Below are positions 1-64,000 of a stretch of 64,000 bases of DNA, piece by piece (position 1 is the first letter of the stretch; each line of letters begins with the position of its first letter). The notes under the pieces were generated by a model that was not told where the DNA came from, did not search any database, and saw only the letters and a list, made by a program, of their open reading frames with translations. The translations under genes and the position numbers were made by a program. The DNA is from Membranipora membranacea (lineage: Eukaryota > Bryozoa > Gymnolaemata > Cheilostomatida > Membraniporidae). Where the stretch lies: positions 18,162,948-18,226,947 of the forward strand of contig OU612071.1 of the NCBI GenBank assembly GCA_914767715.1, given 5' to 3'.

Positions 1-3000
1 CAGGATATTCTGTCATCTACTGCGACGTTGGCGATAGAATCAACAACTGACTTATTACTTGATTCATCTACTACCCTGGATAAAGAAAGCAACGATTCGA
101 CTCCTTCAACATATCGAAGTCAAGTCTCTGAACGCACAACTGTCTCAGCGTATAGGACGGATCAAGGCACAAGAACTATGCATGCCGTCAGCGATGCAAC
201 TACACAGCCTGCAAGGAGCCCTACAGAACAAAAGCAGGAATATTCTAGTCAAACGACAGACTCAATGATGGATATCGATAACACTACGGAACTTTTTATT
301 TCTAACAGCATAAATAGCACCTCAGATTACAAGAGTTCTAGAGGTGAGACAACTCCTAAAGCTGATGCATTGATGGCTATACAACCAACAACAGAGTCAG
401 TGTTAAGGTGAGTAGTGGGATAGTTTCAGTGTGATGTTTCATGATAAAGGTTGCAGTTTTCAAAATATGAATAAAGGCAAAAATCGAACTAGAGAAAAAT
501 GCATTCAACTGACTGGTCTGTTGTTCGACAGGCTTATATGTGACTTAGATGAACCCTTATATATTGGATATAATTAACTAAATTGAATTTCTACCAAATA
601 AGTGGTTTGTATGTGATGAGATGTGACCCTAGATAGTATAACAGCGTTGCGATGAACAAGTGTAGCCTATAGTGTTTTCTGTACTAGTAATGAATTTGGT
701 TTATGCTCAGACTGAGATCTTTGCACTTATCCCAGTAGGCCATGAATAACCAATGAGACATGTCATCGCCTCATGCCTAATCTGACAGAAAATTCTAGAA
801 CCAAATTGCATTGTGGGTATTGTGTCGGATGTGCAATGGCTTTCCCTATGGATGTTACATGGTTTTTTCCTTTTCCTGGTGATAAATGAGGGCGGGGGCT
901 AGAGGTACATATACTATGAGAAGAATGTCCCTAACAATCAGACTTACAAAAATTTGAAGTTGGAATATCAAAGCTTTTGTTTACCAAGAATGATTAAGCT
1001 TACAGGTTTTAACTAGATGTCATCCAAGAAATAATAGTCATCCCAATGTTCCGGCCTGTCAGTTGATTTAGCCTTGTTAAGTAATCAAACTTGTGACAAG
1101 TATATTTCTATGTTACAGTGATGGTAGGGGTAGTAACTCTATGAGGAGAGTAGAGGATATCCTCTCCACTCAGACCTCACTGCTCGCTGAGCTCAAGTCT
1201 CAGATATCCACACTTAGTGAGCGAGTCGACTCTCAACAGAATGACATCCACAGAATAGATCAAGTGAGTAGGCGATTAGCCTTAGTGACCAAGTTGTTTA
1301 TTTGAGATTGGTGGGTGGCTGATGGAGTGGCCCATTTCGTTCCAAATTACAGGGAGCGAATTTTTAAACAGGAAGAAAATTTTTCCAGTTCTCACAGGTT
1401 AACAATACATTGATGTGTTTTACTAACAATTACACCAGCCATAGACCTAATAATAATTATTTTATTTTATTAAGTAGTTTAAGACTCAACACCCTATATC
1501 AATTTAAACTCCCACCTCAGCATGTGAAAATTGGTTACTGACCAAATCTGGCCAAACTAAACTCTAGCTCATATTTACTGCTCCAGGGTAATAAGTCAAG
1601 TCATCTTACTAATCTTTACTGTGAATCAGACGTCTTTACTCATGGCTAACTGCTATTAAGAGATGACCGTCACGGCATTGGAGTAGCTGCTGATTATATG
1701 AATTCTCAGTTTGAGGTTCGAGCGATAAAAGTCGGCCAACCAATCATTACATGATATAGATTTTATTTACCCTATTATCGCTTTTTATTTATTCTTGTGT
1801 GACAAATTTATTCTTATAATGCATCGGTTTTGTTCCAGGCACTAGAGGATCAGGTCTGGGTTCTGACAGAGCTAAAACAATCCCAGTATCAAACTGATGA
1901 ACAAATTAAATCAATGAAATCTAATGGTGGAGGCTCGGTCGGGATGACAACTCCTAAAACCGACAGGTATTCTGTATTTCCCAAGCTCTTGGAAGAAGGT
2001 TCCCAATCAACTACAGCTGTGATTGCATTATCTTGTATTCCTATCATTATTGTGGTTCCAAAATCGCTGTGAATATGAAATGGTGGTTCACAGGAAAGGA
2101 AAGGAAATTATTGGTGTTGGATTGCATACCGGTGATATGATCTGATCGGCAACATTGATATAAGCTTGAGCCAAATATTTAATCTTCTCTCAAAGGTAAA
2201 CTATGAGTCGTCCCTTTTCTGTCCTATGTTGAGTGGTTAGAATTTGACAGGAACCTGCTCTACTCTCACATCATACTCATACATGTGGCTCACCTCTGAT
2301 TTTCAATTTCTTTTCCAGGGAGACAACGATCACATCTCCGCGAATCTCTGAGCTGTCAGATAAACTAGAATCAGAAATAGGGATCGTCATGTCTAAGGTT
2401 AGGGAGTTCGGTAACCATTGAACTAAATTGTTCACATTATTTTATTATTGTGATAAGCCAATGGTGCATGTAGACTTTTCATCAATTGTGTTTTGCCAGG
2501 CAAGTAATATATGGCATATATGACTGTGCATAAACAACTCGGTAGGCTATATGACAATACCTGTAACCATCTAAGAGGACTGTGATTTTTTGTAAAAGGC
2601 TGTAGGGCTGTTGGTTTCATGACAGACTAAGGAGACTCTTATATGTTTGGTGGACAATCCTCACTGGCTGATAACTCTGAAAGGTCATAATTGTTTTGAG
2701 ATATGTTATAAAATTGCATAAGAATTGTCAGTGCAACCTGATTTCCTGAAAGAAACCAATATAATCCTGAGTGCGCTGAACAGTTTTCTACCGTGGCCCA
2801 TTTCTGCCATGCAGTGTTTTGGAATATTAGGAAGCAGGTGACTAGAAATAAAATGTGTTACTTAAATAATCGAGCAGCTACCTAAAAACTTAGGAGGCTT
2901 GGTAAAGTTAACACATAGCTGCCTAAAACGAAATTGTGTTTCCTAAATAATCGAGGAGCTGCCTTAAAACAAAAAAGCAATTGTAAAATTAGCATGTGGC

Positions 3001-6000
3001 TGCCTACAAATGTAATGTGTTTCATAAATAACCAAGCAGCTGCCTAAAAACAACAGATACCTTGAAAACTTTCAATGCAGCTTCCTACAAATAAATGATG
3101 ATTCCTAGAATTATCTACCCACTACCTAATAAATCACAGAACCGTGCCTAGCAATAAACCATGGTTTCCCTACAATCATCATTATGCTCCCTACTAAAGT
3201 TGCATGCTTGCCTAGAAATATACAGGCCTTGTTAATGATACATGCTTTATCGAGTTTATAGACAGAACAGACCTGCCATACAATACAATGCTAATTTTAC
3301 AAAGTCTATTTTGTTTTTAGGTAGCTGCTCTATTATTTAGGAAACACATTATATTTTTAGGCAGCCGCGTGTTAACTTTACAAAGCCTCCTAAGTTTTCA
3401 GCTACTTGATTATTTAAGAAACACATTTTATTTCTAGGCACCTGCTTCCTAATATTCCAAAACACTGCATGGCAGAAATGGGCCATGGTAGTTTTCCACT
3501 CTAATCAGTTGATGCGTGCAAGGAATCAATATCACCCGTTGATATGAATTCATGGATTAGTGGTAACAAACCATATATGGCTATTTGTGGAGAAATTGCA
3601 TCGTTATATAACTTTGTGTCAGTAATTTGATCTAGCTAAAATTCTAAGCTAGCTAAAAATGCTAAAATGCTATACATTGACTGACGGCCCAGTAATGATC
3701 TTAAAAAACTCAGGCAAGCTACTTGACAAATTTTTGCAAGGGGTCGGCTGTAGCATTACTGAAATTTTTGACCATTTGAAGACGAGAAATTGTTCCAGCA
3801 ATCATACATAAATTGCCATTTGCTTGTTAAGGGTCAGATATGTTCCCCTGATCCATGAATATATATATATCAGTGATATGATTCATAAGTTATGCTGTAG
3901 AAAACAGAAAATAACAGCCATACATCCATATTGTCTAATCAGAATGAACCTTTAGTCATTTTATTTATTTTTTTTGTAGATTACCATTTTAGAAGACTCA
4001 CATCTGCAGTTATCAAATGTCGTAGAACACATTGTCACTGCTGAGGTGTGGAAAGGAGAATCTCAACAAAACACCAGCAGTGTGGAGTATCCAGATCATA
4101 TGGAGACGACTACCGCCACACTCAATAACTCAATCAGTGCTGTATTACCTGATGAGAATGGTGAGAACGGCTTCCCAATTTGGAGTTGTCTACTTAATGT
4201 CAATGAGGGGAAAACTACTATTATTATTTGTATAGTATCATGGCCAATAGATGGAAACCAATCAATTTGACTTATTTGGCTCTGCTCTCATTTTTGCTAT
4301 TTCAACAATCATACATATAGTCGGTATAAGGCAACATTATGGGTTCAGTGATAATGTAATGTATAAAAAATCTGTGTTCATCATTAAGAATGCTTGCATA
4401 GGTGGCGAACATAACAGTTGTGATTGTATCTGCGCTATATTCTTAAAATATATCCTATCTATATTAAAAGATATATTGGATAATGAAGCAGAGATAGAGT
4501 TAGTCGAAGAGAAGACTAATAAAGTGACCACCAGTCTGGATATGTGGACAAGAACTGAACAGGTAAGAAAATAGAAACTGTGATTTTTTTCCATAGGTAG
4601 GTGTTCAGCTTTTTAAAACCAGCTAGGTGGCATTTAGGTGGCAGTATGTTCTGTTGATGGCTAATGTTGTGAAGTGGAAGTTATGCCACCATATTACTAT
4701 AAAAAAGAATAAATCTAGTCAGTGAATCATCCCTATCACTTGTTGGTATAGCCCAGGATTTTTTGTGTGGATATGTTTTGTATTTCACAGTTGTGAAGTT
4801 ACTAACTGAAAAAATAAAGTATCAAACCAAATTACGCATACAAACTGGATGATTATCCCCTCTGTGTAGCTCATCAATACAAATTTTGTCTATTGTTTTC
4901 TGCAGGTACTGCACCATAGTTTGGCTGACATACACAATCAGCAAAGGCACTATAATAAGGAGTTATCCTTCCTGTTTAACTACACACTTAATAACGGTAT
5001 GCTGATATCAGAGTTAGCAGACGCCCGTATGTCCGACGGTACCACTATACTAACACTACTGAATAGTACCCAGAGAATAGGAGCGAAGCTACACTCACTA
5101 CAGATGCATGTCATGCAGGTTAGTGTCGAAGTTATATTTAAGTTTTGTTTCAAGTGTTGGCAGTGATGCACGGCTTGGTACTGGAACACCATTTTTGCCA
5201 AGCAAAATAAAATGTTGCTGAGGTCTTCTGTGTACCTGTTCACCCTACATGCAGTGAATAGATCTGCTCTGTTTCTTTCATATATCGAGTAGCCAGGTTT
5301 CCTGTGGGTAAAGGTATATGGCACAGGTCAGTATTAGTTCTTGGTGCATACAGCTAATTAGAAGGAATTTTCAAATTGGATTTTTAATAACAAATAAAAC
5401 GATGTTAAATTCACAGCTCAAAAAACTGCATTAGGGCCTAACTGCACTTTTGAAATTCCTTTTATCATTAAGGATCTTCCCACTAACTACTGCACATATT
5501 GTCTGGCCGAAATGGTGAGATGGCGCGCTAATCGGCTAGCTTAATAACTGATATAACTGTGATGTAAAATTGATATATTGCAGGGTCAGAACACTACAAC
5601 TAAGTCTTTGAAAGATATGGAGCTGACAATAACACAACTGTTAGATCTCATACAACTCAACTCTCTCAAGGTGGGATTTTTATATGTATACTATGTATAT
5701 TATATCTAAGTGGCAGTTTGGTAAACACCACCAACATCCACATATACAAAATATATTGTATAAACAACGTGGCAGTCCTCGTCAGGTGGTTGGTAGTAGT
5801 TTCTAATCCTCCATCAGGCAGTGCTTGCCAGATATGAAGCGTGTTTGTTCTGCTTCCGGCTACACATTGCATTTTGGGGGGGGGTGGTACATGTCGACAG
5901 GGTGACGGGCAAACAGCTCTGATCAGCGCATGTCCAGACAGGACACTGAATAGTGAATGTCACTTCAAGGAGAATGCCAAATTATCTGTGCATGCAGCAG

Positions 6001-9000
6001 CTGATGTATTTGAACTATGAAGATATTTCTGTTAACATTTTTATTTTATTTTCTAGGTCATAACGATACAGGAAGCACTTCAAGGTCAAGGATCTCTACT
6101 CGGATCACAGTTGAATCAGTCATTCGCACAACTCAGTAATATGGAGAGATCATTGGTGAACCTCAAATCTCTAACAGATAACTCACTAAGGTAATTCGTA
6201 TCATCATGGCAAAATGAACAAAATTATTACCAGGGAAAGATTTTAAGTATGGTTTTCATCTAAAACAGGGCTGCCCAATGAGTGGCCTTGGGGCTGCATG
6301 CGGCCCCCCGACCCAATTTTATGCGGCCCCCGACCGTCTGAGAAAATCGCGTAGTCACAAAAACAATTTTCACCCCTATCGTTATTACATTCCTCATTTG
6401 TAAAATAATAAAATAATAAGGAGCGCTCTAAATCTAGTCACAGTATTTAGGAATTCCCCAACCATTGCATTTGAGTGAGCTCCAATAAATAAATTGCCCA
6501 CTGCAAAGATAAAATACTGCACACCCATATTTGAGTGTTCGATTTATGGCGAGGTTACGGGCCCCCAGGGACATTGCAATATGTGGATGCGGCCCCCTCA
6601 ATGAAAACATTGGGCAACCCTGATCTAAAACATCAATTGCCCTATAAAAGTTTTTGAGTATTTGAAGGAAGTAAAGTTTGCCTTGTTACAAATAAAACGA
6701 GTGAAAAAAAACACTTGACCCCTAACTCCTACCTCAGCTTGATAAAGATTGGTGCTGGCTGACACAGTGTCAGAATTTGCTACTTAATTTATGAGGCTTA
6801 TGTAGGACTTTTACGACGCTGTCTCACAAGCTTATCATATTTGAATAATTATCCATCTTTATTCACAGAAATGTTACAGCTCGACTCACAATAAACAAAG
6901 AGAAGACGGACATGCTCTGGTCTAGAATCAGGATATTAGATAATCGTCTCGCTCATGTAAGTTCTTTCTTTGCCTGCTAAATTCATTTGGAGACCAAAGA
7001 AAAATAGCTTTATCCAGATAAAATTGACACACATTTTCAATAACTGTCGGGACTCCTTTTCAGACTCGCTGGAGATATTGGGACAAACTCAATAACCTAC
7101 CTTCTAGACTTATTATTATTATGATAGTAGGTGTTGTCTTATCAGAGAGTGAAAACACTCAGTAACAATTGTATAATAGTAGGGATAATGTAAGGTTTAA
7201 TATGGCGTAATTTAATTGAATTCGGAAATTTGTTTTGCCTCAACTTTATTGGCAACGATAAACATTTGTCATTATTGAGACTGAAGAATAAAAACAGCAA
7301 GGAACTCTAACACAAATAATATTTGTAACTACCGCATGCACATGATCATTCAAATGTCCATCTATTCAGATAAATTAAATTCGGTCAAAGATTAACTACA
7401 TCAATGACTAACTCTTAATATTTCTAGTCTCATGGCTCTTCTTATTAATTACTGGAGTTGTCTTCTTAATGTCAATGAGCGGAAAACTTCTGATTACAAA
7501 ACAAACTAACTTATAAACCTACTGAATATAGTATAAGTATAGTATAATATAATATCATTGAATATAGGAGTTTTATTTACAGGAACTTTTGTCTCAAAAC
7601 TTCATTTATATCTTCATTGAGGGTTCTATCATTTTAAGGAGTTGACATAACAAAAAAATTGATCCAAAGAAGTAGGAGTTTTAACTTTATAAAAAAACCG
7701 ACCTATTTGTTTATATTGACATTTTGTCAGTGGAGAGGAAGTGAAATTGAAAATTGTATGTCCCATTTCACAATCAGCACATTGTGTAGTGACTATCTTT
7801 CATCATATTTTCTCATCTCATTAATAATTTTGTGGTATCAAAATTTTGATCTATTTTATTTACCAGCCACATGCTTATTTCATAGTATATATTTCTATTT
7901 TAACTTTTCATCACATGTACAATGCTTAGAAATCATTGTTTCTAAAACAACTTTATTAAGCGTTTCATAAATGACCTTTATTATTATTATCATTATTATT
8001 ATTTTTATAGTCTAGTTTTTGGAAGCAGGTTAACATTTTAAATTGTATATAATATCTTCATTCATTGCAGGTAGAGGTGAAGTATTTGACACAAGAACTA
8101 AATAAATATCAGAAGAGTAATGATGACTTGAGACAGAGTCTGAAGTTACTAGAGATGGAGGGTGAGATGGAGACTGTGAGGGAGAATATCAACATACAGC
8201 AGACTAATCATGGTATGTGAACTTAGTTAACATTTATATAACAATGAGGTAACGGAACATTGACAAAACTAACAGTACAAAACTAAATGTACTGTCAGTG
8301 TTGTCAATGTTCCATTGCCTCATTGTCAATTTTATCAATCCATTAACCAAACAGACAGTTAGTTATTAAATTTAAAGGACGAACGGAAAACGGAGTTGTG
8401 GCACAGTCAGGCTAAATATTTGGTTCATGATCCATTTTGGTATAATAGGAAGTTAGGGGGTGCTCCTATAGGTTTGTTGGCGGTAATCAAAAAAACCAAA
8501 GTTAAAATTTCCTGCTGCTCATGAAGTCTATAAGGTGCAATGTAGAGTAAGATTGTCTCAAAACTTCAAATCAATTTTAATTTTCCAACCTTATTACTCC
8601 TTTTAGAGTTTTTTTTTATTAATTCATCAGAATTAAATAATTCTGCAAACTCGATTTACAAATTTTTGAACAATTCTATTGACACTGATGTTCTTGCCTT
8701 TTAGTAACTTTGAATGGCAGACTGAACGGTGACTTGATTGAGTATGGTAGATCTATTAAATTGGTGTAAAATTGCCAATTTTTATCTTGCCTCAACCCAC
8801 ACTTGATCAGATATCAATCTCCATTTATAAATTGACTTAGAAGTAATTCATTAGTTATCTTCAGTTTTTGAATCATTCTATTCAATGTCACAATTTATTC
8901 TTAAATTTTAGTAACTCTAAACGGTAGACTGAACGGTGTTTCCTCTAATGTTGATACAATGAGCTCTTCACTGACCACCATGAAATCCGAATGGACAGAG

Positions 9001-9073
9001 TTTATACAAAGTTTACCTGCTCTACGGAACATGTACAACGAAGTGAGAATGATTATCGACTTGCTGCCTAAAG
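1..9073 (+). CDS. Fibrinogen-related protein, Ser/Thr-rich and coiled-coil stalk exons (5' partial)
   Basis: Twelve exons read in one frame: 1-407, 1119-1263, 1839-1966, 2319-2397, 3980-4160, 4471-4562, 4906-5118, 5584-5670, 6057-6190, 6869-6956, 8071-8212 and 8912-9073. Each has AG/GT borders, and the phases match at every junction. The first exon (open at the window edge) is rich in Ser, Thr and Asn, like an O-glycosylated stalk. From residue about 140 on, the exons encode heptad-like helical sequence (LLAELKSQISTLSERVDSQQ is typical) over some 450 residues, with several N-x-S/T sites. The last exon ends in phase 1, as needed by the FReD exon at 37773, so this is probably the stalk of a secreted or membrane-tethered fibrinogen-like protein. 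No signal peptide or membrane segment is seen because the start is missing. The link to the FReD block is inferred from phase, strand and domain logic. Confidence 0.75.
2788..3491. mobile_element. Foldback/MITE element with long inverted arms
   Basis: The left end (ctaccgtggcccatttctgc) returns in inverted form at the right end, and the match runs for well over 80 bp on each side. The interior repeats an 'AGCAGCTGCCTAAAAA'-type unit in both orientations. No coding capacity is seen. It lies in an intron of the fibrinogen-related gene. Flanking T-runs hide the target duplication, so the superfamily is open. Confidence 0.75.
6266..6622. mobile_element. hAT-type MITE, 357 bp, with 8 bp target duplication
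   Basis: The ends are CAGGGCTGCCCAAT and ATTGGGCAACCCTG (one mismatch as inverted repeats), flanked by the perfect 8 bp direct repeat ATCTAAAA at 6258-6265 and 6623-6630. The CAGGG terminus and 8 bp duplication are the hallmarks of hAT elements. The subterminal region is rich in GCGGCCCCC. It does not encode a transposase. It sits in the intron between the exons at 6057 and 6869. Confidence 0.9.
8241..8326. repeat. Near-perfect hairpin, 39 bp arms
   Basis: The arms 8241-8279 and 8288-8326 are inverted copies with few mismatches, around an 8 nt loop. The hairpin lies in an intron shortly after the exon ending at 8212. It may be a very short foldback transposon. Nothing in the sequence shows that it is transcribed as a small RNA. 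Confidence 0.7.
8705..8746 (+). other. Candidate duplicated 42 nt mini-exon
   Basis: The start of this segment repeats the start of the real exon at 8912 (TAACT[T/C]T[G/A]AA[T/C]GG[C/T]AGACTGAACGG). It follows a TTTTAG acceptor and is followed by G|GTAGAT as a possible donor. Its length of 42 nt is divisible by three and it is phase 1 on both sides, so including or skipping it keeps the frame. It would add V-T-L-N-G-R-L-N-G-D-L-I-E-Y. It is either an optional exon or the decaying remnant of a tandem exon duplication. Confidence 0.45.
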
Positions 9074-9292
9074 GTATGTGTGTAATCTATTGAGTTTGTG
9101 GTTTCATAGAAGGAAAGTAAAAGCGGCCTGGGCTCAACTAAGTTAAGCTCTGGCTGTAGCCCTGCATATGAGGTGGACAGCATCAGTATTGGCGGTGCAT
9201 TATGTCCCAATAACTGGCATATGATAATGAGAGCTACCATTCTAGTCCCTTGGGCCCATTGCTCTAACACAAAAGTCCGCTGCAATATCAAA

Positions 9293-9790
9293 CATTATTA
9301 TAGAGAGAATTTATCACAAATAAGAGTTGTCACCCCATTGATCTATTTGTTTGAAAATGGATGCAGACTTACGCGAATAGACTGACAACGCCTAAGTTAC
9401 TCCTATACCATCATGAAACCCCCTTAAAAATTTACACAAACTTTATGGTTTGATACAAATGCAGCAGGCAATATCTGCTCAAATAATTTATGTCCGAACG
9501 AGGTTTACAGTATTGCTGTGTGGATTTAGACCCAATCACACATTGAGAAGTTATTATTACCAGTTTTGTCCCTCAGGGAACTGGTTCTTTGCTCTCACAC
9601 GCAACACCAATGCATAAGAGCAGGGAGGGTGGGATAAGTATTATAGAGACAATTTTTGTCACAAATTCAAGTTGTCCTCCCCTTGATCTATTTTGAAAAA
9701 CATGAATGCAGTCTTAGGCCGATAGACTTACAATTACAACACATAAGTTACTCCTGAATTATGAAAGCCCATTAAAGAGTACACAGACAA
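9293..9790. repeat. Diverged direct duplication of ~150 bp
   Basis: The segment 9293-9442 (starting at TATTATAGAGA and running to a poly-A-like ACAAAC stretch) is repeated in the same orientation at 9637-9790 with many substitutions. Both copies contain a CCCCTTGATCTATTT-like core. No coding sequence is evident in either copy. Confidence 0.55.
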
Positions 9791-10135
9791 AAAGGGGGCT
9801 CAACCTTAGTCAGAAGCTAAAGTTATTATTGTACTACTGGGAAGAAGACTGTACTTTCTATTGCATTTATAAAACGAAATAACAAATCATATTTACCATG
9901 ATGTCACACAATGTATTTTATTGAATAAGAATCCATACAACCACTCAGTCACATTCCGACTCCCTAAAACAGCCCACAACCGAGAAAAAATCCATAATAC
10001 CAAAAATATACTCAAAATAACTTTCTGATATGTGATAAAGTTGATAAAATAGTAATTTATGTGAGTAATTATCCGTATACATCAGCGACACATGGTAGAT
10101 TAGTTGTTTGTTTGACGTTCGTCACACTGTCAGCA

Positions 10136-11093
10136 TTACCAGGATGATCCCCACTGCATACCCATAAGGCTACAGGAGTAACTACACCCGTTACAATCAT
10201 CTACGACGCAACTCGTAAAGGAGGGGCACTGCCCAGAGCATTGGTTACCGCAGATAACACGCTGACATAGACCCACGGCGCCTATTGCAGCACTGCTACC
10301 ATTGTTTACCATTGAAAGTATCAGCAGCACTGTAAATTACAGAATAAAGAAATATTAGGGATGAAAATTATGTATGCATGGGTTTCAGGGAAAAAAAGCC
10401 TTCATAAATTGCCTCATATACAGGTTTGGCAGCCTTAGATCGGGATTCTCCTAAAACCGATAAGTGCAAAGTATAATATGTTGTCGTTGCTGTTTCTCAT
10501 ATGCCATAAAAATTTTTGGTTCAGGATCACTTAGATATGCTCAGTGGAGATCATTTATGCAAAGGCATTTATGTTCACACACACAGGAACATTGGAACAA
10601 ATCCTAATGAGACAGTGTATTGGGTCTCAGGTCCGAATAGCCTTCAAACTTAGTGGCGAAAAACTAAAATCCAAATCAATAAATGAACTTTACGAATCTC
10701 GACTTAAAACAAAATGCCTTTGGATAATTCATCTAAACAATCCACCTATGATCTTAGACAAATACCCCTCAAGACGCTTTATTTTACCCAAGCACAGAAC
10801 AAACCTGAAGAAGTTTTGTTTTAGACACCAAGCTGTATCTTTTTTAAACAGATTATTTAAGTAGACATTTTAGATTTTAGATTTTTATTTTATATCTTTA
10901 TTTTTACAACAGAGCGCTCAACCTACAAATGATTTTATGACTAATGATGCAATACAGTATACGTATACATACATACCAAGTAACACCACGCCCTCAATTA
11001 TCTAGTTCACTTAATGACAGGAAATAAACAAGAGTTAGGCGGAAAAAGAATGTTTTACTAACCTGCTAAGCTAGCAGAGACTAGGAACTTCAT
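10136..11093 (-). CDS. Secreted Cys-rich peptide 1 (74 aa)
   Basis: Two exons: 11063-11093 (31 nt, ATG plus ten codons, phase 1) and 10136-10329. The acceptor/donor pair splits the signal peptide, which reads MKFLVSASLAVLLILSMV and then a small-residue stretch. The mature part has eight Cys in the pattern C-x4-C-x3-C-x3-C-x5-C-x4-C-x2-C-x3-C, plus an unusual C-terminal tail containing MGMQWGSSW. The first-exon start is fixed by the hydrophobic leader and by the same gene layout in six paralogues. It lies antisense within an intron of the + strand fibrinogen-related gene. A TATATAAA motif sits about 107 bp upstream of the ATG. The family is not identified; function as a secreted effector or structural peptide is a guess. 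Confidence 0.8.
10670..10863 (+). pseudogene. Possible non-LTR retrotransposon ORF2 C-terminal remnant
   Basis: A short open stretch ends in a sequence resembling the tail of LINE reverse-transcriptase proteins: PKHRTNLKKFCFRHQAVSFL recalls the usual 'P-R-Y-R-T-N-x-G-K-x-S-x-R-x-x-A-x-x-W-N-x-L' end. No RT catalytic motif is present upstream. Only the C-terminal end would be left, as expected for a 5'-truncated insertion. Confidence 0.35.
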
Positions 11094-11199
11094 GATTCTT
11101 TCGGAGAAAGTTTGAGGTAATCTTGAAATGCTTTCTATCGTCAGGTCTTCCGCTGGTAGTGTATTTCTTACTGATGATAACTAAGGTTTGCTGCGGGTG

Positions 11200-11207
11200 T
11201 TTATATA
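11200..11207 (-). promoter_or_regulatory. TATA box of Cys-rich peptide 1
   Basis: TATATAAA on the minus strand, about 107 bp upstream of the ATG. Five paralogues have a TATA-like motif in the 91-107 bp range, so the position is likely functional. Confidence 0.5.
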
Positions 11208-13473
11208 CTGGTAAGAAAGCATCTATGCGGCTGACAACATAAGATTTCCGGTGCAATAGGAATTAGGAACCATTACGAGCCTATTTCTCAAATAAACACC
11301 TTTGTAAATATTTTTTCGCAAAATATTAATCAATTTTATCCAATGGCTGCAATCCTTTTGTTGCTATGGACATTTCAAAGATATTACAAATCAGTGTAAT
11401 GAACTGTGTTCTATTGAAATATGTCATTAGTAATTTGATTGGCTTAAATTCGGCCAATCAATAATCAGCATGGGTGATTACACTAATCTTTGCGTTGGGA
11501 AATGTATGCGGAAATCCCTTAGGATTACTGATAATAATCGGTGTCAGCGACATGGCTACCGAGCTGTAACTGCTTATTTGGGACAAATTATACGATGTGG
11601 ACACACTTGAAATAATATTTGTCCAGCCATGGTTGTTTTATTTCAACATATAACTTGCATAACTTCATAACCAACAATCACAATGCGTTGCACCCGGATA
11701 TAAGTCTACACTAAATTTGGATTGTAGTCTATGATATGCAGGCAGAGCAAATCACAGTCATTCTTACAGTGACTGTTATGATAATCTCATATCAGTTAAG
11801 TTCAGATCTCGATGTATCCTTCAGACAAGCTCTGACAGACCACATGCAGGTCTATGTTGGTGGCCTTGTTTTCAAATGCATAAAAACACTTTTGATGTTG
11901 AGAACTTCAATTGTCCGCTGTTAAACAAATGCTCAGCATCTATTGTTTAGCTGGTAAAATCATAAATAATCAAAAATGTAGCACCTTGTAAAAGGTATCT
12001 TTTGCATCTTGTTGAATAAGCAGGTTGAATCATTGTGTAATCCAATGGACAACTATCTAAGCAGGGTCGACTTGGCAGTCAAAAGTTACGAATCTCTATC
12101 CCAGATCGGTCAAACCAAAACGAGGCAAGGCCGATAGAGAAAAATTGTTAGGCCAGTAATTAATAGCTTTTTATGAGTTTAATTCCTACTTCTGTGAAGA
12201 GATATCACTTACTATCGTGACTGTGAATTACACATTTTTTAGATTATCTTCCCCTGCAACTTCTGCTATCTTGAAGCAATGAAATCGACCTACTCGAAAA
12301 TACTTGATTTTTTAGAAGATAACCTATTTCCAACAATTCACATCTGTCTATTACTCAACCCCTAGAATTCCCAACACTACTATTCAAATAATGAGACATC
12401 AAGTGATGATCTCAAAAAAACTTTACGTAAGGGACCCTGCCTTCCATGGATTCTTTTAGTATAAATAGCCAGGTTCAGAGAGGCAAAACCTGTGCACATG
12501 GCCTGCTAATGATAGAGTTGCTCCTCTCATGCAGCACCTGATCTGGTTTTCTCACCAATATTCATAACACAGGCTTTATTTCTTATGTTGGTCTAACATA
12601 ATTGAAACTAACAGTGACACCCACGTGTATAGAAGAGAGAACGTGAACATACTTCAAGATTGAATATTTTATTACGCTGTCAATTCAAGTAGAAAACCCA
12701 GTCAGGGATTCTAGCTACAGACACCCATGTATTGACTTGTTGATTTCAGTTCCGTGACCTTGGTTTTCATGGTATACACAACACATGTTGAGCTTTGCTA
12801 ATTTCCTTGTGTAGCAAGCGTTTCTGGTTCATTACCATGGTACCAACATGCTTCTCTCAAGGGTGTTTCACTCAATACTTCTGGGCTAATTGGTCAATCC
12901 TCAATTTCCTCCTTCACTTTTTATCCATCTATTTCCGCAATTACATGTTGGAAAGTTTCAAAGATGGATGCACATAACTTCTTTTGAGAGTGAGAGTAGA
13001 ACAAAATTACATCTCACCTATTATGGCTGCCTGATGCTCGATGCTGGGATATTGATATGACAAAGGCATGATTTACATGATTTTGTACCATCCAACCCTT
13101 TCATGACTGATGAAATTTGTTTGAACTGAAAACGCCAGCTGCGGCAATTCTGTTGAATACAAACATTTAAAAGTAATTAGTGAGCAAAAAAAGGAGAAAA
13201 TTGGCAACAAAGGCTTGATTTAATTGAATTTGTACCATCCACATATGCTCCGTGTTCACTTGAAATAGAAAATTTTGGAATTAAAATGTGATGGTGAGGA
13301 TGGTACAAAAGAGCAAAATATAGCCCTTGTTTCAGAGGACCATTTGATACCTAAGTTTGTAGAGCATATCACCAGTTAACCTCAAATTGGGAATCTAAAT
13401 GTTCTAACTCTTAGTCTTATTCCCTGAATCCACTCTAAAATTAATTGGGTCTTTTGTGAAACAGAAATGAGTG
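11208..13473. other. Non-coding intronic/intergenic stretch
   Basis: No supported gene was found between the promoter of Cys-rich peptide 1 and the hAT MITE. The sequence is AT-rich with scattered short open frames that lack splice signals, repeats or recognisable protein features. Confidence 0.5.
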
Positions 13474-13481
13474 CTGCACAG

Positions 13482-13875
13482 CAGGGGCGTATATTCTAAA
13501 AATTTTCACTCACTGACTTTTTAGAGATGAGCATAATGATCGGGCGCAGCCCGATCCACACGCGGTAGGCGTGGCGGGGAGGGTGTGGGAGGGGCGCTTA
13601 AGCGCCCTCCCACCACGGAAATTTTTGCATATCGGTAGCAAAATAGTGCAAGCAGAGAGGTATTTCAATAGCTCACTGAGCTGTTGGGTACTTTCAGAAA
13701 ACAACTCAATAGCAGTAGAAGATTACGGGAAAAATTTTGAAAAAAAACTGACCTAAATGGGATTCGAACCCACAACAATCTGATATACAGTGATTATAAA
13801 GCAGACGCTCTACACACTGAGCTATTCAGTCACTCACGGAAATCCGTGGGCCGTGAGTGCTAATATACGCCACTG
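13482..13875. mobile_element. hAT-type MITE carrying a tRNA-like module
   Basis: The termini are CAGGGGCGTATATT and AATATACGCCACTG, flanked by an exact 8 bp duplication CTGCACAG (13474-13481 and 13876-13883), which is diagnostic of hAT. The interior holds a GC-rich palindromic patch (gggcgcttaagcgccc). On the minus strand at about 13753-13835 there is a tRNA-like segment with box A (TAGCTCAGTG) and box B (GGTTCGAATCC). No transposase frame is present. Confidence 0.9.
13753..13835 (-). repeat. tRNA-like module inside MITE
   Basis: It reads as D-arm (GAATAGCTCAGTGTGTAGAGC), a loosened anticodon region with extra bases, and a T-arm GGTTCGAATCCC, followed by a T-run on its minus strand. A sister copy lies in the TA-flanked MITE at 16271. 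It is more likely a tRNA-derived module than a working tRNA, because the anticodon arm carries an insertion. Confidence 0.6.
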
Positions 13876-14429
13876 CTGCACAGGGAAATTTGCAAAGCTC
13901 AATATTGATTTCACCAGCCATCTAACATGCGTACCATGAACATTATAGTCTCAACGGACTTGCATACCTACCACTCTTTTAGAGATCCACTATGACTATG
14001 TTCCCGTGTCATGGCATCGTCAATGTCAATCCTCTATTGTCTTATGACTACAGTGGTTCAGTGTTAACCGTTACACCCAAATCTAACTTATCTAAAAACT
14101 TATCTAAAAAGATGATCAAATCCTCATCAGGAAACAGTGTTCCCAGTAAGAATAATACAAGCCAAAATTATTTTCCAACATTTGAAGTTGTCTGCTACTT
14201 TTTGAGCTTCATTTTTATAAACATTTTGCCGCCTTCGAGCTGCGGCTCAATGGTAAAATAGGTACGACCACAAATGTGAATAAGGTGGATCAAACTTAAT
14301 CTAGCAATCGGTTCGATAATAATTAACTCCAAAACTAAACGAAAGCAAACAAACATCGTTGCGCCAAGTGACCATTAGAAAATGGGCTAGAGAACTACCT
14401 TGAAAGAGACAATATTGCAGTGCAGTGCT

Positions 14430-14681
14430 CCTCGGCCTATTGGCTAAGATCGGCTTCTCGGCATATTGGCTAAGATCTAAGTGTCATGGCCAATGGCTGA
14501 TTAGTGCCTGTTTCAGTTTTTGGCAGCTTGCTGCACACTCACAATTAGGAGGTCCACCATGGCCTCACCTCTAGGATGCATTCTAGTTTACTAGGATGTA
14601 TCACACTCTCAGTATGAGGACTCCGGGCAACTTGCGTCCCTCTTTAGGGGCAGCCCACCCTCTGTTTTGTCATAAACAGGG
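14430..14681 (+). mobile_element. U2 snRNA-headed SINE, copy 1
   Basis: The head holds CTCGGCCTATTGGCTAAGAT and then CTTCTCGGCATATTGGCTAA, i.e. the 5' end of U2 snRNA twice. An unrelated ~190 bp body follows, ending CTCTGTTTTGTCATAAACAGG. The body is shared with copies at 14682 and 28421. It has no Sm site or U2 3' stems, so it is a SINE-like repeat rather than a U2 gene. Copies 1 and 2 are head to tail. Confidence 0.7.
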
Positions 14682-14871
14682 CCTATTGGCTAAGATCAAA
14701 GTGTCACTGCCAATGGCCGATTAGTGCCTGTTTCAATTTCTGGCAGCTTGCTGCACACTCAAGATTAGAAGGTTCACCATGGCCTCACCTCTAGGATGCA
14801 TTCTAGCTTTCTAGGATGTATCACATTCTCAGTAAGAGGACTTCGGGCCCTCTGTTTTGTCACAAACAGGG
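14682..14871 (+). mobile_element. U2 snRNA-headed SINE, copy 2
   Basis: It follows directly on copy 1, starting at CCTATTGGCTAAGATCAAAG, and has the same body with a short internal deletion near the 3' end (the TCCCTCTTTAGGGGCAGCCC part is missing). The GCAGTG motif on both outer sides of the dimer could be a short target duplication. Confidence 0.7.
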
Positions 14872-15055
14872 CAGTGGTTAAATATAAAAGTATGAGTCCT
14901 GACCCTTAAGTCAATTGAAAAAGATTCATAATTTTGTTAATTCCATAACTGCTCGGTTTATTCGAAGTTGTTCACAAGCCAAGAATCGAAAAATATAAAA
15001 GTTTTCAGCACAATTATTAAATCGATTCCAAAATTAACCATTTGATGCTTCTAGT

Positions 15056-15875
15056 TTATACACAATCATAGTTACATCCATCACAGTAGTTGGTCTGGCA
15101 GGATGTGCCGGCAGCGCAGTCGTTGAATGAGCATGGGTCGAAAAAGCAGTTGTGCAGTCGACAGCCTCCTGTTAGTCCTGCATCAGTGAGACTCACTGTG
15201 AGCATCAATACGACCATCACTGTAAAATAGAACACGAAAAGCTGACCTAAAATCACCGCTGGCTTATTATGAGTTTATTTTGTTGAAGTACTGAAGGACT
15301 GGTATGGGTCGAGACATTCAGGAATAAGATCAGTGCAAACATATAATACCAAAAAATATCTAAGTAGTTCACATATTGCTGTTTGTAACAAAAATTGCAG
15401 TGTACAATTCATATTCAATGTCCTAGCTCCGGTAAGGGAGGTAACTCTTTGGGTTTTTTCAGCTGTTTTTCCAGCCCTGCTCCTCACTATTCTTGGACCA
15501 ATGCAGGGTCTCCGAAGGTGCCTACTGTGATATAGTGAAAGTTAAACTGAAATGTGTCACATTCACTATATGAGAGTAACTTTGCGCCGAAAATGGCGAC
15601 CGCACCTTTATTTCTTTGTCTTCGGACAGAGACATAACTTGAGATTTTAGACCAACATCTCCGTAGGTGCTCTTAATGGAAAGTACCATCTGACCTGGCA
15701 TTGTCTCTCTCCCTCCCTCCCTCCCACCAGCCCATCAGTGCCGACCTGTTTGCTACCGTGAAGGTACAAGATAAACGGTTTATTCAGAAGAATGTGATTG
15801 AATATTTGCATGATAATTTAATATTACCCTCATTCTAGACTCACCAGCTAATAAAACAGTTGGATGCATCTTCAT
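15056..15875 (-). CDS. Secreted Cys-rich peptide 2 (64 aa)
   Basis: Exons 15845-15875 and 15056-15219, joined in phase 1 after ten codons. The leader begins MKMHPTVLLAVMVVLMLTVS and ends near TDA. The mature part has eight Cys: C-x4-C-x4-C-x4-C-x5-C-x4-C-x2-C-x3-C, containing FFDPC and NYCDGCNYDC. The spacing is identical to peptide 4. The D-P-C ... Y-C-x-G-C-N arrangement resembles small Cys-rich modules of many invertebrate secreted proteins, but I cannot name a family with certainty. A TATAAAA lies about 103 bp upstream of the ATG. Confidence 0.85.
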
Positions 15876-15977
15876 GGTAATATTCCTCAGTCAAAAGCAG
15901 CAGCAGGAGGGAGAAAAATAGAGACTGTTAGATCCTATTGCCCAAGAAAGACTGATGGGATCGTCAGTAAATTATAA

Positions 15978-15984
15978 TTTTATA
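15978..15984 (-). promoter_or_regulatory. TATA box of Cys-rich peptide 2
   Basis: TATAAAA on the minus strand about 103 bp before the ATG, matching the position seen in the paralogues. Confidence 0.45.
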
Positions 15985-16270
15985 GCATTAGAATGGGTCC
16001 ATAGATTCAAACCACAATAATTTCACAATATTTACAAAATGTTTGTTATTGCTTTGCACTTGACCTTATTCCACGATGATTGTTAAAATTAGTCATGTCT
16101 AGTAGCTTTGTAAGCTTGTTGATTGATTGAAATTTAGGGTGCCTTATTACACGCCACATCCTGGGCAGCAAGTTGTGAGGCTGTGATTGCTGTTTGTTGT
16201 TCGTAGATTATAATGGTGCCAGTATAAACATGATACAAATATGAATGATGCAATGTATGTCAGGGTTGTA

Positions 16271-16642
16271 CCGTAATCCCTCACCTATAAGTCACCGGAC
16301 TTATAAGTGAATCACCCCCCTCAGAAAAAATAGAAATGCTCCAGCTATAAGACACCCCACAGCTATAAGACACCCCACCGCTCTAAGACACTCACTACAC
16401 TACACTCACTACAAATGAACTAAGTAGTTTTGGGAAAAAAACTGCCCTCAGTGGGTGTCGAACTCACAACTCCATGTTTACAAGTCAAACACTCTACCAC
16501 TGAGCTATTCATCTTCAGTGATTGTAAGAGATTTTGGTCCAAACTAAATATAATAATGCTTCAAATGATAGTCGTGTCTATATACTACTCTCTTATAGCC
16601 GCCTTCACTTATGAGTCGCGATCTATAGGTGAGGGATTACGG
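16271..16642. mobile_element. TA-flanked MITE (Tc1/mariner-like) with tRNA-like module
   Basis: The inverted ends CCGTAATCCCTCACCTATA and TATAGGTGAGGGATTACGG are perfect over 19 bp and are flanked by TA on each side (16269-16270 and 16643-16644). Inside are short tandem 'agctataagacacccc' units and, at about 16430-16515 on the minus strand, a tRNA-like segment with box A (TAGCTCAGTGGTAGAG) and box B (AGTTCGACACCC). It has no transposase. Confidence 0.9.
16430..16515 (-). repeat. tRNA-like module inside TA MITE
   Basis: On the minus strand it reads GAATAGCTCAGTGGTAGAGT, an anticodon-arm region with TTGTAA, then GAGTTCGACACCCACTGAGG and a T-run. It is closely related in layout to the module in the hAT MITE at 13753, although the two host elements have unrelated ends. 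Confidence 0.6.
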
Positions 16643-16644
16643 TA

Positions 16645-18392
16645 ACACAATAATCTGATTAGCCTGTGCCATCTAGCCTGCCATGTCAATTCCTCTAAAG
16701 GTCCGTCACCAAAGTACAAAATCTAATAAACAACAGACAACAGCTTGTTTACGAATGCACAAGGCTACATCAAGCATAGACCTGTGTGTTTTGTTATTGT
16801 ATACTGCAATCGAGAATGCTCGCAAGCAGTTTATACAATTTAAAATGTATCTAAAATAACGTTGTGTCTTTTAAAAGCTATTATATTTTCAGACTTGTTG
16901 GATATAGATATTTTAATTGATACTTATTATGCCCCCCCCCCCTCCCAAACCCTGTAAAAATCACAGACTAATAGTTATCCACAGATGAATGAAAACCATC
17001 ATTTATGCTATATAGACACATTCTGCTTGCAGGATAGTCTTATGACATAGTCTATATCTGCAGCACACCAGTTGTGGCGCTGCCTTCCATCAAGAAAGGC
17101 AACTCCCAGAGATTAAGGTTATGAGATATCAAAGCTAGTCTTCTTTTTCTAAATTATGGGTTTTCATTGTTTTCCCAATTTGGGTACTCAGTTTAGGTGA
17201 ATTAAATCAAGCCCTATGCTGCAGAAATGAACGCATGCCTCAAGAGTTTGCACATGCGCGGAGTGATGTAGACATACTACAAACAGTCTAGCAAATGAGT
17301 TAAAAAAAACTACCTACACTGCCAAATAAAAAGTGTAAAATAAGAACAATAACAATCAAATGTGACATCGTCTCTCCTGTATCCTCGGTCAGTTTTGTTT
17401 TACAGGCTCCTCTTTGATTTACCACAGTAGTATTAAATATCGTTGGATGGTAAATTCCTGCTTCTGGTTCTGGCCAGGTTCTGTTATCAATTATGAGTTC
17501 CATCAAAATTGACTTTAGCTGCCATGTAAGATATTCAAATATATATCTCTAAAGTTAAACAAACAGCAAACTCAAATATATTGAAACACTGTAATGGAAA
17601 CAGATAACAATCGCGCATACAGCGATCAGTGTCAGGGGGAAAGCATGACTGTACTAACTACTAAGTAAACAAGTGAAACTTCCTCTGAGGTGTGTAGTAA
17701 TGTAAAGAGATTTATATGGGTAGAGTTGTCTGACTACCCAACAAAAGGAGATAACTCCATGTAATAACAACAAGATTGGTCATTCAACCTTACAAACCCA
17801 ACATGATACAATAACCCGCTGCAGTCTTCTGACTACTGGGCTCGATTGACGCCCCAGGTGTGCTCAGACCTGCCTGCAAACTGAGAGCAACTTGGTGCCA
17901 AGTATGGCGGCCGCTCCCTGAAGGCACCTGTATTTCTCAGTCTTTGGTCAGAGACAAACTTGCGATTTTAACCCGCATTTAAACCTTATAACCCACAAAG
18001 AACCTGATCAATGGGTTTGTGCAATAGTGGTCTGTTTACATAGAAAGCAGAGAAGTATTTTTGTAGCGAAAATGTGTGCACATGTCAAAGTGTGACATGG
18101 TAAAACATTGACAGCTGCAGTCAGTGATGACAGCCTTTCCTGTAATGCGTATTATCCAGGTGGAACGGAGGTACATTGTATCAGGCAATCCATGTAAGAT
18201 TAAGAAAACCTACTGAGTACTTCCGTCTCAATAATCATCTAGAAATCAAATGTATTTGTAAACAATATCAGGCTTGTCATTATTTTGTTATTCATTATTT
18301 ATTATCGAATCGATAAAGGATACAACTGTTATAAATGTAATCGCTTTCAGACATTTATCATTTCCTGTATTTTGTAAAAAGCTAGGGCCGAT
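16645..18392. other. Non-coding stretch
   Basis: No supported gene. It contains a C-run at about 16932-16942, the second copy of a dispersed repeat (17875-17980), and a 68-codon minus-strand open frame at 17300-17506 ending in a hydrophobic stretch, which lacks supporting splice or family evidence. Confidence 0.5.
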
Positions 18393-18769
18393 TTATCTCA
18401 GAATAGCTTGGCTTCCTCCTCCACAGATAGCGCTACATGTACAGTAATCTGCTACACAGTCTCCTGGGCAGCTTGAGACATGACAAGGGTCCACAAAGCA
18501 GGTATTCTGACATGCTTTGCAATAATGTACGCCTACTGCGAGAAGCGTGAGCACTGCAATAAAAAATACATGAAACAATGTTACACCAAGCTAAACTTGA
18601 CATCTCTTGTCCATAGACTTCATATACTAGTGTAAAACTGCATATCCTGGTTATAGTCACACCCAGAATAAAATGTGATACATAACAATAATGAATCAGT
18701 GATATCTGCCTTTTAAAGAGAATGATCTTTAACCTTCCGCTTACCTGCGAGAACGAGTTGAAACCTCAT
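18393..18769 (-). CDS. Secreted Cys-rich peptide 3 (61 aa)
   Basis: Exons 18745-18769 (eight codons plus one base) and 18393-18553. The leader starts MRFQLVLAVLTLLAVGV. Nine Cys follow in C-x2-C-x3-C-x4-C-x4-C-x3-C-x4-C-x1-C-x3-C, including FVDPC and ADYCTCSAIC. It departs from peptides 2 and 4 by a shortened loop and a C-x-C where the others have C-x2-C, and by a Gly-rich tail (GGGSQ). The odd Cys number would leave one free or used for dimerisation. A TATA-like motif (TATAATATA, 18860-18868) lies about 91-99 bp upstream. Confidence 0.8.
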
Positions 18770-20131
18770 GATAACCTGATGAGACGTCTAAAGTTTTGAT
18801 GGTTGCTACTACACTCTAACTTCTTATTCAACAAATGATCCCACTACTAAGCATAGCCATATATTATACAATAATTTTGCTGATCATGTCAAAGAGTGCA
18901 AAGAATCGATGATCACTCTTCATTTCTTTGACACGTTTCCTTGTTATGCCTATAATACGGACCTGTCAAAGTATTCTCAAATCTCATTGGATGGTATCTT
19001 CCTGGTCACAAGATTTGACAAGTCATATTGGTTGTTAGTGTTGTGGTTAGTGGTACAATGCCTGGATATTCTGTGCCAGAGATATGAGATGGTGTAGGAG
19101 GTTACTATTGTCAATCATAAATTCGAAATCATTGGGGAGCCATCAAAGTCTAGTTTGCTGCCTTTTCTCAAGCTCACTCTTGTTGTTTTGATGATGAAGT
19201 GCTGCCTTTCAAAAGCAGTAGTGTTTCCAGGATTGCGAAGATAGATTCACAACATCAGTACCTATGTGAAGCGTGGCCGAGAGTTCTTTGTACATCTGTT
19301 AACACGGAAAATAGCCTACCTGACTATATGTGATGATATCTATGTGGTTGATACTGCTTCGTTTCTTTGACACATTTCCTTGTTATGCCAATCTGGCAGG
19401 CACAAAGTGCCAAAGATTTGTCTCCTGTCACATACCATGCAATAACTGTCAATTTAACGATGGGTACACAGTGAATTAAATGCGCTATCATTGCCAATGG
19501 TTAACATATATAATTATTTTCGTTCAAAAATTTCCAGTCCCGCCTCAGCTAAGCACGCCAACTTTTAACCAAATCTTCCAAGCCACTTACTCTTGAAGGC
19601 ACTTTTTGGAATTATACACAAACTATGGAAAACATCTTTTAAACATCTAATTTTTTTATTTTCCTCGTTTAAGGGCTTCACCAATACCAAAATCTGATTC
19701 TGCTCATACTGTGCAAGTCACTCAAAATCCATTGAAAAATGCTCATATACTAATTTTGGGACAATATCGCATTTAATTCACTGAGTAGTGTTTTCTCCAC
19801 CTTTTAGCTGATGGCTGTACTCAATGTTACTGATAGTTGAAAGCGTGTGTAGCTTTGCTACATCATGGTTTTGAGAAAACATACATTACATATTTAATTA
19901 TAGATTTGTGTATTTATTCAATTGGGAGGTCAATCTACCACAGCAGCATTAATATAGTATGAGATTAGCAAGTGATGAAAAAACTGCTATCAATTCTCAT
20001 TTTAAGTATGTTAACAGGAAGAAATAAGTCATGAAAGTTGGAATTAGTGTAGATGTGGCATGTAAGGTTGAAATAAAGTTGTTGTTTTTTAAGTTAAAAG
20101 CAGCCGACCGCTATTGTTTGGCCTACAACTA

Positions 20132-20675
20132 TCATGGCACACAGTCGTGGAAACAGCCTCCACAGTAGTTGGCTACGCAGGTAGCATCAGGGCCGCAATC
20201 GACGAACATGCATGGATCCGCAAAGCATTTGACAATATTACAGCCTGGTGCAGCCTCCCCGTAGTTTATAGTGGTCAGCAAAACAACCATCACTGAAATT
20301 AAGATAAGAAAATAGGTAGATGACTGTGTAACAATGCACATATTGATAATGTGTCACTGTTGTTGACATGATTCCATCTACCATTGGAGCGCACTAAGGC
20401 TTAGCTTAGCTTATATTTTCCATCCCAGTGCAAGCAGGCAAAAATTAGGACAAAGACCGTGAAGCTCTAATCCGGATTTGAAACTCCGAAACTTACTTTA
20501 TATCCAAGAGCCAATTAAACAGCTTTCGCCTTGGAATATTAGGCTATTCAAATATTTGATGATTGTGAACCTTTGCACTACATTAAACACTTTACCCAGG
20601 TAATTATCTGTGCACATTAGTAACTGCTTTATATGGTGACTTACCCGCCAGCACAAAAATTGTAAAAAGTTTCAT
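20132..20675 (-). CDS. Secreted Cys-rich peptide 4 (63 aa)
   Basis: Exons 20645-20675 and 20132-20292, phase 1. The leader is MKLFTIFVLAVMVVLLTTIN followed by YGEA. Eight Cys use exactly the peptide 2 spacing (C-x4-C-x4-C-x4-C-x5-C-x4-C-x2-C-x3-C), with FADPC and ANYCGGC. It is the closest intact relative of the truncated copy at 22751. A TATAAATA lies at 20716-20723, only about 41 bp from the ATG, which is nearer than in the other paralogues. Confidence 0.85.
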
Positions 20676-20723
20676 GATCAAATATTTCCCAACTGTCCGT
20701 TAAGTAATAGAGATTTATTTATA

Positions 20724-22740
20724 TGTGATGAGTTAGGATTCCGCAACTATTCTAGTGAACGCTCAGTGTCACAATGATTTATTAGATATTTTTACCTAAG
20801 CACTTTGATATTTAAGATCCCATCTATATTTAGTCTACAGCCGCAACCTTTTTTTCCTTGTCTAGTTTCCTTGAATGTACGCAAAATGATAGGGCACAAC
20901 TACAGTATTATCAATTTACATTTACACGTGACATAGTACCTGTGGCCAGACGGACAGGCCAATGATGGTCCAGGGATGTTTGGTATTGGATGGTAGCACT
21001 CCTGATGTTTATACTATGACCCAATTTTGTGCTAAGATTGAATTACCGATTCGCATTTGCTTTACACACGTTGCAGATTATGAGTGACATATAGAACATT
21101 GCAGAAGACACAAATTACAATACACCATCAAAAACATACCAGAGATAGGGGTACAAAAGACAACACACAAAACAAACTTAGTCTGTGCGTCCTTAAGCCT
21201 GTTTTTTGATGGTATCAATAATGATGGTACAAATCAGAGGTTCTTATCCCAGCCACATTGGTGAGGTTGCAATGACTGAGCGGGTAGCTACCGGGTACGC
21301 CTAAGTTCTTTTGACTGGCGTTGAGGTCACAAGGCCCGTGATTAGGACCAAAGGAGGAGATTCACAGTATCTGGACATTTATACACTGTTGCTGGGGCTC
21401 ACACACTGCAGTGTTTGAAAAAATGAAAACACCTCTAAATCAAGTCACTAATAATGCTATTGTCAATTAAAATATGTATTGCAATAATCTGAGGATGGCT
21501 GGTTGTTTGTGGCAAACGAGAAGAAGCCACCATGAATCCTGACCCTTGACCCTGACTCCTTGATTCTTATGATGGAGAGCATAAAATTCCACAATGGAAG
21601 ACTATGACAAGTCGTTTCTATGGGAACAGGGTATTATGATGTGTTCATCGATCTGTTTTGCGATAAAAATATAATAGTCTCTTTTATTGCTTTGCCCGTT
21701 GTCATGATTGTTTATAATATAACTTCCAAGTCGTCTCCGATTAGCAAGTAAATGTTTTGTCAACTTCCTTTAAAATCTCTGGGCGCATTGATTCTTCCCT
21801 ATCACTTGGTTTTCAGTCCGTTATATCATCTAAGGAGGCACAATGAAGTCCCCATGAGTCAGGTATTACTGTACTTCTCAAGCAAATAGTCGACCGGAAC
21901 TGACATGATCAGAGATTCCTGAACCCTGCCCAATGCTAGATTGTCGGTTGTGCTTGGAAATGTTGAGAATGTGTAGGAGCGATGTAGATGATGATTCAGT
22001 TACATCAAAATGACACTATTAGCATGTGTCTCTCTGGTCATAAGAGTCATCTGAATACCTAACAGTACCTGCCACCAATACTCCATGTTGACGTCTGTAA
22101 ATGAAACTAAGGCTAGGTTCTCGATTGATCAGAGAAATGAATGCAACAGTTTTTGACATCATCAGCGTGGATGATTGGGTCAAGGCAAGTGAAGGTACAC
22201 TACATTGCTTATAAATGGTGTTAATCCAATGCCATCTGAATAGGAGATAGGGTAATTGTATAATGATCTAAAACAGCTGTGTATATTTGAATCGCCTGTT
22301 TGAATGATGGTGACACGTAGGTTGCAAGCAGTTATCAACTACCAACCCAGTCCTAAAATTTATCTCCCTATGGTTCTTCACTTCCTATCGGTTTGGCTAC
22401 TTGTCTACTACAGTTAAACTTTCACATTGTAACTTTCAATGTTTGAAATTAAAACCTTGCTATGATATAGCTGGAAAAATCATGCTACCGATTAGTTGTT
22501 TGTGCTAAGTTTTCTGTTTCCCTGTACACAATGTAATTGGATCGATATGAATGTTTACCTGCTTGTTTATGATAAGTCGACAAATAGAAAGATCGAGTTC
22601 GATACTCAAAGAAGAGTATTTATTCCATTGAAGATAGATCCATATTATCTGATAATAAATTAGCAAAGTATATTATATCCTGTTTGAGTCCAAAGTTCGA
22701 ATAGCGTCCGTTTTATGTAAAAGACACATATTATCACTCT
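20724..22740. other. Non-coding stretch
   Basis: No gene, RNA or clear repeat could be supported here. Only short chance frames are present. Confidence 0.5.
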
Positions 22741-22750
22741 GTGTGTGTTA

Positions 22751-23271
22751 TTAACAGGGATCCACTAAGCAAGCCATCCTATATTCTCCTGAACCGAACC
22801 GTAGACCTTCAATTTTACCCAGTGTTGACAGCAAAACAACTATCACTGAAAATAGATAAGAATATCAAGGGGTCAGGGGTAGCTCAATGGATAGAGCAGC
22901 GGACTCATGATTGCAAGGTCCTGAGATTTGGCTGTTGTGGCCAGAGCTAATTCGGAAACAAATACCAGCAATAGCTTAGCCACATTGCAACAACCTTCAA
23001 ATCAATGAAATAGCAATTATCTCCCCGCAAAAAATAAGAAAAATAGATGGCTGTGTCAGTCAGAGTACCGTACAGACTGATAAACAGGATTCAACCTGAC
23101 ACTAACATGAGGCCTACTAAAGCTTGAGCGAGGGTTTCAATGTTATGTTGTTGGCACTCATCGGAAAATACAAATACTCATCTTGGCCAGCCTAACCCGA
23201 AACCTTGTGAGTTGATGCGCTGAATAAATGGGCTTTGACTAACCTGCTCCGAAAACAGCATTGAGTCTCAT
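22751..23271 (-). pseudogene. Truncated Cys-rich peptide gene
   Basis: Signal exon 23244-23271 (MRLNAVFGA plus one base, with good GT donor) and second exon 22751-22845, which opens V-I-V-V-L-L-S-T-L-G. The frame runs to CLVDPC and then hits two stops in a row (TAA TAA), so only two Cys are left and the conserved C-terminal core is gone. The acceptor region matches that of peptide 4 (CAGCAAAACAAC[C/T]ATCACTGAAA on the + strand), showing common descent. The intron between the two exons has been invaded by a tRNA-like repeat. A TATAAAG lies about 35 bp upstream. Expression of a 40 aa product cannot be excluded. Confidence 0.75.
22858..22990 (+). mobile_element. tRNA-derived SINE-like insert
   Basis: GGGGTAGCTCAATGGATAGA is a good tRNA box A with D-arm. 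It is followed by an anticodon-like ACTCATGAT and a degraded box B (GAGATTTGGCT). The tail has no clear end. It sits in the intron of the truncated peptide gene. Confidence 0.5.
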
Positions 23272-25512
23272 AGCTGCTGATTTAGACCTGGTGGTTCGTA
23301 CCTCTCTTTATATTCCCTGTAGCAGCTTTTCTACTAGACTGTTCAAGGGGAAATGCTGTGAATCTAATAATTTCCAATGATCCCAAACAAGCCTAGAACT
23401 ATCATTAAACAACCATTTGTAATCATTGTTTTTATTGCCAACGAGGTCAATCAATGTTGAAGATAGAAATACAATTGTCAGTTCGAATATGACAAGTCGA
23501 GCATTCTTTATCAAGAGCTATGGCTGGTTTATATCTAGACAGAAAATGATCTTTTAATCGACACCGTATGCTATGAAAATATGCTATAAAATAGCTTTAA
23601 AATTTTTGCACAGGATAGTTATTTGGGGCGGTTAGCTGCAGACGAACCAAAAGACATGTTTCAGATTCTGACCCTTAGGTGTGCAGGTGTTTAAACTCAA
23701 TTGCACACTCGCCCTCCCCCTTTCCCCACACCAACAATTAATAATTCTCTTCCCAAATACATCTACAGACTTTATGCCAGGATGTTGAAATGAAGCAAAG
23801 CACCCAATGGGTCATGATCAGAGCATGACAATAATGTCAGAACTATTTGAAGTCTTTATTATTGATATGACAAAAACAAGCACTTCCAAATATCTGTATT
23901 GGAAGTCATCGTTCAATCTATGCTTTTCTGACGCTTCCAACCCTTATTTCTCAGTTCAGGACTCTTTCTGTGTCCCTCCTCAACCTTGGTTTAGTTTATT
24001 GACTACAGTTCATGGGGTTCTGCTAGCCTGATAGGGTAATAATGATTTATTTCAGAATCAGCATGATTTATTCATGGTACAGCGTAGGTTAGCTCTTCCA
24101 CTCGTTCTTTTCACTGTTATAAGATACATTTTCGATTCGCACAGCGGTGTATTGGCTGTCGATGCTCGGTCATTCAGTTATATGGGTTGATAAAGCAGTT
24201 GTTTTTAAACAATAAACAAAGTGATCAACTAGATTCAGATGCGTATGTCAAAATCACATAAAAGCGCACAAATGAAAAGTCTGAGGGGGAGGGAAACCTT
24301 GCAACAAGATTGCTCTCGGAGAGAGGAACCAGAGTACTAAAGATTTAAAGTATTTCAGAAGTTAAGTTTACATTTTACAATGCCTGTTAATGAATACACA
24401 TTATGCAGTATGTAGCCTTTATTGTTTCCACTGCTTATACCTTGTATTGCAAGCAGTGTTGTATGATTGGTCAAAAGTATTTAGAGGTTGGCTCACCTGC
24501 TGCATTGCCAAGCATAATATTTTAGTGGTTAAGATTCACAAAGTCAAGCCTTTTCAAAGAGAAACCTTGAAACTTTTTGTGATATGAATCTACATGATAT
24601 ATCTCATTTTAAAATCCCACATAACTTATTGCCCATGCATCCTAGCCAAAAATAACAACAATATGGCGTATAACTTGAAGGTTGGGCATTTCAAAAAAGT
24701 TAGAAATTAGTCTTTAGGATAAATACAGAATGAATTATGACCTATCATAGGTAGGTATGTCTGCATCAAAAATTTACATCGTTATTTATATAATTATTGA
24801 ACTTGGCAGGTGGCCAGATTGATAAATTTCCCCCACTGCATCAAACACCACAGGCACTATAACGATCATTGAAGCGACCCCATTGTATATCCTTCGCATA
24901 TTGATCAATGATGATCAGTTGATGCAACTATGATGCGAATCAATGTAAGGGTCTGTCATGTATCCAACATGGTGTCAAAAAGTTAAATCGAAATGAGCCT
25001 TTCTTTTTGTTCTTCTCCTGGCTTGTAAACTGGTGACTATAAATATGCAGTAAGGAAATACCTGATAAAATAAATCAATTATCGAGTCAATCACATTGAT
25101 TCCTGATTTGAGACTGAATCCAGATAACAATCAAATCCGTGTAGCAAAAAACAGCCTGATCAGTAAATATGTTGTCTAGATTTTTCTGATTCATTATTGT
25201 CGCAATTTTTAGCAGCAAATAAATCAATCAATCGAGCAGATCATAAGGTGTAAGCATCTCAAACTTGCAATGGCTGACAAACACACTGACCATATTGGAA
25301 TTGTGAATATCGATCATGTTATGAAAATAAACTACATTAGTTGTCGGTCAATTTGGTATGGATATTAAATTGCCAATGTATTACAATACAGCATTCAGTA
25401 ATATTTTATTATGTAATGTATGTCGCAATGGAAATTGATCATTAATTTTCATGAGACTATGATATTACTAAGTAAATTACAATGAAAGCCATCCATTTGC
25501 TATATTACGCAT
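23272..25512. other. Non-coding stretch
   Basis: Nothing supported as a gene. AT-rich, with short chance open frames on both strands. Confidence 0.45.
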
Positions 25513-25655
<143 letters not shown>

Positions 25656-25742
25656 CTACACACAGGTATCTACAGGGCACCCACCACAGTAGTTTGCCAC
25701 GCAGACTTTTCCCTGAGCGCTACAGCCATCATCCCCTCCAAT
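25656..25742 (-). pseudogene. Cys-rich peptide C-terminal fragment
   Basis: It encodes only the last part of the peptide family: G-C-S-A-Q-G-K-V-C-V-A-N-Y-C-G-G-C-P-V-D-T-C-V and stop. The C-x5-C-x4-C-x2-C core is kept, but the last spacing is x4 instead of x3. A TAG lies just upstream in frame; it could be part of an acceptor (AATAG|A), but no signal-peptide exon is seen to the right. Most likely a gene relic, truncated near an expanding microsatellite. Confidence 0.6.
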
Positions 25743-26875
25743 CTATTATAATAATAATACTCATGGTTATGGCTATCATTATGATGGAATGTTGGTATCA
25801 TGGGAGTAGATTAAAACAATTGGAAAACTGCAACATGCTCCTCTTTGCATATATGCAGGGCTCTGAACCACTCGGATTAACCCCGAGTTACTCAGGTTTT
25901 TGGGTTCAATTCAGGTAACTCAGGGGATTTCAGAATAAGGGCAAAAAGCTCGGATTTTGCCTTACACTCAGTTGGGGAATTCCTTACTGTAAGGCCTAAG
26001 TTCTACGAATTGTAAACAAACATCTGATGCTGTGAAGTATGCTACACACCTAACTAACTTAGTCTCTAAGGCTATGATATTTTGTGTTCTCTAAGATTCT
26101 CCTATTCTTCACTCAACCTCTCATTGCATTTTCTGAAGATCTCATTATTTAACAAAGACAAATGTAATGCAGCTAAAATATGGTAACAGCGGAGTATTGT
26201 CATCAATCAGATAATGTACATGCAACCAAGGAGTAAACCTTTTAATCCTTGATAGAACATACATTTATCCATCATGCCAATGAACTCATCGAACTCAATG
26301 ATGATGCCATCCATAAAGATCTAGTGTCTGAAACAGAATTAGACTACAACACAGGTAATGAAAAAGTAAAGCTAATTTCATCCAACACCACACCTTTAAT
26401 TAGTTAGTCAGTCCAGACCCAAACCAATGGAGCCAAGAGATCAAAATCAAATCAATCACAGGGCCCTGGAGTATTCATAAAATCTAGGTTTAAAAGGGGC
26501 CTGATTAACTGCCCTGCAATAGGAATATAGCTCAGCATAACTTATCCTCTGTTACTAAGGAAGCCGACATTCATGTGCCATCAAACCTTAGCTCAATCAC
26601 CCACAGGTTACTCCAAAACCTGGGATTTTGGCAATGTTTGACTGCCTCCCTTGAGTTTTTGTCCCAGGTTTCGGAGTAGACCTGTGCAATCACCAGTGCT
26701 GAATGCTGAAATTGTTCTTAGTCAATGGATATATATGGCTGTAATTTACCATTTGTGAATGCTACTGAACTGTCCAGGTAATAAATTTCATGTGACACAC
26801 AGAGAAAATTGGTATGATATATATAGCAATAACAGGTGATTGTAAAAACATCATCTCATCATGGGTCCTTTGAAA
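25743..26875. other. Non-coding stretch
   Basis: No gene supported. The stretch separates the peptide fragment from the large palindrome. Confidence 0.45.
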
Positions 26876-27727
26876 GGAGGTTGCGAAATAATACTTGGCA
26901 AACTCTCTTGGTGCTTGAGGATGTTTACGGTTAATAAAGTCCCAGGATATCTAGGCCAAATATGTTCTCTGACATGATCTGGACTGATTGAGACAACTTT
27001 AATAGCTGTGTTAGACCTGACAGTCAGTATAGCTACAGCATATTTTAACTCGACAGAGTTTTGTTGTATTTCTTTATAACTTTTGGTGAAACTGAAATTG
27101 GGAGTCAACAGGGCCCATGACTTTTCTGGCCATACAGTCAGTTTGACCCATGGAACCTTTGACAACAAACTTGGAAGTTTTTTAGGGCTAAAGAGTTTCA
27201 ATACTACCCAGGATATATTTTCCACTTTTTTAAGTCACACTTGCTGTCTAGATGGATATATCGGGCACATTCGAAGCTATCACCTGTAAGAGCCACCAGA
27301 ATTGAAGGAACTACACCTTTAGCTGGTAGGTCTTGTGTTGGTTGCTTATTACTCATTGCTACTTTATTTTCGACAGATACATTTGTATTTGACCACATTT
27401 AACGCACTGAAATTGTCCCAACATAAGGCATGAAAATAGTGTGACCAAGCCATCTATGTTCCCTTCAATCCTGCCATTAAAACAGTTGCACAATCTGTTA
27501 TGATAAGTGTGAGCTTTGAACCGTAGATGATTGGCATGACAAGTGGATAAACCGGCACAGGCACAATTATGCGGGTGTTATCTATTATTTATGACCTTAG
27601 CGCTGTGAAACTTATATGTAATTGAAGCTTAGAGATTGACAAATTTGGTGATCGATATCTTAGGTGAGTAATTGGCTGTTTGTAGCCAACAGGCTGTTGA
27701 AGATCAAACCTCTGCTAGGAATACCAA

Positions 27728-27801
27728 GTCTTCGTGGCGCAATCGGTTAGCGCGTTCGACTGTTAATCGAAAGGTTGGTGGTTCAAGCCCACCCGAGGAC
27801 G
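27728..27801 (+). tRNA. tRNA-Asn (GTT), left palindrome arm
   Basis: A 74 nt cloverleaf with acceptor GTCTTCG/CGAGGAC plus discriminator G. The D-arm is GGCGCAATCGGTTAGCGC, the anticodon stem TTCGA/TCGAA around CTGTTAA (anticodon GTT), and the T-arm GGTGG/CCACC with TTCAAGC. The body is a near match to the canonical animal tRNA-Asn. A short T-run after the 3' end can stop RNA polymerase III. Confidence 0.97.
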
Positions 27802-28055
27802 TTTGTTTTGAATGTTAGACTAACTAGAAGCATCAACCAAACCCCTGTAACATCGGCAGCTTTGGTATACCAGCTAGAGGCATCGACCAAACCCCAAGCA
27901 GCGATGGTTCCCTCAGTATGACCAGTCAACTGCTTTCAGGTCAATCAGCGTGTTATGACAGTTACTTTAACAAGTCACAGTTCAGTGTGAACCAAAGCTG
28001 CCCATTTTACAGGGCTTTGGTTGATGCCTCTAGTTGGTCCAACATTCAAAACAAA

Positions 28056-28129
28056 CGTCCTCGGGTGGGCTTGAACCACCAACCTTTCGATTAACAGTCA
28101 AACGCGCTAACCGATTGCGCCACGAAGAC
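28056..28129 (-). tRNA. tRNA-Asn (GTT), right palindrome arm
   Basis: Inverted copy of the tRNA at 27728. The only difference seen is C to T in the anticodon stem (TTTGA/TCGAA), giving a G-T wobble pair, so folding should be kept. Both copies have intact A and B boxes. Confidence 0.96.
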
Positions 28130-28420
28130 TGGGTAATTCTTGCAGATGTTTGATCTTCCACAGCCTGTTGGCTACAAACAGCCAATTACTCACCTAAGAT
28201 ATCGATCACCAAATTTGTCAATCTCTAAGCTTCAATTACATATAAGTTTCACAATGGTAAGCCCACAAATAATAGATAACATCCACATCATAATTTTGCC
28301 GCTTTATCTACTTATTGTGTCAATCATCTTCGGTTCAATGCTCACACTTATCAAAACCGAATATGCCACTATGTAAATTGTCAGATTGAATGAAACCCTG
28401 AAGGCGTGTTGACACTACTT

Positions 28421-28619
28421 CTATTGGCTAAGATCAAAGTGTCACTGCCAATGGCTGACTAGTGCCTGTTTCAGTTTCTGGCAGCTTGCTCACACTCACG
28501 ATTAGGAGGTCCACCATGGCCTCACCTATAGGATTCTAGAATGCATCACACTCTCAGGACTTAGGGCAACTTGCGTCCCTCTTTAGGGGCAGCCCACCCT
28601 CTGTTTTGTCATAAACAGG
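28421..28619 (+). mobile_element. U2 snRNA-headed SINE, copy 3, with 17 bp target duplication
   Basis: It starts CTATTGGCTAAGATCAAAGT and ends TCATAAACAGG(G). It is flanked by an exact 17 bp direct repeat (GCGTGTTGACACTACTT, 28404-28420 and 28620-28636), so it moved as a unit by retrotransposition. Relative to copy 1 the head is 5' truncated by a few bases. There is no poly-A tail. Confidence 0.9.
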
Positions 28620-29265
28620 GCGTGTTGACACTACTTTCAAGATCAATAATGGTAAAAATCTCTGCATGGGTTGTGGCCATGTGCTTGGCTTCTGGATAAT
28701 AATTTAGGAGATCAAATTCAAATCCAAATCTGTATAAAAAAGAGGTCCAGTGAGTAATTGGAAATAATCACAAGACCTTACAGGTTTGGGTGTAGTACCT
28801 TAAATAATTCTGGTGGGTGTAACAGGTGATAGATCCGAATGTGCGAGTTTTCTCATTCAAACGGCTAATGTGGCTTTAAAAGGTGGCCAACATATCCTGG
28901 GCAGAATTGAGTTTCTCTAGCCATAAAATAATTCCATAAATCTGGCCGAAAGATCCATGAGCCAACTGACTGCGTGGTCAAAAAAGTAATGTGCCCTTTT
29001 TGACTCCAAATACAAAGATGACTTTGGGAGAAGTGCCAATAGTTATAAATAATTACAGCAAACCTCTGCATAGTTTATCTATCCTTTACTGTAGCTTTAC
29101 TGAATGTCAGGTCATACACAGCTATTAAAGTTGACACCATCAGTCAAGAACTTGGCATTAAACAGACTAGACCAAATTATCCAGGGACTAAATTTACTGT
29201 AAACATCCTAAAGCACCAAGAGAGTTCGCCAAAACATGTTTCCTTCCAATGGGCCCATCGCGTGT

Positions 29266-30429
29266 GTGCATCCTAATTTGGCATTTGCCTGTCAGTTATA
29301 TGGACTGTATTGTCCAAGATATAATTCCAGTCTAACTGTTTATGATTTGACACTGCATTAGGCGGTCCCCAGACCAGCTAGAAAACCCAAGTTAGTAAAA
29401 ATAAAATAGAGCTTGAAATTCTAGATTTACTCATTATCTCTTCATTTGTCATTGCACACACAAAGCGTGTTTACACGCAGCGAGATAATCATGAGGTCAG
29501 CTATCAGCCAATGATATTCCGTAAACAAAGCCTTTTAATGATTCCCGTCATAAACAACATGGAAAATACCACTGATTACTGTTAGTTAACCAATGAGGAC
29601 ATTTTCTCACTTTTCTCGCTCAGGTAAGATTTGACTTGGAATTGATTGGAATCAGGTGTTTAGTTAGTAATTATCGTGGCCTGTGAGAAAAGGGCGGAGC
29701 TTAGACAAAAACAAATGTCTCTCGCGACTGGATAAACACACGCTCGTGTGCAATAGCTCTTATACCTTGGCGAAAAGCACACTCCAAACTACTCGGTGCT
29801 GCTGTATTAACATCGTCAATCTTCATCACTGAGACCATGTTGCATTTCTTTCCCAAATATGGTGAAATAAAATCGATCGAATAAAACAACCCTGAACAAT
29901 TTATAGTTCACAGGCAATAGTTGTTGCATCAATCCTGATTAATGAATCTTTCAAAAGCTCTCTCATTGGTTGATTTAATGGGTTCTGAGACTGCATTTTG
30001 ACACCTCTATAAACACTCAACCGGAACACATCCGTCACAATTATCACATTCAACGGCATTTTAGTTCCTGGCATTCATGACAGAGCAAGACGGTTGCCCA
30101 TAGGGGATGCAGCTGATACTGTACGAAGTAAAAATGCGCTAAAAACCTTTTGTGAAGTTCTGCTTAGATATTTGCGCTCATCAATGGACACTCATAAGTG
30201 AATTTATTTTTATGAATAGCAATAAAATGGAAATGACGACACTGGTAATACAGAATGTATCTATGACGCAATCCTAAGGCCCGATCATGAATTTATAGGT
30301 TCATGTTTATTGGTTAATATAGCTGGTGTAGAATCGACTACTGAATCCTCTTTATCACTTGCGCAATATTTAAACTAAATAAGTTGAAAAGTAACTCCGC
30401 CAATCCTAACAAATGTAAGCTAGTGTTAT
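29266..30429. other. Non-coding stretch
   Basis: No gene supported between the palindrome and the duplicated peptide-gene units. Confidence 0.45.
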
Positions 30430-30876
30430 CTCATTCGCTGATTTTCTGAGCAATCGGGTTGCTTTATCACCTTTAAAACTCTAATACGGAACTTATAAAT
30501 CATTATAATGGTGAACTAGTATGCTTATTTTCCGTTTTGATCAGCTTTGATCAACCATTTGTATCCGCATCGGTATATTGGCTTCATTTTGAACATGTGA
30601 AATTTGCAATCTCCAGGAATCTAAGATGAAAAACCAGATCGCAAACATGAATGTGAAATACAATGTACATTGTATTTGAATCAACTAACTGGAAAGTTAT
30701 GATCTTCATGAAAATGCGATATTTATAATTCATTTGTGCAAAGAGCAAAAAAACACAAATTAAAAGTCTGTTTTAAAGAGTGATTCTGAATTTGTCCGCA
30801 ATCACTTTCTTCTTGCATTCATGAAAAAATACAACAATAGAAGCGTGAAAAATGTAATGAGGATCCATCTTCTGTC

Positions 30877-31538
30877 TTAATTACAAAGGAAGTTACATCC
30901 ACCGCATAAATGGTCGACACAACTCTTTCCTACAGATTGGCAGGCTGAATTTCCTCCCAAGTCATTACACGGGCTCGCAAAGCACAGGACGCAAGAAACT
31001 CCTGCTGGACATACAATGTTCTCCCCACAGGATGTGCATGACCCCGCTGGAGTAACAGCGACAAAGCGTTGACCCCCCATCGCAAAGGCAACCAAACCTG
31101 TAAGAATAAATAATCTATAAATAGCATGTAAACAATTTCAAATTGATCTTTGTAGTTTTAGACTGCCAGGGATACAATGTGATAGCCACAGGGCGAAGTG
31201 ATGACCTCGGCAGAGCAAGACATTTTCTGGTAGCAAACGCTGCCAAATTATAAAAATGCACCAAATACCTGCAACATGTTTTTGAAGTATTGTTTAGATC
31301 GCTGCAATCAATGAATGATACTCTAAAGGGAATTTGTTTAATTGAACAATCAAGCAGAAATTGACAATCCTAGGTTTCATCACAAATTCTATGCTCAATG
31401 TAATTGGTGCCATGAGCTGTTTCAATTTACAATCCAAGAGAAAGCTTCCCATATAAATTTTCACTACTCAGCAATCCAAGCAAATTCCCTCTCTACATGT
31501 CACTTACCTAATAGAACTAAAGTGAGTTGGAGTTTCAT
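30877..31538 (-). CDS. Secreted Cys-rich peptide 5, long type (83 aa)
   Basis: Exons 31508-31538 and 30877-31097, phase 1. The leader starts MKLQLTLVLLGLVAFAMGG. Eleven Cys follow in the long pattern C-x2-C-x5-C-x5-C-x2-C-x4-C-x8-C-x6-C-x4-C-x2-C-x3-C. Its landmarks are CPAGVSC, SPCNDLGG, QSVGKSC and CGGCNFLC. The C-terminal part matches the short peptides; the N-terminal CxxC/CPAG part is extra. Closest to the gene at 32151, from which it differs mostly in the N-terminal half. TATAAATA lies about 99 bp upstream. Confidence 0.85.
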
Positions 31539-31636
31539 GTCTCTTGAGTGATAAAACTTATCCTGTTTGTCAGAAGAGAGAATTATTCCAGTCTCTGTAT
31601 CAATGGCACAATGGTGACTGAATGAGCAGTACAGTA

Positions 31637-31644
31637 TATTTATA
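31637..31644 (-). promoter_or_regulatory. TATA box of Cys-rich peptide 5
   Basis: TATAAATA on the minus strand, followed upstream by AAAGTA; the same AAAGTATAAATA string precedes the neighbouring paralogue at 32742. Confidence 0.55.
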
Positions 31645-32150
31645 CTTTATAATTAAAAATAACTTGGTCAATGCTGATAAATAACCGCTAGGGATCATCT
31701 CATTTGCTGATTTTCTGACCAATCAGCAGGTTGCTTTATCTCTTTTAAAATTTTAATACGGAACTCATAAATCATTATAATAGTGCCCTATGATGTTTCT
31801 CTTCCATTTGATCAGCTTTGCTTCCAATCATTTATTATCCGGACGTGTTTACTTACCTCATTTTGAATATATTGAATTGGAAATCTCCAGAAATCCAAGA
31901 TAAACTAGCAAGAATGCATATATGAAAGGTAAAATATGACGTACATTGTATTTGCATTTACTAACTGGAATGTTATGATCTTCATAAAAATTCGATTTTT
32001 AACATGATTCTTACAGTCATTGCATAAAAATGATGACAAAATAAAAGTTTAAAGTGATTCTATTTTTGTTTGTTATCACTTGCTGCTTCCATTAATGACA
32101 AACATAACAATTAGTTGTGTGCAAATTTGCAATGAGGATCTATCTTTGTA

Positions 32151-32647
32151 TTATCTACAAAGGAAGTCACATTTGTCACAGAAGTGGTCGACACAGCTCT
32201 TTCCTACAGACTGGCAGGCTTCGTTTCCTCCTAAGTCATTACATGGGCTCCACAAACACCTTACACAAAACACACCTGATGGGCATACGATATCATTGCC
32301 ACAGGGTGTACATGTCCCCGCTGGAGTGAGAGGACCAAGGCCTCTGCCCGTAGCCACTGCAGCCAATCCTGAGAAAAAAAGACAAAACGCATAAAATATC
32401 CTGTAAGCAGTTTTGGAACGGTTTTGTACGTTTTGAAAGGCAATCTAAACGGGTTGTTTTTATGAGCAACAATCAAGCAGGTGTTGGCAATACTTGAAGC
32501 GCTGTGAAGAAAAACATGTAAATGATAGATAGTCAATGGTCTATCCTATTTACGACCTATTATTGGCTGCAAAATAAACAGAAATTAAACTAAACCACCT
32601 TGAATAGGTTACTTACCCAGCAAAATTAAAGTGAGTTGAAACTTCAT
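32151..32647 (-). CDS. Secreted Cys-rich peptide 6, long type (82 aa)
   Basis: Exons 32617-32647 and 32151-32368, phase 1. The leader starts MKFQLTLILLGLAAVAT. The same 11-Cys framework as the gene at 30877 is present, with CPSGVFC, SPCNDLGGNEA and CQSVGKSCVDHFC. The usual CGGC near the end has become CDKC, a charged change in an otherwise invariant loop. Product of the local tandem duplication. TATAAATA lies 95 bp upstream of the ATG. Confidence 0.85.
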
Positions 32648-32741
32648 CACTGAGAGTTCTTCAATTTTTCTATTTGTCAGAGGAGGTATTGCCAGAATCT
32701 TGTTCAAGCACTGAATGTTGATTGGTTGACCAGTGCTCAAT

Positions 32742-32749
32742 ATTTATAC
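32742..32749 (-). promoter_or_regulatory. TATA box of Cys-rich peptide 6
   Basis: TATAAATA within AAAGTATAAATATTGAG on the minus strand, 95 bp before the ATG and conserved with the neighbouring copy. Confidence 0.55.
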
Positions 32750-33510
32750 TTTACAGAGTGAAATTATTGTGTCTTTATACTTTTGTGAAGGCACAGGGTT
32801 GATCTCATTTGCTGATTCTCTGAGCAATCAGGCTGCTTCGTTGCCTTTAAAAACACTAAGAAGGAACAGACAAATTACCAAAAAAGTAAATATAGATTTT
32901 TATATCCTGGTAATGGGCAATTCTTCTGACCACTCGAAAAATACAAGCTATACTGATAGTCAATTTGAGCATGAAGTGGAATGATAAATGATCTGGGATA
33001 AATTGCCAAGTTAAAAGGACATCAATATCAACAGTTGTTTTGGCTCATCAAACGGTTTCAAAGAGTTAGATAAAAATGCTAATTGAAGTATTTTTGTGGA
33101 TTTAAATTCCTTGGCATTCAGGAGCCGTCCACAAATACCAGGTAGATCCTGACACAGAAAATAGAATAGAAAATCTAGGCCAATAACACTTATCAATATT
33201 GTTCTAGTGAATCTTGGCAAGGATATGTTTCTTTCTTCCCCACACAATTCTGTTAAATAATTAAATAATTGAGGAAGCTGTGCTGGGTCATGGCCAGGTT
33301 TAGACAGGTTTAGGTCTAGATGTTTCAAAAGGATGAATTTCTGCGTTGTATAATGTGAGAGGTTGTGTAGTTTTATTAGTCATAAACTAAAAATACAAAT
33401 TTGAGGATGACAAAAACTGTTCAAATTATATTTCAAAGTAATTGAATCAGCTATTTTTTTGAAATTCCGGACAATTAAGGTTTGATTTTGCCCTTGTATT
33501 GCCTTGTTAA

Positions 33511-34125
33511 TTATTTACAAATGAAGTTGCATCCTCCACATGGATAGTCCTGGCAAATCTTTCCTGTGAGAGCACAAGCTTTGTTACCTCCGTAGTATGT
33601 ACATTGGCTGAGCCAGCATGTACAGCCACAAGCTTCTCCGGCCGGGCACTCAATGTTACGACAAGGGCTACAATGTGGCCCTGGAAAGCCTGCCTGGCAC
33701 ATAGAGAATAACAGGAACACTGCAAATACAAAGTTACGTAAATTAGAAAATACGTATGGCATACTCTTGGTTTTCAAAAAATTAGCAATGCTGTGTATAT
33801 AGCTTTGTAATTTAAACAAAATAGGGCTAGGTGACATGCCTCATCATAATTTATAATCAGAAATTTCACTTGCCCTACAGCTCAGTATATCCACCTACTA
33901 CTCGATCCACAAATGAATGTTTACCTCAGGTACACATTATAGAATATGTGCTACATATCTATAACAAGATGATGTAAACTTGATTCTAAGGTAGTCAGGC
34001 AAAACCCCATTCAATTACTTAGTCACAACCATTATACTACACCAAACTAGCAGATAAATTGACAGACAATGTTTCAAGCCAACAAATTAATGTAAAATAT
34101 CACCTGCTAAGCACCAGATCTTCAT
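33511..34125 (-). CDS. Secreted Cys-rich peptide 7, long type (76 aa)
   Basis: Exons 34104-34125 (seven codons plus one base) and 33511-33719. The leader starts MKIWCLAVFLLFSMCQAG. The mature part has 12 Cys: C-x2-C-x4-C-x5-C-x1-C-x1-C-x4-C-x8-C-x6-C-x4-C-x2-C-x3-C. It follows the long-type plan, but the middle C-x2-C has become C-x-C-x-C (GCTCW), and the DLGG loop is YYGG. A more distant relative of peptides 5 and 6, so this long class is older than their duplication. Confidence 0.85.
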
Positions 34126-36361
34126 CGTTGAGAGTGAAAAGAGTTTTGTATAAAACCACTAAAGATAACTTATCTCGGTCCGAGCTCACACTGTTACTGA
34201 TCAGTTAACTCACAGTAATCTTACTTTAAACGTGGACTCAAACCTCAGGATTAGTTCGCACTGGACCGCTGACACAATAAGCTGATCATGAGCTCCTATG
34301 GTTATGTCTTGACTTTCTCTTTATCACATTCTTGTAGTGACATATAGCTGGTTTTGAGGAAGGCACTTGTCAAATGAAAGCTTGTCTGTGCACCTGGTTA
34401 TGATATTAAGCTGATACCTGCACAAGTTCAGTAGAGGTTTGGGTTCCAACTCATAAATTTCACACTGAAAACATAATGTTTAAATTATTTGTTTTCAATT
34501 GGAGAGATCAATAGAGTATTCTTCACATTTGTGGCTCAATGCTGCAGGTGCCATGTGCTGAGAATGATAGTATCCATGTTCTTGATTAAGATTAATTAAT
34601 GATGCATTTGTCATAGATTGTCTCAGCTTTTATCATTATTTACGCTCCCTGCGGCAAATTTATTGTACAGTTAAATCAAACCCTAGCCTGAGCAAGTGAC
34701 AGTCACATACACAAAACAATGGTTATTTGTGGTACTCATTATCGTCCCTGACCCCAACCATATTTTGATGATGGGTGAATATGAGAGTTGGACAGGGTCG
34801 AAGCCATTTGGGCACAGCTAATGCAGATCATCCTGAGTAACCATAACATAATGTCATCGATATAAAACAATGTCAGTAATTTGAATAATGTATATCATCA
34901 AAATCTGATTCATATCAGATCCGATTCAAGAGTGCAAGCTGGTAGCATATGAGACAACTCACAATACTTATACTTCTTTTGCCAGTCCTCAATATTTGGA
35001 TGTTTAGAATCGATCTCATTTGCTTCTTGACTGGCCAATGAGGCTGCCTTGGTGCTAACATTTACATCAATATATAAATCAATTTCCTGACAATCAGGAA
35101 CACTTCCCAACTAACTTCTGGTGTAGGTAGCAATCGTGACCGGATAAAGCAAAGAATTATTCAGTAATAATCTGTGACGCAGTGTGAACTACACCTCAAC
35201 TGTGTTGGCCAAAATTATCACTTTTTTTGGCATCGCAAACTTCTGGATAATGTGTTTCATTACAAGGCAAAGGAAGGGCACTATATTTCCTTGCCTTCAA
35301 AACTTTAACTCATCAATAAGCCGATTGGTCTAAATTAATTTCCCAAAATTGACTTCCCTTTGTTACGCAATTTTAGCTTTTATTAAGCTCTCTCTCTGTG
35401 TAACTCCTACCAGAAATAAAGCCTTAAAATTTCTTTTCTTTACAAATAGCCAAAATGGATCATTAGTGGATCCACAATGTATAGACAGTTTTTGAGCTCT
35501 GATTTGGTAATGGTATTTAATTTTGTGACAATTTGAGGCTTTCCATCACAAATTAATCATTTAGAAAGTCCTTTGAAAGTCTCACACCACCTGCAGGAAA
35601 GGGATCCAGGTGTCTTCTGGCGTGTAAAGTTCAGAAAATAAAACTGATTTGTGTCGTATAGCTGAATCTTGGCAAGGATGCACTTCATTCATTCCAACGC
35701 AATTGATGACAAATATGTATTGAATGAGACCACTGTGATGTGTCCTGAAAAGTTTACTTTTGGCTTTATAAGGCGCTCACAATCACTATGTTCCTATGCA
35801 TTGATTTCAGCTGATATTTCACAAACAAAGCCTATCAATCATCCCGCCAAAACGTTATGTCATTACTGATAAATTAACCGATGATAATCATTGTCATGGG
35901 GGGCTGACCGATATGAGTCATCTGTCCAGCAAACATCCTGCTGTAGCTTACAAATTGGAAAATATTAGACAAGATGGTAAACAACTTGCTCAGAAACTGA
36001 TGGTTATTAACTTAAGCCTATCGTGACAAGCTCCACCCCTTTCTATCAATAAGTCAAATGGAATCCGTTTATGTGTGCAATGACAAATCCAGACACAAGA
36101 CCTTAGCTAGTGTGTATAGCTCCAGCACTAGTTTACTAGACATGGTGTGCACAGGCAATGAGCTTATAGTTAGTAAAAAATAAGCTTATCATACAGCTAA
36201 GCCTATGTGATGGAGGTTGACCAGCTAGAGTGGTCTGTGATTAAATCTGAGGTATAGGTTTTATCACTATGAAATGACAAAGTTTATTTGTTGAAAATGA
36301 GAAGTACATTCATGGTTCAAATATATACATCATAATTGAATCAACAGGGTTTTTCAACCAA
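34126..36361. other. Non-coding stretch
   Basis: No gene supported. A phrase GAATCTTGGCAAGGAT occurs at about 33210 and again at about 35666, suggesting a weak dispersed repeat. Confidence 0.4.
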
Positions 36362-36469
36362 TCAAAAAGAAGGTGAATCATTCTGTGGTTGGTTGGTTTG
36401 CGTTTCACAAAGGAAGTCACACCCTCCACAGTAATAGGCAACACATGCCTTTCCTGCCAAGCACCTGAT
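36362..36469 (-). pseudogene. Cys-rich peptide C-terminal relic
   Basis: It encodes C-L-A-G-K-A-C-V-A-Y-Y-C-G-G-C-D-F-L-C, the C-terminal core of the family (C-x5-C-x4-C-x2-C-x3-C), bounded upstream by an in-frame TGA and running past the usual end by about 14 residues before stopping. No signal exon or N-terminal Cys motifs are found beside it. A broken gene at the left-hand border of the array (promoter-distal side of peptide 7). Confidence 0.65.
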
Positions 36470-37524
36470 TCAAGCACCCAGTGTCAGACACCTTTGTCAG
36501 GACAAACTGTGGTCAAGTTAATTGGGTTTTATCAACTGGCAAAGTGCGACATTTACTTTGCCAAATCCCAGGGGTGTAAACCATAAAGAATCACCCCCTA
36601 AAACTACCCTGTCAAAAATATGCTGATACCATAGAATGTTTGTTGGTTGCCAAAGACATTTGATACTCCAGGGAGGGCTGTAGAAATGTTCTTTTTATGC
36701 TGCAGTATTTTCATCATTATCACATGTTACTTATTACCCCTTTCACTCCACTGCAAACTTGCATTCATTCCCTTTTATTCTCCAAAACACTCCTGAGCAC
36801 AATAGCAGGCATTTTCTGTTGTGACAGATTCATTTGGATGATGAATTATCAAATGAAGCAACACACTCAATGACAAGTATTTATAATCTTTGACACACTT
36901 TTAGTTTTAATTGGAAGAGTTGGATGTCACAGAGAATGATTTAACCACAATAACTTGTTTTCAACCTGCCAAATATTTCACAATTTTTGTCTCCTGTCAA
37001 ATATCACAGAGTAAAGTCCTATCTATACCAGGTCATCAAAGTGCATCATCCTAACATCAGGGTTATGTTGGGCCGAGGGAATGTCCGAGGAAACATTTAA
37101 TATGGTATCACCTCCTGGTCAACAAAATAATTATAAGTGTTGCAATGAGACCAGAGACTATAAATAATAATAGATAATGTATCTATAGTCTAGAGACTAT
37201 GAATCTAGATAAATACTATCAAATTTTATTGCTCACTTTAATATTCATATTACTCAGAAAAGAATACAGGAATAGAATAATTTTTGTTATGAAAAACTAA
37301 ACTAAGAGTTTGGCTGGTCCTAAAATAGGTTGCATTGTGCGCTCATAGAACGTGGGTCTGGTGCATACTAGCAGTGATAGAGTACAAGGAACTTCCTACT
37401 GTCTGTAGGGGGCTGCCAGTAACTAAACAAGGTCCTAGTTGTTGGTCAACCATGAGCTCAGCCAGTAGGCCAAGAAGCCACCTTGACGTTATCTTACTGG
37501 TATTCCCAGTAAATACATGATGTG

Positions 37525-37715
37525 ATACTTTCCCATTCCAAGGTTGCATTATGGGATATTTCCCGTGCCATAATTGCATTATGGGATATCTTTTCATACC
37601 AGTGTTGCATCATGGGATAAGATCATTGTGTCAAAGTAACATTATAGAATACTTCGACTATAAAGCTGCATTGTGAGATACTTTCATGAGCTGAATTTTC
37701 ATTATGGGACTTCTC
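37525..37715. repeat. Diverged tandem repeat, about 5 units of ~38 bp
   Basis: Units carry the core GCATTATGGGATA followed by a TTTC(C/A)-rich link (GGTTGCATTATGGGATATTT, AATTGCATTATGGGATATCT, TGTTGCATCATGGGATA, and more decayed versions). It lies just upstream of the first FReD exon. Confidence 0.7.
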
Positions 37716-37772
37716 TCAAGCTGTCCTTTTCTCGTTAAAATCATTATAGTATTCTATTTCTCTATTGATCAG

Positions 37773-39666
37773 ATTGTGATGAGGTGTACGGGAGAGGTAT
37801 ACAAACATCAGGTGTACAGCTAACCAAACCCAGCTCTGATAAGTCTACTGTATCTGTGTACTGTGTCATACAAAAAGAGCAGGATACCGGGGGAGATAAG
37901 TCTGAACTCGGCAGAGGCTGGACTGTTATACAGCAGAGAAACTCAGGTAGAGACAAGTGTATAAGAATGGTTTGATGAAATAGTTGATTTCCTCCTTTCC
38001 CAAGTTTTGATTTAGTAAAACACACGACCGGTCTCCCAAACTATTTTTGCGTTTCAGGTAATTCCTGTCGTGGGAAACTTTTGGAGCTTTTCAGTGCAAT
38101 AACCTTTGCCGGCTACCCACCTAACCAAGATGTGCAAGTATACAAGTGAAGTTTTCATAGGAGGAACAGTTTGCCAATTAGCTCATGTCTGTAATAGCTA
38201 AATTTAATGCTAGCTAACATTTACTCACCCTCTCTTCCACATGTAGACTCCAGCCAGCTAAGTTTAGTCCATTCTCATTGAGATCTTTGTCCTTGTCAAT
38301 GGTTCACATGTATTCCTTGATGTTAAAGGTGCATTAGACTTCAACAAGACATGGACGGAGTACAAAGATGGGTTCGGGAATGTGAGCGCTACAGAAGAAT
38401 ACTGGATTGGTAAGTTAGATGTAATATTGATAAAATGTTTTTCTTGTAACAGAAAACAAGAGACCGAACCCAAAATAGTTTACCAAAACGCTGGATGAGC
38501 AGTCAATGTTATACTGTAGCAGTTTCCTGGAGGGGACCGTAATAAATTTGAATACAATAAAGTATTTAAAACATATAAAACTGGTATCAGTCCACTATGT
38601 AGGCCGGGCATATGCGTGCGTTTATTATCGTTTGGGCTGCTGCTGGTGTGTGGCTTTAAACCAGTATATTCACAACTTACTCTTGCTTGCTTGTGTATGG
38701 ATATGCTTGTGTATGGATATGCCCGAGTTAGAAATCTCTAAATTCCCTCTTGGAGCTATTTGATCTCTGTAAGTCGTAATTCTGAGTTAACACATAGCTG
38801 TCCAAGATGCTCTACAGTGGTAATGTTTTGGTATCATTTCTAAGTGAGAACACATAAGTTATAGCAACAATAATCTAATTTTACCAAAAAATCTTAGTTA
38901 AATTCCTAAGCTGTGTTTCCCGTTTGAGTTTGTTTGGGTTGGATTTGGGCGCCCAACTACTGACCTAACAGCTCATTTAAGGATTATCTCTCTTACTTTT
39001 CAGGTAATGAGCTGGTTCATACATTGACATCTGAATCCAACTATAGTGTTAGATTTGATATGTGGACACTCAACAATAGCTATGTCTATGCTGAATATGA
39101 GAACTTTGAGATTCTTGCCGAGAGTGAAGGCTACAGACTACTGGTGTCAGGTATTTTATGATGTGTCAATGAGTAAATTATCATCCATTATTTAATTCAA
39201 GCGGCCCATTTATACTCTAGAATACTCAGACTTTGAACCTTTTAGAATGCTCTACTGACAATATAAGATTGACTCTGAACAGTCTATTAGCACCAATCTA
39301 ATATGCTGCTGCTATGCCAAAAGCTGCGGTAACATACCAGATAGAATGTGCACTCCAATACTGGCAAATTGGATCAACGTTGAACTAGGACTAAGGATTA
39401 GACGATGTTGATTCCGATAATGTAGTAGCAGGTATTGTATTTTTTGGGAAATTAAATAAAACTAGAATGTATTCGTCATTGTAAGATGGAGTTTAAAATT
39501 TAAATATTGTCACATATTTATGATTAGGATCTGAAATTGTTGTTTTGTGCAGGATATCATGGTAATGCCACGGACTCACTGAGACATAGTAATAATATGA
39601 GCTTTAGTACCATAGACATGGATAACGATGTTAGCTCTACACACTGTGCACAGTTCTACACAGCAG
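37773..39666 (+). CDS. Fibrinogen C-terminal (FReD) domain exons, last exon not found
   Basis: Four phase-1 exons: 37773-37946, 38329-38409, 39004-39150 and 39553-39666. The translation opens with D-C-D-E-V-Y, followed by TSGV, a YC, GWTVIQQR, DFNKTWTEYKDGFGN, EYWIGNE, the YxAEYENF strand, GYRLLVSGYHGNATDSL, MSFST and the D-x-D-N-D-x-x-x-x-x-C-A region. That is the order of a FReD domain up to and including the calcium loop and the third conserved Cys. FReD domains act in extracellular binding, as in ficolins and invertebrate FREPs. Two oddities stand out. About ten extra residues (Gln/Asp/Gly/Lys-rich) sit between YC and GWTV. The final exon (GGWW, last Cys, binding pocket) was not found on the + strand up to 41 kb or further on, so the gene is either truncated or its last exon lies past the window. 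Confidence 0.85.
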
Positions 39667-41121
39667 GTATGTCTATTCAGTAACGAACCCTACATGAGGA
39701 AAATATTCACAGATTTAGATTTAGCAAAAAATGTGGTTTTATTCACTGGCTTAAGAGTCCTTATATATAAGCTAACATGGAGAATTTAACCAAAAAGATG
39801 TTTAATGGAATAAGTATTTCAGTAATTTTTCGATACAATATACTCTAGCAATGTATGGCAAAACTGAAAATCCATTGAAACTTTCTTCCTGTTGGGTACT
39901 TGCACCCATAGCTAAACATAAAGTATCAATGTTGGTTGTGGTGCTGAACAAATCATGCTGGTCTCATTGCTATTAGTGGCATGCCATTCCATAATTCATA
40001 CTGGATTGCCAATAATAACAACCCAGCTCTGATTTTCAGCACCTCAACTACCATTAGGACGAATCAGGGTTTGTAAGCCATTTGATTGGGTGCAATCTCA
40101 TTAGAAAATGCTGCTTTCAATAAAAGCCTAGTTTAAGTGCGCAGACTTTGCAGGAGTTGCTGCTATTGGCATTTGATCATCGTCCACCTGTGGCTGATAA
40201 TCTAATGCCAATAGCAGCAACCCCTGCAAAGACAAAAAACTAGCTGCCTACATGACAAAGCTAAGATGAATGATAGTGTAACCCCCAGCCCTCCCAAAGA
40301 ACGGCTGAGAGCTATTGATAAATCATCAACACATCATATAATAGTATTACAACACGTCAGGAAAGGAACCTTCATATCCATGCCTTCCAAGTGCTCTATC
40401 TGCATTGCCGCAGGTCTTTAGTTTTGTTACGGGTTTGTCAAGCATAAATCAAGCACATCTTACCTTAATCTATTTCTCAATCACTTATGCCCTTATTGAC
40501 AGTCACACAATACAATCGAAACTATTCAGACTCGACTTGCTTTGGTGCGCTTCATTGGTGTTGTTCCCCACTCCAACAAATCTCATCAAGGTTTTGTCAG
40601 ACTAATAGGCGGGAATCATTTATTCAAAGGCTATATTACTCTTTATTGTGCCTCTAACTGATGATCATTGACTGACTACCCAGTGGGCCTTTCATGTTGA
40701 CGCTAAACTTAGGAGCGAACCTGGATCAAGTTGGAACCAGTTTGCCTTCATCCGGAATTGCTACTTCACTGATGTAGTGGGTGGGCTCATTAGTGGAGGG
40801 GAGCAACTCAAAATGGACAAAAAGTTGATTCGGAGAATAAAGGCCCTCTGATCAACGATAGCACAGATAACCAAAATAACTAGTTTTGTGTTTGCTATTT
40901 TTATTGCCATGATAACTCCACAAAATGGGTGTGCATATTTGATCAAAGCGTCATGGTTTTGATAAAAATATTTCTTTTTCTCTTTTTTTTTGTTATAAAT
41001 TATTTCTTTCACTTCGCATCGGTGGCGTCTTTTCATAGCGTTCTTTCTTGGTTGTCATTTTTCATGTGACCTCTCGACCTTTTGACCTCTTTGTGACCTT
41101 GACATTCTGGCCTCTTTAGCC
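39667..41121. other. Intergenic stretch between FReD exons and Bcl-2 cluster
   Basis: I looked here for the missing final FReD exon (a GGWW-type motif after an acceptor in phase 1) and did not find it. The hairpin at 40146 is the only clear structure. Confidence 0.5.
40146..40231. repeat. Hairpin with 27 bp arms
   Basis: Arms 40146-40172 and 40205-40231 are inverted copies with a single mismatch (CTTTGCAGG[A/G]GTTGCTGC). The loop is 32 nt. It lies after the last FReD exon found. It could be a very small foldback element. Confidence 0.75.
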
Positions 41122-43301
41122 TTACTGCTGCTGCATTACGTTGAGAACACTGGCTATCACGCTGCCTAAGAACGCAGTACCGATCATAGCTGCGTTTAGT
41201 AGGGGCTGTTGTTGTGGTTGTTGTTGTTGGTTGGCCTCTTGTTGACCAGCGTTCTCCGCTGCCTGTAGGTCTGTGGCCTCTCTATTTCCTATTGGTCGGA
41301 GCTGCTGCATACCGCACTCCTGTAAACATAGAATTTCAATGAATAGCAGCAATGCAAAATGGATAGAATAGAAGGAACGGAGATTAAAGCATAACCTCAA
41401 CAGTCACAAATCTGAACGATTATGTCTAGTTGCTAGGGAATTTCATAGCAAGCTTTACTACATTTAAAAATATGAAAATGTGAGATTCTCAAGACCAAGG
41501 AGATGTTATGTCCTCTCAAACAAAGACAAGACAACTTTGGAATCTTATTTTAAATAATTTGCACCTACCCATCCGCCTTGAGCTTCGATCCAGCGATCGT
41601 ATCCATGCCTGGTGAAGTAGAAGGCCACCCAGTTGATGATATCAGTAATCTTGTCTGAGTGTCCACTAGCTATAGCCGACAGGCACATCTGATTCACAAA
41701 CATCGTAACCTGCAACAAACAGGACAAAAACGATCACAATGCTATCAACATCAGCACATAAGTACTACATTGTGCGAAAAATATCTGAACAAACTAAACA
41801 GCGCAGCGAATTTAAAATGGCATGTCACAAACTGTCCCATAATGCAATCATCTGGGATTCCTAGTGCGTTAGGGTCAGAGACAACAAACAAGTAATAGCT
41901 TTTGACATGATCCCAGACATTTCAGACCAATGTTGATTTCTTGGTATACCATTAATATGTTTAAATCAATATTCATAAATAAACTAATGCCACAAAAAGT
42001 TTCAAGAGAAAACAAAAATAATAAATACTTACAGCGATGAATCTACCAAAGCTGAGTACCCCATCACAGAACATACTGTCAAGCACATGGTGTATACCAC
42101 AGCCTATAGTACTACTGTTACTGTCTCTGTTTACTACTGTCAGACCAACATCCTTCATAGTCGAGCTATTATTAGCCTGTGACATCACCCAATCATCTAT
42201 AAATAGAACAGAGTTATCGGTATCCCACAATGCAACGCTCTAGTATTATCAACTGACAAGCCACCACTGGGTCTGGATCATCATTGCCGAAGGGTAGCTA
42301 ACCCGATTCCGATTGTTTTGCATCAACTAATATGACATTGTTTCTTCTCCCGAGGGGAGATAAACCCTAATTTTGGAATGTGTAAAAAAAGCCCAACAAT
42401 GCAGTACGAAAATTCCTGGAATTTATTAGCACAATTCTCTATAAAATCTCAAGGTCACTGTACTAAAGCTGAAAGTAATGTCATAATCATACAAGCCATT
42501 AAACTTTCTAACCAGAAAGTGTGATCGACCCAACATCAAGTTTGGTGTATTACGTATTTTACGCTCATCGAAGTTGAATCAATTTCTTTCTCGCAAGGAG
42601 GGGCTTAGACTAATCATATTATCATAGCTAACGTACCATATTCTCTTATCTTTGTTACGATTGATTGAGTCTGTGGTGGTACTCCACTAAGCATGCATTC
42701 GAGCGCCGGCACTCTGCAGTTCTCCTCACTCAACCTAGAACAAATGGGATTAAATTCAGTTTTATTGTGATATTCACAGACAAAATTCGTTTCTCTAATA
42801 GCATAATCCTGTTATTCCACTGGCCCAAATGAGACTACCGAAAAAACTCAAGCGAAATTTAGTAAAGCGTTCACCGGAAAAAAGCATCAGTTTGGACCAA
42901 GTATACAAGGCAATTCAAGCAACAGTTTTTTAGATATTTTGTCAAACATCACGTGGACATGTTGTTCCACTTGCCTAAATGAGACCATCAGAAAAACTCT
43001 CGTGCGATTCAGTAATCACTGAAAAAAAGGGCAGCTTGGCACATATCTACAAGCAGTTAACAGTTCAAAATATAGATGATTTGTCACATATTTTTGTCCC
43101 ACTTTGGCAGGAAAACTAACTCTCACTTACCTTAAACTTAAACAGAGTTCAATTTTTTTAACTCATATTTTTCAAAACAGAGTTTAAACTTTAAACAGAG
43201 TTAAAATTTAAATTTAAGCGTCTCACCCACCTTGAGTGTACATATGCTATGAGGACATGAGTGGTGGTGATCTTGTTGCTGCAGTAGTTTCTGGCTGCCA
43301 T
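41122..43301 (-). CDS. Bcl-2 family protein A (223 aa)
   Basis: Five exons: 43231-43301, 42637-42734, 42033-42196, 41569-41709 and 41122-41319, with phases 2, 1, 0, 0. BH4-like helix at residues 14-25 (VLIAYVHSRL). BH3-like helix at about 50-62 (KIREYDDW, lacking the usual Gly). BH1 at 98-111 (MFCDGVLSFGRFIA, with SFGR for NWGR). BH2 at 149-158 (DRWIEAQGGW), followed at once by an intron. A Gln-rich linker (QQQQPQQQ) leads to a C-terminal membrane anchor at about 201-219. Multi-BH-domain Bcl-2 proteins control mitochondrial outer membrane permeability; whether A is pro-survival or pro-death cannot be read from sequence. It is nearest to B, with which it shares the anchor (FLGSVIASVLNV). Confidence 0.92.
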
Positions 43302-45033
43302 CTTTGATCTTATCCTTTGCCTGATGTTACTCCCGCTCTGCAGCTTTCTCAGCCCTTCTTACCCCTACTTACTCAGACAGCCAACTCACTCACCTTACTT
43401 ACTGACCTCAACTATTGTGATGTCATCGGTATGCGTGTGTGTCTGAGTTAGGCTTGGGATCACCTGCACTCTCATTGGATGATAACATGAGGAGACAACT
43501 ACTTCTACTAATACGCATTCCGTGTAATCCCACCGGTTTTTTAACTTTACCTAAACTTTATTGCACTTATATTTTTTTTTTATATCTATACTTTATTATA
43601 ACCACCGACCAATATTTCTTGACAAATGAGGCCGTGTGAAAAAGAAGGAATGGAATTAAATAAATTTTTTAAACAACTGTTTATCATAAAATGCTGTCCT
43701 ACCAACATGCTGAGACAGCTGAAGCAAATCATTGCAAACATGGTGCTCGTAGGATTGAACTTTAGAAACATATCACGTGATATACTACTGCATGTATACG
43801 CTGATCGATGAATAAATTAATAATACTGGTAGCACAGTCATCCTTCATTTGGTTAATGCCCAGAGGTTTAAGTTTTTAATAATGCATGTTAGGGACTGAT
43901 TTAAATCTGATGATCAGAGATACACATACATCTACTTTAATCTTGATATCAGATTAACATTTATAACAAGTCTAATATAACAGCCATGAACTTTTCTATG
44001 ACCGAAAACTGCTAAAATAAGCTTTAATCGAACTACTGGGGCACTGGCCATCTGCATACATCACCGTCAGCGTAGTCCAAAGTTCTTGTATTAAATTTCG
44101 CTATGGAAGTTTTCACTGTACTGCGGTGATCAAAATCTTGACACCAAAATGACGTATATCACTGTGTTGCATCCTGACCATCATCGGAGGGTAATAATGC
44201 TTCCAAAAAGGGATCCAGGGGGTCAAATGATTAACATGAGCAATGCATTTTAGAGCAAAATAACACCGCTCAAAAATATCCCTCATATCTTGGTCTTTCA
44301 ATTATACAAATTTGTTCCCAAATCATTCTGTCAGAATGTATATAGTTCGATCATTGACTGAGCAATTTGGTAATGCGACCCCAACCTGCCCAGCTCACTC
44401 AGATAGTGTTTTTGGCTGTTTTAGCTGAAGGTCCCCTAAGGTAGCATTGAGTAATAACCCGTGACAGGTTAGACATCAGCAAACCTGTCTAAATTTGATG
44501 AAACTATTCCATAATCATGTTATTTGATACTTGCTCGTTGCCATTTGAGCCTAAATACCTCAAATCACCAAGATGAGTGCCACAATCAATAACGACGGTT
44601 TGACTGGTTTATTCTTTACTATTTTTATTTCCATACTTAAATTGTTCGCCGTAAAAGAATCATCTACCACAGCGAGTTTTATTTTCAGTTTTACTGATTT
44701 TTATGGATTTTCTGTCATCCAAATGCTTCATCACTTCAACCAATCATCTAGGATCCGTGTCAGCCCACATAACATATCACACAGTTATACCAGGGGAGAC
44801 AATACCGCTTATCGCATTGGGAGCCCAGATTCATTTGTGTTATGTCATCATGTTGATTCTACATTTCAGTGTGAACTTTGACATCTCAAGCCCAGAATTA
44901 TTCCTGCCATGTCATCAAGTAGAATTCGCATCGAGTCTTTAACTGCCCACTTTGACATCTCTGCATAACATTGACATCACTTTGACATCACTTTGACATC
45001 ACTTTGACATCACTTTGTCATCACTTTGACATC
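43302..45033. other. Spacer between Bcl-2 genes A and B
   Basis: The upstream region of gene A. It holds a decayed copy of a small repeat (about 44330-44450, GACTGAGCAATTTGGTAATG) related to the MITE at 45838, and the 11 bp tandem repeat at 44968. Plus-strand open frames here show no family features. Confidence 0.45.
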
Positions 45034-45035
45034 TC
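44968..45035. repeat. 11 bp tandem repeat (ATCACTTTGAC)
   Basis: About six units, one with a GTC variant, directly beside the stop codon of Bcl-2 gene B. Confidence 0.9.
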
Positions 45036-48000
45036 ATAGTCGGTTCAGTACATTGAGAACACTAGCCACGACGCTGCCTAAAAAGACAGTACCGACCACT
45101 GCAGCATCTATCACTGGGTCTAACTGGTGCTGATGCCTGTGATGCTGGTGGTGTCTGTGCGGACTCCGCCGCTCCAACACTCTGCCTCCGCTCCCTCTGC
45201 TCCCAGCTGAAGATCGGCGACGCTCTTCTGCAGATTGTCTTCGTTCTTCTGCAGATTGTCGTCGTTCTTGTGCAGATAGCCGTCGTTCGGCGGCGGCAAC
45301 AGAAGCACCGGACCGCCATCGCTCCTCTGGGGTTGCAGAAGCAGCGGACCATCGTCGTTCCTCTTCAGACACGACCTGTTGTACCTCCCTGGCTGGCATC
45401 ATACGCAAGTTCTGTATCCCAACTTCCTGTGTAACGATACAGAATTACGCGTTCTAAAATGATTGTGACCGAAACAGGTTTTCAGTATCAAACTAGTGTT
45501 CTCAGTCTAATTCAGAAAACTGCTCTAGCCTGTCGACCAGTTTCAACTAATTTTCACTCAATGCTGCGATTGGAAGTTACTAAAACGGATTAACCTTGTA
45601 TATACTATCATAAAAATAGTACCTTTTTAGTACCGTCCCATCTCATCTTGGAGTAAAAAATTAGTTGAAACTGGGCCGTATGTTGGTAATCAACCTTAAT
45701 TATTAGACCGATAACTCCAGAGTTTCATTAGAAATAGGCCATGTTTTGACTTATATCTGATTGCCTGGGTGAGGGGAGAGAGCCAATGTCCAGTCGATGG
45801 TACCTATTCAGATTTATCAAAAGTGAAAGTCAAATTGGGTGGTCTTTCCATTAGAATGAGTGATACTTCACTAAAGCAAGTTATCACTAACCATCGCTCA
45901 AAATTATCACTCACTTGGTCTTCCATTTAGACAATTTCGCTCCCGAATCGCCCACTCAGAATGTTTATAATTACATCATTGACTGAGCGATTTGAAAGCG
46001 AGAGCCCTATGGGTTATTGCCCACTCACTGAGTGAGCGATCTTATTGCGATTTTGGCTGTTTCTAATTGAAAGACCCCCCTGAATCGCATTCACTTTAAC
46101 TATGTCCCAATAGGTACTCTCACTGACCAGACAAAGCCTGATTCCGTCATAATCACTTTAAAGAGGTTACACTGCGAGTTTTAACGAGTTAATACACTCA
46201 CCCATCCTCCCCTAGCCGCGATCCAGCCGTCATATCCGTGACTCATGAAGTAGCAGACAGCCCACTGTATAATCTTAGTTATTCTGTGACACTGACCGTG
46301 TAACATGGCGGCCTGGGACATCTGATTTACTAGCATCACCACCTGTGTAAGGGAGAGAGGCTAGAGTCAATATTGTGATATACCCTACAGCAGTTAATAT
46401 TAGCTAGTGTGACTTAATGTTAGCTAGCATCACTGATAATGGAGATTCACTTAACTAAGATATGATCATAAGCTGACAGACATAAGGAAATGTTCATTAC
46501 AGGAAAAGCAATGACGAAACTGAGCTAAAGGGTTTTAATGACAATCCCATAATGCAATTTAGTCCTGTTTCTTCTTATATGAAGTGGAATTTGAATCTAT
46601 GATGGATCTTTAGATCGCACAAGCCATCAATCAGATGTGATGATATTACAAGAAACATATGGGAGCGAAGGTCAAAGTCAAACCATCGTTTTGTCCGTTT
46701 CAGCCTGAACATAATCTCTGTGGCCCGCTGGCATCGCATCATAGTCATGTTATGATTTAAATAGAAACCTCTCTGATTTTACAGTTGACTTGATTTTCTT
46801 ATAATTGAATTCTGGGATACCGTCATTAAGAGATGATGGACAAACAGTTATTATTTCATAAACTCAATTAAACTTGATTTGGGTTATCTTATCATGTTAT
46901 CTATGTGGGAAAAATTCATACGATTGAGTGCATTTGTAAGTGAGTTTCATGGGACACCTTGTGCTCCATATTCCCTCCAACTAAGCTCAACCTATGTATG
47001 AACTCGCCACACCAAGTTTGAGATCTCTGATCACCAAAATTCAGTCTTATCTAGGGTTGGCAAGTCAAATTAACTTTGAGAAATAAAAAGCTATATTTAT
47101 GACCTTATGCTCTATCAATCAGAATTTCCACACGCAATCCACAATTAATTCACTTAGTAAGAGTACCATCACAAGGACTTTGGTGTGACGACCCGAGGTC
47201 AATGTTATTAATTAGGGGCGGGTACACATGAGGTACTCAGTCTAAATTGACCCTAATGATCAGAGATACACATGTTAATAGTGTAGCCTCGATGTCAGTG
47301 TGCAGGCAATCAGCTTGTTAACTCACAGCTACTAATCTGCCGAAGCTCATCTGGCCGTCCATGAAGAGATTATTGAGTACTTTAGTAAGCCCAGAGGATA
47401 TGGTAGAGTCGGTACTTTCCCTGGACACGAGTAACTGAGCAGACTGTCTCATCTGCCGGGCGTTACTTTGGTCAGCCATTATCCAGTCATCTAAAAATGT
47501 TTAATACAAGTGGACATATCAATGGACTTATCGTTTTACATGCAATAGTTGACACAATAGATTATAAGATAAATGTCTATTGAGGAAGAGGCAGTGTGAA
47601 TAGAAATATCACAAAGGCCTACTTTTTGTTGATAATAGGTAACTGTTGGGTATTTTCAAACCCGTCCTTCAAAAATTTACCTTCTCAAAGCAGTTTGAGC
47701 TACCTTCGATGGAATGGTGATATTAGCACCTGCTTTTAACCACCCATATGCTCCCCTCCCTTGGCCCTGGCAATCATACACTCCCAAATAAAACAGCATC
47801 GCGCGTATCAAAATCATGATCGTCAAAGTTACATCCAGACGGCAGTGTGCACACACCGAAACTTGGGTGCGCACAAGGTCTACAAATTTTGCAAGAATTA
47901 TACCTAAAATAACTGTGCACGTTCAGGGAGGCGTATCAAAGAGAATTCGGCTCGGTGTCACTCACCATACTGCCTGATCCTGTCGATGATTGGTTGAACC

Positions 48001-48865
48001 CTTTGAGGTACTTGTTTACTCATACAATCGAGCGCCGGCACTCTGCATGATTCATCTCGCAACCTGAAACAATGAAATATATTATCAAATAAAGTATTAA
48101 ATATTTAAATAAAATATTAAACATTTAAATTAAATATTTAAATATTAAATATTAAAAAAGTATTAAATATTTAAATTTTATTTAAAGTATTAAATTAAGT
48201 TTTAAATAAAGCATGATTTTTCTCTTTTCCTTTTCCTGTTTTTTCGGCACTATTCGGAAAACATTCCGCTACTGGAATGAAATAGACTGCCAATAAAAGT
48301 GTAAAAAAAAATAAATAAATAAATGAAATAAAAGATTAAAAAAATATGCAGATGTGTGCAGAGCGCGCTCAACCCTAATCAAAGCAGCTATTCCAGGTGG
48401 GCTTGATGTACTCAATGTGTTGGCTCAGATTGTTTTGGCTGGGCAGAGAGCCAATGCCAGGTTTTTGCTTTATTTTCCTGCATACTTCATATATTTCTCT
48501 CTCATCCAATCAATCAGAGCGAACACATCAGTCAGGCTTGAATTGGAGGGTCAGATGACTCTCTGGCAAACTATCAGAACTAGAGAACCAACTACATGTT
48601 CGCTAAAGTTTATATTATATTATTATTATATTATATTATAGATTAGGGTGGGTAAATGTTAGCTAGCTTTAAGTTTAGCTATTTCAAGCATCTTCAAAAC
48701 TGCGAAATTTTCCTTCTGTAAATACTTCACTCCTTTAGGGTATATGAACATTGTGTCCATTGTGTAAACTCCCACCCCCCCCCCCCCCCCCCAATTATGC
48801 CATTATTTCTTTGGCACATCATGGAAAACATCCACCCAAGGGGATATTGTCTGCGGAATACAATA

Positions 48866-48904
<39 letters not shown>

Positions 48905-49320
48905 CATCAGTAACAGCAGTAACATTAGTAATAATAAATAACTTTAGTTATTTGATATATAGTTTAACATGAGTTATTAAATAACATAAGTAATAATTTA
49001 AAATATTAGAAATAATGAATTGTTGCTGACAATAAAAGTATTATATATATTATATAACATGTAATGACGCAGGCATACGTTTTTTCTTTTTTTAAGCACT
49101 TTTATTGGCAGTCTATTTCATTCCACTATCGAAAAAAAGAGGAAAAGGAAAAAACGAAAAAAAGGAAAGCTCTTGAGAATGAAGATTAGTTCAAATGGAA
49201 ATAGATTATTTGCAAACTCACTGTTTTGTTCGAAACCATGACATACCTGGCGTGAACGTAGGCTATGAACACATCTTTTGTGGTCAGTCGCTTGTTGCAG
49301 TCGCTTGTTTCAGCGGCCAT
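45034..49320 (-). CDS. Bcl-2 family protein B (289 aa)
   Basis: Exons 49247-49320, 47966-48063, 47327-47490, 46202-46342 and 45034-45426, with phases as in A. BH4-like VFIAYVHARL; BH3-like RIRQYDDWIM at the exon 2/3 border; BH1 LFMDGQMSFGRLVA; BH2 DGWIAARGGW. The last exon is 130 codons, twice that of A. An Arg/Glu/Ser-rich insert with repeats of ERRQSAEERRQSAEERR, then a His-rich run (RHHQHHRHQHQ), precede the anchor VGTVFLGSVVASVLNV at about 266-287. The charged repeat is an expanded linker between the Bcl-2 fold and the membrane; its role is unknown. Introns 1 and 4 carry transposon insertions. Confidence 0.92.
45838..46080. mobile_element. Small MITE in intron 4 of Bcl-2 gene B
   Basis: The ends GGTGGTCTTTCCATTAGAA and TTCTAATTGAAAGACCCCC are inverted copies (17 of 19). 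The interior has GACTGAGCGATTTG and TGAGTGAGCGATCTTATTGC, which recur in other copies at about 44330 and 56326. Non-coding. Confidence 0.7.
48216..49170. mobile_element. Element with ~90 bp inverted ends in intron 1 of Bcl-2 gene B
   Basis: An exact 29 bp inverted pair (TGGAATGAAATAGACTGCCA...) lies at 48273-48301 and 49097-49125. The match extends outward through T-rich and A-rich stretches. The interior holds a C-run (about 48774-48792), a (TA)n run (about 48868-48901) and AT-rich tandem sequence. Nearly the whole of intron 1 is this element. Confidence 0.75.
48774..48901. repeat. Poly-C and (TA)n runs
   Basis: A 17-19 base C-run near 48774-48792 and a TA dinucleotide repeat at about 48868-48901. 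Confidence 0.9.
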
Positions 49321-49734
49321 CTTTGATGTTATTTCCTGCCCCGCGTCTTCTGCTCGACTGCTATTTAATTCATTACCAGCTTGTTTACCTTGGTCTTAAC
49401 TTTCAACCAGTCACTTAATAGCATCTTATTACATCACTGTTTTCTGTGTATTATTCTATTCCAGCCTTGACCTTCACTTCAATTCACTTGAATGTACTTT
49501 GGTGCTCACTACAAGTAGGGAAAACTTTAATGACATCTCGAATGTAATGCTCACAGAGTTAGCTAAATAGATCAAACTCATTAGAGGGACAACAAACATC
49601 TTTGGACACTTAATAGGGCATGTTTAGAAAGCCTTATAAAACATTTGAAATGATGAATTATTGACAACATTATATATACCATATATAATATAATATATAA
49701 TAATATTATAATAATATAATATTTGCTGTCCGTC

Positions 49735-50112
49735 TAGGTAGACGATGACTGCACCGAGGTGCGGCATAGGAAGAGGTTTATAGTGACGACTAGGTTTCCG
49801 AGTCGTCAGTGCCACTTTTCAACCACTGACAGCTTTAACCCAGCGTGAAGCATAGCGCTACAAGGCCGGAGCTGCAGTGGTTGATCACAGCATCCTCCTG
49901 TATAGAGCTATACCATAAAGGAGGGTTCTTTAATCTGCATGCACGATGGTGTTGTATATACAGAAGACCTCCATTATTTATAGTCCTGATCCGAAGGGAC
50001 TGTGTGATCAGTCAAAGTCGAAACAACTTTCGGTCCCGGACGGGGTTTGAACCCACAACCGGCTGGTCAAGTGGCAGATACGCTAACCACTGCCACTGCG
50101 CCAAACTGACTA
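49735..50112 (-). mobile_element. tRNA-headed SINE, about 380 bp, apparently full length
   Basis: On the minus strand a tRNA-like head carries box A (GGCGCAGTGGCAGTGGTTAG) and box B (GGGTTCAAACCCC) at about 50035-50105. A non-tRNA body of about 300 bp follows, ending GTCTACCTAGACGGACAGC. It closes with an AT-rich ATATTATAATA simple tail at 49680-49730. It lies between Bcl-2 genes B and C. Head, body and simple tail together are the SINE plan. Confidence 0.8.
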
Positions 50113-50647
50113 CATATTAGCTGCAACTTGAGTCTCTTGATAATGTCAAGCAGAGGTTTACCTTGATTCCCCCCCTCGGCGAAACATACTCAACCTGCAT
50201 TGGAAAAGTTATGATATTGTCCTACTATCAGTGTAATTCGCACTAAACTAAACAGCCCTGATTTCCCTTCGCACAAGGATTCAAGGACAATATCCATATT
50301 GACCTGACTGCTCGACGAAAATAATCAGACAACTCCAACTTCCGAGGCCGCCCCAACCCTCCTCATCATCATTATTATCCTTGATACAATGCAAAGCGTC
50401 AAAGAGAACAAAGACTAAAATAGTATAATTGCAGGGTCATCCCCTCCCCTCTCTTATGCAAGTGGATACAGTATTGAGAACTAAGGCTTTAAAAAGTGAC
50501 ATTTTTCAATTTTTTTAGGCTTTATTTTGATAACACTTCATGCCACAAGATGCAGTATCAGGTATCTTTTCTCCGCGAACTAGGGACGCAACTTAGAACG
50601 CCCCGTCAGACATAGTGTCCTTCTTCTCTCTGGTTCCGAGCTAATTC

Positions 50648-53149
50648 TTATTGACAATGTCTAAAGAGAATGTTATAGCTAACGGCCATCATCCCTCCAA
50701 TCATTCCTAAAGCCAGGAACAATGAGGGCATCATCACATCATTATACTGAGCTAGAGCGGGCAGTATCCTACCGAACCCTCCACCAGTCGCTCCTCGGAA
50801 GTGTGCCGGCATCGCCATCTAAAACAAAGTAGTGGAATTTTGATTAAATTTGATTGTGAGACAAATTGGACGGTTTCAACACAAGCTATTACCAGATTAA
50901 TACGCTGTACCATACGAAAGTACAGCCTGGTTTTGTCAAGGTCTACACAACCATATTGTAAACAAAAGTGACACTGTTTGACCAAATTACTTCACTAAAT
51001 CGCACAAGAGGTTTTCGCTAGCCTCATCGAGGACAATGGATCAATATACTTTGCCCACAGGATTATCCCACCCTAAAATGGTATCGAGGCTAGATCTAGG
51101 CAACCCTTCCCCTATAGACCACCAAGGCTTGTTACTGCTGGATACTGCTAGCTCCCCGATGAAAGATGTGACTATTGCCATGTGTCAAATTAGGGCTGGA
51201 CCACGTCCAAAAGAGATTTTTTATAGGCATGCAAGAATTATGCATCTGATAGATGTGCCAAGACAGTAAATAGATATGCGTCATGGTATGAGTATGGTCT
51301 CCGACATGGTAACCAAGGTCAAACTTTCCTAGAGTACTCACCCATCCACCAGAGGCAGCGATCCACTCGTCAAAGAAGTGAGCTCTAAAGTAACAGGTAC
51401 ACCAGTCTATGAGCTCTACTATTCTGCTTGAGTTACACCGTCTCATAGCTATGATCGCCAACTCACTCGTGAATATTATTATCTGTGAAATATAGCAACA
51501 CGATGCCATTATGTTTGATATTGTTATCTGGGTGACTTAAAGCGTGAGTGGAAACTTTAAAAATTAGATTTCACGCCTGAGGTCTTGATAACAGATTTGC
51601 ATGGGTGAGTCTATGAATTTGTTTATGATCCTCAATTAGCAGAATTTGTGTTGTTGTTATATGGGAGCATACACCAACCCGCCATGTCGCAAATATGTTA
51701 AAATGTTGGAACTGTTGTACAAAGGACAGCAAACAGTAAGGCTGACAATAAGAGCCTATCGACCAGTCTCCAGATTTAAATTAATTACTTACACTGAACC
51801 TAGCTAATGTTGCGGCTCTGATTGGGTGGTGAGAGGAAGCGACTCAATGCTACTTTCCTGAAAGTACCTATTGGTACATAATGAATTTCCCACCCAACAG
51901 CCAATCAGATCAGAGACAACACATTGGTTACACTGTACCTCTAACTTACCACGGACAGCCTGCCCCAGTTAACTCTGTGATCTACGAACATCTCATTGAG
52001 TACTCCGTTGTACTGATCTCTGGCCACTTGAGAGTTACACCCAGATATACCCTCAGCTGCATTGTGTATGTGATTTCTGTGTTCTGTGTCCAACATCATG
52101 TGGCATTCTGTGCGGAGAACAAACATAAATGCTAAATACAAACAGGCTATGTCATTAAGTATCAATAAATGTGGGACGGAACAATTTCTCGCTTGTCAAA
52201 GCACAAGTGAAGAAAGGACGGGTTTGTGGTTTGGTGATAATCGTCAGTGTTGCAACGCTTGGTATTCAATGACCGCGTACACCTGATGTTACACAATCTG
52301 AATTCTTCTGATGTAATTTAAAGATATTTACATATTGGGTGTACATTTTTGCAGCTAGTTACCCTTTTTAGTTAGGAGTGAAGTATTTGTGGGCGAAAAA
52401 ATTGACCATTTCACGTCAGCTTGAAATAGCAAAGTTTCAGGCTAGCTAACTTTTCATCAACCTCTACCCTTCATATAGACTCCCTTCACAGTCAGCCCAA
52501 ATTTTGTTCTAGCTAGCATTAAGCCACCCTAAGACTAGCAAGAATAAACTCTAGCTATTATTTACTCCACTAGGATAGTTAAAAAGTAAACATAGCTCAC
52601 CAAACTCCCTGATCTGTCTGACAGCCGGTAGGTCACTCTCATCAAACCTGCTCTGTAGAGATCTGAGAATCTGGGCTCTGTTCCCGTCATAACCAGCCTC
52701 TCTCAGCCTGTCAGAGTGAAACAAAAGTCAATACAAGACCAGCAGATGATATCTTATCTGACTCACCATGGCTTTGAAGCAATCCACACAGTGACAGGGT
52801 ATTATACTTAGATCATAACTTCAATTGAGGTACAAGTTGTACGGTTTGTAGAATGAATACAGTCACTTCCTTTAATCAGGTCAGATGGTCTACTTAATCC
52901 CCCCTCTAAGTTCCCCTATTGCTCAACCAGAGACGCTGACATTGGTGTCCGTGAAATGTGAATACAATCTTTGTAAAATTATTCTCTGCAGATCATCAAC
53001 TAGGCTGTGCTGAATGATAAATGTGGAGTCAGTCATCAAGGTCCCAAAATCCTCAATTTAATCTCATCTTACCGCCCTTTGACATAAGTGATGACCACAT
53101 CCTTGGTGTTAGGTCTGGCTGGAGTGCCTGTTCCTGATCCCGATGCCAT
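50648..53149 (-). CDS. Bcl-2 family protein C (217 aa), most canonical member
   Basis: Exons 53073-53149, 52601-52707, 51950-52107, 51342-51482 and 50648-50818. BH4 (residues about 16-34) is a good match: KDVVITYVKGRLREAGYDG. BH3 position at exon 2/3 reads VRQIREFE, so it is degenerate. BH1 has the textbook NWGR (MFVDHRVNWGRLSV, about 101-114). BH2 is FDEWIAASGGW (151-161), with the intron straight after Trp. The C-terminal anchor at about 189-212 is Met/Leu/Gly-rich and is followed by the short basic end FRHCQ. It is the size and layout of vertebrate pro-survival Bcl-2 proteins. It is the best reference for the cluster. No poly-Gln linker is present. Confidence 0.95.
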
Positions 53150-53596
53150 ATTGTCTTCTCTCCGGATGTTATCCCTCCTCACTTCACAGGCTCCCGCACC
53201 CGCTTTAACCAGACCACTCGGCCACACTGTACCCTACTACTACAACTTAGGCATTGAGATCGAATAAAATTTACGGAATTCTCAACAATCAACTGTTGGA
53301 ATTTACCCAAAGCACATTTTTGATCATATTTAATCCGGCTTGCTTAAATTCCAGCTCAAGCAGTATTATCAAAGTTTCAAAGAATCATCACTTCATCAAG
53401 AACTTGCAGACCAATTATCGACAACTAAAATGCCCAAATGCTGTAATCATAATTGTTATTATTATATAATAGGCGTTTGAATTATATTTTTTGCTTTGTT
53501 TATTGAACCATTATTCGCCAGTCTAGCTGACAGAAGAAAAACAGAGTTGACCCAAAAAGCGATTACTCATGATCGACTCAATACTAATGAATTGTC

Positions 53597-55748
53597 TTAG
53601 TTTAAGTTGGTAGATATCTTAATACTCCAGCAAGTTTTATCAGCCTTTTTTTCCTCAGCTGTAGCTGACGGGGCTGCAGCAGCCTCTTTCTGTTCTTGTG
53701 CAGCCGGAGGCGCTGCCTTTGCGCTTGACGCCGTGGCAGCAACAGCGGCGATGTTTGGTTGGGAAGCTGATATTCCCTGCAGAGTTTTGGATGTTCCCGG
53801 CTGCACATCTATTGCTTCTGATTTAGAGTTAGCGGGCTCCTTGCGCATTACAAAGCCGCTAGGTACTACTTTGGCTGTTGAGGGAGCATCAAAGACAACC
53901 TGAGTGCTGGCAGGCTGCTCAGGCTCCTGTTTAGCCTCATCTTTCTCAGGTTGAGTTTCAGCTACTGGAGCACTCTCTTCCTGTGGCTGTTGGGTTTGCT
54001 GGGGTTGCTGGGGTTGCTGGGGTTGCTGAGACAGTTGTTCACCTATGACTGCCTTTGCTATACTGCCGAGTACACTACCGAGGTTTGCCATGTCTAGTTT
54101 GATCCCCTTGCCCTCACAAGGAGGTTGTTTATCTTTACACTCTGTTTGACACATCATTTCGCACTCAAGGTTGGTCTGCAAAAGAAAGCATTAGTGAGAA
54201 ACTTAGGATGAAGCGAGACATTTTCAAGTCCTAATCTATGTAGTCACTGTAAGAACCGAAAAAGTTTCTTCACATTTAAAAGGATATGCCAAATATCTCA
54301 GTGGAGTGGCAAAATGGCGTTGCCACATATACAACTCTTCTTCCCGAAAGCCCAGACTCATCCAATCACCAGTAGTACTTAGCAATTTGACCTAGCTGCA
54401 GGCAAATCAAAAAGCGAGGACAAGGCCAATTAAGTTTGTTTTGTTTGTGAACAGTTTCCAGCTCTTCAGCAGTAGTTAAAAGTACTCACCCAGCCACCCT
54501 TAGCTTGAACCCAGGCATCGATGTTCTTCTCTCTGAAGTAACAGACACACCACTCTATGAGATCCTGTATTCTCCTTATATTCTCGTGCTCCATGGCATT
54601 CTCAGCTAGTACTCCTGTCACCACCAACAGCTAAACGAAAGAGAGGAAGGAATTTTATAGCTATTCAAATTGTTGAATTGATGTGGCATGGGCAAACAAC
54701 AACGAATCAACAGAATTTCTGTGACAACTATTAGTTTCGGTTGATCATAATTATGAACACTTAGTATATTCTGACTGGCTTTTGAGTGGAATACCAGTTA
54801 TAAATGTCTTGAGCTTAGTTTTACCCTGCCGTTCTTCTATCAATATTTGCAGAAATGAATTCTCACAGTACACCAGATAAATCGCACTCACCATCACGAC
54901 TCGTGACCAGTCGACTTTGTTAAAGATTCGGTTGATTGTTTTGGTGAATCTAAGGAATCCCTCTGATGGTACATTGAGTACTCGGTCATCATTAGTCCAC
55001 ACTGCCTCCTCTATATCCGCTCGGTCACAGTAATCTAAGTTCTTCTCTTCTTTAATATATCAAGGTTAGACAACTTTTTAGACCTATCAGTGTTATATAA
55101 TGTAAGTTATCAATACCTGCACATTTCATCATGCAGTTCAATTAGATTGCAGCTCGAGAAAGAGATGACATTTCATTGTAAAATCTGATAGTTTGAATTG
55201 GAACTAGGGTAACAAGTGAGCGGTGATCTCGCAAATTCTCTCTGAAAACTAACCATATTCCAAGATGGTGTTGATGAAACAATGCTCATCGTAGTTGACA
55301 GGCGTCTCCAAGCGAGCCAGCGCTTGTCTCAACAGGGTGTTATATTTGTTACGCTGCAATCTGCAAGAAAAATTATCACAATGTATGAGAGTAAGCTTTA
55401 AATTAAAATGAAAGCAGATCGATAACAACTACTAACTGTAAGTTTGCCATGGGAAAAATTCAGCGAAAGATTTGGTGAGATAACTCGACCATCATTTAGA
55501 ACGGTAGGGATTAAGATGGGGCTATTACATCAATATTTATTAGTACGAAAGAATAGATGATAATGGACAACACAAAAGATGAATGTTTGTGTATGCAAAT
55601 GGTAACTGAACTGAAAACTGAAAAAGTGGAACACTAAGTACTAGCAGTTGAACAATCTAACTTACCTCCTTCTGACGAGGGCTACGATGATATCTCTGAG
55701 TCCTGGCTCTGGTTTGTTCTGATTGCAATCGCCTCTGACACCAGCCAT
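53597..55748 (-). CDS. Bcl-2 family protein D with low-complexity tail (355 aa)
   Basis: Exons 55666-55748, 55254-55360, 54892-55049, 54490-54630 and 53597-54175. BH4-like RDIIVALVRRRLQ; BH3 region NTILEYEE; BH1 RIFNKVDWSRVVM (DWSR for NWGR); BH2 DAWVQAKGGW. The last exon codes 192 residues in place of the anchor: a Cys cluster (CEMMCQTECKD...PPC), an amphipathic LGSVLGSIAKAVIG, a (QQP)n run, Glu/Pro-rich and Ala-rich stretches, and the end TCWSIKISTNLN. No C-terminal hydrophobic anchor is seen, so membrane location is doubtful. The exon 3 acceptor is a tandem NAGNAG (55047-55052), which would allow 3 nt alternative splicing. Confidence 0.9.
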
Positions 55749-56162
55749 GATTTCTTTTGCTTATTTTTTTGTTTTTTTTGTACTAAAAAGTTATTTTTGT
55801 TTGAAACAGGCGCACGGTTCAGGGCTTAAACTTCAATTGAATTGCTGTGACGTCACAGCATAAATTGTTGACATTCCAGCGTTGAGTTGTGTGTACTTAT
55901 GGTCAAAAACAAAACTTGATGACAGACAACTTCCAATTTAATGTCTGTGAAACTGCTCATTATCAGAACCGTTGTATGATGCTATTTTGATTATTATACG
56001 GGTTATTAATCAATAACAATTTTTGAGCGACCCCTTAAAACCCAAATCCTCGAATAATGAAACACTGCAAACTATCTGTTGTGTTGCATTCTAAATAATT
56101 AGTTAACCACACATTTATCACTGGGGTTTTCTCCACCACATTCTTCACTTCATTTAATTATC

Positions 56163-56250
56163 ATGAAAGAGCTCATGGAGACTACACATCATGATAGAGC
56201 TCATAGAGACTACACATCATGATAGAGCTCATAGAGACTACACGTCATGA
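56163..56250. repeat. 28 bp tandem repeat, 3 units
   Basis: Unit ATGATAGAGCTCATAGAGAC plus TACACATC, three copies with two or three differences, each with a GAGCTC palindrome. Confidence 0.95.
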
Positions 56251-56325
56251 AACTAAGATACAACCAAGGTCTATTGAAATGGCTATATAATCAGATTATA
56301 AACTAAATCTGTTGAACAGGGGGAC

Positions 56326-56497
56326 TTTTAATTAAACTGAACGATGCTATTTCAACCAAAATATATGGTTATCAAATTAGGCGAAAAAGTTCAAACACAA
56401 TGAGTGAGCGATTTGTTATCGGTCCTCTAGCAGGCATTACTCGCCAAGCAATGACAATCAGATATGGATTTTGGCGGTTTTCAATTCAAAGACCCCG
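56326..56497. mobile_element. Decayed small MITE copy
   Basis: The ends GGGGGACTTTTAATTAAAC and TTTTCAATTCAAAGACCCC are loosely inverted. It shares ATGAGTGAGCGATTTG and TTTTGGCGGTTTTC with the copy at 45838. Confidence 0.5.
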
Positions 56498-56754
56498 TAT
56501 ATAGTGTTACTGGAATCAATCAGGGACAGAAGTTGTAACGCTCCTACTACTACTAGGACAGCGTCACCCCATCAGACTATAGCCCTACTTCTTTAGCGAC
56601 TATTCAGAACAAGGCGATAATACTGTTATACTGATTTTTATTTGTTTTATAAACAGTAAAATCTTTCTTCCTTCAACCTAAGGTCTCTGATTGTAAATCA
56701 TATAATATGAGCTAAAAAAAGGAGCCGCTTAGTCATTGCTCAAAGAAGTGAGTC

Positions 56755-59700
56755 TTAGCGAGACCCCAATTTTATCTTAATTCTCCATATTGAAGAGTTT
56801 TCAAGCTCCTCCGCAAAATCTTTGAACACGTTCACTTCTTTCTTGAGATTTTTGATTGGATCCTGACTTAGTTCTTCCTCTGGTATCTGCGTGCCTTCCT
56901 CAGTGAATCTGTCAGCCTCAGACTTAGCCATCCTAAGCTGGGAAGACTTGACTATCGTTGGTTTGACTTGCGACGAACTGTTATCTGTCGTGGATTTAGT
57001 ACTGCTTTGGCTCACGGTTTGCTTGAGTTTTGATGGAGATGGCGCTCCGAGCTGACTCACATCCGATTTCTTCAATTCCACACCCTACAACACATGCCAA
57101 GTTCAGCCGTCATTTTATGTTTACATAAGCTGCAAACATGCTCATGATGCTCAAAATTATGTGACACACTAATAACTTGTGATTGCTATTAGATGGCAGC
57201 ATACAAACAGTTTTAGAGGGGGGGCATTGGGGGCCGTCACATGGGGACAAGAGTCTGGGGGACTCAGACTAACAAACAGTGGTTCTCTTAATCATTCTAT
57301 CAATCATTTATCCCTTCAATGATGAATAATACTTACATGTACTGGACAACATGTGTCAGGTTCTACTCTCGGGAGACCTTTGGAGGACTGAGTAAGTCTT
57401 GTTGATGGTCCATTACCATCTGCCTCTGACGGTGTGGTCACTACATACTTTACTCCAGACCTTGCTGCTGTCCTACTGATATCTTTTTGTAGGTTGAGAA
57501 GGGAGCCACTGATAGTCTCATCTATTGCAGGCTCGGATAGGATATCTTTGATCAGCAGATCGATTTCTGCCGCTGGATCCTGCTCTGGCTTACTTGAAGT
57601 CGCTATTGGTTGACCAAAATCTTGTTGCTGGCTTTGCGACAGGTTAACCCCCTGCTCCTGACTGGCTGCTCCGATCCTTTGCTGTTGATTGGAAGATGTA
57701 TTCACAACCTGCTGCTGACTTGACATGGCAAAGTCCTGTTTTTGACTGACTTGACTGAAAGCCTGTTGTTGACTTTTAGGCATACTGATTCCTTGCTGCT
57801 GTTGGCTGGCTGCCCCAAAGCTATGCTGCTGTTGGCTTGATGCACCAAATCCTTGGGACTGATTTTTAGTCATATTCACTCCCTGCTGACTAGGAATTGT
57901 TGAATCCTGCTGTTGACTGGGCTGACTGAAGCCTTGTTGTTGACTGGGCTGACTGAAGCCCTGTTGTTGACCAGGCTGACTGAAGGCCTGTTGTTGACTG
58001 GGCTGACTGTGGCCCTGTTGTTGACTGGGCTGACTGAAGCCCTGTTGTTGACTGGGCTGACTGGAGCCCTGTTGTTGACTGGGCTGACTCATGCCCTGTT
58101 GTTGACTGGGTTGACTGAAGCCCTGCTGTTGACTAAACTGACTGAGGCCCTGTTGTTGACTGAGCTGACTGAAGCCCTGTTGTTGACTTTTAGGCATATT
58201 GATTCCCTGCTGCTGTTGACTGGCTGCCCCGAAGCCTTGCTGCTGTTGGCTTGCTGCACCAAATCCTTGGGACTGATTTTTAGTCATGTTCACGCCTTGC
58301 TGGCTCGGAATCGTGAAACCCTGTTGTTGACCGGGCTGACTGAAGGCCTGCTGTTGACTGGGCTGACTGAGGCCCTGTTGTAGACTGGGCTGACTAAAGC
58401 CCTGTTGTTGGCTGGCCTGAATCAAGCCCTGTTGTTGACTTTTAGGCATATTGATTCCCTGCTGTTGCTGGCTGGCTGCCCCAAAGCCTTGCTGTTGGCT
58501 TCCCTGATTAAAACTTGGCTGCTGGCTGGGGCTGGCAAAATCTTGCTGTTTGCTTGCCTGATCAAAGCCTTTCTGCTGGCTAGGAATGGAGAAATCTTGC
58601 TGTTTGCTTGCTTGACCAAACCCTTGCTGTTGACTAGCTGCGTTGATGCCCTGTTGCTGACTTGCTATGTCAAAGCCCTGCTGTTGACTAACTGCGTTGA
58701 ATCCTTGTTGGCTTTGTTGCTGCCCTTGCCCACCGTTATGCTGTTGTTGACTGACAAATCCAACCGCCTGGAGATGACTGTTTCCTCCAATACATTGCTG
58801 CTGACTGACCATTCCAGTACCATGCTGTTTGCTGGCCACTCCTGATCCAACCATATGACTGGCACCTCCAACTAGCATACTCTGCTCTATTCTTGCCGGA
58901 TTTGGCATACTGTAGTCTAGCCTTGCAGGTTGTCGCATACTCATGTCTGTTCGTACTGGTCCAGGTATACTTGAGTCATACTTGGCTGGACGTACCATAA
59001 GTTGATCCTGCATTATTCTTGGTGCTGGCATGCTCACCTCTTGTCTAACTGGAGTTGGAGTAAAGGCACCTCCTCTGACTGGGCTAGAAAGTGCTACTTC
59101 TGGTGGCAACTGCGGTTGCTGGGGTTGAGGTGCAGATGGTGCCGTGCTGATGTTGCCCTTCACCCTTATGTCATTATTCTCTTCCCTTCCTTCGTTTGGA
59201 ATCTCCTGCTCAGTAGCTGAAAAGTCTATGTTAGGAGCGTCAGCATTTCCCTGTTCATTAACTGGGTATGATGAAGGCTCCATAAAGACGTCATTATCTT
59301 GCTGGCGTTGTGTTTGGGCAGGGTTTTGTGAAGAGTTCTTCAGTTGCACCAGTACTTCCTACAATAATTTAGGAGACAGGCAGGTCATCTTTGGGATGGA
59401 AACATTCCAGCAAATGTTATTGGCTTATGACTTGTGGCTATGACTTTGAATTACAAACAAACTTGTCTACAGTCATTGGTTTGGGCTGCACTGCTTTCTA
59501 ATCTTGTGAGGCTGTCAGGGACATCAGTTTCTTTGTGCTCTTACCATTGTTGTTCCAATAACTAATTGTAAACTCACCCAGCCGCCCTTAGCTTCTATCC
59601 AAGCATCAATAAAGTAATGTCTGAAGTAGTCTCGGCTCCATATCAGGTACTCCTTTACCTCCCATGTGTGACTGAAACTCAGAGCTCTCTCAGCAAGGGC

Positions 59701-61658
59701 TGCCACAATCACTGCAACCTACAACACATCAGAAGCATGTCAATCATCACAATGGGTAGCTACACTCAATACGACTGCAAAGTCAGAAGAAGCTTGTCAG
59801 TCAGGTCTTCACTGGTATTCCAATAAATTCCAATAAAGGGGGTAAAGGTTGATCCGTTTTTGTCCTCATGCTGCAAAAGTTTTATTCGAGAGGCGTAAAA
59901 TCTTTGTTTCTTGATTTTGCAATACCACCCCCATTATATCGGTTCTGCCTGACTAACCAATGACCTCCCAATGTAGGGAGTCCATTGATAGGATAGATAA
60001 AGAAACAGGAATCATCCTGGCAAATTTTCAGCTCTTTCTCTCAACCAGATTCATACTCACCATCACAATCTTACTCCAGTCAATAGTTTTTTCGCTGAAA
60101 ATCTTCTCATCCAGCAGCTGATTAAAGTTTTTCTGTCTGCAGGGCACTGTCTGGTTGAGGTCTCTCTTGAATTGTTCTACCACAGCTACATTCCTGTAGT
60201 CACAAAGTAGCTCTGTCTCTACAATATATAGAAATGATCCACTATCTGGTGACTTTTGACTTAGAAATAATGATTGAATTTCTTTGGCCGAAAATTTCCA
60301 ACCAAGGCCCCTGACGGCAGTGACAGCACCATCATTATTTAAATGAAAATTTAAAAACAAACTGTGTTTTAAGAATAAGCAAGCCCTTTGTGGTTGATAA
60401 AACACAGGGTGCTGGGTAATGCTTATGCTTTTTTTCTGAATATCACCCTACAGCACTATATTAGCCTGAAACCAATCACCTATCTTTGATGCCTGTAGCA
60501 CCATCTGACTCTATCACGAAGCCGAAAGGCCGTTAAGTGGCAGTCTATTGGGATAGGCTGACAAGACTGTAGGTTCATGATGAAGTTTAGAGTGAGAATA
60601 TGAGTCTGAGCCCACAGACATACTGACACAACATCAGCAGAGAGGGCCTACTTAGACATTAGTACTCACCAAACTCTCTCAGTACTTGTCCTAGGTTAGT
60701 ACCGGAATGGTCTACCTGTATGCACAGACCTGGCCCTGTGTACCAGCCACAGTTAGCCTGCGTCAACCTGCAAATAAAATTATAAAATATATAATAATAT
60801 ACCTTTTATTTTCTATTCAGTGCCCCATTCGAGACCAATGGGATGACACAACTCATCTATTTAGCACACCCTCGAACTAGGTAAGGGTGGGCAAGCTGGG
60901 TTTATTTATGTATGAAGAGCTCACTTCCATTAGCAGCATGGGTAGTGACCGGAATTCGAACCCGCAACTCTCAGATTGAGACGCCCGAACCCCAACCACT
61001 ACACCATCCTGCCACCCAATACATAGAACACACACACAAGCTACAAAAGTTACCAATGTCACTGTAATGAATTATATGAGTCCAACATGGTACAGCAAGT
61101 CAGGTAAGTATACGTAAGGCTGGTATGGTCTAGGCTGATGCTAGCCAGTCTTGACAAGCTTTGTTTTGTGGGGGGGGGGGGGGGGGAAGGGGGAACCCAC
61201 AACAAATGTTTATTGTAATAGGGTAAGTAAAATTATGTCTGCTGGATGATAGTGGTCTAAGCATCAATCGAAAATCAAATATTTTGCAGAGCTTTCCACG
61301 TTGTATTGATCAGGTGTACCTACCTTTGTTTGGTGTGTGACGCGATGACATCCCATGTCGTGGCCTGCTGTTGCATCATTTTCTTCTCGTGATTTAAGCT
61401 TTGTCTCCCCTGAAAACTATTCAATATGGTGGATTCTTCCCTCAATGTTGATGGCTTCCTGAATGATTTGTCCCTTGTCACTTGTGCCTTCCTCACGTGG
61501 TGGTCTGTGCAGATGTTGCCTGCCTTCAATCCCTGATAGATCCCTGCTCTATGATGCGTATTAATACACCACCTATACCACCTGTGATCTAAACCATCGC
61601 CTACTTTTTGTCTGTTAGTAGTGTACACGGGACTCCTGTGATGATTGAATGAGTTCAT
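56755..61658 (-). CDS. Giant Bcl-2 family protein E with Gln-rich repeat tail (~1027 aa)
   Basis: Six exons: 61324-61658, 60670-60767, 60061-60218, 59578-59718, 57337-59358 and 56755-57084; all phases fit. Residues 1-111 are a basic N-terminus (a later Met near residue 93 is also possible). The Bcl-2 core follows: BH3-position VLREFE, BH1 IFSEKTIDWSKIVM (185-197), BH2 DAWIEAKGGW (235-244) with the conserved intron. Exon 5 adds 674 residues: an acidic/Pro part with PxR-type repeats (PAR-x-D-x-SMP), then about 400 residues of S-Q-Q-Q-G-F-S-Q-P repeats. Exon 6 adds a Ser/Lys-rich end closing in SSIWRIKIKLGSR. No membrane anchor is seen. The tail is prion-like in composition. A fusion of unrelated genes is unlikely, because exon 5 keeps the same start point and phase as in the paralogues. 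Confidence 0.88.
57895..58445. repeat. 27 bp coding minisatellite in Bcl-2 gene E
   Basis: The unit codes for the nine residues G-F-S-Q-P-S-Q-Q-Q. On the + strand it reads CTGTTGTTGACTGGGCTGAC plus TGAAGCC. Many near-identical units lie at 57900-58200 and again at 58320-58440. Two longer blocks around AASQQQQGINMPKSQQQ (58190 and 58440) and 'NMTKNQSQGFGA' (57840 and 58260) are also repeated, so a larger unit has duplicated as well. Confidence 0.95.
60885..61020 (-). mobile_element. tRNA-derived SINE in intron 1 of Bcl-2 gene E
   Basis: On the minus strand it reads GGCAGGATGGTGTAGTGGTT (box A), then a TCTCAATCTGAGA anticodon-like stem-loop, and box B GGGTTCGAATTCC. A short body follows, ending in AT-rich sequence (CATACATAAATAAA). 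It is short and may be a truncated copy. Confidence 0.7.
61169..61186. repeat. Poly-G run
   Basis: A G-run of about 17-18 bases in intron 1 of gene E, a few hundred bases from the exon 1 donor. Confidence 0.9.
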
Positions 61659-62221
61659 GATTGTCTACATTGTCTGAGCGCAACGTAGCGAGGGAGGCAA
61701 CTTGCAACTTGACCTGGTTTAAAGTACATCTATCCATTTAGAGATGGATGAGTGCTTCGCCGCTAGATAAGAAAATATTTTGATTGTGTCATTTAAAAAG
61801 GGCGAAAGAATAGTAAAGCCGTCACACTCTTTACCATTCTTTCACCCCTCTTAAATGACTCAATCAAAATATTTTCTTAGCTGACAAGACTTTAGAAGTT
61901 TTGGAACCTGCATAGGGTTTGAAAACGGGTTTCATTTTATGGTAGACACGCATAGAGATGTACAACTACAACTATCTCAACTATCTCAGATAAAAGGAGG
62001 AAAAATTAGGCCTTCTCTCTCACACTTTATTCTGTAATCATATTAAAATATAAAATATATCACCGTTTATTACTTTTTACCAACACAGTGAAAGGAAGAA
62101 AGCAAATTGTTACCCACTTCTTTTGCAATTACACTTTTTTTCAAACACAGTTACAACAAATTATGAGGACACAATGATGACAATTACACAGCATCCCAGT
62201 GTTCAGATGTAGCCTTTTAAC
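61659..62221. other. Spacer between Bcl-2 genes E and F
   Basis: This is the upstream region of gene E. Its main structure is the inverted repeat at 61768-61879. Confidence 0.5.
61768..61879. repeat. Inverted repeat, 51 bp arms, 10 nt loop
   Basis: Arms 61768-61818 (TAAGAAAATATTTTGATTG...) and 61829-61879 are inverted copies with few mismatches. It lies about 110 bp upstream of the start codon of gene E, so it is either a tiny foldback element or a cruciform-prone promoter feature. Confidence 0.8.
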
Positions 62222-63692
62222 TCAGGTAGCTGTGATATAGAACATGGCTAGTAGGCACGTTAGGGACGCCCCCACTCTTCTGATGACCTTCTGCTGTCTC
62301 TCAGTCTCTCTCTCCTCTTCTTCTCTTCTCTCAATCTCCTCCAAGTGCCTCACTAACTCCTTCTGTGAATAAAGATTAAAATGAATTATCTATTCATGTT
62401 ATTATTATTATTACTTAAATTTTATGTGTTTATAGTAGGCTTCACGGTTAACAGCAAGACCTATTTTCAAAGAGATGATTGGTGGGTTTGTGCGCTGAAG
62501 CTGAGTTATAGTCTAATTGATCGGCAATCAACTTAAAGTCAACCTTTACTCTGGCCGGCCGTTGGGCGCGGGGCAAAAGTCTGGTGGGCTCAGACTAACT
62601 CTGACTCAAAGAGAAAGGCTGCTCAAAGCCGCCTGAATAGATTCACCTGTAAAGGGATTCCCCATTTTGCATCATAATGAACACCTAATTGCAACAAAAC
62701 TAGGGCAAGATAACTTTTGAACTAACCATAACTCAATTGGAAAGCAACTGCTGAGAATTTCAATTTCAAATAGTAGCTATTGCTATGTAGTTCTAATTTT
62801 ACTGTATTTTAGCTGAATTTAATTGAGTTTTATCATATCAAAGAACCGTTGATAATTCTCTAAACACACGAGAAAAACTGCTGAGCTGATAATATCGGCA
62901 AGTTGCTAGTGTGATTGTTTTATCTGTCGATGAGAGGATGATTCTATCCCTGTGACTCACCCAGCCACCTTTATTAGAGATCCACTTATTATAATGTTTA
63001 AAGAAGACTTGTTGACCCAGAAAGACCATATCTGATATCAGGGTCTCATCAACCTCCATAGCCATGATGCATAGTCTCACTACAGCTATCACCGTCTGCC
63101 AAAATGATGAGCGAGCAAAAAATAACAGTGAAGTGATTTTCGAAAAGAGCATCTGGTTGGTATAATGAGCATACCCAACCAACAGCATGATATTCATATA
63201 TTTGAAGGTGAAAAGTTTTAGCAACCTAACTCAAAGGTTTGACAGAAGTAGTGCTATGATCTCTGACTTGTCTTTAAAGTCGGTTAAAATCCCAAGGTCT
63301 ATCTCCGACTGGAAACTGAGAAATGAGGTGTTTTAAGAGGGAAGCCACATTATTTGCATGCAAGCGGGAGCACACCTGAAGCACCGATAGAACCCAGTTT
63401 TTAGTCGTCTGCCGCAGATTTAAAACACAGCACCTCCGAACATTTGTGTGTTGGAGGGCACTCACCCTTATCATCTGAGCTACCTCCTACTTTTTCACCC
63501 ATCGAAGTAAGAATACTATAATTACCATAATGACAATCTCCCAGGTTTTCCCACTGTTGTAAATTCTAAACAAGGAGCGCATCATAGACCAGAATTGTTT
63601 GTTTCTGGCGTACTCCTCACTCCTCAGGTCTATTCTCTCTGTGCAGACCGTCAATCTATAGTGATGGTCCTTATTTGTCTCATACATTCGAC
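62222..63692 (-). CDS. Bcl-2 family protein F, 5' exons outside window
   Basis: Three exons seen: 63526-63692, 62961-63095 and 62222-62362. The first begins with two bases of a split codon (phase 1), as in all paralogues, so exons 1 and 2 must lie beyond the right edge or in the last 300 bases, where no donor was recognised. BH1 is weak (SLFRIYNSGKTWEIVIM). BH2 is NKWISNKGGW with the standard intron. Exon 4 is two codons shorter than in A-E. The last exon is a charged helix (EEIERREEEERETERQQK) leading to a short anchor, VGASLTCLLAMFYITAT, at the very C-terminus. Most diverged member in BH1. Confidence 0.85.
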
Positions 63693-64000
63693 CTAGTAAG
63701 ATAATAAAACTGAACTTGTTACAATGTAACCACAATGCAACAGAAAACTGGTGTTCAAACACATATCAGATCAAATTGATATATAATATATCTCGCATCA
63801 TCATTGCACTATGGTCAGCAGTGTAGTTGTCATCATCTAATCGAGTGGGCTTTGATACAGGTTACAGCATGACCAAAGGGCGCAGCGCCAAAGGGTGGGT
63901 CAGGGAGCGGGAATTTAAATGTATCAGAAAACAATAATCTAAACAGTGAGGAAGTTGCTACACTCTTGACTAACAACTGAACTAGAGTCTGTGCCCCATA
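63693..64000. other. Right-edge sequence
   Basis: Part of the intron upstream of exon 3 of gene F. A GGGCGCAGCGCCAAAGGGT patch resembles the GC-rich part of small MITEs. No exon could be assigned. Confidence 0.4.

Follow-up and report, generated by a model that had tools for sequence, protein, structure and literature searches.

The stretch of DNA analysed here (the window, 64,000 nucleotides, C7:18162948-18226947) comes from the genome of the bryozoan Membranipora membranacea (339 Mb, 18 contigs) and contains part of a cluster of Bcl-2 genes which extends on C7 from a near copy of gene A to gene H. The copy of gene A (L011, C7:18136304 region) lies ~68 kb away and is 94-99% identical per exon, and a recent duplication within the cluster is therefore suggested. 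A Pfam scan of the genome returned 12 Bcl-2 places, 8 of them over the cut-off, and because genes B, C, E and F fall outside these 12 places the genome contains at least 16 Bcl-2 genes. The passages of PMC8998228 cited here give 7 such genes for Amphimedon (6 in another passage) and at least 11 for Hydra. Elsewhere, loci L017 and L018 showed reverse-transcriptase-like and endonuclease-like open frames when judged by eye, and a (CAT)n run of ~49 copies with 94% matches was found at 25510-25655.

Gene E is modelled as six GT-AG exons on the minus strand (61379-56755) that are read in a single frame of 934 codons plus a stop (Table 1). The predicted protein consists of a 151-residue Bcl-2 core followed by a tail of 783 residues, of which 674 are encoded by exon 5 and 109 by exon 6. 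Exon 5 (2022 bp) is flanked by GT-AG introns, is in phase 0 on both sides and starts directly after the "GGW" of BH2, and in five paralogues the terminal exon also starts in phase 0 after GGW (A, B, C and D from full models and F by inspection). The original prediction of a 674-codon exon in the place and phase of the anchor exon of the paralogues was thus exact, including its coordinates, and the tail of ~780 residues that it described agrees with the 783 of our model. Splice scores were calibrated on the 16 introns of genes A-D, where donors ranged from 6.2 to 12.3 and acceptors from 3.7 to 14.3. The acceptor of exon 5 scored 6.2 and its donor 6.1, just under the lowest of the 16 training donors, while the acceptor of exon 6 scored 4.0, near the training minimum, making these sites usable but not strong. 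If the exon 5 donor is left unused the frame stops six codons further on.

Table 1 Features of gene E and terminal exons of its paralogues (positions in the window)
Feature	Position	Strand	Basis
E exon 1, start codon, MMQQQATTWDVIASHTKQ	61324..61379	minus	spliced model; donor score 8.8 (A-D range 6.2-12.3)
E exon 2, Bcl-2 core to degenerate BH3 region LREF	60670..60767	minus	spliced model
E exon 3, core, BH1 region DWSKIVM	60061..60218	minus	spliced model
E exon 4, core, BH2 WIEAKGGW, phase-0 donor	59578..59718	minus	spliced model
E exon 5, 674-codon tail without membrane anchor	57337..59358	minus	open frame; AF2 mean pLDDT 37.6 (single sequence)
27 bp minisatellite, SQQQGFSQP units, 19.5 copies	57906..58440	minus	TRF
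E exon 6, final 109 residues and stop, ends WRIKIKLGSR	56755..57084	minus	spliced model
AATAAA poly(A) signal, begins 113 nt past E stop codon	56637..56642	minus	motif scan
D exon 5, 192-codon tail: anchor-like relic ANLGSVLGSIAKAVIG, QQP repeat, WSIKI end	53597..54175	minus	
B exon 5, 21 bp EERRQSA repeat and His-rich linker between BH2 and intact anchor	45034..45426	minus	
A exon 5, short Q-rich linker, then intact anchor	41122..41319	minus	
C exon 5, ordinary short anchor exon (comparison)	50648..50818	minus	

That E is a real Bcl-2 family gene is supported at the level of its sequence. The core scored 39.6 bits against Pfam PF00452 (34.7 bits for the whole protein, cut-off 31.4) with the match covering residues 66-151, and it matched solved structures of Bcl-w and Bax at E values of 0.0015-0.0016, while a profile built from the cores of A-E retrieved Bax at 1.4e-13 and Bcl-2 at 3e-13. 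BH2 is intact and 14 columns are invariant between E and A-D. The BH1 of E is degenerate, with S-K in its DWSK where C has G-R, the usual residues of this motif. The BH3 consensus includes a conserved Asp, which is missing from the corresponding region of E (LREFETELL) and is present at the aligned position in A and B. With both of these changes the groove is perhaps altered and groove binding may be lost. The missing Asp is nevertheless compatible with membership of the family because some pro-survival Bcl-2 proteins are described as lacking a BH3 in the part of PMC7022251 cited here. Two other domain matches were taken as chance: DUF746, sub-threshold, at E residues 906-934 (E 0.17), and NanE, which matched one of the cores A-E (E 0.00044).

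The tail is dominated by Gln (21.8%), Ser (14.4%) and Gly (8.4%), with 4.0% Asn and 0.5% Tyr. A rule for Q/N-rich prion-like regions is a minimum of 30 Q/N in 80 residues, and this density was reached in 254 of the 704 windows of the E tail, with a maximum of 36. The Q/N-dense part comprises residues 326-730 (143 Q, 67 S, 46 G, 25 F and 18 charged residues), that is 405 of the 783 tail residues. The earlier description of the tail as prion-like thus holds by the Q/N rule and draws solely on Q/N content; Asn and Tyr are scarce and the repeated aromatic residue is Phe. The original prediction also had exon 5 consisting mostly of repeats, which is fair in that the Q/N-dense part makes up 60% of the exon but does not extend to the whole of it, as ~175 codons precede this part and ~95 follow it. 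The 27 bp minisatellite that it had named was recovered by TRF with 73% matches and 7% indels, and its 535 bp account for 26% of the exon; shorter related repeat rows adjoin the array. In total 24 repeat units are exactly nine residues long, and the most constant positions include S at position 1 (22/24) and Q at positions 2 (20/24) and 3 (23/24); F occupies position 6 in 15/24. A higher-order duplication with a spacing of 138 residues lies within the array (TIPSQQGVN at 500 and 638, MTKNQSQGFGA at 509 and 647), and one stretch of 24 residues occurs twice in identical form in the tail.

Many, though not all, Bcl-2 members carry a C-terminal anchor on a separate exon according to the cited part of PMC7022251. 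We looked for an anchor in the E tail using the mean Kyte-Doolittle hydropathy over 19 residues and found none, the maximum being 0.74 compared with 1.82, 2.14, 1.93 and 1.18 in the tails of A, B, C and D respectively. E therefore keeps the position of the anchor exon with the anchor itself absent, just as the original prediction of a tail in place of the membrane anchor had it. A relic of the A or B anchor in E was also considered and rejected, as the best matches were equalled by 234 and 152 of 2000 shuffles. AF2 modelling of exon 5 placed 640 of the 674 residues below a pLDDT of 50, 34 at 50-70 and none higher, with two weak helices at exon residues 595-607 and 614-634; because the run was single-sequence this low confidence is weak evidence of disorder. 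The charge-hydropathy index (-0.061 for the tail and 0.142 for the core) agrees with disorder just mildly, and we regard the tail as probably disordered.

In a DNA search of the genome in which simple repeats and very common words were skipped, no second locus was found for the minisatellite, and exon 6 and the start of exon 5 matched their own locus alone. On this basis we rejected the idea that the tail was copied from a satellite or mobile element of the genome. A similar short sequence, perhaps an interspersed repeat, was seen by eye in intron 5 of E (57230-57275) and in an intron of F (62560-62600).

Several features of exon 5 indicate that its frame looks translated. It contains no in-frame stop, compared with 26 and 34 in the other two minus-strand frames, and at 680 codons (six of them beyond the donor) it is the longest stop-to-stop frame in 183,060 bases comprising the window and 12 loci, the next being 477 codons. 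All 171 Gln codons of the tail (81 CAA, 90 CAG) are one C-to-T change away from a stop, and no in-frame TAA or TAG occurs in the tail before the final stop, including in its non-repeat ends. Among the 24 units, variation was highest at third codon positions (0.468) compared with first (0.308) and second (0.288) positions. When each unit was compared with the consensus 53 of the 143 single-base differences were synonymous (37%), where 20% would be expected with a transition weight of 2 (16-25% for weights of 1-4). The corresponding probabilities, 3e-6 for the synonymous excess and 2e-5 for the lack of stops, assume independent units, an assumption that copies within a single array violate, and are therefore optimistic. 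With every distinct change counted a single time there were 40 nonsynonymous changes, 12 synonymous and 1 that would create a stop on the consensus background, a stop that no unit carries; the synonymous share (12/53) is near expectation and the evidence for constraint on the repeat protein sequence is therefore moderate. Synonymous and other differences stood at 20:15 in codons 1-4 of the unit and 33:75 in codons 5-9. An AATAAA lies within 93-351 nt of the stop in all six genes A-F (background on this strand 1.3 per kb), and none was found within 400 nt of two alternative ends.

The terminal exons of the neighbouring genes differ widely in composition, and in length encode 65 residues in A, 130 in B, 56 in C and 192 in D. 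The tail of gene D (53597-55748) is P/Q-rich and has no clean anchor. Its segment ANLGSVLGSIAKAVIG was compared with the anchors of the other genes, and shuffles scoring as well numbered 0 of 2000 for A, 1 for B, 136 for C, 1628 for F and 1614 for G; because it resembles the anchors of A and B and not those of C, F and G it looks like an anchor that has apparently decayed. Its hydropathy (1.18) is about as high as that of the C3 gene (1.12) and D may therefore still touch membranes. The C-termini of D (WSIKISTNLN) and E (WRIKIKLGSR) have WxIKI equally far from the end. Their end-anchored score was reached by 0.06-0.3% of shuffles over five lengths (10-25). Among interior stretches none of 172 and none of 763 reached it at length 20, and 1 of 758 did so at length 25. 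This suggests that the ends of D and E may derive from a shared older tail. D and E could not be retained as sister genes since a tree of BH2 exons had 0 of 10 inner branches starred; this tree contained 13 of the at least 16 genes, leaving out the copy of A, the second C4 gene and the C10 gene.

Of the at least 16 Bcl-2 genes, 13 have a candidate anchor frame, namely A and its copy, B, C, F, G, H, one gene each on C3 and C10 and two each on C9 and C4. This count is based on full models for A, B and C, on a scan prone to chance frames for the rest and on judgement by eye for C10. Three of the candidates (C3, H and the second C4 gene) are weak, and no clear anchor frame was found for the C6 gene in the 7 kb scanned. 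Given that D lacks a clean anchor and that A and B carry low-complexity linkers, E falls at one end of a range and, as far as these models go, represents the most extreme form of a terminal exon that varies locally. The overall reading of the original prediction stands in so far as E is a Bcl-2 gene with a Q/N-rich exon in the anchor position whose frame looks translated, but it missed the D tail, the linkers of A and B and the clustering of S/T-Q sites considered below.

How the long exon should be interpreted is less straightforward, and one objection is that it does not represent the main product of the gene, either because exon 4 joins an anchor exon elsewhere, a splice that the original prediction had itself raised, or because E is a decaying copy. 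Intron 5 does contain a phase-0 frame of 50-52 residues (~57268-57110) with a hydropathy maximum of 1.95, E has a long branch in the short-exon tree and the exon 5 donor is weak for this cluster. However, the acceptor of this frame scored 1.5 (-0.1 for a second possible one) against 4.0-8.0 for those of E itself and 3.7-14.3 for the 16 training sites, its stop is not followed by an AATAAA within 400 nt, and in a control covering 80 kb of the strand 37 frames combined an acceptor as good with a hydropathy of at least 1.4, or ~1.3 per 2.8 kb. The candidate anchor exon is thus at chance level and was rejected, and with all six E exons open we consider it very unlikely that the main product is something other than the long form. 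It is rather unlikely, to a lesser degree, that the tail is a functionless passenger, the loss of the anchor having been tolerated after duplication and the minisatellite then having lengthened freely in frame. Such near-neutral growth would fit the wide variation of terminal exons within the cluster (56-783 residues in A-E), the higher-order duplication inside the array, the lack of a second genomic locus for exon 6, the array and the exon 5 start, and the near-neutral share of synonymous changes when each is counted once. Against it, the synonymous excess over all differences and the lack of stops point to constraint on the frame and on the SQQQ core, and the non-repeat ends of the tail are also open.

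A different function for the tail is offered by SQ/TQ cluster domains, which are defined in the cited part of PMC10942620 by at least 3 S/T-Q within 50-100 residues and described as disordered and Q-rich. Here phosphorylation by ATM/ATR-type kinases would couple a soluble Bcl-2 protein to DNA damage or protein stability and the Q-richness would be a by-product. The E tail contains 60 S/T-Q sites (57 SQ, 3 TQ) compared with 30.5 in 2000 shuffles (sd 4.5, maximum 46), and 541 of its 684 windows of 100 residues have at least 3, with up to 20 per 100. Moreover, the S-Q pair at unit positions 1-2 is one of the most constant parts of the unit and codons 1-4 are relatively rich in synonymous differences. 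Since the repeat copies one SQ-bearing unit the excess may nonetheless reflect a single founder unit, many such domains are not kinase targets according to the same part of PMC10942620, and the tails of A, B and C have no S/T-Q sites while that of D has just 5. We judge this account unlikely as the explanation of the tail, and S/T-Q content may be taken as a functional lead equally as good as Q/N content.

The reading we prefer, to which we would give an even chance, is that E is a functional, tandemly duplicated Bcl-2 fold gene that lost its anchor, and whose terminal exon grew by minisatellite expansion into a Q/S-rich tail, yielding a soluble and self-associating regulator of its partners. 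Following tandem duplication and loss of the membrane anchor, expansion of the SQQQGFSQP units together with the higher-order duplication would have lengthened the terminal exon. The protein would be soluble in the cytosol or nucleus and its core may still bind Bcl-2 family partners or BH3-type helices through an altered groove. With F recurring between Q blocks in the nine-residue units and almost no charge, the multivalent tail may self-associate, and the resulting assembly could concentrate or sequester partners off the mitochondrion, replacing placement by an anchor. The repeat appears dispensable for the part shared by D and E because the C-terminus of D is similar although D lacks an expansion of this kind.

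Known systems resemble E in part. BCL-RAMBO (BCL2L13) combines a Bcl-2 homology region with a long low-complexity Glu/Ser-rich extension, 485 residues in human, and in this respect is like E, but as described in the cited part of PMC9800997 it keeps a C-terminal anchor after the extension and has a LIR motif, whereas in E the 783-residue Q/S-rich repeat tail lacks an anchor. The sponge proteins BHP1 and BHP2 and the Amphimedon set (PMC8998228, PMC7022251, passages cited) are also Bcl-2 fold genes, from early animals and present in several copies per genome; they are described as having BH motifs with a membrane region, and the word 'tail' is absent from the main text of PMC8998228. From sequence alone the E tail conforms to the SQ/TQ cluster rule, yet none of the domains in the cited part of PMC10942620 is on a Bcl-2 core, and that of E is made by a minisatellite. 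Condensates of Nur77 and Bcl-2 are reported to form by phase separation via the Bcl-2 loop in the passages cited of a review (PMC13338061), so that a partner and a loop drive them, whereas in E a built-in tail would do so. In the literature surveyed, with few subscription journals covered and most sources represented by excerpts, we found no description of a prion-like or Q-rich tail on a Bcl-2 member.

Yeast prion domains such as that of Sup35 are Q/N-rich, low in charge and contain short oligopeptide repeats. The E tail shares the Q-richness, low charge and repetition but is low in N and Y and is C-terminal on an apoptosis-type fold.

The cluster appears to capture turnover of the anchor exon, from a plain anchor (C) through a low-complexity linker plus anchor (A, B) and an apparently decayed anchor with a P/Q tail (D) to no anchor and a Q/S tail (E), and these graded neighbours make the steps testable by simple tail swaps. 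The assembly and S/T-Q interpretations of the tail could be compatible with each other. It is possible, if on the doubtful side, that the anchor was swapped for a prion-like/SQ-cluster tail tunable by repeat length, such that assembly state, perhaps together with SQ phosphorylation, and not membrane insertion controls E, and that tail length varies between individuals by copy number. E looks to be a member of the Bcl-2 family whose terminal exon is unusual, and if its tail assembles or is phosphorylated this would represent an off-membrane way to control a Bcl-2 fold.
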